From Olsenella profusa DSM 13989 (lineage in GTDB: Bacteria; Actinomycetota; Coriobacteriia; Coriobacteriales; Atopobiaceae): DNA of 64,000 nt. Positions 1 to 64,000 of the stretch are shown here, piece after piece. A model generated the notes under the pieces. The model did not search any database. It worked only from the letters and a program-made list of their open reading frames with translations, and was not told where the DNA came from. The DNA lies in the NCBI RefSeq assembly GCF_030811115.1, contig NZ_JAUSQK010000001.1, forward strand, positions 620,001 to 684,000. Direction: 5' to 3'. Position numbers and translations under genes: made by a program. Position 1 is the first letter of the stretch, and each line of letters begins with the position of its first letter.

Positions 1-1193
1 AGGCGCTCGCGCCCCGCCGCGGCCATCTCAAAGTGGTCACACAGCTCGCGCAGTGCCTGATCAACGAGCACGCTGTCCACGTCTTGGTCCCGCCCCGCCT
101 CGACGGAGATGCGCAGCGCCCTGCCGAGGGCGTCGGCCCTTCCCGCCATGAGGAACTCGATACCCCATGCCTGCCCTATCTCGCACAGCTCCGCCTCATC
201 GGAAAGGATGGCCGTGAGGAGCTCCGCACGCGCAAGCCTACCCTGCGCGCAGAGCGCGCGAACCACGGCGCCCAAAAGATGCTCCCGCGACGCGCACAGC
301 GGCCTCAGCGAGGGAATGCAGAACGCCATCACCTCGTCCTCCCTGCATCCCGCAACGGCAAAGGACTCCCGCAGGGGGTCGATGCCCAAAAGGGGGCACG
401 TGTCATGAAGCCACTGCAGCGCCTCGTCGTCCAGTCGCGGCAGGACCATCGCAAGGTCATCGTAGGTACCCGTGCCCAGGAGCACCATGACGAGCCGCAG
501 CGAGAGCTCCTCGTCGATCAGCGTGTCACGGAGACATCCCCTGACGACATCGCACACGGCCGATGCGTATTTCCCCGGGCATGAGCCCCGCCCAAATCGG
601 CCCTCCCAGGCAAGGTCATCAAAGGTCAGGGCATCCAGAAGGCGCGGAATCCCATACGTGAGCCCCGACCCATACTCATAGTCGGATGCGGCGAGTCCCA
701 TCAGGTCATGGCAGTCGAGGTGAATGGCCTCGCGAAGCGCCTCGTAGAGGTCGAGCGCCTCGGGCCTCATGCACGCCATGACCAGACAACCGGCAGTCGT
801 CATCTTGCGCAGGGCGCGCGCCTCTCGCGCGACATCGGCCTCGGAGAGGCTGCCCGACAGGGTCACGCCGACGGCAACCCTCGGCCCGCGCTGGCGCAAG
901 CCAACCACCTCGCGAGAGAGGCGCGTCAGGCGCATGGCGGCACCTTCCTCCCTGCCCGGACCCAGCTCCACGCGCCTGATCGTCGCCCCAGCCTGAGCTT
1001 CGAGGAGAAGGACGGAGTCCATCAACGCCGTCTTCTGGAACCCCGGCTCGGCACACACGACGATGAGGCGCGGCTCCTCACCATGCTTCTGGTCGCGCGC
1101 GAACCGTGACGCCGAGGCAAGCACGCCGCTCTTCTGTGGAACCAATGCCGTGCCCCGCCCCTGTGACGCAATCGAACGTATCGGATGTGCCAT
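1..1193 (-). CDS. MalT/LuxR-like transcriptional regulator, N-terminal part (cut by window edge)
   Basis: The frame is open from an ATG at 1193 to the window edge, giving about 397 residues without a stop. An AGGAGG lies 9 nt before this ATG; another ATG at 1200 is out of frame and stops early. Near residue 45 the protein has a P-loop-like stretch, 'VVCAEPGFQKTALM', preceded by basic residues, as in the STAND ATPase domain of MalT-type LuxR regulators. The usual GK is QK, so the Walker A is degenerate. The rest is Leu/Ala-rich helix. The LuxR helix-turn-helix would lie beyond the edge and is not seen, so the family call is an inference. It could regulate the sugar operon to its right, which is on the same strand. 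Confidence 0.5.
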   Translation of the reverse strand, partial: MAHPIRSIASQGRGTALVPQKSGVLASASRFARDQKHGEEPRLIVVCAEPGFQKTALMDSVLLLEAQAGATIRRVELGPGREEGAAMRLTRLSREVVGLRQRGPRVAVGVTLSGSLSEADVAREARALRKMTTAGCLVMACMRPEALDLYEALREAIHLDCHDLMGLAASDYEYGSGLTYGIPRLLDALTFDDLAWEGRFGRGSCPGKYASAVCDVVRGCLRDTLIDEELSLRLVMVLLGTGTYDDLAMVLPRLDDEALQWLHDTCPLLGIDPLRESFAVAGCREDEVMAFCIPSLRPLCASREHLLGAVVRALCAQGRLARAELLTAILSDEAELCEIGQAWGIEFLMAGRADALGRALRISVEAGRDQDVDSVLVDQALRELCDHFEMAAAGRER

Positions 1194-1504
1194 ACCCCAT
1201 CGCCTCCTCACCCATGCCAGCGGCTGGCATGGAACTGCACTGTGCGAACACGTAAGGAACCTATTTATAGACTCGCTTTTATGTCATTGAATTTAAACTG
1301 CCGAAAGAACGGCAAGCGGCACCTTAACTAGCACGAGGCGAAGGGCGACAGACGTTAGACCTCCCATCGGCGTCCCCGTCTGCGCGCACCCGGATGGTCG
1401 ATGCAGCCCCGCGCGGAGTCCCGTCGACACGCACGACGGCGTGGCCGAGTACCTAGCGTGTCTACGGTGTGAATCCGAACCTGTCCCAGCCCCGTTGGGA
1501 GGCC
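1194..1504. other. Intergenic region between the LuxR-like gene and gntR
   Basis: This 311-bp stretch holds the presumed promoter of the LuxR-like gene, the inverted repeat at 1213-1231, and a short hairpin at 1299-1314 (TGCCG, 6-nt loop, CGGCA). On the minus strand the hairpin is followed by TTTAAATT and may be a weak terminator for the gntR operon. The remaining 180 bp show no convincing coding or structural signal. Confidence 0.4.
1213..1231. promoter_or_regulatory. Perfect 8-bp inverted repeat upstream of the LuxR-like gene
   Basis: CATGCCAG-CGG-CTGGCATG has 8-bp arms and a 3-nt centre, and lies 20-38 bp upstream of the ATG at 1193. A TATAAA box on the minus strand lies just upstream at about 1265. 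It is either an operator or a 5'-UTR hairpin for the regulator gene. This rests only on position and symmetry. Confidence 0.4.
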
Positions 1505-2233
1505 TTATGCCAGATCCAATTCGTAGCGACCACCCACGAAGTAGTCGCGGCTGATGCAGACGGGTCTGCCATCCTTGTCTACATAGTACGTCTCACTGTT
1601 GAGCATGGGGTCACCAGCGGAAATGCCGAGAAGGGCCGCCTGCTCGGTGGAGGCGCGTCCCGCGTTGACCGTCCACACCGATGTGGAGTGGGGGCGACGC
1701 CCAATCAGCCCCTCGATGGCATCGAAGATGGACCGGTTCTCGAGGGGAGCCGTGAGGAGATCGGCCGCCCAGTCATAGGGGATGAGCACACGCTCGTCAC
1801 CGATGGGAAGGCCATCCGCCATGCGAACGCGCCTGACGAAGAGGAGCAGGGCACCCTTGCCGAGTCCGAAGAACTTCACTTCGTCCGGACGCGCGGGTAC
1901 AATTTGGCGGTCGACCACGTGCGAGCCCGGCTGTGCTCCGATCTCGGCACAGAGTTCCGTGAAGCTCCGGGTGTCACGCGTCTGCGCAAGGCGACTGCTC
2001 AGATGCCGCGTGCCCACAAAGGTCCCGCGCCCTTGCATCTTCATGAGGTAGCCATCTGAGCAGAGATCCTCTATGGCACGGCGAACGGTGATACGGCTTA
2101 CCGAGTACTTCTGGCTTAGCTCGGCCTCGGAGGGGATCCTGTCGCCCTGCTGATAGCTGCCACTCTTGATGGCCGCCTTGAGATCGTCGTAGATCCTCTG
2201 GTAGAGGGGAGTCGTGCTGACCATACCTGCCAC
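1505..2233 (-). CDS. GntR/HutC-family transcriptional regulator with UTRA domain
   Basis: A DNA-binding repressor or activator whose C-terminal domain binds a phosphosugar-like ligand. The N-terminal winged helix is clear: 'PLYQRIYDDLKAAI', then 'GDRIPSEAELSQKYSVSR' and 'RRAIEDLCSDGYL'. The remaining 165 or so residues match a UTRA effector domain. The chosen start is GTG at 2233, 5 nt after AGGAGG, giving 242 residues; an ATG at 2224 is the alternative. It is the last gene of the minus-strand operon of deglycases and PTS genes, so it is probably their local regulator, as FrlR is in frl loci. A copy of the shared motif ATAACGASTAT lies about 70 bp upstream, consistent with autoregulation. Confidence 0.88.
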   Translation of the reverse strand: MAGMVSTTPLYQRIYDDLKAAIKSGSYQQGDRIPSEAELSQKYSVSRITVRRAIEDLCSDGYLMKMQGRGTFVGTRHLSSRLAQTRDTRSFTELCAEIGAQPGSHVVDRQIVPARPDEVKFFGLGKGALLLFVRRVRMADGLPIGDERVLIPYDWAADLLTAPLENRSIFDAIEGLIGRRPHSTSVWTVNAGRASTEQAALLGISAGDPMLNSETYYVDKDGRPVCISRDYFVGGRYELDLA

Positions 2234-2300
2234 CCTCTTCCTCCTTGCAGGACGCGTCTCCGGGGACGCCCCCACTTACACATCTCGGACTCATCTGGTC

Positions 2301-2316
2301 ATGATACTCGTTATTG
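2301..2316. promoter_or_regulatory. Candidate GntR operator copy 3 (upstream of gntR)
   Basis: The plus strand reads ATGATACTCGTTATTG; the minus strand reads AATAACGAGTAT. It matches the copies at 7895-7910 and 6757-6772 in the core ATAACGASTA and overlaps the stop codon of the HAD gene. The recurrence beside three genes of one operon supports a common regulator site. Assigning it to this GntR protein is inference. Confidence 0.45.
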
Positions 2317-2961
2317 ACGGGGCACACGACCAGACATCGCCAAGGGTACTACATCCATGAGATGGTCGATGATGACGTCGGCCCCCGACTGATTCAGCCT
2401 CACGCCCGCCGGAGGCCTCAGGGCGCACACGAGCGCGCCGGAGCGCTTGCCCGCAGCAATGCCAATGGGGGAGTCCTCCACCACGATCGACTGGTCGGCA
2501 GACACGCCGAGACCGCCCATGGTGCGCAGGTAGATCTCGGGTGAGGGCTTGAACTCGGAGAAGTCGTAACCGCTCATCGTACAGTCAACGAGACCCTCGA
2601 GGTCCAGCGCCACCACGAGCTCGTCCACGAGGGCACGCGGGGACGACGAGCAGATCGCCACCCTGATGCCCCGACGACGCAAGAGGCCAAACGTGGTTGC
2701 CGCCTGGGGGTTGGCGACCGCAGCCCACGGCGTGGGGTGTGCCCGGGAGTACTCCTCGTACCCCGCATGGAGTCGCCGGCGGCGACCGGCATCGTCCGGT
2801 ATGAGCGCCTCCCACATGGCAGCATCATCTGAGCCCGAGAAGTCCGGGACCTCGTCAAGGAAAAGGTCATGCTCCGCAAGGTAGTCTACGCGGCGCTGGT
2901 TGTAGAACTGCTCCGTGAACGCAAGCACTCCGTCCATGTCGAAGAGGACCGCCTTGGCCAT
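2311..2961 (-). CDS. HAD-superfamily hydrolase, beta-phosphoglucomutase/phosphatase type
   Basis: A 216-residue HAD protein with a complete motif set: nucleophile and acid/base in 'FDMDGVL' (residues 7-13), motif II 'CSSSPRALV', motif III Lys in 'EFKPSPEIY', and motif IV 'VVEDSPIGI'. The insert after motif I gives the helical cap of the PGMB-like group. It is cytoplasmic and acts on a small phosphorylated metabolite, probably a sugar phosphate. The start at 2961 has GGAGG 5 nt upstream. It sits between a deglycase and gntR in the sugar operon. It could clear a phosphorylated side product or act as a mutase; the sequence does not decide which. Confidence 0.85.
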   Translation of the reverse strand: MAKAVLFDMDGVLAFTEQFYNQRRVDYLAEHDLFLDEVPDFSGSDDAAMWEALIPDDAGRRRRLHAGYEEYSRAHPTPWAAVANPQAATTFGLLRRRGIRVAICSSSPRALVDELVVALDLEGLVDCTMSGYDFSEFKPSPEIYLRTMGGLGVSADQSIVVEDSPIGIAAGKRSGALVCALRPPAGVRLNQSGADVIIDHLMDVVPLAMSGRVPRQ

Positions 2962-3037
2962 CGTGCCCTCCCAAGAACGGGGCGGACCATGGCTGCAGCC
3001 CGCCCCCACAACGTCTGTCAGGCAAGGGACCCACCCA

Positions 3038-4021
3038 CTAGTAGCTGAGCTTCCACATGTAGCGCCTCAGGGTCAGCGGGTGCTGACGGGCTTCGGCAAG
3101 CTGCTCGGCAAAGACGCGCATGACGGCCGTGTGCACGAAGGGGCTGAAGTACGTGGCGACCCTGTCACCCACCATGCCAGACAGGCCATAGTCCTTGGCG
3201 TCGATGATGGTGGCCTTGGCACCGAAGCGCTGCATGAAGGTGAGGACGCGGGCGTCCATGGCGCGGGTGGCGCCGTCGGACATGAATAGCAGATAGGGCT
3301 TGTCCCTCTCGGTGAGCTCGAAGGGCCCGTGGAAGTATTCGCCGGAGTTGTATGAGCCGGAGTCGAGCCACTGCATCTCGGAGAGGAGGAACATGGAGGT
3401 GGAATAGGCGACCTTGGCGCTGGCTCCGGAGCCCAGCACGTAGATGCCCCGCTCGTTCTTGTAGTCCTGGGCAAACTGGTGGGCGGCCCTGCCGGCATGC
3501 TCGGCCGCGTCCTCGGAGAGCTCGAAGATCTTGCCAAGGCCGCCAATCATGTCATTGTAGAGGTCGCTGCCCTCCAACTGCTGGAGGAGCTCGACGGCAA
3601 GCGCCAGGGCATAGCCCATCTTCTCGACCTTGGCGGCGTAGTTTTCCTCGAAGCCGTGGATGACCACATGGTCGACGCCCTCGGCGAGTGGGGAGCCCGC
3701 GACGTGCGTGATGGCGGTGACGGGGGCACTGAGGGCCTTGGCGGTCTTGTTGGCAGCCACGGTCTCGGGGGTGGAGCCGCCCAGTGAGCAGGTGACCACG
3801 AAGGTGTTGGGGCCCACCCAGGCAGGCGTGTCATAGTTGAACTCGTTGGACGTGAAGAGCTGGACGTTGAGGGTCTTGGTGTTGTTGGCCAGGAAGTACT
3901 TGGCGGGATAGAGCTCGGACATCGAGGCCCCGCAGCCGACGAAGGCAACCGAGTCGATGGCGTGCCTGGACAAGACGTCGGCGACGATGGTCTTGGGCAG
4001 AGTGAGGTCGATCTCGTACAT
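3038..4021 (-). CDS. SIS-domain sugar-phosphate deglycase, FrlB/GfrE/GfrF type (copy 1)
   Basis: A 327-residue protein with two SIS domains. 'FVGCGASMSELYPAKYF' opens the first; 'SCSLGGSTPETV' style Ser/Thr motifs ('CSLGGSTPET') bind the phosphosugar; 'VLGSGASAKVAYSTSMF' opens the second. The C-terminus 'LRRYMWKLSY' is typical of the fructoselysine-6-phosphate deglycase family FrlB. It would split a phosphorylated Amadori compound into glucose-6-phosphate and an amine or amino acid. The start at 4021 has AGGAGG 8 nt upstream. A second, divergent family member starts the same operon; gfr operons also carry two deglycases, GfrE and GfrF. The true substrate is not provable from sequence. Confidence 0.85.
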   Translation of the reverse strand: MYEIDLTLPKTIVADVLSRHAIDSVAFVGCGASMSELYPAKYFLANNTKTLNVQLFTSNEFNYDTPAWVGPNTFVVTCSLGGSTPETVAANKTAKALSAPVTAITHVAGSPLAEGVDHVVIHGFEENYAAKVEKMGYALALAVELLQQLEGSDLYNDMIGGLGKIFELSEDAAEHAGRAAHQFAQDYKNERGIYVLGSGASAKVAYSTSMFLLSEMQWLDSGSYNSGEYFHGPFELTERDKPYLLFMSDGATRAMDARVLTFMQRFGAKATIIDAKDYGLSGMVGDRVATYFSPFVHTAVMRVFAEQLAEARQHPLTLRRYMWKLSY

Positions 4022-4070
4022 GCTGTGATCCTCCTTGGAAGGTCGGTCGTATCTGGAAACCAACTGATGG

Positions 4071-4928
4071 CTAGGCAAGGACGCCCAGGGCTGAGAGGGC
4101 GACGCCGCCCACGATGGCGATGATGAGCAGCCAGCCGCTCCTGACGTCCCTCTTGATGAGCACGTAGAAGAGCATGGTCAGGGCGAGCGGAATCATCTGT
4201 GGCATGATGGAGTCGAGGACGTCCTGGAGCACGAGCGTGCCGTCCGCGAAGGTCGCCGGGGTCGTGGCGCCGACGAGTGTGGCTATCATGCCTCCCACCG
4301 CCATGAGGCCGACGATGCCGCAGGCGTACATGACCTTCTCCATGGTGTCACCCTGCAGCCTGTCAAGGTACCTCGCGCCACCCTCATAGCCGATCTTCCC
4401 GGCAAACCAGGTGATAAGCACCGAGGGGATGATCGAGATGGCCATGGCGAGGATGGGCCCGAGGAACGACCCCTGCTGGGCAAGGGAGACGCCGAGGCCA
4501 AAGGCGATGACGCGAATGGTGCCCTGGAAGAACGAGTCGCCAATGCCCGACAGCGGGCCCATGAGCGCCGTCTTCATGGCGTTGATGCTGTCGGGGTCGA
4601 CGATGCCGGGGGCCTTCGCGTACTCCTCCTCCATAGAGGCCGACAGGCCGAGCACGAACGCGCTGGTCTGCGGGGTGCAGTTGTAGAAGGCCATGTGTCG
4701 CTCGTAGGCCTCCTGTTTGCGTTCCAGCTCCTTGGGGTCGTGGTCGGCATTGGGGTAGCAGCGGTCGATGGTGGGCGCGATGCCATAGAGGAAGCCCATG
4801 TTCATCTGCCGCTCGTAGTTCCAGGAGTCCTGGATGGCCCAGGAGCGCCAGAAGAACTCGCTCAGCTTCTTGTTCTCAGGCACGTCCGAGGCGGCGAGCG
4901 CCTGGCTGTGCGTGGTGGAGTCTGCCAT
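4071..4928 (-). CDS. PTS mannose/fructose/sorbose-type permease subunit IID
   Basis: A 285-residue membrane protein of the EIID-Man family. The conserved N-terminal 'FFWRSWAIQDSWNYERQ' and 'GFLYGIAPTIDRCYPN' are followed by 'MKTALMGPLSGIGDSFFQGT', then hydrophobic segments and the C-terminal membrane span 'WLLIIAIVGGVALSALGVL'. With IIC it forms the sugar channel. Start chosen at 4928 (MADSTT), with AAGGGGG 8 nt upstream and 13 nt after the IIC stop; upstream in-frame ATGs would overlap IIC and lack better sites. It lies directly upstream of the deglycase gene. Confidence 0.93.
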   Translation of the reverse strand: MADSTTHSQALAASDVPENKKLSEFFWRSWAIQDSWNYERQMNMGFLYGIAPTIDRCYPNADHDPKELERKQEAYERHMAFYNCTPQTSAFVLGLSASMEEEYAKAPGIVDPDSINAMKTALMGPLSGIGDSFFQGTIRVIAFGLGVSLAQQGSFLGPILAMAISIIPSVLITWFAGKIGYEGGARYLDRLQGDTMEKVMYACGIVGLMAVGGMIATLVGATTPATFADGTLVLQDVLDSIMPQMIPLALTMLFYVLIKRDVRSGWLLIIAIVGGVALSALGVLA

Positions 4929-4941
4929 GGTCGTGTCCCCC

Positions 4942-5751
4942 TTACTCGTCGTCATCTTCGAGCGGATCGTAATCGGCATTGTCGGGTCCCGCTGATACAA
5001 GCCGTGCGCTTCCGCCCTCGCGATGTCTCACGCCCAGCAGGATCACGGCGAGACACACGGCGATGAGCGACACGGCGGTGACGGAGAGCCCGAGGTACGA
5101 GGCAAGCAGGAAGCCCAGCGCCAAGAATGCGGCCATCTTCCTGTTGAGCATGAGGGAGAGCAGGAGCGCGAGGCCGTAGGCGGTGAGGAGCATGGCGGAG
5201 ACATTGAGGCCGGTAGAGAGCCACTCGGGAATTAGGTCCACGACCGCTTGGACCGCGTCGGTGCCCAGGAACACGGCAAAGAAGATGGGCACGAAGTACA
5301 TGAGGGAGTAGAGAATGGTGCCCACGACGATGTGCATGTTGGTGGCCTGCTTGAACCTGCCCTCCGAAATCACGGCATCGGCTCTGTGGGTGAGGATGGC
5401 GATGACGGAGCGGAAGACGATGCCCAGCAGCTGGCCCAAGACCGCGATGGGGATGGCGATGGTCATTGCCGTCTCAGCGCTGGCGCCGGTGAGGCAGGCA
5501 AAGGCGGAGGCGACAATGCCCCCGAGGACCATATCGGGCGGGACCGCAGCACCAACGGCCACAAGCCCCATGCTCACGAGCTCCGTCGCGGCACCAACGG
5601 CAAGACCCGTCGCAGGGTCCCCAAGCACGATGCCCACAAGCGTGGCTCCGATGAGCGGCTGCTCGAAGTTAAGGCGACCAAGCAGGCGCGAGTCGAGCAT
5701 GCAGAACACGCCGACGAGGCCGACGAGAATCGCACTAACAAGCGAACTCAT
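4942..5751 (-). CDS. PTS mannose/fructose/sorbose-type permease subunit IIC
   Basis: A 269-residue polytopic membrane protein of the EIIC-Man family: 'LVGLVGVFCMLDSRLLGRLNF' at the N-terminus, then 'QPLIGATLVGIVLGDPATGL' and 'GAATELVSMGLVAVGAAVPP', which is the family signature, and further membrane spans to about residue 240. The tail is acidic and probably cytoplasmic ('DNADYDPLEDDDE'). The start at 5751 has AAGGAG 6 nt upstream. It is transcribed between the IIA-IIB fusion and IID, so the PTS subunits are contiguous. Confidence 0.93.
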   Translation of the reverse strand: MSSLVSAILVGLVGVFCMLDSRLLGRLNFEQPLIGATLVGIVLGDPATGLAVGAATELVSMGLVAVGAAVPPDMVLGGIVASAFACLTGASAETAMTIAIPIAVLGQLLGIVFRSVIAILTHRADAVISEGRFKQATNMHIVVGTILYSLMYFVPIFFAVFLGTDAVQAVVDLIPEWLSTGLNVSAMLLTAYGLALLLSLMLNRKMAAFLALGFLLASYLGLSVTAVSLIAVCLAVILLGVRHREGGSARLVSAGPDNADYDPLEDDDE

Positions 5752-5804
5752 GTCTTTCTCCTTTCGAGATGCCTTTCCAAGGCGCTCACTGACGGGGAGA
5801 GTGC

Positions 5805-6722
5805 CTAGATGCCATTCAGCTCCACGCGCCTGTACGCGGGGGTCTGCTGCACGTAGATCTTGGTGCCCAGGTCGAGCAGTGCCTGGGTGTCGGCCCGCTC
5901 CCTGGCGTCCAGGAACACCGACCCGTCCTTGCCGCCATACTGCCTGGCGCCTTCCCTGTTTGCCGTTGCCCCATAGTTGACCTCGGCAAACCTGTGGCGC
6001 TGGGAGAACTCGAGCAGCTCTCGCGTGTTGCCGAAGATGAACATGACCTTGTCGCCCAGGGTGTTGAGCTTATCCATCTTGGAGAGGGCCCGCTCGACGG
6101 TAAAGACGTTGAGGCGGACGTTGGCGGGCTTGGCGAGCCTGAGCGCGCCCTTCTTCACCTCATCGTTTGCGGACGCATCGTCCACGACGATGATGCGGTT
6201 GACCCCGGTCTTGCCCACCCAGGAGAAGACGACCTGGCCGTGCAGCAGACGATAGTCCAAGCGAACGAGCTCGATTCTGGACGCGCCTCCCCTCCCGGCC
6301 GCAGGCGTTGCAACAGGGTTGACGTCGACTTCCTCCTCGGGGTGCGCACAGTCAACGATGCCGCGACGGCCCTCGGCGATAAGGCCGCGCACATCGCTCT
6401 CGGCGAGCGGCACATCGCTCATGACGAGCGTAAGGATCAGGGGCATGTTCATGCCCGAGATCACCGTGATGTCCTTGTCCTGGGCCATGAGCTCGACCAT
6501 TGAGTTGTTGACACTGGAGCCCAGCATGTCCGTGAGGACGTAGACGGCATCATCAGCGGCAAACGACGCCATGAGGCGCTCCACCTCCGCGGTGATGGGC
6601 TGCATGTCATCACGCCCGAGCGTGACCGCATGCACGTTGGGAGCCTCCCCCACGATCATGTGGACGGTGTCTAGCGCGCCAAGCGCCAACTCGCCGTGGG
6701 ATGCAAGGATGATCTGGTTCAT
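5805..6722 (-). CDS. PTS mannose-type IIA-IIB fusion protein
   Basis: A 305-residue cytoplasmic phosphocarrier. Residues 1-130 are EIIA-Man, with phospho-His9 in 'ILASHGELA' and 'VLTDMLGSSVNN'. An Ala/Pro/Gly-rich linker follows at about 131-147. Residues 148-305 are EIIB-Man, with phospho-His161 in 'VRLDYRLLHGQVVFSW'. It takes phosphate from HPr and hands it to the sugar entering through IIC/IID. In the Salmonella gfr operon IIA and IIB are separate genes; here they are fused, as in E. coli ManX. The start at 6722 has AGGAGG 8 nt upstream. The 126 bp before it contain their own operator-like elements, so the operon may have a second promoter here. Confidence 0.93.
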   Translation of the reverse strand: MNQIILASHGELALGALDTVHMIVGEAPNVHAVTLGRDDMQPITAEVERLMASFAADDAVYVLTDMLGSSVNNSMVELMAQDKDITVISGMNMPLILTLVMSDVPLAESDVRGLIAEGRRGIVDCAHPEEEVDVNPVATPAAGRGGASRIELVRLDYRLLHGQVVFSWVGKTGVNRIIVVDDASANDEVKKGALRLAKPANVRLNVFTVERALSKMDKLNTLGDKVMFIFGNTRELLEFSQRHRFAEVNYGATANREGARQYGGKDGSVFLDARERADTQALLDLGTKIYVQQTPAYRRVELNGI

Positions 6723-6739
6723 AGCTCGTCCCTCCTTTT

Positions 6740-6753
6740 CATGATGCATCATG
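6740..6753. repeat. Perfect 14-bp palindrome CATGATGCATCATG
   Basis: A perfect palindrome immediately upstream of the Shine-Dalgarno of the IIA-IIB gene and 6 bp from the TAGTCGTTATA motif at 6760-6770. It could be part of a composite operator, or block the ribosome site when a repressor binds. Confidence 0.45.
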
Positions 6754-6756
6754 ACG

Positions 6757-6772
6757 TTCTAGTCGTTATATA
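6757..6772. promoter_or_regulatory. Candidate GntR operator copy 2 (upstream of IIA-IIB)
   Basis: The plus strand contains TAGTCGTTATA (6760-6770), identical over 11 bp to the copy upstream of the first operon gene at 7898-7908. AT-rich, promoter-like sequence (TATACATATATAAC on the minus strand) surrounds it. Confidence 0.5.
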
Positions 6773-6848
6773 TGTATAGTACAGTAGTAACTCCCTGTGC
6801 GCAAGAGCAGGGTAAGCGGCGGAGAATCGCAGCCCAGCGGAGAGGGAG

Positions 6849-7829
6849 TTAGTACTCGACCTTCCACATGTAGCGACGTGTCAGGTAGTCCTTGGAGGTG
6901 GTCGCGGAAAGCGCCCGCATGTACACGTTGTTCAGGATGGGCGAGAAGAGCACGTGGTTGAAATATTCCGAAACGGTATCAGGGAGATCGTTGAGGCCTA
7001 TCTCCTTGCCGTCTAGGATGTAGACCTTCTGGCCACCGTAACGCTTGAGGAAGCTGAGGGCACGCTCATCCGCCGCGCGGCAGCGGCCCACGCTCATCAG
7101 CAGGAAGACGGATTTCGCCTTGTCCAGCACCTCAAAGGGCCCGTGGAAGAACTCACAGCAGTTGATGGTGGGCGAGTCGATCTGCAGCATCTCCTCGATG
7201 TTACAGATCGAGAAGATGTAGGCCGAGCCATAGGCCGGGCCGGAACCCATGACGTAGATGGTCTTCTCACCGGCAACCTGCTCCGCCCAGCTCTTAGCAA
7301 GGGGCTGGGTGTAGGCGACGGCCTTGCGATAGATGGCGTCGACGACGTCGAAGGCCCGCATGGCCACGTCGTAGTCGGCGTAGCCCTCGGTCTTTTGAAC
7401 CAGGGTCATGGCAAGCTGCAGAGCGATGCTGGAGTTGACGCGCTCGGTACGAGACTCGTCCAGGGCGATGGACTCGTAGGCGATGCGCTGGTCGCAGATG
7501 TCGGTGAGCTCGGACTCATTGACGTAGAGTGCGATGGTCGCGGCACCGTGTTCCTTCGCAACCCGGGCCGCCTCGCAGGTCTCCTTGGTGCCGCGCATGG
7601 AGCAGATGATGGCGAGCGTGTGCTCATCGAGATAGGCGGGCGGCGCCAGCACGAACTCGTTGCTGGTATAGGTGGCCGAGGGAATCGTCTTCGCCTCGCG
7701 CTCCATGAAGTAGTGGGCAGCGTGGAAGCCCCCGAACGACCCACCCGCGGCAACCCAGGCAACGCGCTTGATCTCATGACTGGCAAGCAGCTGGGAGACG
7801 ACGCTTGCTACCTCTTCCTGAATGGTCAT
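6849..7829 (-). CDS. SIS-domain sugar-phosphate deglycase, FrlB/GfrE/GfrF type (copy 2)
   Basis: A 326-residue double-SIS protein and the first gene of the operon. 'VAWVAAGGSFGGFHAAHYF' begins SIS domain 1, 'ICSMRGTKET' is its phosphate-binding loop, 'YVMGSGPAYGSAYIFSICN' begins SIS domain 2, and 'TRRYMWKVEY' is the FrlB-type C-terminus. It is clearly diverged from copy 1 (3038-4021), so the two probably act on different substrates, such as fructose- and glucose-linked lysine or other Amadori/Heyns products. The start is ATG at 7829, with AGAGGGG about 11 nt upstream. The promoter and operator region lies at 7830-7930. Confidence 0.85.
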   Translation of the reverse strand: MTIQEEVASVVSQLLASHEIKRVAWVAAGGSFGGFHAAHYFMEREAKTIPSATYTSNEFVLAPPAYLDEHTLAIICSMRGTKETCEAARVAKEHGAATIALYVNESELTDICDQRIAYESIALDESRTERVNSSIALQLAMTLVQKTEGYADYDVAMRAFDVVDAIYRKAVAYTQPLAKSWAEQVAGEKTIYVMGSGPAYGSAYIFSICNIEEMLQIDSPTINCCEFFHGPFEVLDKAKSVFLLMSVGRCRAADERALSFLKRYGGQKVYILDGKEIGLNDLPDTVSEYFNHVLFSPILNNVYMRALSATTSKDYLTRRYMWKVEY

Positions 7830-7894
7830 AGCTACCGAACCCCTCTCGACGAGTGAGGAAAGACCTTCCAAGCCTCTCTTGGTTCAGCATAATA

Positions 7895-7910
7895 TCATAG
7901 TCGTTATAGA
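7895..7910. promoter_or_regulatory. Candidate GntR operator copy 1 and promoter region of the sugar operon
   Basis: The plus strand reads ATCATAGTCGTTATAG; the minus strand reads TATAACGACTATGAT. It lies about 70 bp upstream of the first operon gene in strikingly AT-rich sequence. The core recurs at 6760-6770 (identical) and 2304-2314 (one or two changes). It overlaps plausible -10 sequences (TATGAT, TATTAT), so repression by steric block is reasonable. No exact start site can be read. Confidence 0.5.
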
Positions 7911-8055
7911 TGTTTTGTTATTGTTGAATACATCTGGACGCTCGAAGGGACAGCCGATACGGTCCGCACCGCCCAACACAGACATCAATGGCCACGTCAA
8001 GCTGGCGCTTCTGGGACAGCGTGCTGTAAGCGAGCTCCAGCGGTATGACAGCCGT

Positions 8056-8325
8056 CTATTTTCCGTAGACCTCGTCATGTGTGCCCGTACGCACAAGGAT
8101 GACCTCGTGCCCCGACAGCCGGTACATCAGTACCCACTTGTCCTTTGGGGGATTTGGTGCCGAGCCCACATGCAAGGAACGATACCCCTCGAGGGCATCG
8201 GTCAGGGCATGGGCACGATAGCGTGGACTCAGACTCGTCTCATCGCTCGCAAGTAGGTCGGAGATGGCCGTCTTGAGGGCCTCCATGTTCCAGTGCCGTC
8301 TCTTGCAGACCTTCACATCCCGCAG
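8056..8325 (-). CDS. YafQ/RelE-family mRNA interferase toxin (start codon uncertain)
   Basis: A small basic protein downstream of a Phd/YefM-type antitoxin. It has YafQ-family features: 'FLRDVKVCKRRHWNMEAL', a central 'LHVG' and 'DKWVLMYRLSGHEVIL', and the C-terminal catalytic-type 'RTGTHDEV'. Such toxins cleave mRNA on the ribosome until bound by their antitoxin. The conserved N-terminal part 'YTPRFLRDVK' is encoded upstream of the first usual start, GTG 8316, and no ATG, GTG or TTG lies in frame before it. I therefore extend to CTG 8325, tentatively. An ATG-ATG at 8354-8349 is out of frame and ends after a few codons. The gene is therefore either initiated at a non-AUG codon or truncated. 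Confidence 0.6.
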   Translation of the reverse strand: MRDVKVCKRRHWNMEALKTAISDLLASDETSLSPRYRAHALTDALEGYRSLHVGSAPNPPKDKWVLMYRLSGHEVILVRTGTHDEVYGK

Positions 8326-8363
8326 AAAGCGCGGAGTATATGACGCATCATATACGGTCTGCG

Positions 8364-8636
8364 CTACATGCCGAGGGCCGAGAACAGGCTCTCGGCAGTC
8401 TGATAGGTCTTGTGCGAGGAGTCATCCGCAAGCCCATCAGCCTCGTGCATGGCCCAACGCGTCTCAGGCGGAACCCCATCCTCCACAGCCAGCGGCCGGA
8501 TCTCCACCCAGGGCCTGTTGTTCTTGAACACCGTGACGCTGTGCCCGCTGCGGTTGGCCTGTGCCGTGAGCCTGGAGAAGTGCGTCTTTGCATCCGACAT
8601 GCCCACGGTGAGCGTCGTCTCAATAGATGCGCTCAT
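8364..8636 (-). CDS. Phd/YefM-family antitoxin
   Basis: A 90-residue protein. The N-terminal half 'VGMSDAKTHFSRLTAQANRS' followed by 'GHSVTVFKNNRPWVEIRPL' is the Phd/YefM DNA-binding fold. The C-terminal half, with 'SSHKTYQTAESLFSALGM', would wrap the toxin. The start at 8636 has AGGGGG 4 nt upstream. It precedes the YafQ-like toxin gene and would autoregulate the pair through the GGTCT/AGACC repeats just upstream. Confidence 0.8.
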   Translation of the reverse strand: MSASIETTLTVGMSDAKTHFSRLTAQANRSGHSVTVFKNNRPWVEIRPLAVEDGVPPETRWAMHEADGLADDSSHKTYQTAESLFSALGM

Positions 8637-8663
8637 GGTTCCCCCTTCATTCGCCTAAAAACA

Positions 8664-8691
8664 GGTCTGTTTCTAGACCATAGTATAGACC
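8664..8691. promoter_or_regulatory. Toxin-antitoxin operator: GGTCT/AGACC repeats
   Basis: On the plus strand GGTCT (8664-8668) is followed by an inverted AGACC (8675-8679) and by a second copy, TAGACC (8686-8691). The repeats lie 28-55 bp upstream of the antitoxin ATG and overlap promoter-like AT-rich sequence (TATACTAT on the minus strand). Such repeats are usual for autoregulated Phd/YefM operons. Confidence 0.5.
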
Positions 8692-8724
8692 GATATGGCC
8701 AAGAAAGATAGTCCGTTCCCGTCC

Positions 8725-11700
8725 CTACGCCTCGTCATCGCCACCCATCTCCTCGAGCACGCCGAGGGCCGCGGGCAGCAGCTCCTCCCTGCCCGTGTGG
8801 AACGGGTACGAGAGCCGCTTACTCTTGGGCTGGTAGATGCCGCGCCGCCCCTTGAACGCGAGCGCCTGCTGGCGCGTGAGCTCCGCGCCCTGGTAGATGA
8901 GCCGACCGTTCGTCAGCGAGACCGAGGTCACCCCCAGGCGCTCCGCACGGATGCGGATGCGCGCGCGGTCGAAGAGGTTCCTGCCCGCCAGCGGCAACGC
9001 ACCGTGGCTGTCCTCCAGCTCCCGCTGCATCGCATCCACGACGGCGAGCTCCGTGGCGGCGGCGAGCCGCCGGTAGGCGAGCACGCGCCGGTCCACCTCG
9101 GGCAGGTACTCCTCCGCCAGGTAGAAGTCCGCCGGGAGGTTGATGGTGACCTCGGAGAGCTCCACGTCGCCGCCCTCCCCACGCGCCTCGGCCACGGCCT
9201 GGCCCAGCATCTGCGTGAAGAGGTCGAAGCCCACGCTGGAGAGGTTGCCGTGCTGCTCGGCGCCCATGAGGGAGCCGGCACCGCGGATCTCGAGGTCGCG
9301 CATGGCGATGCGCATGCCGCTCCCCAGGTCCTGGTACTCGTTGATGGCCGTGAGGCGATCGGTCGCCTCGGGCGTGAGCGGCTGGTCGGCCGGGAACATG
9401 AAGTAGGCGTACGCCTGCTGCCGCCCGCGCCCCACGCGACCCTTGAGCTGGTAGAGCTGTGCGAGGCCCAGGCGCTGCGCATCCTCGATGATGAGTGTGT
9501 TGGTGTGCGGGTTGTCGATGCCGCTCTCGATGATGGTGGTGGCCACGAGTACGTCGATCTCGTGCTCCGAGAATTGTAGCATCACATCCTCCACCTGAGC
9601 GGCACCCATCTTGCCGTGCGCCACGCCGATGCGGGCCTCGGGTGCCGCCTCGCGCACGCGCTCGACGGCGTCCTCGATGGTGTGCACGCGGTTGCTCACG
9701 TAGTAGACCTGGCCCCTGCGCTCGATCTCGCTGCGGATGGCGTCGGAGACCACGTCGGGATCCCACTCGCCGACCGTCACCTTCACAGGCAGGCGTCCCG
9801 GTGGCGGCGTGAGGATGAGCGACATGTCGCGCACGCCGCTCATGGCCATCTGCATGGTGCGTGGTATGGGCGTGGCGGAGAGCGTGAGCACGTCCACCTG
9901 CTCCCGCATGTTCTTGAGCTGCTCCTTGTGCTGCACGCCAAAGCGCTGCTCCTCGTCGATGATCACGAGTCCCAGGTCATGTGGGCTCACGTCTGCGGAG
10001 AGCAGGCGGTGCGTGCCGATGAGCACGTCCACCGTGCCCTCGCGGAAGCCCTCGAGCGCGCGGCGCTGCCAGGCGGGCGTCACGAAGCGCGAGAGCACCT
10101 TGACGTCAAGGCCAAAGGGGGCAAAGCGCGCATTGAACGTCTCGAAGTGCTGCTGCGCCAGGATCGTCGTGGGACACAGCACCATCACCTGTCGCGCATC
10201 CTGGCAGCACTTGAAGGCGGCGCGCAGGGCCACCTCCGTCTTGCCAAAGCCCACGTCACCGCAGAGCAGGCGATCCATGGGTCTCGTTGATTCCATGTCG
10301 GCCTTGATGTCCGCGATGGCGGAGGCCTGGTCGGGCGTCAGCCGATAGGGGAAGCTCGCCTCCATCTCGGCCTGGGCCGGTGTGTCGGGCGAACAGGCGT
10401 GCCCCCGCACGGCCGAGCGGCGCGTGTAGAGGTCCACCAAGTCGAAGGCGAGCCTCTTGGCGCTCGTGCGCGCCTTGCCCGTGGCACGCGACCAGTCCGC
10501 CGTGTTGAGCCGTGTGAGCCTGGGCGCGCTGCCGTCGGGCCCCACATAGCGCGTAACGCGGTCAACCTGCTCCAGAGGCACGAAGAGCTTGTCGCCACCC
10601 GCATACTCGAGCAGGAAGTAGTCGCGCTCGCGGCCCCCAACCTCCTGGCGCACGATCCGGGAGAAGAGCGCGATGCCATGGGTGGCGTGCACCACATAGT
10701 CACCGGGCTTGAACGGGAACGTGACGGCAGTGGGGTCCACGCGGCGCGAACGCTGGTGGTGCGCGCGGCGTGCCGTGAGATCGGACACCGAGAGCACCGC
10801 CAGGCGCGCCGCGGGCACCACGATGCCCGCGGGCACCGGGGCATCGAAGAACGTGACCATGCCCCGCCTGAGGGGGGCGACGTCCCGCCTGGCCGCCTCT
10901 GACGCAACGGGCACGGCGTTCTCGGGGGCCGTGCCCAGCGACTCCTGCAGCGCGATGCCCTCGTCGGTGAGGCTCAGCTCCAGCGCCTCGCGTGCCGCGC
11001 GGTCGGGCACGGCAAAGACCACGGACGAGCCGTCCTGGGTAAGCTGCCGCACGCGACTCAGCAGCTTGGCGTCGGAGCCGGCGATGGAGGGCTGGCGCAC
11101 CTCAAGCTCGGCCGTGGTCGCAGCGCCCGAGCGCATGAGGGACGAGAGGCTCAGGCGCTGCTGGTGGCCGAAGTCCAACGCGCGCGGGGGCGTGAACAGT
11201 CCGTCCGTGCGCTCGTGCGCCGCCGCAGCCGATGCCTCGATCTCGTCCGTGGCCCGCTGGCAGTCATCGAAGAGGGCGCGTGGCTCCGCAAGGATCACAA
11301 GCGCGTCCTGGGAGATGTGCTCGATGGGGCTCGCCGAGGAGCCATAGAGCTCGACCAGGTACTTGTCGAGCGATGGGGCCACGGACCCCTGCTCGATGAG
11401 CTCGAGATCCGCCGCGACCTTGGTGGAGTCCAGCGCACGATGGTAGAGCGCCTTGCGCGCGGCGCCGATGGTCTCGCTCATGAGGGCGATCTCGCGACAG
11501 GGCAGCACCGTGACGCCCTCGAGGTCGCCGATGGTCTGCCCCGTGGATGACACCATCCGGCGCACGCGGTCTATCTCGTCGCCGAAGAACTCGATACGCA
11601 CCGGTGAGGTCGCCTGCGCGGGAAAGACGTCCACGGCATCGCCGTGGACGTGGAAGCTGCCGGGGGCGTTCACGCTGGCGCTGTCGCCAGCGTCCTCGTA

Positions 11701-12183
11701 GCCCATGCCCACCAGCAGGCGACTCATGTCCGCAAGCTCCAGCTCGTCACCCACAGAGAAGGTGCTGGAGGCAAAGTAGCCGGACCCGACGGGTGGCACG
11801 CGCCTCAGCAGGGCCGCCGCGCTGGCAACGACCAGGCACGCCTCGCCCGCCGCGAGGCGCATGATGGCACTCGTGCGGGCGCCAATGACGGCGTCGTCCG
11901 CCGGGACATCCGCCCATGGGCGATCCCTGCGCTGGGGATAGCGGGCGACCACATCCATGCCCAGCCATGCGGCAAGGGCGCGCGCGGTGCGCTCGGCCGC
12001 CTCCTCGCCCGAGACCACCATGAGGCAGGGACGGGGGCCGTATGCCCAGAGTGCCGCCGCCATGAGCGGACGGGCGCTCTGGGCCACGGCCAGTGTGGCA
12101 TCGTGCCCCAAGGAGAGCTCATGGATGAGCGGCGCAAGCTCCGGTGCCGAGAGCAGCTGGTGTGCCACACGGTTTATGAACAT
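8725..12183 (-). CDS. mfd: Transcription-repair coupling factor Mfd
   Basis: A 1152-residue SF2 translocase that pushes stalled RNA polymerase off damaged DNA and recruits UvrA. Order: UvrB-like N-terminal domains (about 1-350); CarD-like RNA polymerase interaction domain with 'FKPGDYVVHATHGIALFSRI'; helicase core with Walker A 'CGDVGFGKTEVA', 'DEEQRFGVQHKE' and 'LSATPIPRTMQMA'; and the C-terminal TRCF domain. Length is normal for the family. It is the last gene of the long minus-strand block and follows the GH13-GH77 gene by 98 bp. The Shine-Dalgarno before ATG 12183 is weak. Confidence 0.97.
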   Translation of the reverse strand: MFINRVAHQLLSAPELAPLIHELSLGHDATLAVAQSARPLMAAALWAYGPRPCLMVVSGEEAAERTARALAAWLGMDVVARYPQRRDRPWADVPADDAVIGARTSAIMRLAAGEACLVVASAAALLRRVPPVGSGYFASSTFSVGDELELADMSRLLVGMGYEDAGDSASVNAPGSFHVHGDAVDVFPAQATSPVRIEFFGDEIDRVRRMVSSTGQTIGDLEGVTVLPCREIALMSETIGAARKALYHRALDSTKVAADLELIEQGSVAPSLDKYLVELYGSSASPIEHISQDALVILAEPRALFDDCQRATDEIEASAAAAHERTDGLFTPPRALDFGHQQRLSLSSLMRSGAATTAELEVRQPSIAGSDAKLLSRVRQLTQDGSSVVFAVPDRAAREALELSLTDEGIALQESLGTAPENAVPVASEAARRDVAPLRRGMVTFFDAPVPAGIVVPAARLAVLSVSDLTARRAHHQRSRRVDPTAVTFPFKPGDYVVHATHGIALFSRIVRQEVGGRERDYFLLEYAGGDKLFVPLEQVDRVTRYVGPDGSAPRLTRLNTADWSRATGKARTSAKRLAFDLVDLYTRRSAVRGHACSPDTPAQAEMEASFPYRLTPDQASAIADIKADMESTRPMDRLLCGDVGFGKTEVALRAAFKCCQDARQVMVLCPTTILAQQHFETFNARFAPFGLDVKVLSRFVTPAWQRRALEGFREGTVDVLIGTHRLLSADVSPHDLGLVIIDEEQRFGVQHKEQLKNMREQVDVLTLSATPIPRTMQMAMSGVRDMSLILTPPPGRLPVKVTVGEWDPDVVSDAIRSEIERRGQVYYVSNRVHTIEDAVERVREAAPEARIGVAHGKMGAAQVEDVMLQFSEHEIDVLVATTIIESGIDNPHTNTLIIEDAQRLGLAQLYQLKGRVGRGRQQAYAYFMFPADQPLTPEATDRLTAINEYQDLGSGMRIAMRDLEIRGAGSLMGAEQHGNLSSVGFDLFTQMLGQAVAEARGEGGDVELSEVTINLPADFYLAEEYLPEVDRRVLAYRRLAAATELAVVDAMQRELEDSHGALPLAGRNLFDRARIRIRAERLGVTSVSLTNGRLIYQGAELTRQQALAFKGRRGIYQPKSKRLSYPFHTGREELLPAALGVLEEMGGDDEA

Positions 12184-12281
12184 CTCAACCCAATCGTACG
12201 ATGCGGGGTGGCGCCCCCGACGTCGCCCCGCACAGGGTCCACGGAGGACGCCGCCCTGGCAGGACGCCCGCAGGACCCCGC

Positions 12282-15200
12282 CTAGGCACGGTCGTTCGAC
12301 TTGGCAAGCTCGGACATCACATGACTTGCGTCAACGAGCGCATCCGGTCTCGCCTGCCAGCCCCAGTTGCCCGTCGCCACGCCCGGCACGTTCATGCGGG
12401 CGCTCGCACCCAGCATCAACAGGTCCTGGAGCGGCAGGATCACCACGTCCGCCGGACTCGTGAGGCATTCCCCCACCAGCCGTTCCGCCAGTTCGCACGC
12501 CTGACGCATGCCCTCGGGATCGCCCTTGTCGAAGCCAAAGTGCTCCTCCACCCAGCCAAGCAGGGTGTTGGTATCATGCGTGGAGCTATAGACCACCTTG
12601 TCTGGGGCCGGATGATACCCCGCACGCACGTCCTCATCGGCAAACTGGATGACGTCCATGCCGGGAAAGCCCGTCTGCTCCAGGAGCGCACGCACGGCAG
12701 GCGTGACGCTGCCCAGGTCCTCCGCCACCACGGGCAGGGGGCCGAACTTGCGGTAGGCCGTACGGAAGAGGTCCAGGCCACAGGCAAAGTTCCACTGTCC
12801 CGCCCGTGCTGATTGGCCCTTGGGAATGGCGTAGTACGACGAGAACCCCAGGAAGTGATCGAGGCGCACGTAGTCATAGAGCTCAAAGGCCCGCTCCAGG
12901 CGACGGAGCCACCACGAGTACCCATCGGCACGCATGAGCGACCAGTTGTAGGTGGGGTTGCCCCAAACCTGGCCCTCCTGGGCAAATGCGTCGGGCGGCG
13001 TGCCGGCCAGCACGGCAGGATAGCCCTTGGCGTCCAGCTCGAAGAGCTCGGGGTTGGCCCAGACGTCGGACGAGTCCGTCGAGACGTACATGGGCACGTC
13101 ACCAATGATCTGAATGCCTCGCCTGTTGGCATAGGCACGGATCTGCAGCCACTGGCGCATGAAGAAGAACTGCAGGGCGCACTCATGCTCGACGGCACCC
13201 GCGAGGCGCCTGTCACTGGCGAGGGCGGGCTTCCAGGTACGAAACTTGTTGGGCCACTCCTGCCAGGGCCTGCCCTTCTCCACCTTCTTGATGGCCATGA
13301 AGGTGGCATAGGGCAGCAGCCATGACTCGTTCCCCTCCACAAAGCGACGATAGGGCACGGAGTGCTCAAGATCGGAGGGAAGCGATGTGGTGCCATCGGG
13401 ACTCACGCCCCACATGAGCGAGACGTTGCCCGCAAAGGCGGAGGGGCCCGCATAGGGCGACCCAAAGCCATCCGTGGGGTTGACGGGCAGCACCTGCCAG
13501 TAGCGCATATGCCCCTCGGCCAGTCGGTCGACGAAGCGCCGGGCGGGCTCGCCTAGCGTTCCGGGCAGTGACGGTTGGTCCTCGTTGGGCAGCGACGTCA
13601 CGTGGCAGAGCACCCCCATGCCGCGCCTCATGGGCCTCTGGAGCCGCCGCTCCTGATGGAGCGCGATCACGGAGGTTCCCAGCGGCCAGAGGAAGACCTC
13701 GGCCACGCCATCCCTGACCGTGACGACACGCCCGGAGATCACGTCCGTCGCCTCGAGCTCACCTGTGGGGATGCGTATCGTATGGCTCTCGGAGCGCGAG
13801 CCGTTGGCCAACACGCACACCTCATCGCTCTCGTCACGGCGCCAGAAGCAGAACACGTCATCATTGGGTGCGAACGGCTCGAAGTCACCATCCACCAGCA
13901 CAGGAAGGGCCTTACGCAGCGCGATGGCATTGCGGTACACGTTGAAGCAGTCGGCATTCTCCCTGCCCCACGGGAAGGGCGCGCGGCAGTAGGGGTCGGC
14001 GTAGCCCTCCAGGCCGGCTTCGTCACCGTAGTAGACGCTCGGCACCCCAGGAAGGCACATCTGCAGGAACGCGGCGACCCACAGCCTGCTCACGGCAAGC
14101 CCGTGCGCCCCCTCGTCCAAGCGATAGGTGCGACGCTGGTCGTCCGAGAGACCGTCGGGCAGGGGGGCGCCCCCCAAAAGCGTCAGGAGTCGCATGCGGT
14201 CGTGGCTCCCCAGCAGGTTGAGCTCGCTCATGAAGTTCTCGCGTGGGTAGTTCTCGTAGAGTGACTCCAGCGTGTCTGCCAGCGTGTGCGCCGTCCCCTC
14301 TCCCCGGAGGAAGCTGATGATGGCATGGCGCAGCGGATAGTTCATGGTGCCATCGAGCTCGAGGCCCAGGAAGTAGCGACGCAGCCTGCCGTAGGCGCGC
14401 TTGTTGGAGGCGTCCTCCCACACCTCGCCAATGACCACGGCATCCTCGCGCTCGGCAAGGGCGGCAGCCTTGATGTCCTCGATGAAGCCGTCCGACAGCT
14501 CGTCGGCCACGTCGAGACGCCAGCCCCGGGCGCCCAGGCGCAGCCACTTGCGCACGACGCCGTCACGCCCGCAGATGAGCTCTCGAAACTCGGGGCAATC
14601 CTCCCGCACGGCAGGGAGGTCGGGATTGCCCCACCATGAGTCGTAGCTCCCGTCCTCGTGGAACGTAAACCAGCTGCGGTAGAGGGAGCCCTCACCCTGC
14701 GCGGCCCCCAGATCGGGGAAGAAGCCGGCACGGTTGAAGTAGAGGGAGTCGGCGCCCACGTGGTTGAAGACGCCGTCCAGGATGATCGATATGCCATGCG
14801 CCTTGGCATCCGCGCACAGACGCGAGAAGTCCCGCTCCGTGCCGAGCATGCCATCTATGCGCATATAGTCGACCGTGTCATAGCGATGGTTGGACGCCGC
14901 GGCAAAGATGGGGTTGAGGTAGATGACGGTGATGCCCAGCCCCTCGAGATAGCCCAGCTTCTCGCGAATGCCCTCGAGGTTGCCACCGTAGAAGTCCCAA
15001 GCGACGATGGCACCGTCACCGTCGCGCTCATAGCTGGGAGAGGCGTCCCAGTCCTTGACCAGGCGCCGCTTGGGGCCATTGTAGGATCTGGCCAAATCGT
15101 CACCGGAGAGCTTCTCCCAGCCCCTGCCTCGCGCAAAGCGGTCAGGGAAGATCTGGTAGACCACGCCATTCTTGTACCAGTCGGGCAGCACCTCGCGCCC

Positions 15201-15566
15201 GCGGTCGTACACCGTGATCTGGAAGGAGGCGGGATCGCCGAAGAAAAGGTCCCCCTCGCCACAGCTCACGTCCCCCCTGGCGCCGTAGCGCATCACGGCA
15301 CCGTCGGAAGCCGTGATGCGAAAGCTGTACCAGATGATCTCAGGCTCTTCGGGCTCGAAGGTCACCGAGAAGTGGACGTGGTCCTCCTCGGGCGCGGCAG
15401 CCATGTCGAGCAGGATCTCGCCCTTCTCGTCCACCCAGAGACGCAGCTGTACCGAGGCATCAGGTTCATCCCAAACGTCGATGCCCAAAGTAACGGCGCT
15501 GCCAACTCGCACAGCGCCGAAGGGTACTCTATAGGCCGCATCAGACGTAACGTGTCTGGCCCTCAA
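12282..15566 (-). CDS. malQ: Fused alpha-amylase-family glycosidase (GH13) and 4-alpha-glucanotransferase (GH77)
   Basis: A 1094-residue two-enzyme protein. Residues 1-120 look like an N-terminal beta domain of neopullulanase/cyclomaltodextrinase type. Residues 130-640 are GH13, with nucleophile Asp352 ('WRLDVADEL'), acid Glu381 ('VIGEVWED') and Asp456 ('LLGSHDRMRL'). Residues 647-1094 are a complete amylomaltase (GH77), with Asp903 ('VRLDHFLGF'), Glu949 ('VVAEDLGSV') and Asp998 ('STHDTNT'). It would hydrolyse and disproportionate maltodextrins in the cytoplasm. The start is TTG 15566, about 7 nt after GGGAGA; the next ATG would cut the beta domain. It lies 22 bp after glgA in the glycogen operon, so it probably processes glycogen-derived oligosaccharides. 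The gene symbol covers only the GH77 half. Confidence 0.92.
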   Translation of the reverse strand: MRARHVTSDAAYRVPFGAVRVGSAVTLGIDVWDEPDASVQLRLWVDEKGEILLDMAAAPEEDHVHFSVTFEPEEPEIIWYSFRITASDGAVMRYGARGDVSCGEGDLFFGDPASFQITVYDRGREVLPDWYKNGVVYQIFPDRFARGRGWEKLSGDDLARSYNGPKRRLVKDWDASPSYERDGDGAIVAWDFYGGNLEGIREKLGYLEGLGITVIYLNPIFAAASNHRYDTVDYMRIDGMLGTERDFSRLCADAKAHGISIILDGVFNHVGADSLYFNRAGFFPDLGAAQGEGSLYRSWFTFHEDGSYDSWWGNPDLPAVREDCPEFRELICGRDGVVRKWLRLGARGWRLDVADELSDGFIEDIKAAALAEREDAVVIGEVWEDASNKRAYGRLRRYFLGLELDGTMNYPLRHAIISFLRGEGTAHTLADTLESLYENYPRENFMSELNLLGSHDRMRLLTLLGGAPLPDGLSDDQRRTYRLDEGAHGLAVSRLWVAAFLQMCLPGVPSVYYGDEAGLEGYADPYCRAPFPWGRENADCFNVYRNAIALRKALPVLVDGDFEPFAPNDDVFCFWRRDESDEVCVLANGSRSESHTIRIPTGELEATDVISGRVVTVRDGVAEVFLWPLGTSVIALHQERRLQRPMRRGMGVLCHVTSLPNEDQPSLPGTLGEPARRFVDRLAEGHMRYWQVLPVNPTDGFGSPYAGPSAFAGNVSLMWGVSPDGTTSLPSDLEHSVPYRRFVEGNESWLLPYATFMAIKKVEKGRPWQEWPNKFRTWKPALASDRRLAGAVEHECALQFFFMRQWLQIRAYANRRGIQIIGDVPMYVSTDSSDVWANPELFELDAKGYPAVLAGTPPDAFAQEGQVWGNPTYNWSLMRADGYSWWLRRLERAFELYDYVRLDHFLGFSSYYAIPKGQSARAGQWNFACGLDLFRTAYRKFGPLPVVAEDLGSVTPAVRALLEQTGFPGMDVIQFADEDVRAGYHPAPDKVVYSSTHDTNTLLGWVEEHFGFDKGDPEGMRQACELAERLVGECLTSPADVVILPLQDLLMLGASARMNVPGVATGNWGWQARPDALVDASHVMSELAKSNDRA

Positions 15567-15588
15567 ACAGATCTCCCTCTCACTGCCG

Positions 15589-17070
15589 TCACCTGTACCG
15601 AATGACCTCGGGATGCAGGTCGTGGTAGATGCTCAAGTACTCGCCTGCGGCACGATCCCACGAAAAGTCGACCCGCATCGCCTGCTGCTGTAGCTTACCC
15701 CAAGCATCGGGATCGGTCCAAAAGACCTCACAAGCTCCAAGCAGACAGTCGGCCATCTCATCGGCATTCATGTTCGTGAAGCGGAAGCCGGTACCCTCAC
15801 CCGTGAACTGGTTGTACGGTGTGACGCTGTCAAGCAGGCCACCCGTCTCACGCACCACCGGGAGCGTGCCGTAGCGCATGGCGATCATCTGCGAGAGGCC
15901 GCACGGCTCGAACTCCGACGGCATCAGCAGGATGTCTCCGCCCGCATACATGCGATGGCTGAGCGCATTGTCGAAGGCTATGCGCGCGCACATCATGTCA
16001 CCATAGGTCCAGTCGAAGTAGGAGAACGCATCCTCCTGATCCTTGTCCCCCGTCCCCAGCACGGCCATCTGTATGCCATGCTCCATGAGCCCGCTCATGG
16101 CATAGCGCACCAGGCCCAGGCCCTTCTGGTTGGTCAGGCGACCGATCATCACGACGAGCGGGCATCCCGGATCGAGCTTGAGGCCCAGCTCCTGCTGGAG
16201 GGCGGCCTTGTTGGCGGCCTTGCCGTCCAGGGTGTCCGCGGAGTATGTCTGGGCGATGAGCCCATCGGTCGCAGGGTTCCAGACGTCGAGGTCGATGCCA
16301 TTGAGGATGCCGCGCAGCACGTTGGAGCGATTGCGGAAGAGCCCGTCCAGCCCCTCCCCATAGAAGGGCATCTGCAGCTCGTTGGCATAGCTTGGACTCA
16401 CCGTGGTGATGACGTCAGAGTAGCAGAGGGCCCCCTTCATGAAGTTGATGGTGTCGCGGTTGCAGTACAGCTGGTTGGCGGCGGTGGGGTTGTCCGCGAG
16501 GCCCAGCACGTCAGAGAGCACCTTCTCAGAGAACTGGCCCTGGAACTTGACGTTGTGCACGGTGAAGACGGTCTTCACGTTGCAGCAGGCCTTGGATGCC
16601 TGATAGAACTCGCGGATGAAGACGGGCGCCATGGCGCACTGCCAGTCGTTGCAGTGGAGGACGTCCACCTGCAGCTCCGGTAGGAGCTCGATGGCCTCGC
16701 AGATGGCCTTGGAGAAGAACGCGAAGCGCTCGCCGTCGTCGAAGTAGCCATAGGCGGCGTCACGCTTGAAGTAGGCCTCATTGTCCACGAAGTAGAAGCT
16801 CACGCCGTCGTACGTGAGCTTCTCGATGCCGCAGTAGACGCTGCGCCATGCCAGGGGCACGTAGAAGTCGGCGATATGCCGCATCTGCTCCCGGTACTCG
16901 GCGGGAATGAAGCCGTACTTGGGCAGAATGACGGAGACCTTGGCGCCAGCCTCCTTGAGCGCGACGGGCAGTGACCCCGCGACATCGCCCAGGCCACCCG
17001 TCTTCACAAAGGGCACGGCCTCGGATGCCGCAAAGAGGACCTTGATCTTCCTTCTGACCTTGTCTGCCAT
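15589..17070 (-). CDS. glgA: Glycogen synthase (ADP-glucose)
   Basis: A 493-residue GT5 enzyme that transfers glucose from ADP-glucose to the alpha-1,4-glucan end. The N-terminal 'EAVPFVKTGGLGDVAGSLP' is the KTGGL ADP-glucose motif. 'VDVLHCNDWQ' and 'GRLTNQKGL' are present, and the C-terminal domain has 'LMPSEFEPCGLSQMIAMRYG'. Start ATG 17070 has AGGGG 5 nt upstream; a GTG two codons earlier is possible. It is co-transcribed after glgC and glgD, which supply and tune its substrate. Confidence 0.97.
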   Translation of the reverse strand: MADKVRRKIKVLFAASEAVPFVKTGGLGDVAGSLPVALKEAGAKVSVILPKYGFIPAEYREQMRHIADFYVPLAWRSVYCGIEKLTYDGVSFYFVDNEAYFKRDAAYGYFDDGERFAFFSKAICEAIELLPELQVDVLHCNDWQCAMAPVFIREFYQASKACCNVKTVFTVHNVKFQGQFSEKVLSDVLGLADNPTAANQLYCNRDTINFMKGALCYSDVITTVSPSYANELQMPFYGEGLDGLFRNRSNVLRGILNGIDLDVWNPATDGLIAQTYSADTLDGKAANKAALQQELGLKLDPGCPLVVMIGRLTNQKGLGLVRYAMSGLMEHGIQMAVLGTGDKDQEDAFSYFDWTYGDMMCARIAFDNALSHRMYAGGDILLMPSEFEPCGLSQMIAMRYGTLPVVRETGGLLDSVTPYNQFTGEGTGFRFTNMNADEMADCLLGACEVFWTDPDAWGKLQQQAMRVDFSWDRAAGEYLSIYHDLHPEVIRYR

Positions 17071-17145
17071 GGCCACCCCTATCTTTCTCTGGGATGAGCA
17101 AGGGGCCGCCCCTCACAGGGCGACCCCTCGCCATCCGGCCTTGAA

Positions 17146-18237
17146 CTACTCCGCGCCCTTGCCCTTGATGAAGAGGGCGTCGGGCGTGCCCCTCAGCTCC
17201 GTGCGTGCAGGAATCCTGTTGTCACGGTCGACGATGGCGTTCTCTATGCGCGCACCGCTTTCGACGACGCAACCCTGCATGACGATGGCGTTGTTGATGG
17301 TGGCGCCACTCTCCACGATCACACTGCGCCCGAGAATGGAGTTGGTGACCGACCCGTAGATGCGACAGCTTCCTGAAATGCGGGCGTTGCTCGCACGGGA
17401 GCCGGCCTCGAACTTTGCCGGCGCGTTGTCGTGCGCCTTGGTGCGCACTGGACGCTCCACGGGGAAGAGCTCCGCCGAGACCCGGGGGTCGAGCAGGTCC
17501 ATGTTTGCCGTGAAGTAAGAATCCTTGTTGAAGATGGCGGCAACGTAGCCGGGATAGTCGAGCGTGAGCACCTTGACACGGGCGTAGTCAGCAGCCAGGG
17601 CCTCAAAGAGATCGAGGTAGTCGGTCTGCGCATACCACTCCAGCATCTGGAGCAGAAGGTTACGCCCGACCACGAAGCAGTCGAGGAACGCCGTATCGCC
17701 GAACTCCACACCATGCTTGACGCCCGTCACGCGGCCCTCCTCCACGGAGAAGCCGGAGACGTCTACGTCCTTGTCCTCGACCCTCTTGGTGAGCACCGTG
17801 ATGTCGGCGCCAGAGTTCTCGTGCGCCTCGATGATCCTGCGGTAGTCGGCGTTGTAGACGAAGCTCGCGGACGTCGCAACGACGTAATCGGCGCTGCTGC
17901 GCTCAAGGTAGGTTCTGTTGTGCGCGAAGTCGCGCAGCAGGAAGCGCGAACCCGTGCGCGAGGTGCCGAAGGCGGAGCCTGGCAGCACGAACAGACCGCC
18001 CTTCTTGCGGTTGAGGTCCCACTCGCGACCAGAGCCAACATGGTCGATGAGCGAGCGGTAGTTGTACGGCATGATGATGCCCACGGTCCTGATGCCGCAG
18101 TTGACCATGTTGGACAGAGCGAAGTCGACCACGCGGTACCGGCCGAGGAACGGCATGGAAGCCACTGGCCTGGCCTCGGAGAGGATGGTCGGGTACTTGG
18201 TGGAATAGTTCGCAGTGATGACGCCAATCGCCTTCAT
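17146..18237 (-). CDS. glgD: GlgD, non-catalytic subunit of glucose-1-phosphate adenylyltransferase
   Basis: A 363-residue paralogue of GlgC. The nucleotidyltransferase N-terminus lacks the GGxGxRL loop of active enzymes ('VITANYSTKYPTILSEARP' instead). The C-terminal left-handed beta helix is present ('VTNSILGRSVIVESG'). In Firmicutes-type systems GlgD forms a hetero-oligomer with GlgC and raises its activity. GAGGAG lies 6 nt before ATG 18237 and overlaps the glgC stop codon, so translation is probably coupled. Confidence 0.95.
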   Translation of the reverse strand: MKAIGVITANYSTKYPTILSEARPVASMPFLGRYRVVDFALSNMVNCGIRTVGIIMPYNYRSLIDHVGSGREWDLNRKKGGLFVLPGSAFGTSRTGSRFLLRDFAHNRTYLERSSADYVVATSASFVYNADYRRIIEAHENSGADITVLTKRVEDKDVDVSGFSVEEGRVTGVKHGVEFGDTAFLDCFVVGRNLLLQMLEWYAQTDYLDLFEALAADYARVKVLTLDYPGYVAAIFNKDSYFTANMDLLDPRVSAELFPVERPVRTKAHDNAPAKFEAGSRASNARISGSCRIYGSVTNSILGRSVIVESGATINNAIVMQGCVVESGARIENAIVDRDNRIPARTELRGTPDALFIKGKGAE

Positions 18238-18240
18238 GGG

Positions 18241-19389
18241 CTACTCCTCCCCCTTTCCAACTACGACGTTGTTACCGATGACGGCCGTGTCCCGCGTCTG
18301 ATCGACGCTGCCGAGGACGACGTCGTCCTCCACGACGGCGTTCTCGCCGAGGATGGCCCGCACCACATGGGCGCCCGCCTTGACGTAGGCGCCGGGCAGC
18401 AGGACGGAGTCCTCCACCACGGCACGCTCGCCGATGTAGGCGTCCGTCGAGATGACGGAGTGCTTGGCCCTGCCAAATATGTCGGCGCCGTTGCCCACGA
18501 GACAGTCCTCGATGGAACCATCGGGGCCCACGTACGCGGGCGGCCTCGTGGAGACGTTGCTCATGATGGGAACCCTGGTGTCAAACAGGTCGAAGTCGGG
18601 GTTGGTGCCCAGGAGATCCATGCTCGTCTCGTGATAGCTCGAGATGGTGCCCACGTCGCGCCAGAAGCCATTGTACTCGTAGGTGTACAGGCGCTTGCCG
18701 TCCGCCAGCAGCTTGGGGATGATGTCGTTGCCGAAGTCGTGCTCGGAGGTCTGGTCGATGGCATCGGCCCTGAGGGTGTCCACCAGCAGCTGAGTATTGA
18801 AGACATAGATGCCCATGGAGGCCAGGTTACTGTCGGGCTTGTTGGGCTTCTCAGTGAACTTGAGGATGCGCTCGTCATCGTCCTGCGTGATGATGCCAAA
18901 GCGCGAGGCCTCCTCCCAGGGTACGGGCATGACCGCAACCGTGAGGTCGGCGTTGTGACGCTTGTGGTTCTCGAGCATCTTCTGGTAGTCCATGCTATAG
19001 AGCTGATCACCCGACAGGATGAGCACATACTCGGGATCGTTCTGCTCGATGAAGCCGATGTTCTGGGTCACGGCGTCCGCCGTGCCGGCATACCACGCGC
19101 CACCCGCCTGCGTGGCATACGGCGGCAGGATGGACACGCCACCACCACTCTCGTTGAGGTTCCAGGCATCGCCCGTTCCCAGATAGGAGTGGAGGAGGTA
19201 CGGACGATACTGCGTGAGCACACCCACCGTGTTGATATCGGAGTTGGCGCAGTTGGACAGTGCAAAGTCGATGATGCGGTACTTCCCGCCGAACGAGACG
19301 GCCGGCTTTGCGACGTCCTTGGTGAGCGCGCCGAGCCTGCTCCCCTGGCCGCCCGCAAGAAGCATTGCGATGCATTCCTTCTTGCTCAT
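18241..19389 (-). CDS. glgC: Glucose-1-phosphate adenylyltransferase
   Basis: A 382-residue enzyme making ADP-glucose from ATP and glucose-1-phosphate, the first committed step of glycogen synthesis. The catalytic loop '[14 protein letters not shown]' and Lys in '[14 protein letters not shown]' are intact. '[11 protein letters not shown]' carries the metal Asp, and 'FTEKP' and 'WRDVGTI' are conserved. A left-handed beta helix forms the C-terminus. The start has AGGGGAGA 4 nt upstream. It is followed 3 bp later by glgD. Confidence 0.97.
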
Positions 19390-19425
19390 GACATCTCCCC
19401 TCTATCGAGAATACTAGGACCGTTC

Positions 19426-21849
19426 CTATGCGTGCCAAATCTCGGAGTTGTACTCGCGAACCGTACGATCGCTCGAGAAGAATCCCGATTGCGCCGTGTT
19501 ATGGATTGATGCGCGAATCCAGCTCCTCCTGTCGCCATACGTCTGGACGAGCTCCTCCCATGCCTTGACATAGGAGTAGAAGTCCGCCAGGACGAGGTCG
19601 TGGTCATTGCTCATCATGAGCTCGTCGTGCACGCTCTGGAAGCTGCCCGAGAGCTCCGCGAACGTGCCGTCGTTGAGCTGGTCGATGATACGTCCCAGAC
19701 GCTCGTGATCCTTGTTGTAGACGTCCCATGCGAACCAGGTGCCCGAGGCGCGCAGGGCGTCTACCTCCTCGGTGCGCAGACCAAAGATCTTGATGCTGTC
19801 CTCGCCCACCAGCTTGGCGATCTCGACGTTGGCACCGTCATAGGTGCCCAGCGTGATGGCACCGTTCATCATGAGCTTCATGTTCGAGGTGCCCGATGCC
19901 TCGGAGCCGGCCCAGCTGATCTGCTCGGAGATGTCCGCGGCCGGGTAGATGAGCTGGGCGCTGGATACCGCAAAGTTGGGCACGAAGGCGACGCGAATCC
20001 TGTCGTTGACGCGCCCGTCCTTGTTGACCACGTCGGCCACCGCGTTGATGAGGCGGATGACCTCCTTTGCGAACGTGTAGCTCTGGGCAGCCTTGCCCGA
20101 GAAGACGAAGGCCGTGGGGCGAACCTCGAGGCTGGGATCGTCAAGCAGACGGTTGCGCAGATCCATGACCTTCATGATGTTGAGCAGTTGGCGCTTGTAG
20201 GCATGGAAGCGCTTGACCTGCACGTCGAACACCATGGAGCAGTCCAGCTCGACACCCGAGGTCCTCTTGACATAAGAGGCCAGGCGCTCCTTGTTCCACT
20301 GGCGTGCCTTGGCGAACTCCTCCTGGAAGGAGGGGTCGTCCTCGTACTGCCCCAGCCTGGAGAGCTGTGTGGCATCCTTGAGCCAACCGTCGCCGATGGT
20401 GTCAGTGATGAGCTTGCCGTAGGGCGGGTTGGAGTTGCCCAAAAAGCGCCTGTGGCTGATGCCGTTGGTCTTGTTGTTGAACTTCTCGGGCGTAAGCTCA
20501 TAGAAGCCATGCAACGTGGTGTCCTCGAGGATGCCCGTATGCAGTGCGGAGACGCCGTTGACGGAGTGGGCGAAGATGACGGAGAGGTTGGCCATGCGCA
20601 CCTGGCCGTCCCACAGGATGGCCGTCTCTGCCAGGAGGTCCTGCCAGTTGTCCCTGTCATGCGGGAAGGTGTCACGGTAGCGGTGGTCGATCTCCTCAAT
20701 GAGCATATACAGGCGCGGCAGCAGGTTGCGGAACATGTCGATGGGCCACTTCTCCAGGGCCTCGGGCATGATCGTGTGGTTGGTGTAGGAGATGCAGGCA
20801 GACGCTATCTGGAATGCCTCGTCGAAGTCGATGCCCCTCTCGTCGACGAGGATGCGCATGAGCTCGGGGCCGCACATGGCGGGATGCGTGTCGTTGGTGT
20901 GGATGGCAACGTAGGTGGGCAGCTCGGACCAGTCGTCCTTCCCGTGGGCGCGCTCGAAGTCACGCAGGACGGTCTGCAGGCCGGCGCTCACGAAGAGGTA
21001 CTCCTGCTTGAGGCGCAGCAGCCTGCCGTGCTCGCCCGCGTCGTTGGGGTATAGAATCTGGCTGATCGCCTCGACGTCCGCGCGGAAGCGCATCGCCTGT
21101 GCGTAGTCGCCGTTGTTGAAGGCTTGGAGGTCAAAGTCCTCGCTCGCGGGCTCTGCGCTCCAGATACGCAGGTTGTTGACCTTGTCCCCGCCGTACCCAA
21201 CGATGGGGACGTCATAGGGGACGGCCTTCACGATCTGGCCTCCCTCCGTCTCAAACCAGTAGCGGCCATCGTCCTCGTGGCGGACGACATTGCCCCCAAA
21301 GCGCACGAGCACGGATGACTCGCCCTTGCGCGCCTCCCAGGAGAAGCCGTTCTCCAGCCAGTTGTCCATCTTCTCGACCTGCCGCCCATGATCGATCTCC
21401 TGGCGGAAGAGGCCATAGCGGTAGCGCATGCCGTTGCCATGTCCATTGATGCCAACGGCGGCCATGGAGTCGAGGAAGCATGCGGCGAGACGGCCGAGAC
21501 CTCCGTTGCCGAGGCCGGGATCGACCTCGCGCTGCTCCAGTTCGTCAAGTGGGGTGCCAAGCTCCCTGCACCCTGCCTTCACCACATCTCGGATGCCAAG
21601 GTTGAGCAGATAGTTGTCAAGCAGCGGCCCCAGCAGGAACTCGATGGAGAAGTAGTAGACCTGCTTCTCGTCCTTGAGGTCTGCCGCACTGCTGCGCAGG
21701 TCGCGTGCCTTGTGTGCAATCAGGCTCGCAAGCACGAAGTAGCGATCGCGCTCGTTGAGATCCTCGTACCTCTTGCCCAGCATCTTGCGACAGCTGTCGC
21801 GATACTGCGCGATGAAATCGTCTTTGTCCTTGAAGAAAGTCTCTGACAT
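19426..21849 (-). CDS. glgP: Glycogen/maltodextrin phosphorylase
   Basis: An 807-residue GT35 enzyme releasing glucose-1-phosphate from alpha-1,4-glucans. The family blocks are present: 'EPGLGNGGLGRLAACFLDS' type ('DPGLGNGGLGRLAA'), 'AIHTNDTHPAMCGPELMRIL', and the PLP-lysine region 'EASGTSNMKLMMNGA' followed by 'GTYDGANVEI'. Start ATG 21849 has GGAGAGG 9 nt upstream; longer in-frame starts add no conserved sequence. Synthesis and breakdown enzymes therefore share one transcription unit, with glgP 36 bp before glgC. Confidence 0.97.
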   Translation of the reverse strand: MSETFFKDKDDFIAQYRDSCRKMLGKRYEDLNERDRYFVLASLIAHKARDLRSSAADLKDEKQVYYFSIEFLLGPLLDNYLLNLGIRDVVKAGCRELGTPLDELEQREVDPGLGNGGLGRLAACFLDSMAAVGINGHGNGMRYRYGLFRQEIDHGRQVEKMDNWLENGFSWEARKGESSVLVRFGGNVVRHEDDGRYWFETEGGQIVKAVPYDVPIVGYGGDKVNNLRIWSAEPASEDFDLQAFNNGDYAQAMRFRADVEAISQILYPNDAGEHGRLLRLKQEYLFVSAGLQTVLRDFERAHGKDDWSELPTYVAIHTNDTHPAMCGPELMRILVDERGIDFDEAFQIASACISYTNHTIMPEALEKWPIDMFRNLLPRLYMLIEEIDHRYRDTFPHDRDNWQDLLAETAILWDGQVRMANLSVIFAHSVNGVSALHTGILEDTTLHGFYELTPEKFNNKTNGISHRRFLGNSNPPYGKLITDTIGDGWLKDATQLSRLGQYEDDPSFQEEFAKARQWNKERLASYVKRTSGVELDCSMVFDVQVKRFHAYKRQLLNIMKVMDLRNRLLDDPSLEVRPTAFVFSGKAAQSYTFAKEVIRLINAVADVVNKDGRVNDRIRVAFVPNFAVSSAQLIYPAADISEQISWAGSEASGTSNMKLMMNGAITLGTYDGANVEIAKLVGEDSIKIFGLRTEEVDALRASGTWFAWDVYNKDHERLGRIIDQLNDGTFAELSGSFQSVHDELMMSNDHDLVLADFYSYVKAWEELVQTYGDRRSWIRASIHNTAQSGFFSSDRTVREYNSEIWHA

Positions 21850-21923
21850 GTGCCAATGCCTCTCCGGTGTATGTAGCCAGAACAACCGCTGTGCACCGCT
21901 GATATCCTCGCCACTACAGCATC

Positions 21924-21934
21924 TCACATTGTGA
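21924..21934. promoter_or_regulatory. Short palindrome TCACA-T-TGTGA upstream of glgP
   Basis: An 11-bp palindrome 75 bp upstream of the glgP start, next to a CACCA/TGGTG inverted repeat at about 21943-21956. It could be an operator for an internal glgP promoter. The glgB terminator just upstream supports an independent promoter here. Confidence 0.3.
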
Positions 21935-21967
21935 CATCAACCACCAGTAATGGTGACAACTTTTTGC

Positions 21968-21985
21968 CATCGGGTTTCCCCGATG
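21968..21985 (-). terminator. Rho-independent terminator after glgB
   Basis: The hairpin CATCGGG-gaaa-CCCGATG on the minus strand is followed by GCAAAAAGTTG. It lies downstream of glgB and upstream of glgP. The A-rich rather than T-rich tail makes it imperfect. A larger stem at 21991-22040 precedes it. Confidence 0.4.
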
Positions 21986-21990
21986 TCATG

Positions 21991-22040
21991 CATGCCATCC
22001 GCGTGCGGGGACGGGCCACGCCTCACGCGCGGATGGCATG
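21991..22040. repeat. 13-bp perfect inverted repeat directly after glgB
   Basis: The arms CATGCCATCCGCG (21991-22003) and CGCGGATGGCATG (22028-22040) are perfect complements separated by 24 nt, and lie 2 bp past the glgB stop. In RNA this would be a stable stem, probably protecting the glgB mRNA 3' end or acting in termination. Confidence 0.5.
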
Positions 22041-22042
22041 GT

Positions 22043-24325
22043 TTACCCCCTTGCCTTCCTGCGGCCCTTAGCCGACGGGCCGCCCTTGGTCCTTCGTGAG
22101 GCCGCTGACGCGGAGGAACTGGTCGTCGATGTCCCCTTGGCCACGGACTGCGCCTCGGTGGATGCCTTCGTGGGAGAGGTCGCCCCCTTGGCCCTAGGGG
22201 CCTTCTTGGCCGCAGATTTCGCCTTGGTGGCAGACGTCTTGGGCGTTGCAGCAGCCTCGGCCTTGGTGGCCACCTTCTGTGCGGAGGCAGTCCCCTTCGA
22301 TGCGGCAGGCTTCTTTGCCCTGGTGACCTTCTTGGCCGCAGGCCGTGCGGTCGCCTTCCGCCTCTTGGCCCTCTTGGTGGGCAGCGGGCCGTCGTACGAG
22401 AGGATCAGGCCCGCCAGCGGCGGAACGCGCAGTTCGATCGAGGTGTCACGCATGTTCCACGACTTCTCCTGAGAGGCGAAGCGCACGCCCTCGTTGGTGA
22501 CGCCCGAACCGCCGAACTCGATGGCATCCGAATTGAATGCCTCACGCCAATAGCCAGGCTTAGGAAGGCCGATGCGGAACTCCTCATGCGGGTTGACATC
22601 AAAGTTGATGAGGATGACCAGGTCATCCTTGGGATTGTCGCCCTTGCGCACGAAGCTGATCACCGACTGGTCGGCATTGTCCGCATCGATCCACTCGAAG
22701 CCCTCGGAGGAGTAGGCATGCTGCCACAGCGCGGGGTGCTCGTTGTAGAACCCGTTCATGGCCGCAACGAACTTCTGGATGTGGGCGTGGCTCTCGTACT
22801 GCTCGGTGAGGAAGTACTGGATGCCCTCGTAGTAGCGCCACTCGATGAACTGCGCGATCTCGTTGCCCATGAAGTTGAGCTTGCCGCCGGCGTGAGTCAT
22901 CTGGTACAGGTTGAGCGTGCGCATGCCGGCAAACTGGCGCCAGTAGTCACCGGGCTGGCGCGTGATGAGCGAGCACTTGCCGTGCACCACCTCGTCGTGC
23001 GAGAGCGGTAGCACGAAGTTCTCGTTGAACTGATACATGGCGGAGAACGTGAGCAGCTTGTGGTTGCCCGGGCGCCACGGGAAGTCGGTCTGCATGTAGT
23101 GCAGGGTGTCGTTCATCCAGCCCATGTCCCACTTGAGGTGGAAGCCGAGGCCACCGTCCTTGGTGGGGTACGTCACGAGCGGCCACGCCGTGGACTCCTC
23201 GGCGATCATCATGACGTCGGGGTAGTACCTCCCCATCGTGTCGTTGCACTCCTGCACGAACTTGATGGAGACGAAGTCCTCCTCGGTACCCTTCTCGTTG
23301 AACTTCTTCTGGCTGGGATCGTCGACGCCAAAGTTGAGGTAGAGCATGGAGGTGACGCCGTCCATGCGCACGCCGTCGGCATGGTACTCGCCCACCCAGT
23401 ACAGCAGGTTGGAGATGAGGAAGGTGCGCACCTGGGGACGGCTAAGGTCAAACTTGAAGGTGCCCCAGTTGGGGTGCACCTCCTTCTCGTAGAGCTTGCT
23501 GCCATTGAAGTGCACCAGGCCGTGCTCGTCCCTGCAGAAGCCGCCCGGCACCCAGTCGAGGATGACGCCGATACCCGCCTGATGGCAGGCGTCCACAAAG
23601 TGCTTGAACTGCTTGGCGTCACCATAGCGGCTCGTCGGCGCGTAGTAGCCCGTCACCTGATAGCCCCAGGAGCCATCGAACGGATGCTCCATGACCGGCA
23701 GGACCTCGATGTGCGAGTAGCCCATCCTCTTGACGTAGTCCACCAGTTCGACGGAGAGCTCGTCGTAGGTGAGATAGGAGCCGCTCGTATCGTCGCTGTC
23801 GGGGTCGCCGTTGCCGGCCAGGCCATCGTCGTGACGCCGCCAGCTGCCCAGATGCACCTCGAAGATGTTGAGGGGCCTCTTGAACATGTCTTGTCCGGCG
23901 CGCTCCCTGAGATAGGCGGCGTCCTTCCACTCGTAGCCGCTGATGTCCGCCGTGCGCGACGCGGTGCCGGGAGGACACTCGGCCTGGAAGGCATAGGGGT
24001 CTGCCTTGTAGAGGAAGTCCCCCTGGGCGGTCTCCACCAGATACTTGTAAAGCTGGCCGGTCTCGACATCGGCGATGTAACCATGCCAGATGTCCCCCGT
24101 CGAGCTGGGCTCAAGGTAGTTGGCATCCTGGTCCCACCCATTGAACTCACCGATGACGCGGACGCTCTTGGCCTTTGGCACCCAGACGGCAAAACGGTAG
24201 CCCGTCGTCCCCGCCGCGGACGCAGGGTGGGCGCCAAGCTTCTCGTAGCTCCGATACCAGCTCCCCTCCCCCATCATATAGAGATCATCGTTGGTAACGA
24301 TCAGATCTTTTGTCGGGACACTCAT
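22043..24325 (-). CDS. glgB: 1,4-alpha-glucan branching enzyme with histone-H1-like C-terminal tail
   Basis: A 760-residue GH13 enzyme that makes alpha-1,6 branches in glycogen. It has an N-terminal CBM48-type domain (about 30-120) and a catalytic barrel with Asp322 ('GVRMDGVTSM'), Glu376 ('MMIAEESTAWP') and Asp444 ('LPLSHDEVVHGK'). The normal C-terminal beta domain ends near residue 647 ('LAGLILSYDGP'). After it comes an unusual tail of about 113 residues made almost only of Lys, Ala, Arg, Thr, Ser and Gly ('KRAKRRKATARPAAKKV', 'ATKAKSAAKKAPRAKG'), like the C-terminal domain of histone H1. Start ATG 24325 has GGGGAGGG 4-5 nt upstream. It is first in the glycogen block and divergent from nth. 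Confidence 0.96.
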   Translation of the reverse strand: MSVPTKDLIVTNDDLYMMGEGSWYRSYEKLGAHPASAAGTTGYRFAVWVPKAKSVRVIGEFNGWDQDANYLEPSSTGDIWHGYIADVETGQLYKYLVETAQGDFLYKADPYAFQAECPPGTASRTADISGYEWKDAAYLRERAGQDMFKRPLNIFEVHLGSWRRHDDGLAGNGDPDSDDTSGSYLTYDELSVELVDYVKRMGYSHIEVLPVMEHPFDGSWGYQVTGYYAPTSRYGDAKQFKHFVDACHQAGIGVILDWVPGGFCRDEHGLVHFNGSKLYEKEVHPNWGTFKFDLSRPQVRTFLISNLLYWVGEYHADGVRMDGVTSMLYLNFGVDDPSQKKFNEKGTEEDFVSIKFVQECNDTMGRYYPDVMMIAEESTAWPLVTYPTKDGGLGFHLKWDMGWMNDTLHYMQTDFPWRPGNHKLLTFSAMYQFNENFVLPLSHDEVVHGKCSLITRQPGDYWRQFAGMRTLNLYQMTHAGGKLNFMGNEIAQFIEWRYYEGIQYFLTEQYESHAHIQKFVAAMNGFYNEHPALWQHAYSSEGFEWIDADNADQSVISFVRKGDNPKDDLVILINFDVNPHEEFRIGLPKPGYWREAFNSDAIEFGGSGVTNEGVRFASQEKSWNMRDTSIELRVPPLAGLILSYDGPLPTKRAKRRKATARPAAKKVTRAKKPAASKGTASAQKVATKAEAAATPKTSATKAKSAAKKAPRAKGATSPTKASTEAQSVAKGTSTTSSSASAASRRTKGGPSAKGRRKARG

Positions 24326-24504
24326 TGAGCCCTCCCCTGACATGTCCGGAGCGTTGCCCGCCTTCTGGTAAGCACCGCGCAAGGGACAATGTGACGGTTG
24401 CATGGAGCAAGGCCTATTCTATTTCAAATCCACAAGAATGGCTGCAACTTATCGGCAGCGAATCGTGGGTGGCGGTCTTCCCGCCCCACGCGGAGGAGGG
24501 TGCC

Positions 24505-25194
24505 ATGCCGCGCGAGTCGATGCGGTCAAAACGCGAGCGTGCCGTGGAGTTCTGCGGTCGCATGGAGGAGCGCTATGGGGACGTGGGCGGCGCGCTCGAC
24601 TTTGGCAACCCCTTTGAACTGGTTATCAGCGTGCTGCTCTCGGCGCAGACCACCGATGTGGCCGTCAACGGCGTGACGCCCGAGCTCTTCGGACGCTGGC
24701 CCACGCCCCAGGCGCTGGCCGCGGCCGACCCCGCTGACGTAGGGGAGGTCATTCGCCGGCTGGGCTTCTGGCGGTCGAAGTCGAGGCACTGTGTGGAGGC
24801 CGCACGGATGATGGTCGGCGACTTTGGGGGCGAGGTCCCCCACACCATGGACGAGCTCACCCGCCTGCCCGGGGTGGGACGCAAGACCGCCAACATCGTG
24901 CTCGAGAAGGCCTTCGATACGGTCGATGGCATTGCCGTGGACACGCACGTGTACCGCATCGCCACACGGCTCAGGTTCACGAACGCCCCCACGCCGCTCG
25001 CCGCGGAGCAGGACCTGCTCAAGCTGCTGCCGCACGAGCTCTGGGGACACGTCAACGAGCAGTGGATTCACTTTGGGCGCGAGCTCTGCACCGCACAGCA
25101 CCCTGCGTGTGAGCGGTGTCCCTGCCAGGATATCTGTCCGTCGGCCTTTCGGGTCAACGGAAACCCCAAGCGCAGGCGGAGGGCCCAAGGGTAG
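24505..25194 (+). CDS. nth: Endonuclease III
   Basis: A 229-residue DNA glycosylase/AP lyase that removes oxidised pyrimidines. The helix-hairpin-helix 'LPGVGRKTANIVL' carries the catalytic Lys, the catalytic Asp is in 'IAVDTHVYRIA', and the C-terminal [4Fe-4S] ligands have the canonical C-x6-C-x2-C-x5-C spacing ('CTAQHPACERCPCQDIC'). Start ATG 24505 follows AGGAGG. The frame opens 65 codons earlier, but that part is not conserved and lies in the divergent promoter region shared with glgB. Confidence 0.96.
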   Translation: MPRESMRSKRERAVEFCGRMEERYGDVGGALDFGNPFELVISVLLSAQTTDVAVNGVTPELFGRWPTPQALAAADPADVGEVIRRLGFWRSKSRHCVEAARMMVGDFGGEVPHTMDELTRLPGVGRKTANIVLEKAFDTVDGIAVDTHVYRIATRLRFTNAPTPLAAEQDLLKLLPHELWGHVNEQWIHFGRELCTAQHPACERCPCQDICPSAFRVNGNPKRRRRAQG

Positions 25195-25633
25195 CGCGAG
25201 ACCGTCGCGGGTACGCCTCGGCACGAGGGGGCGCCCGCAACGGCCTCGCGGCACGACGTCCTTGCTCCCTGTGCGCACCCGCAGCTGTCTTCTCGCCGCC
25301 GAGGAACGTTTGGGCCCCAAGTGCGTGATGGAATTCCTCGCGTCTGGGCGTCGAACGTGCCCTTGGGGACGGGACAGCCCCCAAAAGCGGCCCCACAGGG
25401 GCATGCGACCCCCTTCTGACCCACGAAACGGGCATCCCAGGGGGCGCATTCCGGCACCCCACCACGCACTTGGGGCCCAAACGCTCCTCGGAGGGCCGTG
25501 CGCATGCACGGGACGCCCCGACTGCGGCGACACCACAGGGACAACGCGGGGATGGGTGGCCGTCCGCCGGACCGCGTCGCCATCATCGGCCTCTGGCCTG
25601 CCCGCACGACCCTGGCCCAAGCGCGCGCAGTCC
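25195..25633. other. Long intergenic region between convergent nth and metY, holding an inverted-repeat element
   Basis: This 439-bp stretch has open frames on both strands, but none with a ribosome site or recognisable protein; they reflect GC-rich composition. Its main content is a 193-bp structure bounded by 33-bp inverted repeats (25299-25491). No transposase, tRNA or clear terminator is seen. Confidence 0.5.
25299..25491. repeat. 193-bp element with 33-bp near-perfect terminal inverted repeats
   Basis: The left arm 25299-25331 and right arm 25459-25491 are inverted copies with only two mismatches over 33 bp; both contain CGTTTGGGCCCCAAGTGCGTG. The 127-bp interior has no coding signal. 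The layout resembles a MITE or a large transcribed hairpin. No flanking target-site duplication is obvious by eye. Confidence 0.6.
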
Positions 25634-26953
25634 CTATGCCTTGGCCAACGCCTGGTCGAGGTCGGCGATGAGGTCACCCACATCCTCGATGCCCACGGAG
25701 AGGCGTACGAGGTCCTCGGAGAGGTGGGCGGCCGCAAGCTGCTCGTCCGTGAGCTGCGAGTGCGTGGTGGACGCCGGGTGGATGATGAGCGACTTCGCGT
25801 CGCCTACGTTGGCCAGGTGCGTGAACAGCTTGACGCTGTCCACCACCCTAAGGCCACCCGCACACCCGCCCCTGACGCCAAAGACCACCACGCCACCGAA
25901 GCCGTGGCGCAGCATGCGGCTGGCCACCTCGTGACTGGGGTCATCCTCGAGCCCAGAGTAGCGCACCCAGCTCACCTTGGGATGACCGGCAAGAAACTGG
26001 GCGACCGCCAGGGCGTTGTCGCAATGACGCTGGACGCGCAGGGACAGCGTCTCCAGACCGATACCGATGAGCTGCGCCGCATAGGGCGAGAGGGTCGGGC
26101 CAAAGTCGCGCAGCTTGTTGGCGAGCACGCGCGTGGAGAAGGGCGCCGCAGGAGCGACGTCGGCGAACACCACGCCATGGTAGGAGGGATCGGGCTGGGT
26201 GATGGTGGGAAACTTGTCCGCCTGGGCCTTCCAGTCATACACGCCCGTGTCCACGACGGCACCACCGAGCGTGGCACCATGGCCCCCCATCCACTTGGTG
26301 AGAGACTCGATGACCACGGCTGCGCCATCCTCGGCCGGCCGATAGAGATAGGGCGTCGCAAAGGTGTTGTCCACAAAGACCGGAACCGGTGAGGCAAGCG
26401 CGTTGGCCGCATCGACGAGGGCCGGCACGTCCGCCACGTCCACGAGGGGGTTGCCGATGGTCTCCACATACCAGAGCCTGGTGTTCTCCGTGGTAGCGGC
26501 CACGAAGGCGTCGATGTCGTTGTTCCGGACGAAGGTGGTCTTGACGCCGAGTTCGGTGAGGGTGTGCAAAAGGATGTTCCAGGTGCCGCCATAGAGCGAG
26601 TCGGAGGCCACGATGTGCCCACCGGCACCCACGATGTTGGTGATGGCCAGCATCTCGGCCGCATGGCCCGAGGCGACGGCCACGGCACCCGTGCCGCCCT
26701 CGACGGCGGCCACGCGGGCGGCGATGGCGTCGGTCGTGGTGTTGGTGAGACGCCCATAGACGTTGCCGGGCTTGGCGAGGGCGAACTTGGCCGCACCGTC
26801 CTCGGCATCATCAAACTGAAAGGCGGCGGAGGCATAGATGGGCAATGCCGCAGAGCCCGTCACGGGGTCTGGTGCCAAGCCCGCATGCACCTGCAGGGTG
26901 TCAAAGTGCCTCTCGGGATCCTGGGCAAAGGTGGGGTCAAGCTCGAAGGCCAT
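25634..26953 (-). CDS. metY: O-acetylhomoserine sulfhydrylase (PLP-dependent)
   Basis: A 439-residue Cys/Met-metabolism PLP enzyme. It condenses O-acetylhomoserine with sulfide to homocysteine, or makes methionine with methanethiol. 'FDTLQVHAGL', 'YGRLTNTTTDA', 'VASGHAAEMLAI', the cofactor-binding 'YVETIGNPLVDVADV' and Schiff-base Lys in 'ESLTKWMGGHGA' are typical of MetY rather than MetB, as is the length. The start has AGAGAGGA 6 nt upstream. A sigma-70 promoter at 27011-27040 and an inverted repeat at 27080-27100 lie upstream. It stands alone and is convergent with nth. Confidence 0.94.
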   Translation of the reverse strand: MAFELDPTFAQDPERHFDTLQVHAGLAPDPVTGSAALPIYASAAFQFDDAEDGAAKFALAKPGNVYGRLTNTTTDAIAARVAAVEGGTGAVAVASGHAAEMLAITNIVGAGGHIVASDSLYGGTWNILLHTLTELGVKTTFVRNNDIDAFVAATTENTRLWYVETIGNPLVDVADVPALVDAANALASPVPVFVDNTFATPYLYRPAEDGAAVVIESLTKWMGGHGATLGGAVVDTGVYDWKAQADKFPTITQPDPSYHGVVFADVAPAAPFSTRVLANKLRDFGPTLSPYAAQLIGIGLETLSLRVQRHCDNALAVAQFLAGHPKVSWVRYSGLEDDPSHEVASRMLRHGFGGVVVFGVRGGCAGGLRVVDSVKLFTHLANVGDAKSLIIHPASTTHSQLTDEQLAAAHLSEDLVRLSVGIEDVGDLIADLDQALAKA

Positions 26954-27010
26954 GAGGTGTCCTCTCTGTACGATAACAACATGCCTTACCGTTCTGGTTT
27001 GTACGACTGA

Positions 27011-27040
27011 CTATTAGAACAGTCTAGTGAGAGGAGTCAA
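27011..27040 (-). promoter_or_regulatory. metY promoter (-35 TTGACT, -10 TAATAG)
   Basis: On the minus strand TTGACT (27035-27040) and TAATAG (27011-27016) are separated by 18 bp, about 58 bp upstream of the metY ATG, in AT-rich sequence. Both boxes match consensus well. Confidence 0.6.
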
Positions 27041-27079
27041 AAATAGCAGGTAAAAAGCTATATATGGTTCATGACATCT

Positions 27080-27100
27080 GTTATCTTAAAATGAGATAAC
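27080..27100. promoter_or_regulatory. Inverted repeat GTTATCT-N7-AGATAAC upstream of metY
   Basis: Perfect 7-bp arms separated by TAAAATG, 40 bp upstream of the metY -35 box and just past the rubrerythrin terminator. Its size and AT-rich centre fit a dimeric regulator site. Candidates include the Rrf2 protein encoded at 28725-29195, but that link is speculation. Confidence 0.45.
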
Positions 27101-27118
27101 GGAAATGAAAACCGTCAC

Positions 27119-27148
27119 GCAAAAGGCCCGCCTCCGTGGAGGCGGGCC
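27119..27148 (-). terminator. Rho-independent terminator of the rubrerythrin operon
   Basis: On the minus strand the perfect stem AGGCCCGCCTCC-ac-GGAGGCGGGCCT is followed by TTTTGCG, 22 bp after the rubrerythrin stop codon. This is a strong intrinsic terminator. Confidence 0.85.
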
Positions 27149-27169
27149 TGGATGCGTGCGGTCAGGTGC

Positions 27170-27715
27170 CTAGTAGTTGAGCGCCTGCTCCTCGAAGAAG
27201 GACTGCGGGTGGTTGCATACGGGACAGACCTTGGGAGCGGTCTCGCCAACGTGCAAGTGGCCACAGTTGCGGCACTTCCACACCTTGACGCCCGGACGAC
27301 TGAAGACCTCGCCCCTCTCGACGCGCTCGGCAAGCCGGTTGTAGCGCTCCTCGTGGTGCTTCTCGACCTCACCCACCAGACGGAACTTGGCGGCGATCTC
27401 CTTGAAGCCCTCCTCGTCGGCGGCCTTAGCGAAGCCCTTGTACATGTCGGTCCACTCGTAGTTCTCGCCGGCAGCGGCATCCTTGAGGTTGGTCAGGGTG
27501 TCGGGCACCTCGCCACCGTGGAGGTACTTGAACCAGAGCTTGGCGTGCTCCTTCTCGTTGCCCGAGGTCTCGGTGAAGATCTCGCCGAGCTGTTCGTAGC
27601 CCTCCTTCTTGGCCTTGCTGGCATAGTACTCGTACTTGGTGTGGGCCTGAGACTCGCCCGCAAAGGCCGCCTCAAGGTTCTTCTTCGTCTGAGAGCTCTC
27701 GAACGCCACTGCCAT
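27170..27715 (-). CDS. rbr: Rubrerythrin
   Basis: A 181-residue cytoplasmic peroxidase of anaerobes. The N-terminal ferritin-like four-helix domain carries the di-iron Glu/His ligands ('[16 protein letters not shown]', '[11 protein letters not shown]', '[12 protein letters not shown]'). A C-terminal rubredoxin domain has two CxxC pairs ('[11 protein letters not shown]', 'VCPVCNHPQ'). Start ATG 27715 has GAGAGGAG 8 nt upstream. It is the last gene of a set with mutY and an Rrf2 regulator, and a strong terminator follows. The context is oxidative-stress defence. Confidence 0.97.
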
Positions 27716-27814
27716 GACAAACTCCTCTCCCTTGGATATGCGCGCGGATGTCCTCCGCGCCCCGCAGTGGGCCACCCCCTTGATGGCCCGCCTCAACTCA
27801 GACCATGATAGGCC

Positions 27815-28723
27815 CTAGGCCCACCATTTGGTACCTTCTTTGTGACAAAAACCCTCTTTTTGCAACTCGCACAGCAGGGATCCCACCTCGCCATACGAGA
27901 GCCTGTCCCTGCCCGCATGCTCCTCCAACTGCGAGAGCTCCTCGGTCAGGGCTTCGCCGTCCACCGCGCCGTCCTCGTCCGCGGTTCGATGCGCCAACAG
28001 CAGGCGCACCAACTCCGCCCTCTTCTGGCGATGCGAGCCCTCGAAGCGTGACTGGCGCGTGTGCGTGGCCGAGCGCCGAGACGGGTTGGGCAGCGTCCGC
28101 TTGAGGTGGGCCCCATAGTCAAGAAGGGCGTAGTACCAGGTGCGGGGGTCATCGTCACCGTCATGGGCATCGGGTGGGCAGGTGCTCCTCACCAGGGGCA
28201 CAAGCTCCCCGTCCGTCACCCCAACCGCATCGGGATAGAGCTCGTGCAGGAACACCGTGCGCACGTTGGTCTCCAGGTAGACGCCGGGAAGGTCGTAGGC
28301 AAACGCACGTATGCCCGCCGCTGTCGCGGGACCGATGCCGGGCAGGGACAGAAGCCCCTGGTAGTCCATGGGCATGACGCCGCCCGCATCGCTCACCTGG
28401 GTCGCCGCCCGCCAGAGCGAGAGCGCCCGGCGATTGTAGCCCATACCCTGCCACTCCTCCAACACGTCCGCGGCGTCGGCGGCAGCCAGCGCATCCGGTG
28501 TCGGAAAGCGCCCGAGCCAGCGCTGCCAGCGCCCATCGACACGCGCGACCTGGGTCTGCTGGAGCATGACCTCGCTGACCCAGATGGCATAGGGGTCACG
28601 CGTGCGCCTCCAGGGGAGGTCACGGTAGAGCGCACGTCCCTGCGCGAGCACGTGCCGGCGAAAGCCGTCGAGCCCTCGTGAGGACGCCACGGGGGCTCCG
28701 CCGCCATCTATGCGAGCGGACAT
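27815..28723 (-). CDS. Adenine DNA glycosylase of the clusterless MutY type
   Basis: A 302-residue HhH-GPD glycosylase, expected to remove adenine opposite 8-oxoguanine. 'DLPWRRTRDPYAIWVSEVML' holds the catalytic Glu, and 'LPGIGPATAAGIRAFAYD' is the hairpin. Two departures from classical MutY: the catalytic-Asp position reads 'YLETNVRTVF' (Glu), and the [4Fe-4S] cysteines are replaced by 'LPNPSRRSATHTRQSRFEGS'. That pattern is that of iron-sulfur-free adenine glycosylases known from some anaerobes and lactobacilli. There is no NUDIX-like C-terminal domain; a winged-helix-like stretch ends the protein. The ATG lies 1 nt after the Rrf2 stop, so translation is coupled. Confidence 0.88.
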   Translation of the reverse strand: MSARIDGGGAPVASSRGLDGFRRHVLAQGRALYRDLPWRRTRDPYAIWVSEVMLQQTQVARVDGRWQRWLGRFPTPDALAAADAADVLEEWQGMGYNRRALSLWRAATQVSDAGGVMPMDYQGLLSLPGIGPATAAGIRAFAYDLPGVYLETNVRTVFLHELYPDAVGVTDGELVPLVRSTCPPDAHDGDDDPRTWYYALLDYGAHLKRTLPNPSRRSATHTRQSRFEGSHRQKRAELVRLLLAHRTADEDGAVDGEALTEELSQLEEHAGRDRLSYGEVGSLLCELQKEGFCHKEGTKWWA

Positions 28724-28724
28724 G

Positions 28725-29195
28725 CTAGTCGTCCTCGCAAGGGCCGACGGTGACGAACGCCTCCCCCGGGGCCATGATGGGGTGCTTGTGCTCGCACACC
28801 ACCTCGTAGATGGTGATGGAGTCGAAGTACCGCACGAGCATCTTCTGGGCCTCACACCAGACCGGATTGAAATGGCAGCTCTCGATGAAGGGGCAGGGGC
28901 CGTCGTCGACGCCGGCACGGTCGCAGTCAGCCAGGAGGATGGGTCCCTGGAGCGCCTCGACCACCGCGCGAATCGTCGTGTGGCGGGAGTCGGCGAGCAG
29001 ACGCATGCCGCCCTTTGACCCCCTCAGGCTCTCGATGAGACCCGCGGCGGTAAGCTCGCGTTGGATGGATCGCGCGAACGAATAGGGGACGTCGCGCTTC
29101 TCTGCGGCCAGCCGCACGGACACGACCTCACCCTCGTGCTCGACGAGCTCCGCCAGCATGCGCAGCGCATAGTCGGTCTTCCTTGAGATTTCCAT
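28725..29195 (-). CDS. Rrf2-family transcriptional regulator with cysteine cluster
   Basis: A 156-residue regulator. The N-terminal winged helix 'MEISRKTDYALRMLAELVEH' and 'RDVPYSFARSIQRELTAAGL', then 'RGSKGGMRLL', are typical of Rrf2 proteins (IscR, NsrR, CymR). Four cysteines at about 91, 101, 107 and 114 sit where IscR and NsrR bind an Fe-S cluster, so redox or Fe-S sensing is likely. It is immediately upstream of mutY and rubrerythrin and probably controls them. The C-terminal extension 'AFVTVGPCEDD' has a further Cys. Confidence 0.92.
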   Translation of the reverse strand: MEISRKTDYALRMLAELVEHEGEVVSVRLAAEKRDVPYSFARSIQRELTAAGLIESLRGSKGGMRLLADSRHTTIRAVVEALQGPILLADCDRAGVDDGPCPFIESCHFNPVWCEAQKMLVRYFDSITIYEVVCEHKHPIMAPGEAFVTVGPCEDD

Positions 29196-29231
29196 CGAGG
29201 TCCCTCCCTAGAGGCCCCAGAGACGGCTCGG

Positions 29232-29984
29232 TCAGCTCCAATCCAAGACGACCCAGTTCATCTGCTTGGCCTTGCGCCTGAGCGCCTTTCCGGGACTCAC
29301 CGCGAACGCCTGCTTGGACACGCTGAGCAGATCCTCGTCGCTGTGATGATCGCCGTAGGAATAGGCGATCTCCCAGGTTCCCGGCCCCAAATGCTCGTTT
29401 GCCCAGCGCCGCACCGCACGCGTCTTCTCTGGCCCCGCCACCACCGCACCCTCCACATTGCCGGTGTAGTGGCCCTGGGCGTCGCGCTCCATGTCCGTTG
29501 CCACCAGGCCATCGACGCCCAACCGCCGTGCGGCCTGCTCGGCGATGTCCCTGAAGGTCGCGGACACCAGGAGCGTCACGCAGCCCTCCTCCTTCCGACG
29601 GCGCACCTCGTTGAGGGCCTTCTGCCGATAGCGCCGAGAAAGCACCTGGTCGTGGAAGTCGCACATGATCTCCTTGACCTCCTGGGACGAATGCTCACGC
29701 AGCGTGTCGAAGATCTGCTCGCGCGCCTCCCCCTGGCGGCAGGGGAGATGCAGCACATAGCGGATGCCCCACCACCCCAACCTGAGGGCGCGCAGCGGGC
29801 TGAGCAGGCCGCGCGCAAACAGGTAGCGGGCAAAGAGCGCCCCGGACTGGCCATTGATGGCCGTGCCGTCATAATCGAACACGGCAACCTGGATGATAGC
29901 TGGCATAGCCTGGGCGGCAGCTGGCGTAGCCCGACTGACGGCCACCGACATCTCCTGGCTAACGCTGGCTTCGCTCAACGCCAC
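29232..29984 (-). CDS. HAD-IB family phosphatase (SerB-like)
   Basis: A 250-residue HAD protein. 'VAVFDYDGTAINGQSG' carries the two catalytic Asp residues, 'LLVSATFRDIAEQAA' is motif II, and 'YSYGDHHSDEDLL' is motif IV with the metal Asp. A helical cap with 'LFARYLFARGLLSPLRALRLGWWG' suggests membrane association, as in HAD-IB acyl-phosphate phosphatases. The substrate is unknown. The start is GTG 29984, three nt after GAGAGGG; ATG 29951 and 29906 are alternatives without a good site. It is upstream of and in line with rrf2. Confidence 0.82.
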   Translation of the reverse strand: MALSEASVSQEMSVAVSRATPAAAQAMPAIIQVAVFDYDGTAINGQSGALFARYLFARGLLSPLRALRLGWWGIRYVLHLPCRQGEAREQIFDTLREHSSQEVKEIMCDFHDQVLSRRYRQKALNEVRRRKEEGCVTLLVSATFRDIAEQAARRLGVDGLVATDMERDAQGHYTGNVEGAVVAGPEKTRAVRRWANEHLGPGTWEIAYSYGDHHSDEDLLSVSKQAFAVSPGKALRRKAKQMNWVVLDWS

Positions 29985-30157
29985 GCACCCTCTCGACCCG
30001 TTCCTGAGAGGCTCCGTCCATGCTGAATGGCCTCTTAAAATAGGCTACCAAAAGGAGCAGTTCTGACAGATCCCCTCCTATCGTACCCGTCTGGCCGCGC
30101 TCCCGGACGCCAGGATGCGGTCCGCCGCCCGATGGGGTGCCGACGGGTACGACGAAC

Positions 30158-30187
30158 AAAAAAGAGGCCCCGAGCTACCGGAGCCCC
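30158..30187 (-). terminator. Terminator downstream of tRNA-Asp
   Basis: On the minus strand a GGGGCTCCG/CGGGGCCTC stem with a 6-nt loop is followed by six T's, 15 nt after the tRNA 3' end. Confidence 0.8.
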
Positions 30188-30201
30188 AGACAATGCGATG
30201 G

Positions 30202-30275
30202 CGGGATGTAAGGGACTTGAACCCTCGACCTCCGACGTGACAGGCCGGCGCTCTAACCAGCTGAGCTAACACCCC
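30202..30275 (-). tRNA. tRNA-Asp (GTC)
   Basis: A 74-nt cloverleaf. The acceptor GGGGTGT pairs with ACATCCC (one G-T pair), the D arm is GCTC/GAGC, and the anticodon stem CCGGC/GTCGG encloses CTGTCAC with anticodon GTC. The T arm is GAGGG-TTCAAGT-CCCTT, with a G discriminator. The 3' CCA is not encoded (GCC follows), unlike the tRNA-Ser and tRNA-Arg genes of this window. Confidence 0.95.
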
Positions 30276-30296
30276 GTTCCATGTGGTGCGGAAGCT

Positions 30297-30326
30297 ATTC
30301 TAACCAGAAGCGCACTCCGTTGTCCA
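30297..30326 (-). promoter_or_regulatory. tRNA-Asp promoter
   Basis: On the minus strand -35 TGGACA (30321-30326) and -10 TAGAAT (30297-30302) have an 18-bp spacer, and the -10 is 21 bp upstream of the tRNA 5' end. Each box has 5/6 matches to consensus. Confidence 0.65.
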
Positions 30327-30354
30327 GCGCCAATCGCGAGAAATTTTGAGCGAC

Positions 30355-31251
30355 TCAGAACGCCAGCGCGACGGTGGTCACGGTGCCGGCGTCGTCCGTC
30401 ACGAGCATGGTGCCCTCGCTCTCCTTGAGCTCGACCGAGGAGATCGAGTGGCCCGTCCCGCCGACGGGCTCGCCATCGGCATCCACCACCTGGGCCCCAA
30501 CCGAGCCACTGCCTATGGTGTAGGCCATGACGTCCCAGCCATCGCTGGTGTTCTCGGGGATGATGAACGCGCCGTTGTAGAGGACAAGCTGAATGGGCTC
30601 TCCGTCAAACTGCATGAAGACCGTGGCATCCGTGGCGCCTTCGGTGCGGCCGACCAGTGCATAGGCACCATCATCCTGCTTCTCGATGGAGTAGGTGGTG
30701 CCCCGGTACTCGATGGAGCCGGCCGGCGTGGTCTGGGTCTGCTCGACCTGAGCCTGCTCCGGCACATCTGTCTGCTTGGCGTCAAGGCAGCCGCGCAGCA
30801 GGAAGAACAGGATGACGAGCACCAGGACCGCCAAAGGGGCGACGATCCACCGCATCCTGCCGCCCATGGGCCTGCCGTCGGCCGCCTCCCTGCGGCGGAG
30901 GGGACGATGGGCCTTGCCCATGCGCTTCCGGGCGCCCATCCCCACATTGGACCAGGACGATGTGGAGTCCGCCGAAACACTGCCCACATTGTCGCGATTC
31001 TCGACCCGTGCCCCCTCACTCGCGGAGATGCGCTGGAGCGAACCGGTTTCGGAGGGGTTGACCCCAATGGGACGCGGGGCATCCTGCTCGTCCGTGGTGT
31101 CCACCATCGGTACGTTGGACGCACGCACGCCGCGGCCCCCCTGGTCAGCACCCTGTGCCGGGCGCTCCCGCGTCTGCGACGCCCGTGCGGGCCGTTGCGC
31201 ACGCGCGGCGTGTCTTCCATGCGGCGCCGAGGGCGCTGTGTCCTGTGCCAT
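30355..31251 (-). CDS. Single-span membrane protein of unknown function
   Basis: A 298-residue protein with no family I recognise. Residues 1-130 are polar, disordered-looking and basic (Arg, Ala, Gln). One transmembrane helix lies at about 134-152 ('WIVAPLAVLVLVILFFLLRG'). The rest is an extracytoplasmic domain with beta-strand character ('IEYRGTTYSIEKQDDGAYAL', 'GEPIQLVLYNGAF'). The C-terminal domain repeats a strand-turn pattern, as in small secreted sensor or adhesion domains. Start ATG 31251 has TAGGAGG 6 nt upstream, so it is a real gene. It lies between tRNA-Asp and recR, on the same strand as recR. Confidence 0.8.
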   Translation of the reverse strand: MAQDTAPSAPHGRHAARAQRPARASQTRERPAQGADQGGRGVRASNVPMVDTTDEQDAPRPIGVNPSETGSLQRISASEGARVENRDNVGSVSADSTSSWSNVGMGARKRMGKAHRPLRRREAADGRPMGGRMRWIVAPLAVLVLVILFFLLRGCLDAKQTDVPEQAQVEQTQTTPAGSIEYRGTTYSIEKQDDGAYALVGRTEGATDATVFMQFDGEPIQLVLYNGAFIIPENTSDGWDVMAYTIGSGSVGAQVVDADGEPVGGTGHSISSVELKESEGTMLVTDDAGTVTTVALAF

Positions 31252-31319
31252 GTCAGGCCTCCTATCGAATACCAGAAGTATAGCCCGCGTCGGCCGCCTG
31301 GCTCAACCAATGATGACGC

Positions 31320-31955
31320 CTACGCATGCGGGATGGCGCGCCGCTCCTCCATGGCGCGCCCAAGCGTGACCTCGTCCGCATACTCGAGGTCACCGCCCAC
31401 GGGCAAGCCACTGGCCAGGCGCGAGACGGCCACACCCAGGGGCTGGATGATGCGCGAGAGGTAGGTTGCGGTCGTCTCCCCCTCCACGTCTGGGTTCGTG
31501 GCAAGGATGACCTCCTCCACACCGCCATCCGCCAAGCGCCCCAAGAGCTCGCGCACGTGCAGCTGGTCGGGGCCGATCCTGTCCATGGGAGAGATGACGC
31601 CGCCCAGCACGTGGTAGAGCCCATGATAGCTGTCCGTCCGCTCGATGGCGGACACGTCACGCGGCTCGGAGACCACGCAGATGCGGCTGTGGTCGCGCGT
31701 GGCATCGGCACATATGTCACAGGTGTCGCGCGTGGCATACGAGAAACAGATGGGACAGAAGTGCACCTGCCGCTTGACGTCCATGATGGCCGACGCAAGC
31801 CGGTGGGCCGTCTCGTCATCGGCCTCCAGGATCCAATAGGCGATGCGCTGTGCCGACTTGGGGCCAATGCCGGGCAGGCGACCAAGCTCGTCGAGCAGGC
31901 GTCGCAGGGCGTGGCCGTCCCCATATGAGGCGTCGCTGTCAGAAGCGTCACTCAT
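31320..31955 (-). CDS. recR: Recombination protein RecR
   Basis: A 211-residue RecFOR-pathway protein. An N-terminal helix-hairpin-helix '[20 protein letters not shown]', a zinc finger '[16 protein letters not shown]', a Toprim domain '[16 protein letters not shown]' and '[16 protein letters not shown]', and a C-terminal Walker-B-like '[17 protein letters not shown]' are all present. It helps load RecA at gaps. The start at 31955 has only a weak ribosome site; it lies 11 bp after ybaB and is probably coupled. The ybaB-recR-dnaX neighbourhood is conserved in many bacteria. Confidence 0.97.
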
Positions 31956-31966
31956 GCGCGGCGGGC

Positions 31967-32275
31967 CTAGAAGAGGCCGGGGACGTCCATGCCACCGGTA
32001 ATGGCCCCCAGCTGCTGGTTGGCGGCATCCTGTGCGCTCGAGAGGCACTCGTTGACGGCGGCAAGGACGGAATCCTGCAGGAGCTCGACGTCCTCGGGAT
32101 CGACCGCCTCGGGGTCGATGGTGACGGAGGTGATCTTCATGTCGGCGGTACCGGTGACCTTGACCATCCCGCCACCCGCGGAGGCCGAGACCTCGATGTC
32201 GCCGAGCCTGTCCTGCGCATCCGCAAGCTGCTTCTGCATCTTCTGGGCCTGCTTCATCATCTGCTGCATGTTCAT
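31967..32275 (-). CDS. YbaB/EbfC family nucleoid-associated protein
   Basis: A 102-residue DNA-binding protein that forms tweezer-like dimers. The N-terminal helix '[20 protein letters not shown]' and '[19 protein letters not shown]' are family hallmarks, and '[11 protein letters not shown]' is the usual C-terminus. Start ATG 32275 has AAGGAGA 9 nt upstream. It lies between dnaX and recR as in many genomes. Confidence 0.95.
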
Positions 32276-32378
32276 GCGCACACGTCTCCTTGTACGACGT
32301 CCAATGGGGGGTGCCAAAACGACACTACGAATCTTAGCCCATCACGAGGATGGGCGCAGGGCGGGCCGGCAGTACGCC

Positions 32379-34418
32379 TCATCCCTGGGGACCCTGGTCG
32401 GACTTGACCGTCACGCCATCGCCAAACACGTCCGTGAGCATGTCGAGGATGTCGCCGAGTTCGGAGGACTGCCCCTCTGCCGTAGGGGCCGTCTCTGGTG
32501 CAGAGGACGACGTGGGTTCGGGCTTGGGATCCGGGGCGGACGGGGGGACGGTCTCAGCCTGCGAGGTGGACGCGGAGTCGGACGGGGACGCCGGCTGTGA
32601 CGCCGGTTCGGGTTCCCAAGGAGCCACCGGACCCTCCTCAGATGCCGGTTCGGGGTGCGCCTCGGACGGCGCGCTGGGGGCGGAGACGGGCTGCGGAGGC
32701 ACGTCCGGGGCCGGTGCGGGAGCCGTGCCCACAGCCGGGACCGAAGCGTGCGTCGCTGCGTCGCTCGCCTCGACGTACCGAACCGCGCGCGTGCCAAACA
32801 CCTCCTCGATGGCCGTCCCGACCGCAGAGCGCACGTCATCCTTCTCAAGCATCTTGGCGGCAAAGGTGGATCCCCTCGGCAGGCCCACCTGCAGGGTCGT
32901 GCCATCGTCATCAAGGGCGATGGCAGAGAGCAGCAAAGACCCGCGCGGGGGATCCCTGTGGACGAGTCCGTCGACCACCTGCTTCCATCGGCGCTGGAGC
33001 TCGCCGGGATCGCTGACGGCACCCGTGACCCCCGAAGCCGTGGGATCGGGCCGTTGCTTCCGTGTGGGGGCTGAGGACGGCACGGGCTGGGGTGTGGGGG
33101 CCGGAGTGGGTGTGGGCCGTGGGACCAGGTCGGACTGGGAGGCCGGGGGAGCCGGCTCCGGAATCGGCTCCGGAGCCGGCTGCCGCGCCGGGGTGGACTG
33201 TGCAGGCGGGACGGGTCGCGTTGCGGGCGCCGCGGGCGCGGCGCCCGCGCCATGGGGAGCCGTGGCGGGCGCCAGGCTGCGCTCGAGCTGGGCAACCCTG
33301 TCCGCAAGCGACTCGAGCGTGAGGTCCGCCTTGGGCCGGGCGATGCGCGTGAGGGCCACCTCCAGCACCAGGCGCTGGTTGGGAGCCGTACGCATCTCGC
33401 TTGATGCGTCGCTCAGCACGATGAGGGCGCGCGAGATGCGGTCGGGCGAGCCAAAGGCCAGTGCCTCGTCGCGCAGGCGTCGTCCCTCCTCGGCGCCCAG
33501 GTCGAGGACGCTCGCGGTCCCATCCCCCACCACGCTCGCAACATACACGTCGCGCAGGTGGGCGGCCAGCTCGCGCGAGAGGTGTAGCAGGTCGCGCCCG
33601 CCGTCCACGAGCTCCCCGACCGTGGCGAAGAGCGTCGGCACGTCACGCTGGGCAAGGGCGCAGGCCATCGTGGCCAGCGTGGAGCCCGAGACCTCGCCCA
33701 AGAGGTCGCGCGCCGCCTGCAGCGACACGTCCCCCCCGCCAAACGTCGAGAGCTGCTCCAGCGTGGAGAGGGCATCGCGCATGCCACCACGCGCATGGCG
33801 CACCACCAGGTCGAGGGCGGCCTCGTCAAACGTGAACCCCTCACGCTCGCACACCTGCTTGAGATGGGCCAGGATCTCGTCGTTTCCGATGGCGTGAAAG
33901 TCAAAGCGCTGCACGCGCGAGAGGATCGTCGCGGGAACCTTCTGCGGGTCGGTGGTGCAGAGCACGAAGACCACGTGGTCGGGCGGTTCCTCCAAGGTCT
34001 TGAGCAGCGCGTTGAACGCCGCCGTCGTGAGCATGTGCACCTCGTCGATGATGTAGACCTTGTAGTTGCCCCGCACGGGCGCATAGCTCACGCGATTGAT
34101 GATCTCTTCGCGGACGTTGTCCACACCGGTGCGCGACGCGGCGTCGAGCTCGTAGACGTCGGGGTGCTCGCCCGCGGCGATGAGCCGACAGTTCTCGCAG
34201 CTGCCATCCGGCAGGTGGCCCGCACCCTGCTCGCACATGAGGGCCTTGGCCAGCAGGCGCGCCATGGTGGTCTTGCCGGTGCCACGAGGCCCGCAGAAGA
34301 GATAGGCATGGCTCGTACGGCCCTCGAGCACGGCATGCTCGAGGGTCGAGACCACGTGCTGCTGTCCGATGACATCCTCGAACCTCTGTGGGCGGTACGT
34401 TCTGTAGAGCGATTCCAT
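32379..34418 (-). CDS. dnaX: DNA polymerase III subunit gamma/tau
   Basis: A 679-residue clamp-loader ATPase. 'YRTYRPQRFEDVIGQQHVV' starts the protein, Walker A is 'FCGPRGTGKTTMARLLAKAL', a zinc module is 'CEQGAGHLPDGSCENC', Walker B is 'VYIIDEVHMLT', and the sensor-1 region is 'VLCTTDPQKVPATILSR'. Residues beyond about 390 form a Pro/Ala/Ser-rich tau region. ATG 34418 has AGGAGG 4 nt upstream. I saw no A-rich slippery site that would make a separate gamma form. A TATACT -10-like box lies about 35 bp upstream. Confidence 0.97.
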   Translation of the reverse strand: MESLYRTYRPQRFEDVIGQQHVVSTLEHAVLEGRTSHAYLFCGPRGTGKTTMARLLAKALMCEQGAGHLPDGSCENCRLIAAGEHPDVYELDAASRTGVDNVREEIINRVSYAPVRGNYKVYIIDEVHMLTTAAFNALLKTLEEPPDHVVFVLCTTDPQKVPATILSRVQRFDFHAIGNDEILAHLKQVCEREGFTFDEAALDLVVRHARGGMRDALSTLEQLSTFGGGDVSLQAARDLLGEVSGSTLATMACALAQRDVPTLFATVGELVDGGRDLLHLSRELAAHLRDVYVASVVGDGTASVLDLGAEEGRRLRDEALAFGSPDRISRALIVLSDASSEMRTAPNQRLVLEVALTRIARPKADLTLESLADRVAQLERSLAPATAPHGAGAAPAAPATRPVPPAQSTPARQPAPEPIPEPAPPASQSDLVPRPTPTPAPTPQPVPSSAPTRKQRPDPTASGVTGAVSDPGELQRRWKQVVDGLVHRDPPRGSLLLSAIALDDDGTTLQVGLPRGSTFAAKMLEKDDVRSAVGTAIEEVFGTRAVRYVEASDAATHASVPAVGTAPAPAPDVPPQPVSAPSAPSEAHPEPASEEGPVAPWEPEPASQPASPSDSASTSQAETVPPSAPDPKPEPTSSSAPETAPTAEGQSSELGDILDMLTDVFGDGVTVKSDQGPQG

Positions 34419-34563
34419 GATGCCTCCTGGGGCGTTGCCTGAGACCTCAAGTATACCTGCGGCATGCACGCGACTTGAGTAACGCCACGGAACCAGGACA
34501 GGCGCGCGTACGCCCCGCCCCCATGCCTGGTATGCTGGGTAGGATGCATATCAGAGGGGAGCC

Positions 34564-34935
34564 ATGCGCATGAGCCGGGCCATGCGCGTCCTCGAGCGCA
34601 ACAGGGGGCAGACGCTCGTCATCTCGTCAGCAGACGAGGTGCACGTCGTGCCCCTGCGCGACATCCTCTATGTTGACCTCATCAAGCACGACCTGCAGTA
34701 CCATCTGGAGCACAGGGTGCTCAGGCGGCACGGCAGCCTCACGAGCGCCGCATGGGAGCTGCCCGCGGCGCTCTTCGTAAAGCTCTCGCAGGGCTGCATC
34801 GTCAACATGTCTCACGTGCGCACCATCCGGGGCGACTCCATCGAGCTCGACGATGGAACGCAGCTGTACTTCAGCCGTTCGCGCCGCAAGCCCTGCCTCG
34901 AGGAGCTCTCCCGCTTCTTCGGGGGGACGATATGA
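34564..34935 (+). CDS. LytTR DNA-binding regulator without receiver domain
   Basis: A 123-residue protein consisting essentially of one LytTR domain: 'DEVHVVPLRDILYVDLIKHD', 'LFVKLSQGCIVNMSHVRTI' and 'GDSIELDDGTQLYFSRSRRK'. There is no N-terminal phospho-acceptor domain, so it cannot be a classical response regulator. AGGGGAG precedes the ATG. Its stop overlaps the start of a GHKL kinase gene (ATGA), so the two are made together. It probably acts on the divergent dnaX side or on the GH3 operon facing it; this is unproven. Confidence 0.85.
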   Translation: MRMSRAMRVLERNRGQTLVISSADEVHVVPLRDILYVDLIKHDLQYHLEHRVLRRHGSLTSAAWELPAALFVKLSQGCIVNMSHVRTIRGDSIELDDGTQLYFSRSRRKPCLEELSRFFGGTI

Positions 34936-36230
34936 CGGGCTCGTCGTTCTGGGGGGCGCTGGGGTGGGCGAGCGCGGGCATGCTCTCCTGCATCGAGATC
35001 CTCGTGGCAGAGCTGGTGGTCATCGTCATCCTCGCCGTCATTGGCTTCGACCTGCTGCTGAAGGCGAGCGTGCTCGCGCTGCTCAGCCCCCTGGTGGCGC
35101 TCTGCCTGCGTGCCTTTCATGCCGTGGTGTGCCTCTTCGTGCTCCTCGTCGAGGTGGAGATGGTCATCAACCGGCAGCTGGAGGGCGAGGTGGAGACGAC
35201 CGAGCGCCTCATGGCCAAGCGCGAACGCCAATACGCCCTCTCGCGCGAGAGCATCGAGGCCATCAACCTCAAATGCCACGACCTGCGCCACCAGATCCGC
35301 CACCTCTCCGACACCGGCGCGGCCGTCGTGGACAAGGGCGTCCTCGCCGACATCGCGCGCGAGGTGGCCGTGTACGACTCCAGCGTGCACACCGGCAATG
35401 ACGCGCTCGACACCATCCTCACCGAGAAGAGCCTGCTCCGCGAGCGTCGGGGCGTCACGCTCACCTGCATGGCCGATGGCTCCGCACTGGCCGTCATGGC
35501 CGCGGTGGACATCTACTCGTTCTTCGGCAATGCGCTCGACAACGCCCTTGAGGCCGTCGGTGCCCTTCCCGACGACGCCATGCGCAGCATCTCGCTTCTC
35601 GTGCGCCGCCAGGCGGGCATGGCCTCCATCCACATGGAGAACTTCTGTGCGCCAGACGCCCACCTCGACTTCGAGGGCGGCCTGCCCCAGACCACCAAAA
35701 GCGACCGCATGAGCCACGGCTTCGGCACCCGATCCATGCGCGCCACCGCAGCGCGCTATGGGGGAACGATCGTGTTCTCCAACGACGGCGGCACCTTCTG
35801 CCTTGACGTTTTGCTGCCCCTCCCCCAGCTCGCCCACCACCTGGGCGAGCTGGGGCGGTTAGCTGGTAGCCGCCTTCCCATCGTTGCTGGGAACGGTGAT
35901 CCAGAACTTGAGCGCCGGGAAGCTCACCACCACCGCGAGCAGCGTGTTGGCCACGGAGGCGATGGTGCCCGAGAGCCCCGCCTCCATACCAAAGGAGTTC
36001 TGGCAGAGCGCGGTGATATGACCCGGCAGGATGAGGTTGACCACCACGATGACCACGGCCAGCACCGCGAACTTCGGCGCCGCCTGAGAGAAGTCGGCCG
36101 TGGACCTGAAGACGAGCTTCATCTGCATGAAGAAGTTGACCACCTGGGCCGCCACCTCGGCGATGAGAAACGTGATGAAGCCGCCCAGGCCCGTGCCGCC
36201 ACTGGCTGCACCAGGATAGTTGAAGATTAG
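34932..36230 (+). CDS. GHKL-type sensor histidine kinase with an overlong C-terminus
   Basis: Translationally coupled (ATGA) to the LytTR gene. Residues 1-80 hold two hydrophobic spans. A coiled coil leads to the phospho-acceptor region with His116 ('NLKCHDLRHQIRHL'), the N box is at about 198-209 ('FFGNALDNALEA'), the G box is 'SHGFGTRSM' near 262, and a GHKL end 'GGTIVFSNDGGTFCLDVLLP' reaches residue 296. The family normally stops there. Here no stop occurs for another 134 codons; the frame runs through a strong hairpin and across the opposite-strand GtrA-like gene. The true 3' end of the translated protein is therefore uncertain. Confidence 0.75.
   Translation: MTGSSFWGALGWASAGMLSCIEILVAELVVIVILAVIGFDLLLKASVLALLSPLVALCLRAFHAVVCLFVLLVEVEMVINRQLEGEVETTERLMAKRERQYALSRESIEAINLKCHDLRHQIRHLSDTGAAVVDKGVLADIAREVAVYDSSVHTGNDALDTILTEKSLLRERRGVTLTCMADGSALAVMAAVDIYSFFGNALDNALEAVGALPDDAMRSISLLVRRQAGMASIHMENFCAPDAHLDFEGGLPQTTKSDRMSHGFGTRSMRATAARYGGTIVFSNDGGTFCLDVLLPLPQLAHHLGELGRLAGSRLPIVAGNGDPELERREAHHHREQRVGHGGDGAREPRLHTKGVLAERGDMTRQDEVDHHDDHGQHRELRRRLREVGRGPEDELHLHEEVDHLGRHLGDEKRDEAAQARAATGCTRIVED
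35823..35855. terminator. Strong hairpin between convergent kinase and GtrA-like genes
   Basis: CCCCAGCTCGCCC-accacct-GGGCGAGCTGGGG has perfect 13-bp arms and lies just past the expected end of the kinase domain and 4 bp from the GtrA-like stop. It could act for both directions, but neither side has a clear T-run. Confidence 0.5.
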
Positions 36231-36389
36231 GAAAGAGAACGGGGTCGTGAGCCCCATGGCACCAATGAAGACGGCCGTGCCGACCCAGGTGCACGCGAAG
36301 CGCGTGATGGTGGAGATGTTGCTCAGGACGTTGAACAGGATGAACTGCCACACGCCCTCGTGCTGCTGGGTCCACTCCTTGAACGACAC
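35859..36389 (-). CDS. GtrA-like polytopic membrane protein
   Basis: A 176-residue protein with four probable membrane spans ('FILFNVLSNISTITRFAC', 'GGFITFLIAEVAAQVVNFFM', 'AVLAVVIVVVNLILPG', 'VANTLLAVVVSFPALKFW'). The 'VVNFFMQMKLVFRS' segment resembles the GtrA family, which is linked to moving polyprenyl-linked sugars across the membrane. The start is GTG 36389, 1 nt after the GH3 stop, with AAGGGG 7 nt upstream. It is the last gene of the GH3 operon. The family assignment is moderate. Confidence 0.65.
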   Translation of the reverse strand: MSFKEWTQQHEGVWQFILFNVLSNISTITRFACTWVGTAVFIGAMGLTTPFSFLIFNYPGAASGGTGLGGFITFLIAEVAAQVVNFFMQMKLVFRSTADFSQAAPKFAVLAVVIVVVNLILPGHITALCQNSFGMEAGLSGTIASVANTLLAVVVSFPALKFWITVPSNDGKAATS

Positions 36390-36390
36390 G

Positions 36391-38955
36391 TCAGTTCCCC
36401 TTCCTCGCCAGGCGCCGCTCACCTGCGGCATTGCGCACGACATTCACCAGAAGCTCCCACACGGGAGGCAGAAGGAACCACGCCGTCCAGACGCCCCAGA
36501 AGATGACTATGTCGTGCCGTAGAAGGCCCACGACGGTCGCAGGCACGACACCCGCAAGGCCCCAGCCCCTGAGCTCGCCCACAAGGACGTCCACCATGCC
36601 CATCGAGATGAGCTGGCCCGCGTTCTTGGCGAGCGCGCGGATGGGCATGTTGTAGATGAACTCCACGTTGAGATCGGGCACGCCCGCCCTTTGCGAGCGC
36701 CTCTTGAGGACGCGCAGCACGGCACCCACGACCCAGAAGATCGGGCTGCGGCAGCGACCGAGGTCGCGGAAGCATACGTTGCGATCGATCCTGAAGCGCT
36801 CCGTGGGAACCTCGTGACCCAGAAGCGCTGCAAACTGCGCGTCGCTCACATGGCGGATGTCGGCCGTCTCGTAGGGAGTGACGTCACGTCCCTCGTAGGG
36901 GTTGGGGGCATCCGTGCCCTGCACGCTCACGCGCGCAGAAAGCCGGATGTCCTCCACCGAGGCGCCCACCTCCACGCGGTAGGTCCCGCCCTCCACCTCC
37001 CAGGCGTTGGTCCGGTCGTTGAAGTAGCTGAACGAGCGGTCGTCCAAGCCAACGCGCACGCGGCGTGTCTCGCCGGGATCCAGGTACACCTTGGCGAAGC
37101 CCTTGAGCTCGCGCACCGGGCGGAACACCGTGACGTCCGGCTTCGAGACGTAGACCTCGGCAACCTCGGCCCCTGCGACGGAGCCCGTGTTGGTGAGGTC
37201 GAAGGAGACCTCGAGCTCCGTGTCCGCGCCGAGGCAGCTCACCTGCACGTCGTCGTACCGGAACGTGGTGTAGGAGAGGCCGTACCCAAACGGGTATGCG
37301 ACGGGCACCCGTGCCTTTTGGTAGTAGCGGTAGCCCACGTAGATGCCCTCGCGATACGTGGCGACCATCTCGCCGCTCGGGAAGGTGCCATAGGTCGGGG
37401 TGTCTCCCAGGCTGGCGGCCCAGGTCTCGGCCAGCTTGCCCGAGGGATTCACCGCACCTGTCAGCACGTCGACGGCAGCGGACGCACCCGCCTGACCGCC
37501 CAGGGCCAGGTACAGCACGGAGCGCGCACGATCCGTCCATCCCGTCTCCACGGAGCTGCCCGCACTCAGCAGCACGACCACCTGGGAATTTGCCGCGCTC
37601 ACGGCGGCAAGCAGGTCGATCTGGTTCTGGTTGAGGCGCATGTCCGCGCGGTCGATGCCCTCGCTCTCGGCGAGCTCGTCCAGGCCCAGGCACACGAGGG
37701 TCACATCGGCCTGCCGTGCCAGGCCCACGGCCTCGTCGTGCAGCGCCACGTCCGTACCGCCGGCCACCCCCGTTGCGTAGCCCGTGCGCACGAAGCCCTG
37801 GGCAAACCCCACGCAGTCAAGGTCTGACGCCTTGACGGCGTCCCGCAGCGTGTCGAGCCTGGTGCAGTTGACCAGCGAGGAGCCAGCTCCTTGGTAGCGC
37901 GGCGTCTGGGCAAAGTCGCCAATGAGGGCGACACGCGCACCGGGCGCCAGGGGCAGCAGCGGGCGCGCCCCCTCGGGTGCGTCGTTCTTGAGCAACACGA
38001 TGCCCTGGGAGGCGATGTCGCGCGCCAGGGCATGATGCGCGTCCTCGTCAAAGGGCAGACCCGTGGATGCCTGGACGGCAGGCGCCGTCTTGAGGATGAG
38101 CTCGAGGGCCTCGTCCACGCGGGCGTCGATCTCGTCCTGCGTGATCGTGCCCATCTTGACCGACCTCATGAGATCGCGCACGGGATCGAGACCCGGTGCG
38201 GGCATCTCAAACGTGGAGCCCGCGCGCACGCCCGCCGTATGGTCGTTCGACCCACCCCAGTCGGTGACGACGGCGCCCTCGTAGCCCCATTCCGTGCGCA
38301 GAATCTGCTTGAGCAGGTGATCGTTCTCGTTGGTATAGACGCCGTTGACCATGTTGTAGCTGCTCATGACGAGCCAGGGCCTGGCCTCGCGCACCACGAT
38401 CTCGAACCCCTGCAGGTAGATCTCGCGCAGGGTGCGCTCGTCCATCACGGAGTCGGATGCCTGGCGGCGCGTCTCCTGGCTGTTGGCGGCAAAGTGCTTG
38501 GGGCAGGCCGCCACGCCATTGGCCTGGATGCCCCGCACGTACCCTGCGGCCATCCGTCCCGCCAGAAACGGGTCCTCTGAGAGGTACTCGAAGTCGCGAC
38601 CGCAGAGCGGGCTGCGCTTGATGCAGAGCCCCGGCCCCAACACGGCACCCACGCCCTGGTCAGCCGCCTCCTCGCCCAGCGCCCTGCCCAGGCACTCCGC
38701 TAGCGACGGGTCCCAGCTGTTGGCAACCGTTACCGCCGTGGGGAAGCACGTGGCGGGCAGGGAGCCACCAATGCCCAGGTGGTTGGCCAGCTTCGGGTCC
38801 TGGTGGCGTATGCCATGCGGCCCGTCGGAGAACTGTAGCTCGGGAATCCCCAGCTTTGGATAGGCGCGCGTGCCAAAGGCGGACTTGCCTGAGAGCAGGG
38901 CGCACTTCTGCTCGAGGTCCATGCGATCGATGAGGTCCTGATGCGTGTGTTTCAT
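36391..38955 (-). CDS. Glycoside hydrolase family 3 beta-glucosidase with hydrophobic C-terminal tail
   Basis: An 854-residue GH3 enzyme in the usual domain order: TIM barrel with nucleophile Asp232 ('GAVVTDWGGSND') and the 'CPKHFAAN' motif; alpha/beta sandwich ('GIVLLKNDAPEGARPLLPL', 'DELAESEGIDRADMRL'); and a fibronectin-III-like domain ('YPFGYGLSYTTFRYDDVQ'). After about residue 720 comes an extra tail with a membrane-seeking stretch ('HDIVIFWGVWTAWFLLPPVW'). There is no signal peptide, so it is probably cytoplasmic and membrane-associated. Start ATG 38955 has AAGGGA 8 nt upstream. It would release glucose from short beta-glucosides. Confidence 0.92.
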   Translation of the reverse strand: MKHTHQDLIDRMDLEQKCALLSGKSAFGTRAYPKLGIPELQFSDGPHGIRHQDPKLANHLGIGGSLPATCFPTAVTVANSWDPSLAECLGRALGEEAADQGVGAVLGPGLCIKRSPLCGRDFEYLSEDPFLAGRMAAGYVRGIQANGVAACPKHFAANSQETRRQASDSVMDERTLREIYLQGFEIVVREARPWLVMSSYNMVNGVYTNENDHLLKQILRTEWGYEGAVVTDWGGSNDHTAGVRAGSTFEMPAPGLDPVRDLMRSVKMGTITQDEIDARVDEALELILKTAPAVQASTGLPFDEDAHHALARDIASQGIVLLKNDAPEGARPLLPLAPGARVALIGDFAQTPRYQGAGSSLVNCTRLDTLRDAVKASDLDCVGFAQGFVRTGYATGVAGGTDVALHDEAVGLARQADVTLVCLGLDELAESEGIDRADMRLNQNQIDLLAAVSAANSQVVVLLSAGSSVETGWTDRARSVLYLALGGQAGASAAVDVLTGAVNPSGKLAETWAASLGDTPTYGTFPSGEMVATYREGIYVGYRYYQKARVPVAYPFGYGLSYTTFRYDDVQVSCLGADTELEVSFDLTNTGSVAGAEVAEVYVSKPDVTVFRPVRELKGFAKVYLDPGETRRVRVGLDDRSFSYFNDRTNAWEVEGGTYRVEVGASVEDIRLSARVSVQGTDAPNPYEGRDVTPYETADIRHVSDAQFAALLGHEVPTERFRIDRNVCFRDLGRCRSPIFWVVGAVLRVLKRRSQRAGVPDLNVEFIYNMPIRALAKNAGQLISMGMVDVLVGELRGWGLAGVVPATVVGLLRHDIVIFWGVWTAWFLLPPVWELLVNVVRNAAGERRLARKGN

Positions 38956-38974
38956 CGAAGGAGTCCCTTCAGAT

Positions 38975-39009
38975 GTGCGGGCCAGGCAGCTTGCGTGCCT
39001 GGCCCGCAC
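38975..39009. repeat. Perfect 14-bp stem-loop between the two GH3 genes
   Basis: GTGCGGGCCAGGCA-gcttgcg-TGCCTGGCCCGCAC lies between the upstream GH3 stop (39013) and the downstream GH3 start (38955). No T-run follows on the minus strand, so it is more likely an mRNA-processing or stability element, or an attenuator, than a full terminator. Confidence 0.65.
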
Positions 39010-39012
39010 GGT

Positions 39013-42000
39013 TCACTCGTCTGGGTGGCCACCCGCCGGGGCACCCGTGACGGGTGCACCTGGGCCAGACCTTACGCCTTGTGGGCCTGCACGGCGCCTG
39101 AGGAACCTGCGGATGGCGAGAACAAGGAGCAGGGCGAGGATCACGCCTCCACCGATGGCGACGATGCGGAACGCGATCTCCCAGGGAGCCGTGGCAAGCT
39201 GAGGGGTTCCGTTGGCATAGAGCCAGCTGTTGGCCGCGGTGTAGAGGATGTTGTGCGCCGCGGTGCGCATGGCCTGCTGCGTGGTGGCGTTGTCCGTGTC
39301 GGTGATGACGTTGGTGGCGTCACCCTGCACCTGCGTGGTCGCGAGCATGGCATCGTTGCCGTTGCGGATGGCGAGGTTGGCGTTCTGGTAGCCGTAGCCG
39401 CTATAGTAGTCGGTCTCCACGAAGCCCCGGAAGCCCCACTCGCCGCGCAGGACGTCGTTGAGCAGGTGGCTGTTGCGGCAATTGGCCTGCGTACCGATAT
39501 AGTTGAACGAGCTCATGACGGCCGTGGCGTGGCCATCGGTGACGGACATCTGGAAGGGCTTGAGGTAGACCTCGCGAATGGCCTGCTCGCTCGCCCAGGT
39601 GCACAGCATGTTGGTACGGTTGGTCTCCTGGTCGTTGAGGGCAAAGTGCTTCATGAACGGATACACGCCGTTGTCAGAGGCACCCTTGCACTCCTGGGCG
39701 GCGATGATGCCGGACAGGTAACCGTCCTCGGAGAAGTACTCGAAGTTGCGTCCTGCATAGGGGGAGCGATGGATGTTCATGGCGGGGGCATACCAACCCG
39801 TCACGTTGAGCTCCTTGGCCATCTGGGCGATGTACTCGCCGTACTGATAGGCGATCTGGGGATTGAACGTGTTGGCGATGGCGACGGAGGCGGGAAAGCC
39901 GATGGATCCGGCGCCCGTGAAGTTGTTGTTGAGGGCCGCGGGACCGTCGACGTCGGACTGGCGCGGCTTGCCGATGGCGTTCACGGCAGCGTTGTTGTAG
40001 CCGGCGAACGAGATGAGGTCGCCCATGTCCTGGAGCGTGAGCTCGTCGAGGAGCTGGTCCCACGGCGGGTCGTCGTAGTCCTTGCCATAGAGCTGGTAGA
40101 GCTGGACGCCGTTGTGCGCACCCGTCGTGATGGCGGTGGCGTTGGGATCGTCCTGCATGCCCTGCCGGTAGTTGGAGGCGTTCACGAAGCCGGCCTTGTA
40201 CTGCTCGTTGAGCGCCGTGTCACCAGGGGCTGCAAGGGCCTGGTCGCGGTTGGCAAAGTGGTCCGCGCGGGACAGGTAGGTGATGGAGCCGTCGCCCTCA
40301 CCGTACTCGCCCTGGAACTCGTTGGTCGCAGCCGTCTGGTCCACGGAGCGCTTGTTGTCTCCGGAGTAGGTGATGGTGGACGGAATGGTAACCGTCGCAC
40401 TCTGGATGGCGGTGTGGGAGTCGGAGTTGATGGACACCGCATAGTCGCCCTGCTCGAGCACGTACGCCTGCGCGCCCTTGGAGTCGTAGGAGGCCATGTC
40501 CTCCTTGTCGAAGGTCACCTTGATGACCTGGGACTCACCGGGGCCGAGCACCTTGGTCTTGTCAATGTGCACGAGGTTGGCCGTTGCCTTCTCGATGCCG
40601 CCATTGGTGTAGGGCGGGTTGTGGTAGACTTCGACAACATTCTTGCCGGCCACGTCGCCGATGTTGGTGACCGTGACGTCGAAGCTCACGCTGTCCCCGT
40701 CAGCGGTGACGGGACCCATCTCCTGTGAGAACGTGGTGTAGGAGAGACCGTAGCCAAACGGGTACTGCACGGCAGCGTCGTAGTCGAGGACGCCCTCGGC
40801 CGCGGCGGTCTCGTAGTACTTGTAGCCCACGTAGATGCCCTCGACGTAGTTGACGTACGTGGGGTCCGAGGAGCCGAACATCTGGTCCGCATGGTAGTCG
40901 GACATGTTGGTGTACTGGTATGAGCCAATGTTGTTGTGCCACGGCGCCTGCGAGAAGTCACGCAGGAAGGTGTCGGTGGCCCTGCCGGAGGGGTTCACGT
41001 CGCCCTTGAGGATGGAGCCCAGCGCATCGAAGCCGGTCTGTCCCGCAGGAGGCGCCCAGACGACACTCTTGATCTGGGGATAGTCCTCCACGAAGCTCAG
41101 GTTGAGAGCGTTGGCGCCGTTGTACACGAGCACGACGTTGTCGAAGTTGCTGCAGACGAGGTCGATCATGTCCCGCTCGGACTTCGTCGCGTCAAGATAG
41201 CCCTGGCCAGGAGTCCAGTCGGAGTACTCGTCGCTGTTCTCGTTGTAGTAGACCTCGGTGGAGCCGAAGCGCGAGCTGGAGGCGTCGGGTGCGTAGTCGC
41301 GCTCGTGCTTGATGATGGTGCTCATGTCGTTGGGGAGGTCGGCACCCTCGCCTCCGGAGCGGGCAATCACGATGACGGCGGTGTCGGAATACTCCTTGGC
41401 ATCGTTGATGAGGTCATCGCCATAGGTTGACGCGGGAGGCTCGGGAAGCGTCCAGTCCTGCCCCATCATGCCAACCTTCGGCCGCGTCGAGCAGTACTGG
41501 GTGTAGAAGTCGGTAAGCTCGGAGTTGGTCTCGATCCCGGCGTCGTTGAGGCCCTGGATGAGGCTCGTGGTAGGATACTGGGCGTTCATGGAGCCGGAAC
41601 CGGTGCCTCCGTAGACGGGGTTGGAGGACGCCCAGCCAAAGACGTTGACCTTGTTCGACCGCAGCGGCAGCGTGGAGCCGTCGTTCTTGAGCAGGACGAT
41701 GCCCTCGCCCTCGGCATCGATGGCAAACTGCTTGGTCTGGCTGACGGTCTCGTCGGAGAGCTGGTACCTCACACCGCCCACCTGGGCGACCAGCGTGTTG
41801 AGCGGGCCATAGAGCATGGTGCCCACCGAGATGATCAGCGCGGCGCATGCCGCAATCCATCCGGTGGAGTGAACGAGCTTGCGCACGGCCCCATCCTTGA
41901 CGGTCCTCTTGTTCACCGCAATGGTGAGCACGAGGGCGAGGACGAGAAACGCACCGATGACCACAAGCTGTGGGACGATCGACTGAATGACCGCCATGAC

Positions 42001-42024
42001 GTCGGACCAGTTGATGCTGAGCAT
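39013..42024 (-). CDS. Membrane-anchored, domain-permuted glycoside hydrolase family 3 enzyme
   Basis: A 1003-residue protein. Two N-terminal membrane spans (about 18-37 and 55-73) are separated by a basic loop. Next comes the GH3 C-terminal-type sandwich ('GIVLLKNDGSTLPL', 'GGEGADLPND') and the FnIII-like domain ('YPFGYGLSYTTFSQEMG'). The GH3 TIM barrel comes last ('HRSPYAGRNFEYFSEDGYL', 'MKHFALNDQE', nucleophile Asp in 'GFRGFVETDYYSGYG'). A third span at about 950-971 precedes a basic cytoplasmic end. The positive-inside rule places the catalytic part outside the cell, tethered at both ends. Permuted GH3 enzymes are known; the double anchor is unusual. Confidence 0.9.
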   Translation of the reverse strand: MLSINWSDVMAVIQSIVPQLVVIGAFLVLALVLTIAVNKRTVKDGAVRKLVHSTGWIAACAALIISVGTMLYGPLNTLVAQVGGVRYQLSDETVSQTKQFAIDAEGEGIVLLKNDGSTLPLRSNKVNVFGWASSNPVYGGTGSGSMNAQYPTTSLIQGLNDAGIETNSELTDFYTQYCSTRPKVGMMGQDWTLPEPPASTYGDDLINDAKEYSDTAVIVIARSGGEGADLPNDMSTIIKHERDYAPDASSSRFGSTEVYYNENSDEYSDWTPGQGYLDATKSERDMIDLVCSNFDNVVLVYNGANALNLSFVEDYPQIKSVVWAPPAGQTGFDALGSILKGDVNPSGRATDTFLRDFSQAPWHNNIGSYQYTNMSDYHADQMFGSSDPTYVNYVEGIYVGYKYYETAAAEGVLDYDAAVQYPFGYGLSYTTFSQEMGPVTADGDSVSFDVTVTNIGDVAGKNVVEVYHNPPYTNGGIEKATANLVHIDKTKVLGPGESQVIKVTFDKEDMASYDSKGAQAYVLEQGDYAVSINSDSHTAIQSATVTIPSTITYSGDNKRSVDQTAATNEFQGEYGEGDGSITYLSRADHFANRDQALAAPGDTALNEQYKAGFVNASNYRQGMQDDPNATAITTGAHNGVQLYQLYGKDYDDPPWDQLLDELTLQDMGDLISFAGYNNAAVNAIGKPRQSDVDGPAALNNNFTGAGSIGFPASVAIANTFNPQIAYQYGEYIAQMAKELNVTGWYAPAMNIHRSPYAGRNFEYFSEDGYLSGIIAAQECKGASDNGVYPFMKHFALNDQETNRTNMLCTWASEQAIREVYLKPFQMSVTDGHATAVMSSFNYIGTQANCRNSHLLNDVLRGEWGFRGFVETDYYSGYGYQNANLAIRNGNDAMLATTQVQGDATNVITDTDNATTQQAMRTAAHNILYTAANSWLYANGTPQLATAPWEIAFRIVAIGGGVILALLLVLAIRRFLRRRAGPQGVRSGPGAPVTGAPAGGHPDE

Positions 42025-42153
42025 GCTGCCGCTCCCTCCCTGGGCGCTCTCAGGCGACCTCCTCCAAGGTCACCGACCCTGACGGGCGATGGGCCGGACG
42101 CCCCACACCGAGGCATGGCCCCGCCCTCACGCCTTTGCCCCCTCACTGTAGGA

Positions 42154-42179
42154 AGGCCCCCACGGGAACGAGGGGGCCT
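42154..42179 (-). terminator. Probable terminator after dedA
   Basis: On the minus strand AGGCCCCC-tcgttcccgt-GGGGGCCT is followed by TCCTAC. It sits 87 bp downstream of the dedA stop and upstream of the GH3 operon. The stem is strong but the U-tract is poor. Confidence 0.5.
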
Positions 42180-42265
42180 GACGGATTCGGTAGCGCAGAC
42201 GGCAGGTTTGGTGAGGCAGGTGCCGTTCGTCCACCGCGAACGGCAGGGAGGTGCCGACACCCGAC

Positions 42266-42913
42266 CTAGGTGCGACGGGGCCTGAGCCGTGCGCGCACGA
42301 GCCCCACAACCGTGGGCACGAGCGAGACGACAACGATGCCCACGATGAGCAGCTCGAAGTGCTCCTGGACCACGGGTATGCCGCCAAAGAAGAAGCCCAA
42401 CAAGGTGAACAGCGTGGACCACGTGATGCCGCCCAGCACGTTCCACACGACGAAGTTGCGCCAGTGCATGCCGCCCATGCCAGCGATGAAGGGCACGAAG
42501 GTGCGGATGAACGGGAAGAAGCGCCCGAGGAAGATGGCCAGGTGGCCCCACTTGTCCAGGAACGCCCGGCTCTTCTCGATGCGTTCGGGCGTCATGGCCT
42601 TGACCTTGCCCGATGCGATAATGCGACGCCCAAAGAAGTGGCCGATCATGAAGTTGCACTGGTCACCCAGGATGGCCGCCGACCACGCGACGGCAAGCAG
42701 CGCGATGATGTTGAACCCGCCACCCTGAGCGAAGAAGCCCGAGGCAAAGAGGAGGGAGTCCCCCGGCAGGAAGGGGAAGAACACCACGCCCGTCTCGATG
42801 AACACGATGACGAAGACCAGACCGTACGCCGCAAGGGGTCCCATGGCTATGGCACCGGCGATGGCACCGCGCGGATCCTTGAGAAGCTCGGCGATGAAGT
42901 TGAAGAATCCCAT
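42266..42913 (-). CDS. DedA/SNARE-associated family membrane protein
   Basis: A 215-residue polytopic protein of the DedA family, implicated in recycling of undecaprenyl phosphate and other lipids. The signature 'FIETGVVFFPFLPGDSLLF' and 'GHFFGRR', then 'FLGRFFPFIRTFVPFIAGMG' with its conserved Arg residues, are present. Start ATG 42913 has GGGGAG 9 nt upstream. The SRP RNA gene lies directly upstream on the same strand. Confidence 0.93.
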   Translation of the reverse strand: MGFFNFIAELLKDPRGAIAGAIAMGPLAAYGLVFVIVFIETGVVFFPFLPGDSLLFASGFFAQGGGFNIIALLAVAWSAAILGDQCNFMIGHFFGRRIIASGKVKAMTPERIEKSRAFLDKWGHLAIFLGRFFPFIRTFVPFIAGMGGMHWRNFVVWNVLGGITWSTLFTLLGFFFGGIPVVQEHFELLIVGIVVVSLVPTVVGLVRARLRPRRT

Positions 42914-42970
42914 GCGGCGCAGCTCCCCCTCGCTTGGCCCTCTTGGCAGGCAACGCGCGGCAATGCGCGC

Positions 42971-43081
42971 AAAAAAGTGCACTCGATGGGAACGGGCGCC
43001 CGCCAGAGGCCCCTTATGGCTGCTGCCTTCCGACCCTGACCAGGTTCGAGGTGTAGCGTCGCCCGCACCCATCGAGCGCAC
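42971..43081 (-). ncRNA. ffs: Signal recognition particle RNA (small 4.5S type)
   Basis: On the minus strand the conserved domain IV motif is present: 'CCTGGTCAGGGTCGGAAGGC' followed by AGCAGCC, matching the Ffh-binding GGTCAGG/CGGAAGGNAGCAGCC consensus. The ends GTGCGCTCGATGGG (5') and CCCATCGAGTGCAC (3') pair over 14 bp, and TTTTTT follows at 42971-42976 as terminator. This gives a hairpin RNA of about 105 nt (42977-43081), the short bacterial form without an Alu domain. Confidence 0.95.
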
Positions 43082-43234
43082 TCGCAGCTACACTTTACCA
43101 AAGCTCCGCCTCGTCTGCCAAAACTGCATGAATGGGCAGGCCACGCCTGGGCCACCATCCCCGAGCACAGGGGACGGGGATACCGCGCGCATGCGCTACC
43201 CTATCCATGGATGGCCACGTTGATGGGGGGATCC

Positions 43235-45046
43235 ATGATCAACAGCTACTGCAAGAAGCCGCTCTGGGAATGCAATGGGACGCTCGTGAGGGTGGCCCAG
43301 GGCCAACAGGCCGCCGACACCGTCATCAAGGACGTCCGCCTCGTGAGCGTGACCACCCATGAGGTGCTCGAGCGCACCGACATCGCTCTCTCCTGTGGAC
43401 GCGTGGCCTATCTGGGCATCGATGGTCACAGCGCCGACCACTGCATCGGAGCGGGCACCACGGTCGTCGACGCCCATGGGCTCTACGCCACGCCGGGCCT
43501 GCTCGACAGCCACATCCACATCGAGTCGTCCATGGTGGGACCCTCCGAGTATGCGCGCGCCGTGGTCCCCCATGGGACCACGGGCCTCTACGCCGATCCC
43601 CACGAGGTGGCCAACGTACGCGGCCTCGAGGGCGTCAGGGCCATGTGGGCAGACGCCGCCCGCACGCCCCTCAAGGCCATGCTCACCACGCCATCGTGCG
43701 TGCCCGCCGTCACGGGGGTGGAGGACACCGGTGCCGACATCGGAGCCGCCGATGTGGCCCAGACCATGGCCTGGAGCGAGACCTGCGCCTTGGGCGAGAT
43801 GATGAACTTCCCCGGGGTGCTCTCGTGCGAGGAGCGCCCCCTTGACGAGATTCGCGAGACCCTCAGGGCCGACCGCGTGGTGACGGGCCACTACGTGAGC
43901 GCAGACACCGATCGTGGGCTCAATGCCTACGTCGCCTCGGGCGTCTCGAGCTGCCACGAGTCCGGCAGCTTCGACGAGGTGCTGGCGAAGCTGCGCCTGG
44001 GGATGCATGCCCAGCTGCGCCAGGGCTCCGCCTGGCTCAACCTGCCCGGCTACCTCCCTCGACTCATCGAGAGCGGCGTGGACACGCGCCTCTGCATGCT
44101 CTGCACAGACGATTCCCATCCTCACACCATCGTGGGGGACGGCCACATGGACCGCGTGCTGCGCACGGCCGTCGGCCTGGGGCTCGATCCCGTGACCGCC
44201 GTGCAGATGGCGACCACCAACACCGCCACCTACTTTGGGGTGGGACGGGACATGGGTGCCGTCGTCCCCGGCGCGTGCGCCGACATCGTGCTGTGGGACG
44301 ACCTCAAGGACTTCCGTGCGCGGACGGTCTGGATCGATGGCGTGCTCGTGGCCCAGGATGGGCACGCCCTCTTCGAGGTGGAACCCTTTGCGTGGCCCAT
44401 GTTCATGACGAACACGATGGAGCTCGGTGACCTCCTGACGCCCGAGGCGTTCCAGTTTGCCTGCGATCGCCCAGACGGCCACTGCATGGTGCATGTCATC
44501 GAGGTCAACGCTGGCGACACCATCACCCGGGACGCCATCGTGGAGGTGCCCGTGCACGATGGCCTCCTGCAGGCCGACCCCGCCCATGACATTCTCAAGC
44601 TCTGCGTCTTCGACCGCCACCATGGCAGTGCGGGCACCTACTCCCATGGCTTCGCCACCGGCTTTGGCGTGCACGGCGCCCTCGCCCAGACGGTGAGCCA
44701 CGATGCCCACAACCTCCTGGTGATGGGCGACAACGACGCCGACATGCTGCTGGCGGCACGCACGCTCGAGGCGTGTGGCGGTGGTGAGGTGGCCGTGCAG
44801 GAGGGCAGGGTCTTGGCCCTGGTGGAGCTCCCCGTCTGCGGCCTCATGAGCGACAAGCCCGTCGAGGTGGTCTCCGACGAGGTGTCCCGCATCGAGGAGG
44901 CCTGGCGGCAGATGGGCTGCAGGCTGCCGTCACCGTTCATGACCATGGGCGTCATGTCGCTGGCCTGCGTGCCCGTGCTGCGCCAGACCAACCGCGGCTA
45001 CGTGAACTGCACGACCTTCGAGACGGAGCCCCTCATCGCGGACTAG
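43235..45046 (+). CDS. ade: Adenine deaminase
   Basis: A 603-residue amidohydrolase converting adenine to hypoxanthine for purine salvage. Metal ligands are seen in 'GLLDSHIHIESSM' and 'CTDDSHPHTIV', with 'GHYVSADTDRGLNAYVASG' between them. The C-terminal part has 'VFDRHHGSAGTYSHGFATGF' and 'SHDAHNLLVMGDND', as in bacterial Ade. Start ATG 43235 follows GGGGGG; an in-frame ATG at 43211 is an alternative. The hypoxanthine produced could be used by the phosphoribosyltransferase encoded at 63552. Confidence 0.94.
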   Translation: MINSYCKKPLWECNGTLVRVAQGQQAADTVIKDVRLVSVTTHEVLERTDIALSCGRVAYLGIDGHSADHCIGAGTTVVDAHGLYATPGLLDSHIHIESSMVGPSEYARAVVPHGTTGLYADPHEVANVRGLEGVRAMWADAARTPLKAMLTTPSCVPAVTGVEDTGADIGAADVAQTMAWSETCALGEMMNFPGVLSCEERPLDEIRETLRADRVVTGHYVSADTDRGLNAYVASGVSSCHESGSFDEVLAKLRLGMHAQLRQGSAWLNLPGYLPRLIESGVDTRLCMLCTDDSHPHTIVGDGHMDRVLRTAVGLGLDPVTAVQMATTNTATYFGVGRDMGAVVPGACADIVLWDDLKDFRARTVWIDGVLVAQDGHALFEVEPFAWPMFMTNTMELGDLLTPEAFQFACDRPDGHCMVHVIEVNAGDTITRDAIVEVPVHDGLLQADPAHDILKLCVFDRHHGSAGTYSHGFATGFGVHGALAQTVSHDAHNLLVMGDNDADMLLAARTLEACGGGEVAVQEGRVLALVELPVCGLMSDKPVEVVSDEVSRIEEAWRQMGCRLPSPFMTMGVMSLACVPVLRQTNRGYVNCTTFETEPLIAD

Positions 45047-45065
45047 CCGATGGTTTGGCCAGATC

Positions 45066-46217
45066 CTATGCGTTCCGCCTGCCCCGGTTGAGGTACTCGC
45101 CCAGCCACGGCACGGCATAGGCCACCTCACCCTTCCTGGTGGCGCGCACCACGTGCCCGTCGATGAGGCTCGACCGGTACTTGCTCCCCCAGCTGTGGCT
45201 CTTGCCGCAGCGTTCCGCGACCTCCGTCACCCTGCTGGATGCGGGGTAGTCTTGCGCCATGGCCTCCACGAACATCCGCTGCGCCCCGGTGAGCCCCCTC
45301 ACGAGCGGCGCGCACACGGCCTCCTGGAAGGCCAGGGAGGCATCCTCCCGCGCGTTGCACAGGTCAAGCTCCCCTATGATGCTCGCATGGCGGCGCTCGG
45401 CAGACTGCCACAGGTAGTAGCCCATCAGCTGGACCATGTAGGGATAGCCTCCCGAGGCCTCGGCGGCCTCAAGCGCGAGATCACCCGAGATGCGCTTGCC
45501 CGACGCGGCCATCGTCTGCAGGTAGGCCCGGCGCACGTCCGCAATGAGCACATCCCCCAGGCTGTAGTGCACGCAGCGGCGCAGGAAGGTAAGGACCTCG
45601 TCGTTGGTCAGGTCATCCACGAGCGCCGGAAGCCCCGCAAAGACGAAGGCGATGCCGTGCTTCTCCGTGTCGGGGACGTCGCGCATGTCCTCGTCGCGGA
45701 TGACATGCTGGACGGCCGTGGCGATCGCGATCAGCTCGTTACGGGATGCTGCCTGTGTCTCGTCGACGGTGAAGGCGATGCCCTTGCCCGCCGGCATGCC
45801 TGCCAGGCGCTGCTCGATCGCACGGCGGAGGGTCACCGGCGCCGCGGCGGCCGAGAGGCGCACGCTGCCCAGGCGTGCCGAGACCTGTCCCACCGTAAGC
45901 TCCGGCGCGAGATCGACCCCCGTGAGGCTCAGGCCATCGTCCGCGAGGGCGCTCACGATGCGCTCGGCCATGCCCTTCGACGCCGTCTCGGAGACGACCA
46001 GCCACCCGTTGGCCTGGGCGACGCGGCCGAGCTCCGTGAGCAGGACGGTCTTGCCATATCCCCGCTGCCCAGTGATGAGCATGAGACGCTCCGGTGCCCC
46101 GGCACCGTTGCGCAGACCGTCCTGGAAGTCCGCAATCACGTTGTCGCGGCCGATGAGGATGGGCGGCATCTTGCCTGCCGTGGGCTTGAAGGGGTTGACC
46201 TGCAGCGCTGCTGACAT
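45066..46217 (-). CDS. AAA+ family ATP-binding protein with C-terminal winged helix
   Basis: A 383-residue protein. 'PPILIGRDNVIADFQDGLRN' precedes a Walker A 'LITGQRGYGKTVLLTELGR' and Walker B/sensor 'IAFTVDETQAASRNELIAI'. 'EASGGYPYMVQLMGYYLWQ' is a lid-type element. The end ('RVTEVAERCGKSHSWGSKYR') is a helix-turn-helix. This layout is that of ORC/Cdc6-like or STAND-type 'ATP-binding proteins' common in Actinobacteria and archaea; the function is unknown. Start ATG 46217 has GGTGA about 6 nt upstream; a GTG at 46262 is possible. It is monocistronic and convergent with ade. Confidence 0.8.
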   Translation of the reverse strand: MSAALQVNPFKPTAGKMPPILIGRDNVIADFQDGLRNGAGAPERLMLITGQRGYGKTVLLTELGRVAQANGWLVVSETASKGMAERIVSALADDGLSLTGVDLAPELTVGQVSARLGSVRLSAAAAPVTLRRAIEQRLAGMPAGKGIAFTVDETQAASRNELIAIATAVQHVIRDEDMRDVPDTEKHGIAFVFAGLPALVDDLTNDEVLTFLRRCVHYSLGDVLIADVRRAYLQTMAASGKRISGDLALEAAEASGGYPYMVQLMGYYLWQSAERRHASIIGELDLCNAREDASLAFQEAVCAPLVRGLTGAQRMFVEAMAQDYPASSRVTEVAERCGKSHSWGSKYRSSLIDGHVVRATRKGEVAYAVPWLGEYLNRGRRNA

Positions 46218-46328
46218 ACGATTCACCGTTCTTACCTGTCCCGCATATAGATTCCACACCACCTTATACTATTACATACCGTTTTCTACTCTATGCCTCA
46301 GGGGATCACACGCGGCGGCCGGAGGCAA

Positions 46329-46364
46329 GGAGGCCCGACCACACCACCGTGTGGCCGGGCCTCC
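46329..46364 (-). terminator. Terminator after pgi
   Basis: GGAGGCCCGGCCACAC-ggtg-GTGTGGTCGGGCCTCC is a 16-bp stem with one non-Watson-Crick position, followed by TTGCCTCC, 35 bp past the pgi stop. The U-tract is weak. Confidence 0.6.
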
Positions 46365-46398
46365 CCATGCGACTGTCACATGGCCACGATATGGCCTT

Positions 46399-48090
46399 TC
46401 ACCTGCGCACCTTGCGGTAGAACGCGATGAGCGCCCTGGTGCTCTCGTCCTGGGCGGACAGCGCCTCGTCGTCGTGGAAGGCGGGCGTGATCTGCTTGGC
46501 CAACTGCTTGCCCAGCTCGACGCCCCACTGGTCAAAGGAGTCGATCCCCCACACCGTACCCTCCACGAACGTGATGTGCTCATAGAGCGCCACGAGCATG
46601 CCCAGCGCATGGGCGTTCAGCTCGTCGCCAAAGATGGAGGTCGTGGGCCTGTTGCCCTCGAACACGCGGGCGGGCACCATCCACTCGGCCGTGCCCTCGG
46701 CGCGCACCTCCTCGGCCGTCTTGCCAAACGCCAGCGCCTTGGTCTGCGCAAGGAAGTTGGCCAAGAGCAGCTCGTGGACGTCCTGCTCCCCATCCCTGTT
46801 GGGGTTGGCCGTGTTCGCAAAGGCGATGAAGTCGGCGGGGATCAGGTGCGTGCCCTGATGGATGAGCTGGTAGAACGAGTGCTGGCCATTGGTGCCCGCC
46901 TCGCCCCAGAAGATCTCGCCCGTCTTGGTGGTGACGGCCGTGCCGTCCCAGCGCGTGGACTTGCCGTTGGACTCCATCGTGAGCTGCTGCAGATAGGCGG
47001 GGAAGCGGTGCAGATACTGGTTGTACGGGAGCACGGCGTGGCTCTCGGCTCCCCAGAAGTTCGCATACCACACGTTCATGAGACCCATGAGCGCAACGAC
47101 GTTCTGCTCGAGCGGCGTCTCGCAGAAGTAGGTGTCCACCTCATGGAAGCCCGCCAGAAGCTCGTCGAACACCTCGGGGCCATAGGCCAGGATCACCGAG
47201 AGGCCCACCGCCGCGTCGACCGAGTAGCGGCCACCGACCCAGCTCCAGAAGCCGAAGGCGTTCTGGGGGTCGATGCCGAACTCCTCCACCAGCTTGAGAT
47301 TGGTGGACACGGCCACGAAGTGGCTCGCGATGGCCTTGGCCACAGACTCGTCCCCGCCGTCGATGGCGCCCTGTGACGTCAGGCCACCAAGCAGCCAGGT
47401 GCGCACCTCACGCGCGTTGGTCATGGTCTCGAGCGTGGTGAACGTCTTGGAGACGACCACCACGAGCGTGGTCTCGGGATCGAGCCCCTTGACCTTCTCG
47501 GACATGTCGTTGGGGTCGATGTTGGAGACGTAGTGCACCCTGACGGCGCGCGGCAGGGCCCCCAGGGCCTCGTACACCATGACGGGGCCAAGATCGGACC
47601 CGCCGATGCCGATCGACACGACGTCGGTGATGGCCCTGCCCGTGACGCCCTTCCATACCCCCGAGCGCACGTCGTTCGCAAACGCATACATGCGGTCGAG
47701 CACCTCATGGACGTCCGCCACGCAATCCTGGCCGTCCACGATGAGGGCGCCCGCGTCAGAGGCGGGACGCCGCAGCGCCGTGTGCAGCACGGCACGATCC
47801 TCGGTGGTGTTGATGTGCGCGCCGGAGAACATGGCATCGCGCCGCGGCTCGATGCCCACTGCCCTGCCCAGCGCGACGAGCAGCTTGACGGTCTCGTCCG
47901 TCACGAGGTTCTTGGACAGGTCGATGTGCAGCTCCCCCAGATCGAACGAGAGCTTCCTCACGCGCTGGGGATCAGTGGCAAAGCACTGCTTGAGAGAGAA
48001 TTCCCTCGTCTGCAGCCGTTCATGGTGATCCCTGAGCGCGGTCCACTCGCTGGTATGAGTGACATCGATGGGTGCTACAACCTCTGCCAT
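46399..48090 (-). CDS. pgi: Glucose-6-phosphate isomerase
   Basis: A 563-residue PGI interconverting glucose-6-phosphate and fructose-6-phosphate. '[21 protein letters not shown]' is the phosphate-binding loop, '[15 protein letters not shown]' and '[19 protein letters not shown]' are PGI signatures, and '[20 protein letters not shown]' holds catalytic Glu/His positions. '[17 protein letters not shown]' closes the active site. The start has AGAAGGAG 7 nt upstream. It stands alone and joins the glucose-6-phosphate from the deglycase and glycogen pathways to glycolysis. Confidence 0.97.
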
Positions 48091-48417
48091 GGTGCTGCTC
48101 CTTCTCCCGCATCCGACCCCTGCGACACGGCTCCCCTAGGCATGAACCGCCCCGTTAGCCATATGCTCATCTTAGCGCACGGAACGTCCGGCGACCGACA
48201 AAACGGCCCGCGATCCCGGCGCCGGAGTCGTTCGCAGTCGCCAGCGGAGCCTCCTCGAGTCGTTCGCAAAACGCCGTAACCCGCTCATCGTAGACATGCA
48301 GGCACATGTGTTATTGATAAGGCTATAAGCAGAGAATGGGGGGTAAGGTTTGCATACGACCCAAGGCGACTGCACCGCACATTGCGTACGACTCCCACGG
48401 CGATGACGGGGGGGTGG

Positions 48418-48972
48418 CTAGTAGGGCTCGCCAAGAGGCGGCAGCTGCTTGAGGCGGGCCCACATCAGCTGCTTCTGTGCCTCCTCGCCCAGCGCCGCCG
48501 CAAATCCACCCAGGTTGAGCACGCGCATGCCCAGCACGTCGACAACCAGACCCGCCTCGAGCATGCTCTGGTGAATGTCTGGCAGCCCCACCAGTTCGTC
48601 CGCTAACGCCTCCCTCAGGGCGGCGGCAGCCGTCTCGTCGCACACGATGAGCGTGTCCGGATCGAGCGTCACCACTGCGAGGCGCAGCAGCTCCGCATCG
48701 AGTGCGCGTCCCCCCTCATCCACTGCGGCAAGGCCGCACCAGTCCTCCGGTGCATAGCCCAGCGCCGTCAGCGACGCCCGGAGCGCCGTGCCGTCCGGGC
48801 CGCCCAGCAGCGGGGCTCCCGTGCGCTCGGCGTCGGAGAGATCCCCCTTGACCAGGCAAACGCTCGAGAGGGCGTTGCCCACCATGCGCACGCCGCGCTC
48901 GACAAGCGCGACAATCTCCCTGCGCGTCTTGGCGAGATATGCTGCGCGGCGGTCTTCCTGCATCTGCGCCAC
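48418..48972 (-). CDS. Conserved protein of unknown function
   Basis: A 184-residue soluble, Leu/Ala-rich protein with no motif I can name. 'EIVALVERGVRMVGNALSSV' near the N-terminus, 'PDTLIVCDETAAAALREAL' in the middle, and a distinctive C-terminus 'GGFAAALGEEAQKQLMWARL' ending 'KQLPPLGEPY' look conserved rather than random. I believe similar proteins occur in other Coriobacteriia, but cannot verify it here. It is divergent from trxA with a 139-bp shared promoter region. Confidence 0.7.
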   Translation of the reverse strand: MAQMQEDRRAAYLAKTRREIVALVERGVRMVGNALSSVCLVKGDLSDAERTGAPLLGGPDGTALRASLTALGYAPEDWCGLAAVDEGGRALDAELLRLAVVTLDPDTLIVCDETAAAALREALADELVGLPDIHQSMLEAGLVVDVLGMRVLNLGGFAAALGEEAQKQLMWARLKQLPPLGEPY

Positions 48973-49111
48973 GACCCTTCCTCATCGGACCTGTATGCGC
49001 ACCGATTCTACAACTGAAGCCCATCTCTTCTGAATATCCCCGCGCGTCTGGGTATAAGGCAGGCAGTGCCAAACCGTGCGCTAGCCGCGCACGAACAAGA
49101 AGGAGAACCAT

Positions 49112-49429
49112 ATGGCTAACGCGCTTACCGCCGCAGAGTTCGACACCCTGGTCGCAAAGTCCGACAAGCCCGTCCTCGTGGACTTCTGGGCGTCCTGGTG
49201 CGGCCCCTGCCGCGCCCTTGGTCCCGTCATCGAACAGGTGGGCGACGAGATGGCAGACAGGCTCACCGTCCTCAAGTGCAACGTGGACGACGAGGGCGAG
49301 CTTGCCCAGCAGTTCCAGATCGTGTCCATCCCCACGCTCATCCTGTTCAAGGACGGCAAGCCCGCCCACACCATGGTGGGCAACATGCCCAAGGCCGATC
49401 TCGTCAAGGAGCTCGAGGCCAACCTGTAG
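49112..49429 (+). CDS. trxA: Thioredoxin
   Basis: A 105-residue thioredoxin. The active site 'DFWASWCGPCRALGPV' has the classical WCGPC. The cis-Pro is in 'VSIPTLILFKDG', and 'VGNMPKADL' ends the fold. AGAAGGAG lies before the ATG. It reduces cytoplasmic disulfides and supplies electrons to reductases. A hairpin terminator follows at 49488-49515. Confidence 0.97.
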   Translation: MANALTAAEFDTLVAKSDKPVLVDFWASWCGPCRALGPVIEQVGDEMADRLTVLKCNVDDEGELAQQFQIVSIPTLILFKDGKPAHTMVGNMPKADLVKELEANL

Positions 49430-49487
49430 GCTCCTCATGCAGTCCTTCGCTGATGGCGGCAGTGGTATATCCTAGTCGCCAACAGCC

Positions 49488-49515
49488 AGGGCGGATGCCA
49501 CACGGCATCCGCCCT
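49488..49515 (+). terminator. Terminator after trxA
   Basis: AGGGCGGATGCC-acac-GGCATCCGCCCT is a perfect 12-bp stem with a 4-nt loop, followed by CCTGCTTTCTG, 58 bp after the trxA stop. Confidence 0.75.
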
Positions 49516-49554
49516 CCTGCTTTCTGCAGGGCATGACGATGGGGGCGCTCTTCC

Positions 49555-50280
49555 ATGGATAGGGGCACAAGGGCACACATACGCGCAGTGCATCGCACGT
49601 TCAGGGGGCTCGTGCGGGATAACGTGCACACCATCGTGATGGTCATCGCAATCATCGTGTTCGTCTGGCTGCTCCAGGAGGTGCTCGAGGGCGAGGCCAT
49701 CAGGCTGGACACCCTGGCATATCAGGTCATTGTCCTGCACATGCGTCGACCCTGGCTCACCCCCATCATGCAATCCGTCTCGGAGCTGGCTCTGCCCGTG
49801 GTGTTGGTGGTGGTCATGCTCACCGTCGAGGCCTTTGCCCCCGGCAGGTGGCCGGGACTCTGTGCCGCGGTCAACCTCGTCTGCGTCGTCATCCTCAACA
49901 CGCTGCTCAAGGCCATCATCCACCGACCTCGCCCGGATGGCTTCCGCCTCATTGCCGAGACGGGCTACAGCTTCCCTTCGGGCCACTCCATGATTGCGAT
50001 GGCGTTCTATGGGCTGCTGGCATGGATGGTGTGGCACTATGAGCGCGACCGCCTTGTGAGGTACCTCTGCGTGATCGGCTTTGGCGTCGTGGTGGTAGCC
50101 GTGGGATTCAGCCGTATCTACCTGGGCGTCCACTACTTTACCGACGTGCTCGCCGGCTTCGCCGTCTCGCTGGCGTGGCTCTGCCTCTACGTGAGGCTCT
50201 TCGTGCCGCTCTTCATGCCATGCGAGTTGGCATGGCGCCGCCCGAGCAAACGCGCACGCGGCGAACCGCGGCAGGGCTAG
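49555..50280 (+). CDS. PAP2-family membrane phosphatase
   Basis: A 241-residue protein with about six membrane spans and all three PAP2 motifs: 'KAIIHRPRPDG', 'YSFPSGHSMIAMAF' and 'GFSRIYLGVHYFTDVLAGF'. The catalytic His residues are in motifs 2 and 3. It probably dephosphorylates undecaprenyl pyrophosphate or phosphatidylglycerophosphate at the outer membrane face. It ends in a basic tail. Its stop overlaps the stop of the phosphoesterase on the other strand within the palindrome CTAG. Confidence 0.92.
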   Translation: MDRGTRAHIRAVHRTFRGLVRDNVHTIVMVIAIIVFVWLLQEVLEGEAIRLDTLAYQVIVLHMRRPWLTPIMQSVSELALPVVLVVVMLTVEAFAPGRWPGLCAAVNLVCVVILNTLLKAIIHRPRPDGFRLIAETGYSFPSGHSMIAMAFYGLLAWMVWHYERDRLVRYLCVIGFGVVVVAVGFSRIYLGVHYFTDVLAGFAVSLAWLCLYVRLFVPLFMPCELAWRRPSKRARGEPRQG

Positions 50281-50759
50281 AACCAGGACCTGTTCTTGAG
50301 GCGCCCGTCATCGAGCTTGATGATCTCGGCCGAGATCACGCGCTCGTCGTCCACCATGATGCGACCGATGGTGGGGCCACCCGCGCGCGGCGAGGTGGGA
50401 CTGCCCGGATTCATCACCAGCGTACCGGTGCGCCGGTCACGCCCCACGAGGGGTCGATGCGTATGGCCGCAGATGGCGATGTCACAGGTCTGGAGGTCAA
50501 GTCGCTCGCGATAGTGGCAGATCTGCCACCGCAGCCCCTCCGAGAAGAAGTGAACGTCCCGGCGTACCAGCGGGCCATAGTCGTGGCCATGGTCGTTGTT
50601 GCCAAGACAGGCCTTGACCGTGGCAATCCGGCACAGACGCTCATAGTTCGAAATGGAGCAGATGTCCCCTGCGTGCACGATGAGGTCGGCGCCCTCGAGA
50701 GCATGCAGCAGCTGGTCGGTGAGGACGCCATGGGTGTCAGAGACGATGTCGTACCTCAT
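50277..50759 (-). CDS. YfcE/MJ0936-type metallophosphoesterase
   Basis: A 160-residue calcineurin-like phosphoesterase. The metal motifs are 'DIVSDTHG', 'HAGDICS', 'LGNNDHG' and 'CGHTHRPL', with 'NPGSPTSPR' near the end. Enzymes of this family hydrolyse phosphodiesters; the substrate is unknown. It lies 9 bp downstream of the LytR-type response regulator gene and is probably transcribed with it. Confidence 0.92.
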   Translation of the reverse strand: MRYDIVSDTHGVLTDQLLHALEGADLIVHAGDICSISNYERLCRIATVKACLGNNDHGHDYGPLVRRDVHFFSEGLRWQICHYRERLDLQTCDIAICGHTHRPLVGRDRRTGTLVMNPGSPTSPRAGGPTIGRIMVDDERVISAEIIKLDDGRLKNRSWF

Positions 50760-50768
50760 GCGGCCCCG

Positions 50769-51515
50769 CTAGATGCCCAGAGCTCGCTTCAGCGAGACGA
50801 CGCGCCTGCGCGACACGGGAATCTTCTTCTCCTCGACGCCCTTGAGACCAAGCTGGAGAATACCGCTTGAGATGACCTCGACGTCCTCGATGTGCTCGAG
50901 GTTGACGATGTAGCCGCGGTGCACGCGGAAGAACCCATGGGGCACCAGACGATCCTCGAGCTTGGCAAGCGAGATGGTGGAGAGGAAGCGGTCATCGGCC
51001 GTGTAGATGCAGGAATAGTCATCCTTGGCCTCGATGTAGCGAATCTGGTCGATGGGGACGAGCACCTTGCGGCCACCCTTCTCCACGGGAATGCGCTCGG
51101 TGGCCGGATCCGTCGCCGTGGCGGTGCGCTGCTCGCGGGCCTCCACCTTGTCCAGCGCACGCTCCAGGCGAATGGTCTCGACGGGCTTCATGAGGTAGTC
51201 GACCGCATCGACGTTGAAGGCCTCCACGGCATACTCGCCGTACGCCGTGACAAAGATGACGTCGGGAGGGTTCTTGAGCTTGTGAAGCGCCTCGGCAAGC
51301 TGCATGCCGGACGTCTTGGGCATATGGATATCCAGGAAGAGCACATCCGTCCCACGGTGGTGAGCCGCATCCTCCTTGTAGCGCACCAGCAGCTCCACGG
51401 CCTCACGCGCGTTGGAGGCCTCCTCGATGGTATCCACACGCCCCGTCTCCTCGAGGAGAAAGCGCAGCTCAGAGCGTGCCGGAGCCTCGTCATCAATTAT
51501 CAGTGCGTTAAGCAT
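50769..51515 (-). CDS. LytTR-family response regulator
   Basis: A 248-residue two-component regulator. The receiver has 'ALIIDDEAPARSELRFLL', phospho-acceptor Asp in 'VLFLDIHMPKTSG', 'VTAYGEYAVEAFNVDAVDYL' and 'KPVETIRLERAL'. The LytTR DNA-binding domain follows ('IRYIEAKDDYSCIYTADD', 'HGFFRVHRGYIVNLEHIEDV'). It pairs with the LytS kinase directly upstream (stop/start gap about 136 bp). The start is ATG 51515. LytSR pairs often respond to cell-envelope or metabolite signals. Confidence 0.93.
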   Translation of the reverse strand: MLNALIIDDEAPARSELRFLLEETGRVDTIEEASNAREAVELLVRYKEDAAHHRGTDVLFLDIHMPKTSGMQLAEALHKLKNPPDVIFVTAYGEYAVEAFNVDAVDYLMKPVETIRLERALDKVEAREQRTATATDPATERIPVEKGGRKVLVPIDQIRYIEAKDDYSCIYTADDRFLSTISLAKLEDRLVPHGFFRVHRGYIVNLEHIEDVEVISSGILQLGLKGVEEKKIPVSRRRVVSLKRALGI

Positions 51516-51651
51516 GCAGAACCCACCATCCCTGCGCAACGACCCGTCGCATGACGCTGACGGGAGGAGCCAAGACAAGTCAAACGGAAGACTATGCCAC
51601 CTGTAATGATACACAATTGTCGGCCATACACCATTTCTGACGTCTGTGCAG

Positions 51652-53004
51652 CTAGACGGGGTTATTCTCATGACGGCCGATGCGCAGGGCGACCCGTGCG
51701 AGACGCAGTGTGACCACCGTTCCCTCTCCCTGCTTGGACATGATCTCTACGCCGGAGTGCTCGCCGTAGAAGTGACGCACGCGGTCGGCCACGTTGCGCA
51801 GGGCGACACCGGTGCCACGCGCGCCCCCCCGAGAGGCATCGGCATCCATCAGGCGGCGTTCGGCATCGACGTCCATGCCGACACCGTCATCGGCAACGGC
51901 AAGCAGCACATCATCGCCATCCGTCGTAACCTGTATGTCTATGTGCAGCATCCCCTCGTCACGCATGCCGTGGCGCACCGAGTTCTCCACGATGGGCTGC
52001 ACGATGAACCCGGGCACCATCACGTTCTCGCACCCCTCGCCCACCATCTCGGACTCCACGATGCGATCGTCGCCAAAGCGCGCCTTCTCTATCTTGAGGT
52101 AGCGCCTGGTCTGCGCAAGTTCCTCCTGCAGGGGGATGAGCGACTCGGTGCTCTCGAGCTGACAGCGGTAGTACACGGCAAACTCACGCAGGAGGTCACG
52201 CGCCCGTGCCGGATCGGTGCGCGTGAGGGCCGCCATCGTATTGAGCGCGTTGAAGAGGAAGTGTGGGTTGATCTGCGCCTGCAGCGCCTTGACCTCCGCG
52301 CGGGCCGTAAGCTCTGCCTGCCGCTCCAGCTCGTGGGTGGAGAGCTGCGTCGAGAGCAGCTCGGCAAAGCCACGGACGATGGTGAGTTGCGTGCGATCAA
52401 GCTCATGGCTGTGTCGGTAGTAGAACTTGATGGTGCCCACGCAGTGGTCGGCTACCTTGAGCGGCGCGAACACGGCCGCGCGCAGGCGCGGTGCATCCTT
52501 CCCCGTCGAGGAACCAGCCATGCCGTCAGAGGCGGTGGCAGGGTTGGTGAAGGTGAGCACGCGTCCACTCTTCAGCACCTCGCGAGTCGCATCCGAGAGG
52601 GGACCACCACCGCCCACGCCCAAGGTGCCCTCGCCAACGTAGGCAAGCACTGCCCGCGTGTTGGTGATGGCGATGGCCGTCGCGCCTGTCTCGGCCAACA
52701 GCAGCTGGCACACCGCGACAGAGCCCTCGCGCGTGAGACCGGAGGACATGTGGCCCAGCGTTGCCGAGGCAAGGCTCAGGGTGCGACGCATGGCCTGAGA
52801 GCGTAGGTCATCCGGGGCCAGGAACACGGACCCCTCCAGCACGATGAGCACGGCCAGCGTGCCGCCAGCCACGGCCGCCGCGGCCAGATTGTCTCGGATG
52901 ATGCCCCGGGCCAGCAGACACAGCATGCCGACGGTGGCAACGGCGAGCACCAGGCGGATGAGAAGCGCCGAGCGAGACGACGGCCCGAGTGCGAGCCTAC
53001 TCAC
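51652..53004 (-). CDS. LytS-family sensor histidine kinase with GAF domain
   Basis: A 450-residue kinase. Two membrane spans (about 14-34 and 39-60) replace the five-span sensor of LytS. A GAF domain lies at about 90-225, then the His_kinase motif 'KALQAQINPHFLFNALNTMA' with its phospho-His, and the GHKL ATPase ('VPGFIVQPIVENSVRHGM', 'VADDGVGMD'). The start is GTG 53004, overlapping the end of the glycosyltransferase gene by 8 bp, so the three genes form one unit with the LytTR regulator. Confidence 0.93.
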   Translation of the reverse strand: MSRLALGPSSRSALLIRLVLAVATVGMLCLLARGIIRDNLAAAAVAGGTLAVLIVLEGSVFLAPDDLRSQAMRRTLSLASATLGHMSSGLTREGSVAVCQLLLAETGATAIAITNTRAVLAYVGEGTLGVGGGGPLSDATREVLKSGRVLTFTNPATASDGMAGSSTGKDAPRLRAAVFAPLKVADHCVGTIKFYYRHSHELDRTQLTIVRGFAELLSTQLSTHELERQAELTARAEVKALQAQINPHFLFNALNTMAALTRTDPARARDLLREFAVYYRCQLESTESLIPLQEELAQTRRYLKIEKARFGDDRIVESEMVGEGCENVMVPGFIVQPIVENSVRHGMRDEGMLHIDIQVTTDGDDVLLAVADDGVGMDVDAERRLMDADASRGGARGTGVALRNVADRVRHFYGEHSGVEIMSKQGEGTVVTLRLARVALRIGRHENNPV

Positions 53005-54292
53005 GGTGACCTCCCCAGCTCACGGCAGAGGACGCCAGGCCCGTGGATGGCCCATGGGCCGCGCCAGGGCGAACGCACGCGCCATAGTCGTTGGGAGTGC
53101 CCATGTTCACCACGCGACGCGCAATGAGCATGTTGTCCCACAGGAACGACATGATCTGGGGCCAATAGGTCAACAGTTCGAAGTAGGTGCCCGCGACACT
53201 TGCGGCCCATCCCTGCGCCTCGTGGCGACGCCTGAACAGTATGCTGGCATAGCGCCCGCGCTCGGGGCCGGCGAGCATGCGGATGAGGGACGTGAGCAGC
53301 ACGCGTCGCCGCACGTTCCCCCCATCCAACCAGTCCGCAGGATAGGGCCGAAGGGACTCGGGGCGTACCTGACGCATGCCGATGGTGGCATTGGCGCGCC
53401 CGAGCTTGGCGATCTCGTACTCCCAGCGATAGACGTCCTGCAGGAAGCGCGTGGCGTGGGAGGAGTCGTCCGGGGGGACGTGCCGCACGCACCAGGCATT
53501 GTCGAACCACACGTCGTACCCCATCATGCGCATGTTGAGCAGGTAGTCAAGGTCCTCCCCGCGCGTGATGGTGGGATCGAAGGCCACGTGCGTGAATGCC
53601 TCCCCCGCGAGGGCGAAGCAGCCGCCGCACACGTAGTTCGACCGGGAGATGCGCGTGGTCGAGAGGGCCCGGTGCATCCACTGGTTGAAGCTTACGCGCT
53701 TGGACCAAAAGCGGTCACGCAGCGGCAGATCCCCCTGCGGGGCATAGGGAGAGCCATCCGTATCGAGGAAGTAACCGCTCTTGGCCAGGATGGGTAGATT
53801 CTGGCGCGTCTTCATGCCCAGGCCATAGAGCGCGTCTATGAGAAAGTCCCCATTGGGCACCACCTGATCATCATCGAGGAACACCACCACGTCATGGCCG
53901 AGCACCGAGGCGACGGCCAGGCCCATGTTGCGGATGGCGCCATAGCCGCGCAGTGCGATGGCCGAGCCACCCAGCCTGGGGACGCAGCGCTCCACGGCGC
54001 CCGCGATGACCTCAGCCTCGGCCGACCCAATGACCAGCGGGTTGAGGTCGCGATGTGCGCGGCAGATGCCGTCCACGCGCGCACGGGCATCCGCCTCGCA
54101 GTCCGCAGGGGCAACCAACAGCACAATCACGCGCAGGATCCCACGAACGTCCTCGAGCGAATCGAGACACACCTCCAGCTCGGGAACTGGCTTGAGCACG
54201 GGTGTGGCATGGTCGTAGGCGCATACGTCACCAAACTCCACGGCATCCTCTCCGCGATTCCAGTAGCTGGGAATGACGATGACAGGGTTCAA
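52997..54292 (-). CDS. Family 2 glycosyltransferase
   Basis: A GT-A fold transferase of about 431 residues. 'NPVIVIPSYWNRGE' starts the nucleotide-binding domain, and the metal-binding DxD is 'VVVFLDDDQVVPNGDF'. 'SNYVCGGCFALAGEAF' and 'TITRGEDLDYLLNMRMMGY' carry the acceptor-side ED motif. Past about residue 300 it has an all-alpha part. The start is unclear: TTG 54292 precedes the conserved core and has AGAGGA 12 nt upstream; upstream codons are unconserved and low-complexity. No membrane span is evident. It may glycosylate an envelope polymer, and it overlaps the LytS-type kinase gene. Confidence 0.82.
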   Translation of the reverse strand: MNPVIVIPSYWNRGEDAVEFGDVCAYDHATPVLKPVPELEVCLDSLEDVRGILRVIVLLVAPADCEADARARVDGICRAHRDLNPLVIGSAEAEVIAGAVERCVPRLGGSAIALRGYGAIRNMGLAVASVLGHDVVVFLDDDQVVPNGDFLIDALYGLGMKTRQNLPILAKSGYFLDTDGSPYAPQGDLPLRDRFWSKRVSFNQWMHRALSTTRISRSNYVCGGCFALAGEAFTHVAFDPTITRGEDLDYLLNMRMMGYDVWFDNAWCVRHVPPDDSSHATRFLQDVYRWEYEIAKLGRANATIGMRQVRPESLRPYPADWLDGGNVRRRVLLTSLIRMLAGPERGRYASILFRRRHEAQGWAASVAGTYFELLTYWPQIMSFLWDNMLIARRVVNMGTPNDYGACVRPGAAHGPSTGLASSAVSWGGHRE

Positions 54293-54562
54293 GGGGGGAT
54301 TAGTTCCTCTCTGACATGCGGAGTGCGACGCGCTCGTCCGATGCCGCACGGGCGACGCCCGTGGGCGCGGCGGGGCCTCGCCCCATGATGTTGGCAGAGG
54401 CAGACGACGTGGCAGACTCCCGGAAGGACGGTGGGGTACGGGCATCGGACGTTCGGGCCATGCGACCCATGATAGTCTACCGTATGTCCCTCCATGTCAG
54501 GCGAGCTGCAATCTCCTGGCCACACGGGGCGCGCGGGCGGGGCCCACCGGACCTCTCGGCCC

Positions 54563-55216
54563 CTAGTGCGTACGCGCAAGCAGCGTGCGGTAGGCGTCAC
54601 GCAGACGATGCCCCTCCTCGCCAGCATCGTCGCAGGCCAGCACCACGCCGTGCTCGTCAGAGACGAGGAAGGCCTCGTCGGCATCGAGCTCACCGGCGTG
54701 CGCGTCATCCAGCAGATGTGCGCTGCGCTCCACCGGCGTCCCCAGCGTCCGTGCGAGATCCTCGATGAGGGACGCCGCGCCGGACGCATGGGCGTCCTCA
54801 TCGATGCCCCAGTAGAGGCATTCGTCATGCCAGACCCACAGGGACTCCGGCGCCACACCCGTCTCCCACGCCTCGGTCCGTGCCGTCCGGGCACGCCCCA
54901 CCAGGTGCGCCAGCTTGGTGGCATGCAGCTCCTCATAGGGGCCAACCGTCATGGCCGCCTGGCCAGCATCGTCCACGACGAGCATGAGCACGCCATCCGG
55001 ATGTGCAACGGCCCCATCCGCGAGCGTCCACTCTATGTGCTGCTTGGCCCAGGAGATGAGCCCCGCGTTCAGGGGCCGCTCGTCCAGGCGACGCCAGGAG
55101 AGGGAGCGCAAGTGCCGATTCTCGAGGGGCAACTTGCGGTTGGAGAGGCGCCAGCGGCACACGAGCGCGGGCGTCCCCAGGCGAAACGAGTCGCTGGTCT
55201 CAAGGGGCATGTCCAT
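54563..55216 (-). CDS. Protein of unknown function
   Basis: A 217-residue acidic soluble protein. No known motif is seen. The N-terminal 80 residues contain 'RLGTPALVCRWRLSNRKLPL' and 'NAGLISWAKQHIEWTLADGA'; the rest is Ala/Asp/Glu-rich with 'LWVWHDECLYWGIDEDAHAS'. Codon use is like its neighbours, and ATG 55216 has AAAGGAGG 8 nt upstream, so it is a genuine gene. It is divergent from the GNAT-GluQRS fusion across 67 bp, which suggests shared control. Confidence 0.72.
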   Translation of the reverse strand: MDMPLETSDSFRLGTPALVCRWRLSNRKLPLENRHLRSLSWRRLDERPLNAGLISWAKQHIEWTLADGAVAHPDGVLMLVVDDAGQAAMTVGPYEELHATKLAHLVGRARTARTEAWETGVAPESLWVWHDECLYWGIDEDAHASGAASLIEDLARTLGTPVERSAHLLDDAHAGELDADEAFLVSDEHGVVLACDDAGEEGHRLRDAYRTLLARTH

Positions 55217-55283
55217 GGCATCGACCTCCTTTGGAAGCGTGGTTTACCATGGTAGCAGGCAAGCAGGGGACAGGAGGGCCAGC

Positions 55284-56807
55284 GTGGGGCGGAAGATCTC
55301 GACACGGGTGACGTATCGCCCGTTTGCGCACGGGGACGAGCGTGCCCTGGCACGACTGTATGCACGGATCTGGCTTGCGGGCGAGGACGCCGACCGTGCC
55401 CGCACTACCAGCAGGTTCCTCGTCTCCCACTATCTGGCGGAGTCCACGCACGGCGTTGTGGCCGAGGCTGGTGGCACTGCGGTGGGCGCCGCGCTGCTGC
55501 GTGCGGGCGATGGGGCACGCCTGGGCAGCGGCGAGGACGCGCCGACGCGGCCCACCGATGCTTGTGCCATGGACCTCGACCTGGACGAGCTGCGCATGGC
55601 GCAGGACGTCTGGGACACCCATGCCCTGCGCGGAGCTGCACAGCTCACGCTGCTGATGGTCGATCCGGGGACGCATGGCCTGGGCGTGGGCCGCGAGCTT
55701 CTGGCCCGCGCACGCACGGTGATGCATGACGCCGGTGCCACCGACCTCTTCCTCATGACGGACGACAGCTGCGACACGGGGTTCTATGATCACATGGGAC
55801 TCACGCGGCAGGTCATGCGCACGGGACCCCCCTCCATCTACCTCTATGACGGCAAGGTGGGGACGAAGCCCGTGGGGCGCCTTGCCCCCACGCCATCCGG
55901 TCGCATGCACCTGGGCAATGCCTTCTCCGCGCTCATGGCCTGGCTTGCCGCAAGGAGCCAGGGTGGCCGCATGGTCCTGCGCATAGAGGACCTCGACCCC
56001 CGTGCGCGGGATCCCCACGCCGCCGACCTCATCATGCGGGATCTCGACTGGCTGGGGCTCTCGTGGGACGAGGGCCCCTACCATCAGAGCCGGCGGGGCG
56101 ACCTCTATCGCGACGCCATCGATCGCCTGCGGTCTCAGGGCCTCACCTATCCCTGCTTCTGCACCAGAAGCGAGCTCCATGCCGCAAGCGCCCCACATGC
56201 CTCCGACGGCACCTATGTGTACCAGGGAACCTGCAGGAAGCTCACGCCCAGGCAGGTCGCCGAGAGACGCAGGGTCCGTCCGCCCGCCGTACGCCTGCGC
56301 GTGCCGGATGAGGATGACCCCACCGGCACCATAGCCCTTGACGACCTCTGCTATGGGCCGCATGAGGAGACGCTCGCGCACGACTGCGGGGACTTCCTCG
56401 TCGAGCGTAGCGACGGTGTGATTGCCTACCAGCTTGCCGTGGTGGTCGATGACGGGCTCATGGGCGTGACGCAGGTCGTGCGTGGCAACGACCTTCTGGG
56501 GTCAAGCGCCCGCCAGGCCCATCTGGCGCGACTACTGGGCTTCGCTCCGCCCGCATATGGCCATGTTCCCCTGCTCATGGGCGCGGACGGGCGGCGGCTC
56601 TCCAAGCGCGACCATGACCTCGACCTGGGTGCCCTGCGCGCAGCGGGCGTCTCGCCGCGGCGCGTCGTGGGGCGCCTGGCCGCGCTGGTGGGACTTGCCG
56701 AGCCGGACGAGGAGGTCGACCCCGAGAAGCTGGTGGGACGCTTCTCATGGGAGACGCTGCGTGCTCACCGCACTAACGCGACGGTTGGGGATACGTTTCT
56801 GTTGTGA
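55284..56807 (+). CDS. gluQ: Fused GNAT acetyltransferase and glutamyl-Q tRNA(Asp) synthetase
   Basis: A 507-residue fusion. Residues 1-190 are a GNAT acetyltransferase ('VTYRPFAHGDERALARLYAR', acetyl-CoA site 'VDPGTHGLGVGRELLARA', 'GFYDHMGLT'). Residues 198-507 are GluQRS, a truncated GluRS-like enzyme that puts glutamate on queuosine of tRNA-Asp: HIGH-type 'APTPSGRMHLGNAF', 'LRIEDLDPR', a zinc site 'CFCTRSEL' with 'YVYQGTC', and KMSKS-type 'RRLSKRDHD'. Start GTG 55284 has AGGAGG 6 nt upstream; no conserved residues lie before it. The linker is short and in frame, so it is not a sequencing join. The role of the GNAT half is unknown. Confidence 0.9.
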   Translation: MGRKISTRVTYRPFAHGDERALARLYARIWLAGEDADRARTTSRFLVSHYLAESTHGVVAEAGGTAVGAALLRAGDGARLGSGEDAPTRPTDACAMDLDLDELRMAQDVWDTHALRGAAQLTLLMVDPGTHGLGVGRELLARARTVMHDAGATDLFLMTDDSCDTGFYDHMGLTRQVMRTGPPSIYLYDGKVGTKPVGRLAPTPSGRMHLGNAFSALMAWLAARSQGGRMVLRIEDLDPRARDPHAADLIMRDLDWLGLSWDEGPYHQSRRGDLYRDAIDRLRSQGLTYPCFCTRSELHAASAPHASDGTYVYQGTCRKLTPRQVAERRRVRPPAVRLRVPDEDDPTGTIALDDLCYGPHEETLAHDCGDFLVERSDGVIAYQLAVVVDDGLMGVTQVVRGNDLLGSSARQAHLARLLGFAPPAYGHVPLLMGADGRRLSKRDHDLDLGALRAAGVSPRRVVGRLAALVGLAEPDEEVDPEKLVGRFSWETLRAHRTNATVGDTFLL

Positions 56808-56830
56808 GCGGCGGGGTTATGGGGTATCAT
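56802..56830 (+). promoter_or_regulatory. tRNA-Ser promoter
   Basis: TTGTGA (56802-56807) and TATCAT (56825-56830) have a 17-bp spacer, ending 16 bp before the tRNA 5' end. The -35 box overlaps the last codons of the GNAT-GluQRS gene. Confidence 0.55.
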
Positions 56831-56846
56831 GCATGGGCACTACCTT

Positions 56847-56937
56847 GGAGAGCTGACCGAGAGGCCGAAGGTGCTCGCCTGCTAAGCGAGTATAGTCCCA
56901 AAGACTATCTGGGGTTCGAATCCCCAGCTCTCCGCCA
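56847..56937 (+). tRNA. tRNA-Ser (GCT)
   Basis: A class II tRNA of 91 nt with encoded CCA. The acceptor GGAGAGC pairs with GCTCTCC, the anticodon loop CTGCTAA reads GCT, a long variable arm (TATAGTC/GACTATC) follows, and the T arm is TGGGG-TTCGAAT-CCCCA. It reads AGC and AGT codons. Confidence 0.96.
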
Positions 56938-56947
56938 GAGCATACTG

Positions 56948-56974
56948 CCCGGCTGGCTTGCCCGACCGGGTTTT
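56948..56974 (+). terminator. Probable terminator between tRNA-Ser and tRNA-Arg
   Basis: A short GC stem with arms CCCGG and CCGGG encloses a 13-nt loop and is followed by TTTTACTTTCT, 10 nt after the tRNA-Ser CCA end. Confidence 0.5.
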
Positions 56975-56983
56975 ACTTTCTGC

Positions 56984-57016
56984 TTGACAGTCCCCCTCGA
57001 CACGTGGCACTATACC
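56984..57016 (+). promoter_or_regulatory. Probable tRNA-Arg promoter
   Basis: A perfect -35 TTGACA (56984-56989) lies upstream of TATACC (57011-57016). The 21-bp spacing is long, so the true -10 may be a weaker hexamer inside it. Position is right for the tRNA starting at 57025. Confidence 0.4.
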
Positions 57017-57024
57017 TTTTGCAC

Positions 57025-57101
57025 GCGGCGTTACCTCAGCTGGATAGAGGGTCTGACTACGAATCAGAACGTCACAGGTTCGAATCCTGTACGCCGCACC
57101 A
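57025..57101 (+). tRNA. tRNA-Arg (ACG)
   Basis: A 77-nt cloverleaf with encoded CCA. The acceptor GCGGCGT pairs with ACGCCGC, the anticodon stem TCTGA/TCAGA encloses CTACGAA with anticodon ACG, and the T arm is ACAGG-TTCGAAT-CCTGT. A34 would be edited to inosine by TadA to read CGN codons. Confidence 0.96.
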
Positions 57102-57112
57102 TCTGCCGCAAC

Positions 57113-57130
57113 GAGCCCCGCAAGGGGCTC
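57113..57130 (+). terminator. Terminator after tRNA-Arg
   Basis: GAGCCCC-gcaa-GGGGCTC is followed by TTCCTGTCTCT, 11 nt after the tRNA CCA end. Confidence 0.7.
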
Positions 57131-57188
57131 TTCCTGTCTCTAGCTGTACCTGGCCACAACCTGTGGCCCAGCCTGATCCAGCCTTCGC

Positions 57189-57369
57189 TGTGGGCGCGAT
57201 GCTTCTGGCATGTGGGTGCCTTTTGCGACATGTGGGTGCGATTCTCCCACGATGGCTTCCAGCGACCTGCGATTTTGTCGATGTCATCCGGGAGATTCGC
57301 ACCCACATGCATCGATTGACACCCACAGGAAGCAAAAGGCACCCACACGAATGCAGTGACACCCACAGG
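57189..57369. repeat. 20-bp-periodic TGTGGGTG repeat array in inverted arrangement
   Basis: TGTGGGTG occurs on the plus strand at 57211 and 57231, with a degenerate copy at 57189. Its complement CACCCACA occurs at 57300, 57320, 57340 and 57360, each exactly 20 bp apart. The 12-bp spacers are partly shared between the two halves: CCTTTTGC follows the copy at 57211 and, on the other strand, the copy at 57340; CGATTCTCCC/CGAATCTCCC follows 57231 and 57300. So a block was duplicated in inverted orientation around a centre of about 60 bp, with one unit inserted on the right. Twenty bp is close to two helical turns, as for arrayed protein sites or iterons. Confidence 0.8.
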
Positions 57370-57409
57370 CGTGACTCCGCACGCAGGACGGCACGCACGA
57401 AACCTTGCC

Positions 57410-57869
57410 CTATGATGGGGCGATCAGGTAGAAGGCCCATACGGCGACGGTCCGCCTGAGGACGGCAGGTTCCCGCTCGAGCTCCATGATGCGGCGCTCG
57501 TACTCCTGTCGCTCGCGGCAACGAATCTCGCGCTGTTTGACGATGGCCTCGCACTTCTCCCTCTTGAGGCGCTCCACCTGATTCCTATGTCACACCTGAG
57601 GGCATCAGTTCCCACGAGGCATCCCCTGCACTTGGCCTCTTTCCAGTGATCATGACATGCCCGATGCGCTTATGGCCACTGAGGCTCGAGGGCAGGCCCA
57701 CCGAGGCAAGGGTGGCGCTTGGCGTCTCGCCCGCCTCGTATCAGCGCATGGCCCCTTCCTTGAACGCCTTGGAATAGGTGATGTACCGGGCCGAGACGTC
57801 ATCGACCGCATCGAGTTCGATGAGCTCGACACGCTCTTCCGGCGTGAGCCGTCCATCCTTCATTGCCAC
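57410..57869 (-). pseudogene. Decayed HTH protein resembling OrfA of an IS3-like element
   Basis: From GTG 57869 or ATG 57863 the minus strand encodes 'RLTPEERVELIELDAVDDVS' and 'YITYSKAFKEGAMR', then a TGA at 57743-57741 where an Arg codon (CGA) is expected. The same frame goes on with 'YEAGETPSATLASVGLPSSL' and 'GHKRIG', a second HTH half. A frameshift then gives 'HDHWKEAKCRG', and another gives a coiled coil 'NQVERLKREKCEAIVKQREI' running to a stop at 57410. One nonsense change and two frameshifts mark it as dead. This layout recalls the short HTH/coiled-coil OrfA of IS3-family elements; no OrfB is present. Confidence 0.6.
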
Positions 57870-58051
57870 CCCTGGGGTCGTTTGAGCCACGAGAAATCAT
57901 ATGGGGAAGACTGGGGAAGACGTTTCCCCCGGCCGCACACAGGGGTCATATGGGCATATCGAATGGTACTGGCGGCGTTCCACCTGCGCTCCCTCCCATC
58001 GGGGTGCCCATGGGACACGAGCGGATGGCATGCGCATGATCAGAACTGTGT
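57870..58051. other. Short gap with no recognised feature
   Basis: This 182-bp gap between the pseudogene start and the PAS regulator stop shows no RNA, terminator or repeat I can support. Confidence 0.3.
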
Positions 58052-60070
58052 CTATCGACCCTGGTGGTTGTAGAGAAGCTCCGCGAGATAGTCCTCGGCC
58101 CAACTGTACTCAGACATGTACCGGCCCTTGAACAGGCTCGTATGGCCCTCCCATAGGTAGCTATACAGGTCGCAGTCCACAAGGGAGGGGTTGATGCGAC
58201 GCGAGCCACCATCCTTCTCGAGAATCGCCTGCACGCCATACTGCTCCAGCGTGCGGCTGAGGCGCATCGCCGCCTTGCGATAGCGCGCCATCGTGGTCTT
58301 GTTGACAGGCTCTTCGGGCCAGAGCGTGGAGGTTGCCTTGCGAGAGGTCACGAAGCCGCCGCGCCGGTTGACGATGAGGGCCAGCAGCTCTTTGGCAGAC
58401 TCGTTCTTGAATGACACGGGCACGCCATCCACAAAGATGTCAAACAGCCCAAACGTATGGATGGAGACGTGCCTGCCCCCCAGTGGGTCATCCTCGCCAG
58501 ATTCGAACGACAGAGGGGGTGACCCCAGTACGCCGGGGCGCACGGCAGGGACAAGCGACGCAGGAGGCTTCCCCGTCGTGGCAAGCGTCTTCAGCACATC
58601 AGCCACGATCGTGGGGTCGACGGACTCCATCCCGGGCACGGTGGCAAGAAACCTCTCCACCTGGCCCGCGTCCACGGTGGGAGGATCCGACGCATCGGTG
58701 GCAGCCGCACCAGCCTCTCGGCCCCGTGTCACGTCGGAGCTGACTTCGCCATCCGCCTTCCTGCCAGGGCAATCCTCGGGATCGGCAGAGCTTGAGGCAA
58801 GGCTGTCACACTCGACGTCCGTGACGGGCGCCTCGTTCCGGTCACGCACCACAAAGTACAGGCCGCCATCACCGACGGTGAGGAAGTTGCCACTGAACTT
58901 GCGAGAAAAGTCGCTCACCTTCCACTCGAAGTCGACGGGCTCCTCGAGGTCGGGCACGACCTTGCCATCACGGAAGTCGTGATACCGACGCGCCATGTCC
59001 GCCCGCGCCCCCAGGGGCCTGACGGACTCCCAATGCGCGGTACCATCGTCCAGATTGAGGTTGACGGATACGCTGGCGAAGACGCCCAGCTCGCTGGGCA
59101 TACGCGTCCAGAGGCAGCGCAGGAAGGTGAGGTCCTTCTCGAACGAGAAGACCGCGAGCGCCTCTGAGGAGGCGTCGACGAGTCTGGCGAGCTCCCCGGT
59201 GCGCAGGGACTGCTCATCATCCGAGAAGAGGGAGCCCACGAAGCGATAGATGTCTTGGCCAGGCACCTCTCCCCTGATCTTGATGACCTTGCCGTCGAGG
59301 TCGACGCCAGTGGAGCCGATGCCGTACAGGTAGCCGCTCGCATGCGCCGTGCGGCTGGATTCGGTCACGTTGGCAAACGCGCGCCGCGTCATGCGCGCGA
59401 TGGTATCAACGGGAAAGATGGAGAACAGGGGGCTGTGCATGCCAGGCGCACGCTCAGGCATGGTGCCCGTAAAGCCAAGGCTCTCGAGAACGTACTTGTT
59501 GAGGAAGATGAAGTGTCCGTTCTCGCCGATGGTGTACTCGGCAACCGCATAGGGAACAAGCCAGTCGATGAACTGGCGCACTCCGCCGAAGTATTCGTCA
59601 TAGGTGGCTTGGCCCTTATAGTCGATGGTGTGAAAGTCCACGTGCAGAAGCATTGCCATGCGACCGTCGTGTGACGCTCTGGAGAGCCCACACACCATTG
59701 AGATGGAACGCAGGCCACCGTCATGGGTACGCAGACGGAGCTGCATGAGTTCGGATGCACCGGGTTCCATCGTGTCCAGCACACGGTTGACGTAGCTGCG
59801 GTCATCGACATGCACAAGCTCGTTCAGGGTGTGTCCACCATCTCGATATATGTCATGAAATTCGCCTTGTGAATACCCAAGGAGGGCGCAGAACGCCTCG
59901 TTCGCGTAGAGCACGCTCTTGGGTCCATCAAGACGCACGCACGCGACGGGCGTAGAGCAGTCATCCACCATCGATGGGGGAATATCCATACGAGCTGTCA
60001 GGCTCCCATCCTGTTCGCCAGTTGGCAAGATGCTCACTTCCCCTACATGTCCGGACGTGCACATACACAT
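58052..60070 (-). CDS. PAS-domain sensor with C-terminal SARP/OmpR-like winged helix
   Basis: Up to 672 residues. A PAS domain at about 35-150 ('VLYANEAFCALLGYSQGEFH', 'MQLRLRTHDGGLRSISMVCG') is followed by a second PAS-like part ('AEYTIGENGHFIFLNKYVLE'). After a disordered Asp/Ala/Pro linker comes a DNA-binding winged helix in the last 130 residues ('IHTFGLFDIFVDGVPVSFKN', 'ESAKELLALIVNRRGGFV', 'STLWPEEP'), as in SARP-type activators without the BTAD domain. It is a one-component regulator with an unknown signal. The start is uncertain: ATG 60070 is longest, GTG 60037 and ATG 59989 are alternatives, and none has a good ribosome site. AT-rich inverted repeats lie upstream. Confidence 0.8.
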   Translation of the reverse strand: MCMCTSGHVGEVSILPTGEQDGSLTARMDIPPSMVDDCSTPVACVRLDGPKSVLYANEAFCALLGYSQGEFHDIYRDGGHTLNELVHVDDRSYVNRVLDTMEPGASELMQLRLRTHDGGLRSISMVCGLSRASHDGRMAMLLHVDFHTIDYKGQATYDEYFGGVRQFIDWLVPYAVAEYTIGENGHFIFLNKYVLESLGFTGTMPERAPGMHSPLFSIFPVDTIARMTRRAFANVTESSRTAHASGYLYGIGSTGVDLDGKVIKIRGEVPGQDIYRFVGSLFSDDEQSLRTGELARLVDASSEALAVFSFEKDLTFLRCLWTRMPSELGVFASVSVNLNLDDGTAHWESVRPLGARADMARRYHDFRDGKVVPDLEEPVDFEWKVSDFSRKFSGNFLTVGDGGLYFVVRDRNEAPVTDVECDSLASSSADPEDCPGRKADGEVSSDVTRGREAGAAATDASDPPTVDAGQVERFLATVPGMESVDPTIVADVLKTLATTGKPPASLVPAVRPGVLGSPPLSFESGEDDPLGGRHVSIHTFGLFDIFVDGVPVSFKNESAKELLALIVNRRGGFVTSRKATSTLWPEEPVNKTTMARYRKAAMRLSRTLEQYGVQAILEKDGGSRRINPSLVDCDLYSYLWEGHTSLFKGRYMSEYSWAEDYLAELLYNHQGR

Positions 60071-60121
60071 AACTAAATGAATTTATTAAAATCATAGGTA
60101 TGAATGACTGTATCGATTATC

Positions 60122-60155
60122 GGTGGCACATGCCATTGGAAATGCAACTGCCACC
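60122..60155. repeat. GGTGGCA/TGCCACC inverted repeat upstream of the PAS regulator
   Basis: Seven-bp arms at 60122-60128 and 60149-60155 lie next to the AGGTATGA repeats. They are probably part of the same control region. Confidence 0.35.
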
Positions 60156-60157
60156 AC

Positions 60158-60191
60158 AACCAGGTATGAAAAATATTTGTCATACCTGGTT
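60158..60191. promoter_or_regulatory. 12-bp perfect inverted repeat AACCAGGTATGA/TCATACCTGGTT
   Basis: The arms 60158-60169 and 60180-60191 are perfect complements around a 10-nt AT-rich centre. A third AGGTATGA occurs at 60096-60103, close to the regulator start. The region is clearly richer in A+T than the rest of the window. No T-run follows, so an operator, perhaps autoregulatory, is more likely than a terminator. Confidence 0.5.
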
Positions 60192-60314
60192 CATCCTTGA
60201 AGAAGCGCTGGACCTCGTGCCCGACAGACACCCGCAGCGCCCCATGATCGCCCACCTGACGCACCCTCCCAAGCGGAACGGCCCCACAGATGGCTCCTGT
60301 ACGGTAGGAGACGC

Positions 60315-61485
60315 CTAGCGGTAGAGGCCCCTAAGCCGCTCCCAGGCGGGCATGGAGCTCACGATCGTCTCGTGGCTGACGCAATACCCCACGCGCACCC
60401 ATCCCGAACAGCCAAAGCTGTCGGATGGAACGGGCAGCAGCTCCAGCTTCCGCGCCTGCTGGAAGAAGGCCTCCGCATCGGGCTCCAGCGCCTTGACCCA
60501 CAGATAGAAGGCGCCCTGGGGCTCGATGTACTCGTAGCCCAGGCGAGAGAGCCCCTCCGTGAGGGTCGCGCGATTCCGGGCATAGGCCTCCACGTTGCCG
60601 GACACGCCCACGCAATCGGCCACGACGCGCTGAAAGAGCGCCGGGGCACACACAAAGCCCAGCTTGCGACCGGATCCCGCGACGGCAGGCAGCAGCTCGT
60701 CATGATCAGGGTTGGTTGTGGGAATCAGGATCCAGCCAATGCGCTCGCCCGGCAGGCTCAGGCTCTTGGAGTAGGAGTAGCACACGATGGTGCGCTCGTA
60801 GACGTCGGGCACCCAAGGAACCTCGGCACCATAGGTGATCTCGCGGTACGGCTCGTCGGCAATCAGATGCACCTGCGTGCCCAGGGCTCGTCCGCGCTTC
60901 TCGAGCACGGCGGCGAGCCGTGCCAGGTTGGCGGGCGAATACACGGAACCCACCGGGTTGTTGGGCGAGTTGATGAGCACGGCCTTGGTGCGGGGCGTCA
61001 TGGCCGCGCGCACGGCCTCGCAGTCGATCTGGAACGTCACCTCATCTGCCATGACCTCGATGCAGGCAGCCCCTGCCATCTCGATCCACACGCGGTACTC
61101 CGGGAAGTACGGCGCGATCACGATGACCTCGTCACCGGGGTTGACGATGGCGTTGAGCGTGATGGAGAGCGACGCGGCGGCCCCACAGGTGAGGTAGAGG
61201 TCATCGGCGCCATAGCTTGTTCCAAAGCGACCGTTGAGCGAGCTGGCCACCGCATCGCGCACGAAGGGCAGGCCGTTTGCCGGGGTGTAGCCATGCAGCT
61301 CGACGGGCGGCAGCGCAAGGGAGCGCTCGATGGATGCGCGGACGGCATCGGGAGCGGGAATGGAGGGGTTGCCCAACGAGAAGTCGAAGACGTTCTGGGC
61401 GCCGATCTCCGCCTTGCGGGCGCTGCCATAGGCCGCGATCTCGCGAATGGATGACCTTGATGCGCCATAGGCGTAGCTCTGCCGG

Positions 61486-61505
<20 letters not shown>
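60315..61505 (-). CDS. PLP-dependent aminotransferase, class I/II
   Basis: A 396-residue fold-type I aminotransferase. 'VFDFSLGNPSIPAPDAV' starts the substrate region, 'LTCGAAASLSITLNAI' binds phosphate, 'AVLINSPNNPVGSVYS' and 'HLIADEPYREI' hold the PLP-ring Asn and Asp, and the Schiff-base Lys is in 'VCYSYSKSLSLPGERIGW'. 'GWVRVGYC' near the end carries the carboxylate-binding Arg. It is probably an aspartate- or aromatic-type transaminase; specificity cannot be read. ATG 61505 has AAGGGAG 8 nt upstream and overlaps the ftsH end by 20 bp, so it is coupled to ftsH. Confidence 0.93.
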
Positions 61506-63510
<2,005 letters not shown>

Positions 63511-63551
63511 CTAGCGAACTCCTCGTGCCGACCGGCGGCCTGCGCCGGTTC

Positions 63552-64000
63552 CTATTCGTATACCTCGGTCTTGAGCACGCCGACATAGGGTAGGTTGCGA
63601 TAGCGCTCCGCATAGTCGAGCCCATAGCCCACGATGAACTCATTGGGCACGTGCGTTCCCACGTACCGCGGGCGCACGGCGGGCCTCTTGCCCTCAATGT
63701 CCTTGACCGCAAAGGTGGCGACATCGATGGAGGCGGGCCTGCGCGCCTGGAGCATGCCGATGAGGTAGCTGAGCGTGAGGCCCGAGTCCAGGATGTCCTC
63801 GGCGATGAGGACGTGACGGCCCTCGACCTTGGTGTCGAGGTCCTTCACGATGCGTACGACGCCGGAGCTCTTGACGCCGTCCCCATAGCTGCTCACGGCC
63901 ATGAAATCCACGGAACAGGGGATGGTGATGGCGCGCACGAGGTCTGCCGTGAACACAAAGGCGCCGCGCAACACGGCAACGATCAGGGGGTTCTTGTCTG
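63552..64000 (-). CDS. hpt: Hypoxanthine phosphoribosyltransferase, C-terminal part (cut by window edge)
   Basis: The frame runs off the right edge; about 149 codons are visible. '[18 protein letters not shown]' is the pyrophosphate-binding loop region, '[20 protein letters not shown]' the PRPP motif, and '[20 protein letters not shown]' the conserved C-terminal hood. It makes IMP or GMP from hypoxanthine or guanine. It precedes ftsH by 41 bp, and tilS would be expected beyond the edge. Confidence 0.95.

What the first reader, a model, noticed from the sequence alone, without database searches (positions are those of the whole stretch)
57189..57369. Inverted array of TGTGGGTG motifs at exact 20-bp period, next to tRNA-Arg
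Six clean 8-bp motifs sit at exact 20-bp steps, two on the plus strand and four on the minus strand, facing each other across about 60 bp. Some 12-bp spacers are shared between halves in inverted order (CCTTTTGC; CGA(T/A)TCTCCC), so the array grew by inverted duplication and gained a unit. Twenty bp is nearly two helical turns, placing bound proteins on one DNA face, and iterons have this spacing. It lies between tRNA genes and a decayed transposase-like gene, where mobile DNA integrates. I know of no named element with this form. It may be a protein-binding array, the origin or end of a lost element, or the source of a long hairpin RNA.
Basis: partly seen in the sequence, partly recalled or inferred. 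Interest (0 to 1): 0.75.

Follow-up and report, generated by a model that had tools for sequence, protein, structure and literature searches.

The report
Conserved centre with swappable mirrored arms
The odd mirrored repeat beside a tRNA gene is one of about 35-38 copies of a short non-coding element scattered between the genes of Olsenella profusa, and related species carry elements of the same design that share a short central sequence but have entirely different mirrored arms, a family I could not find described.

Summary
The array is one copy of a dispersed intergenic family in Olsenella profusa: [TGTGGGTG-N12]n, a fixed 61-bp centre, then the mirrored array. TGTGGGTG-N61-CACCCACA occurs 28 times exactly (reversed-pattern control 0). 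About 35-38 sites can be recognised in each of two strains. All 33 sites tested lie outside genes. Array length differs between strains in steps of about 20 bp, and one core is inverted.

Scanning relatives without the motif uncovered a wider class in the same family of bacteria. A 14-bp asymmetric centre, CGTTTGCCCAG[T/G]TG, sits between inverted arms whose sequence is species-specific. In several species the arms are again arrays of fixed period (30 or 31 bp) around a constant centre. The O. profusa centre is a divergent relative (up to 15 of 16 matches in its right half). The tRNA neighbourhood is incidental.

The genome's two copies of an IS1111-type insertion sequence both sit exactly in this centre, and their non-coding RNA region carries two short matches to it in the expected order.

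My best reading is a non-autonomous mobile, REP- or MITE-like DNA site: the arms are arrays of protein-binding sites presenting the conserved centre. The mobilising enzyme was not found. It is neither a REP/RAYT system nor a tRNA-integrated element.

The parts
57189..57367 (.). whole element: one copy of the O. profusa TGTGGGTG family
   Evidence: model R1 hit at genome 677209-677328, 94 bits
57189..57196 (+). outermost left arm motif, degenerate (TGTGGGCG), 22 bp outside the next
   Evidence: third motifs at 20-22 bp are usual in other copies
57211..57218 (+). left arm motif TGTGGGTG
57231..57238 (+). inner left arm motif TGTGGGTG, first base of the 77-bp core
57243..57248 (+). inner dyad, left half (TCTCCC; core positions 13-18)
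   Evidence: conserved among copies
57262..57280 (-). asymmetric conserved centre, read on the minus strand as CGACAAAATCGCAGGTCGC; related to the family-wide centre CGTTTGCCCAG[T/G]TGgcgagaag; in two other copies it is the insertion point of an IS1111-type IS
57289..57295 (-). inner dyad, right half (core positions 59-65)
57300..57307 (-). inner right arm motif; 69 bp (start to start) from 57231, as in the other intact copies
57320..57327 (-). right arm motif
57340..57347 (-). right arm motif
57360..57367 (-). outermost right arm motif
57025..57101 (+). neighbouring tRNA-Arg(ACG); present with tRNA-Ser in four relatives without the element, so context only

Best explanation
The array is one copy of a non-autonomous, REP/MITE-like intergenic DNA element. 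Its family spread through the O. profusa genome and belongs to a wider class in the same bacterial family. Shown: (1) a fixed-length asymmetric centre flanked by mirror-image arms; (2) many dispersed copies, all those tested outside genes; (3) arms made of motif units at a fixed period; (4) the centre is related between species while the arm sequence is species- or even copy-specific. Inferred: the arm units are double-stranded binding sites for a lineage-specific DNA-binding protein, spaced so that several copies sit on one face of the helix and assemble symmetrically around the centre; the centre is the site acted on (cut or exchanged) by a recombinase or transposase working in trans, so elements are copied into gaps between genes. 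Arms then lengthen and shorten by unequal exchange in whole units, and copies also multiply by local duplication. The centre is in turn used as a landing site by an RNA-guided IS1111-type insertion sequence.
For: Exact geometry in 28 core copies, control 0; about 35-38 sites in each of two strains. 33/33 O. profusa, 12/12 G002 and 8/8 Marseille-P4559 elements lie outside called genes at 77% coding. Absent from the same locus in four relatives. The motif is about 98% conserved among copies whose cores average 69% identity, so constraint is local. Between strains about 99% identical, unit number changes in whole-unit steps (-21, +19, +20 or 60 bp) at seven loci, and one core is inverted. Independent scans found the same design with other motifs in relatives: period 31 bp (G002; G001 with 55-bp centre), 30 bp with a constant 53-bp centre (G027), palindromic arms (Marseille-P4559). 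63 centre copies: 68% have perfect inverted arms of 9 bp or more, against 9% of random positions. O. profusa centre vs family centre: local score 14, maximum 10 in 1,280 shuffles. Several arm families share one centre within a genome, which suits mobilisation better than a single host protein.
Against: No mobilising enzyme was identified: no Y1 transposase (PF01797) in the genome, and no recurring transposase beside or between copies. No clean insertion with target-site duplication was seen between the two strains; the one absence inspected closely was a collapse leaving a remnant. Copies in O. profusa are old and diverged, so current mobility is unproven. The family-wide model does not itself hit the TGTGGGTG cores; the link rests on the right half of the centre and on the shared layout.
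Confidence: 0.5

Rival explanations
1. Host-useful binding arrays. A lineage-specific nucleoid or segregation protein binds the phased units and organises the chromosome or insulates transcription; the elements are kept by the host rather than spreading for themselves.
For: Strict motif conservation inside diverged copies; helically phased periods of 20, 30 and 31 bp; fixed centre spacing within a species; in O. profusa 13 of 33 elements lie between convergent genes against 23 of 133 intergenic gaps overall.
Against: Absent from three congeneric genomes; several unrelated arm families share one centre within a single genome; neighbouring genes share no function; copies are unevenly clustered on the chromosome.
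Confidence: 0.2
2. The folded strand is what matters. Transcribed RNA, or single-stranded or cruciform DNA, forms a hairpin whose loop carries the conserved centre, and arm sequence is free as long as it pairs.
For: Arms differ completely between species yet stay complementary, up to 21 bp perfect. The window copy folds at -46 kcal/mol, z -7.6. The inner 19-bp dyad shows modest excess covariation: score 0.125 against 0.077, 0 of 500 shuffles.
Against: Spacers of the outer units do not pair above chance. The strongest column couplings are between neighbours (module swaps), not across the stem. Several copies have one arm swapped for a different module. No Rfam match of note. Relatedness alone can give excess covariation.
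Confidence: 0.17
3. Passive satellite. The elements have no partner protein; they are minisatellite-like repeats that grow by slippage and are moved by ordinary recombination, local duplication and horizontal transfer.
For: Whole-unit length changes; near-identical neighbours 1.4 and 3.7 kb apart; the two Marseille-P4559 copies lie in a region 83-98% identical to O. profusa.
Against: Does not explain a fixed 61-bp centre, a related centre across genera, or mirror symmetry at scattered loci.
Confidence: 0.1

Closest known systems
REP/BIME elements with RAYT transposases
   Same: Dispersed intergenic palindromic repeats; a short conserved piece combined with stems that differ between species; targets of IS110-family insertion sequences (PMC2817692, PMC1525189).
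   Different: The conserved piece is the 14-bp asymmetric centre, not a GT(A/G)G head; arms are phased multi-unit arrays; no Y1/RAYT gene in the genome.
BOX elements of Streptococcus pneumoniae
   Same: Modular intergenic repeats with variable numbers of internal tandem units, MITE-like, lineage-specific (PMC3049150).
   Different: In BOX the tandem unit is internal between two fixed ends; here tandem units are the outer arms, mirrored around a fixed centre. No sequence relation was tested.
Miniature inverted-repeat transposable elements (MITEs)
   Same: Short, non-coding, inverted repeats, intergenic, multicopy, probably mobilised in trans.
   Different: No target-site duplication or parent transposon found; the part conserved between species is internal rather than terminal.
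Iteron origins and plasmid centromeres such as parC (own knowledge)
   Same: Arrays of short sites at near-helical period around a fixed spacer.
   Different: Tens of chromosomal copies, mirrored rather than direct, with no Rep or Par system seen with the elements examined (one copy has a ParA-type NUBPL-like ATPase gene as a neighbour).
REP or attC landing sites of IS1111-type insertion sequences guided by seekRNA
   Same: Both copies of an IS1111-type IS sit in the centre, with guide-like matches in the 3' non-coding region in the order described for IS1111 (PMC11187229).
   Different: Here the landing site is a repeat for which I found no description.

Membership tests
REP/RAYT system | Y1 (PF01797) REP-associated transposase gene in the genome | tested here: not met
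   no match in this genome; the search rings in 5 of 14 control genomes
REP/RAYT system | GT(A/G)G head at the foot of a short palindrome | tested here: not met
   the O. profusa motif contains GTGG, but arms in relatives have no common head; the shared part is the centre
REP-like dispersed intergenic repeat (broad sense) | many copies, extragenic, inverted symmetry | tested here: met
MITE | target-site duplication at an empty/filled site pair | tested here: inconclusive
   the one strain difference examined closely was a collapse with a remnant; other differences were in rearranged stretches
MITE | ends matching an autonomous transposon in the genome | tested here: inconclusive
Replication origin or iteron plasmid remnant | initiator gene next to the iterons | tested here: not met
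   scanned neighbours are housekeeping genes or proteins without a Pfam match
tRNA-integrated element end | attachment-site repeat of the tRNA 3' end and integrase nearby | tested here: not met
   no repeat of the tRNA end reported near the array; only 3 of 33 copies lie beside a tRNA
CRISPR or TIGR guide arrays | unidirectional array with diverse spacers next to cas or tas genes | tested here: not met
   mirrored arrays, spacers with a consensus, no such genes among scanned neighbours; TIGR definition from PMC12045711
known structured RNA | match to an Rfam family | tested here: not met
IS1111-type IS (the inserted element) | DEDD + Transposase_20 protein, subterminal inverted repeats, 3' non-coding region with top- then bottom-strand target matches | tested here: met
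   PF01548 scored 27.7 against a cut-off of 29, PF02371 34.5 against 21.3

The most novel reading that the evidence does not exclude
A bacterial-family-wide class of composite DNA sites in which a conserved asymmetric centre is a substrate for a conserved, still unknown enzyme, and mirrored, helically phased arm arrays are address labels that each lineage rewrites, giving a modular 'constant catalytic site plus swappable addressing arms' mobile or chromosome-organising system without described precedent.
Probability: 0.3. Interest if true: 0.85.

Novelty: new variant of a known kind. Interest (0 to 1): 0.7.

Why it matters
Species-specific intergenic repeats are common, but here a short centre is kept across species while the arms are replaced wholesale and keep their mirror symmetry, period and centre spacing. 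That is a natural comparison set for asking how a DNA-recognising system changes address while keeping its catalytic or assembly site, and it gives a precise bait for finding the protein. It also shows an RNA-guided IS1111-type insertion sequence apparently programmed to a host's dispersed repeat, a safe-harbour strategy that the papers read here describe for REP and attC sites.

Tried and rejected
tRNA-associated integration end: only 3 of 33 copies lie near a tRNA, and the tRNA pair is intact and element-free in four relatives. REP/RAYT: no Y1 gene. Phage or plasmid origin: no similar DNA in phage or plasmid collections; the viral pattern scans gave only ten isolated half-motif matches or none. 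Gene cassettes: genes between neighbouring copies are ordinary or unassigned. Known RNA: no Rfam match of note. TIGR/CRISPR: layout and gene context differ. Element-bounded deletion by simple crossover at 1264-1270 kb: strain F0195 has one element at the junction, but it is not a clean hybrid of the two, so the event stays unexplained. Two roughly 360-bp strain differences proved unrelated to each other.

Full report
Observation. A seventh degenerate copy lies 22 bp outside the left arm. The window is bases 620001-684000 of a 2.617-Mb single-contig genome.

It is a dispersed family. TGTGGGTG-N12-TGTGGGTG occurs 65 times in the genome (reversed-pattern control 3) and TGTGGGTG-N61-CACCCACA 28 times (control 0). 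Listing all motifs around the copies gives the same architecture in all but a few degenerate or interrupted ones: inner motifs 69 bp apart start to start, then 20 bp, then 20-22 bp outward, with one to five units per arm. A sequence-only profile (R1) finds about 35-38 recognisable sites including degenerate and interrupted ones, depending on how the weakest are counted. The closest genome is O. profusa F0195, about 99% identical, with a similar set. In 140 genomes of the same family and 398 of the class the profile otherwise hits only Olsenella sp. Marseille-P4559 (two copies), in a stretch 83-98% identical to O. profusa, so probably moved horizontally.

Anatomy. Core copies average 69% identity, but conservation is concentrated: TGTGGGTG (about 98%), the inner TCTCCC/GGGAGA dyad, ACAAAA and CAGGTC; many intervening positions are near random. 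That pattern means position-specific constraint. Pairing across the outer spacers does not exceed expectation. The inner 19-bp dyad shows a modest excess of paired changes, and the strongest couplings between columns are neighbouring bases, i.e. whole modules swapped.

Context. None of 33 O. profusa elements lies in a called gene at 77% coding. Flanking genes are mixed: ABC transporters, S1 protein, fructose bisphosphatase, ParA-type ATPase, alpha-amylase, biotin ligase, and several without a Pfam match. The gene caller was a simple script, so gene borders are approximate. At the window locus, four relatives keep tRNA-Ser/tRNA-Arg but not the element.

Change between two strains. Orthologous elements differ in whole units at seven loci: +20 at 199156, 569550 and 1061350, +19 at 1031621, -21 at 293976, +60 at 179964 and -60 at 181349. 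At 381554 the core is inverted; the best match of the F0195 core is the same-locus core in reverse orientation (68 of 77), while the flanks are collinear. One F0195 element is collapsed to a remnant in this genome. A 5.6-kb stretch between two same-orientation copies is missing in F0195, with one element at the junction.

An insertion sequence lands in the centre. The only two copies of a 1.65-kb IS, 100% identical, sit at the same point of two elements, between ...ACAAAACCG-CA and CA-GGTC. Its transposase matches Transposase_20 and, just below cut-off, DEDD_Tnp_IS110. It has subterminal inverted repeats and a 369-nt 3' non-coding region with AAAACCGCA followed 35 nt later by GACCTG, i.e. a complement of the top strand, then of the bottom strand, the order reported for IS1111 seekRNAs (PMC11187229). 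Two of 1,000 shuffles do as well. This is good sequence evidence of programmed targeting, without experimental support.

The wider class. A motif-free scan for inverted arrays in 400-kb samples recovered TGTGGGTG-type words as top hits in O. profusa and found different top words in Olsenella G002 (CAGAATGCGCTTTTCCGTGAG units, 31-bp period) and Marseille-P4559 (TCGTGCGTACGCACGA palindromes). Their centres share CGTTTGC[C/G]CAG[T/G]TG. A 33-bp profile of these centres only (R2) hits many genomes of the family several times (at least 17 in G002, G162 and G027, 12 in G045, 7 in G018), against at most one or two per genome in other families. Reading the hits shows the centre inside inverted arms that are similar among copies within a genome and different between genomes, apart from close relatives. 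Of 63 distinct centre copies, 68% have perfect inverted arms of at least 9 bp and 51% of at least 12 bp, against 9% and 2.6% at random positions. In G027 both arms are arrays of a CGTCCAACGCGT-type unit at 30 bp with a constant 53-bp centre gap, and in G001 at 31 bp with 55 bp. Some genomes hold several arm families around one centre, O. profusa included (438430, about 963003, 968208 and 1036705).

Is the O. profusa TGTGGGTG centre the same thing? R2 does not hit it. Aligning the family right half CCCAGTTGGCGAGAAG to the cores gives up to 15 of 16 matches (175109: CCCAGTTCGCGAGAAG); the best local score is 14, against a maximum of 10 in 1,280 shuffles, and over half of the copies match at the same position and strand. 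With the matching layout I judge common origin probable, not proven; the left half differs (ACAAAA versus CGTTTG).

Reading. The evidence fits a non-autonomous repeat whose arms are arrays of binding sites on one DNA face and whose centre is the substrate. Several arm families per genome around one centre argue for mobilisation rather than one host protein; the lack of an identified enzyme and of a clean insertion argues for caution. Hairpin-dependent and host-architecture readings remain open. No description was found in the papers searched; that library lacks most subscription journals, so novelty is provisional.

Noticed in passing
G000:C1:1588506-1590163 and 1020863-1022520 (L243, L244): Two identical copies of an IS1111-type insertion sequence, each in the centre of a repeat copy, with guide-like matches to that centre in the 3' non-coding region.
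   Followed up: partly
window 57640-57880 (-): Decayed transposon-related helix-turn-helix ORF beside the array (weak PF20310 match); no tie to the element found.
   Followed up: partly
L258, L263, L264, L266 (Olsenella G002): A second dispersed array family in G002 with CGAGTGGC words at 41/23/31-bp steps in alternating orientation; not analysed.
   Followed up: no
G000:C1:994938-1023005 against F0195 C69:5603-37664: A large strain-variable region, with neighbouring DNA shared at 83-98% with Olsenella sp. Marseille-P4559, where it carries ankyrin-repeat-like, LXG-like and RHS-repeat-like ORFs by eye (not scanned); element copies lie at or near its borders.
   Followed up: partly
window 55308-56807 (+): One ORF reads as a GNAT acetyltransferase domain fused to a glutamyl-tRNA synthetase-like domain.
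   Followed up: no
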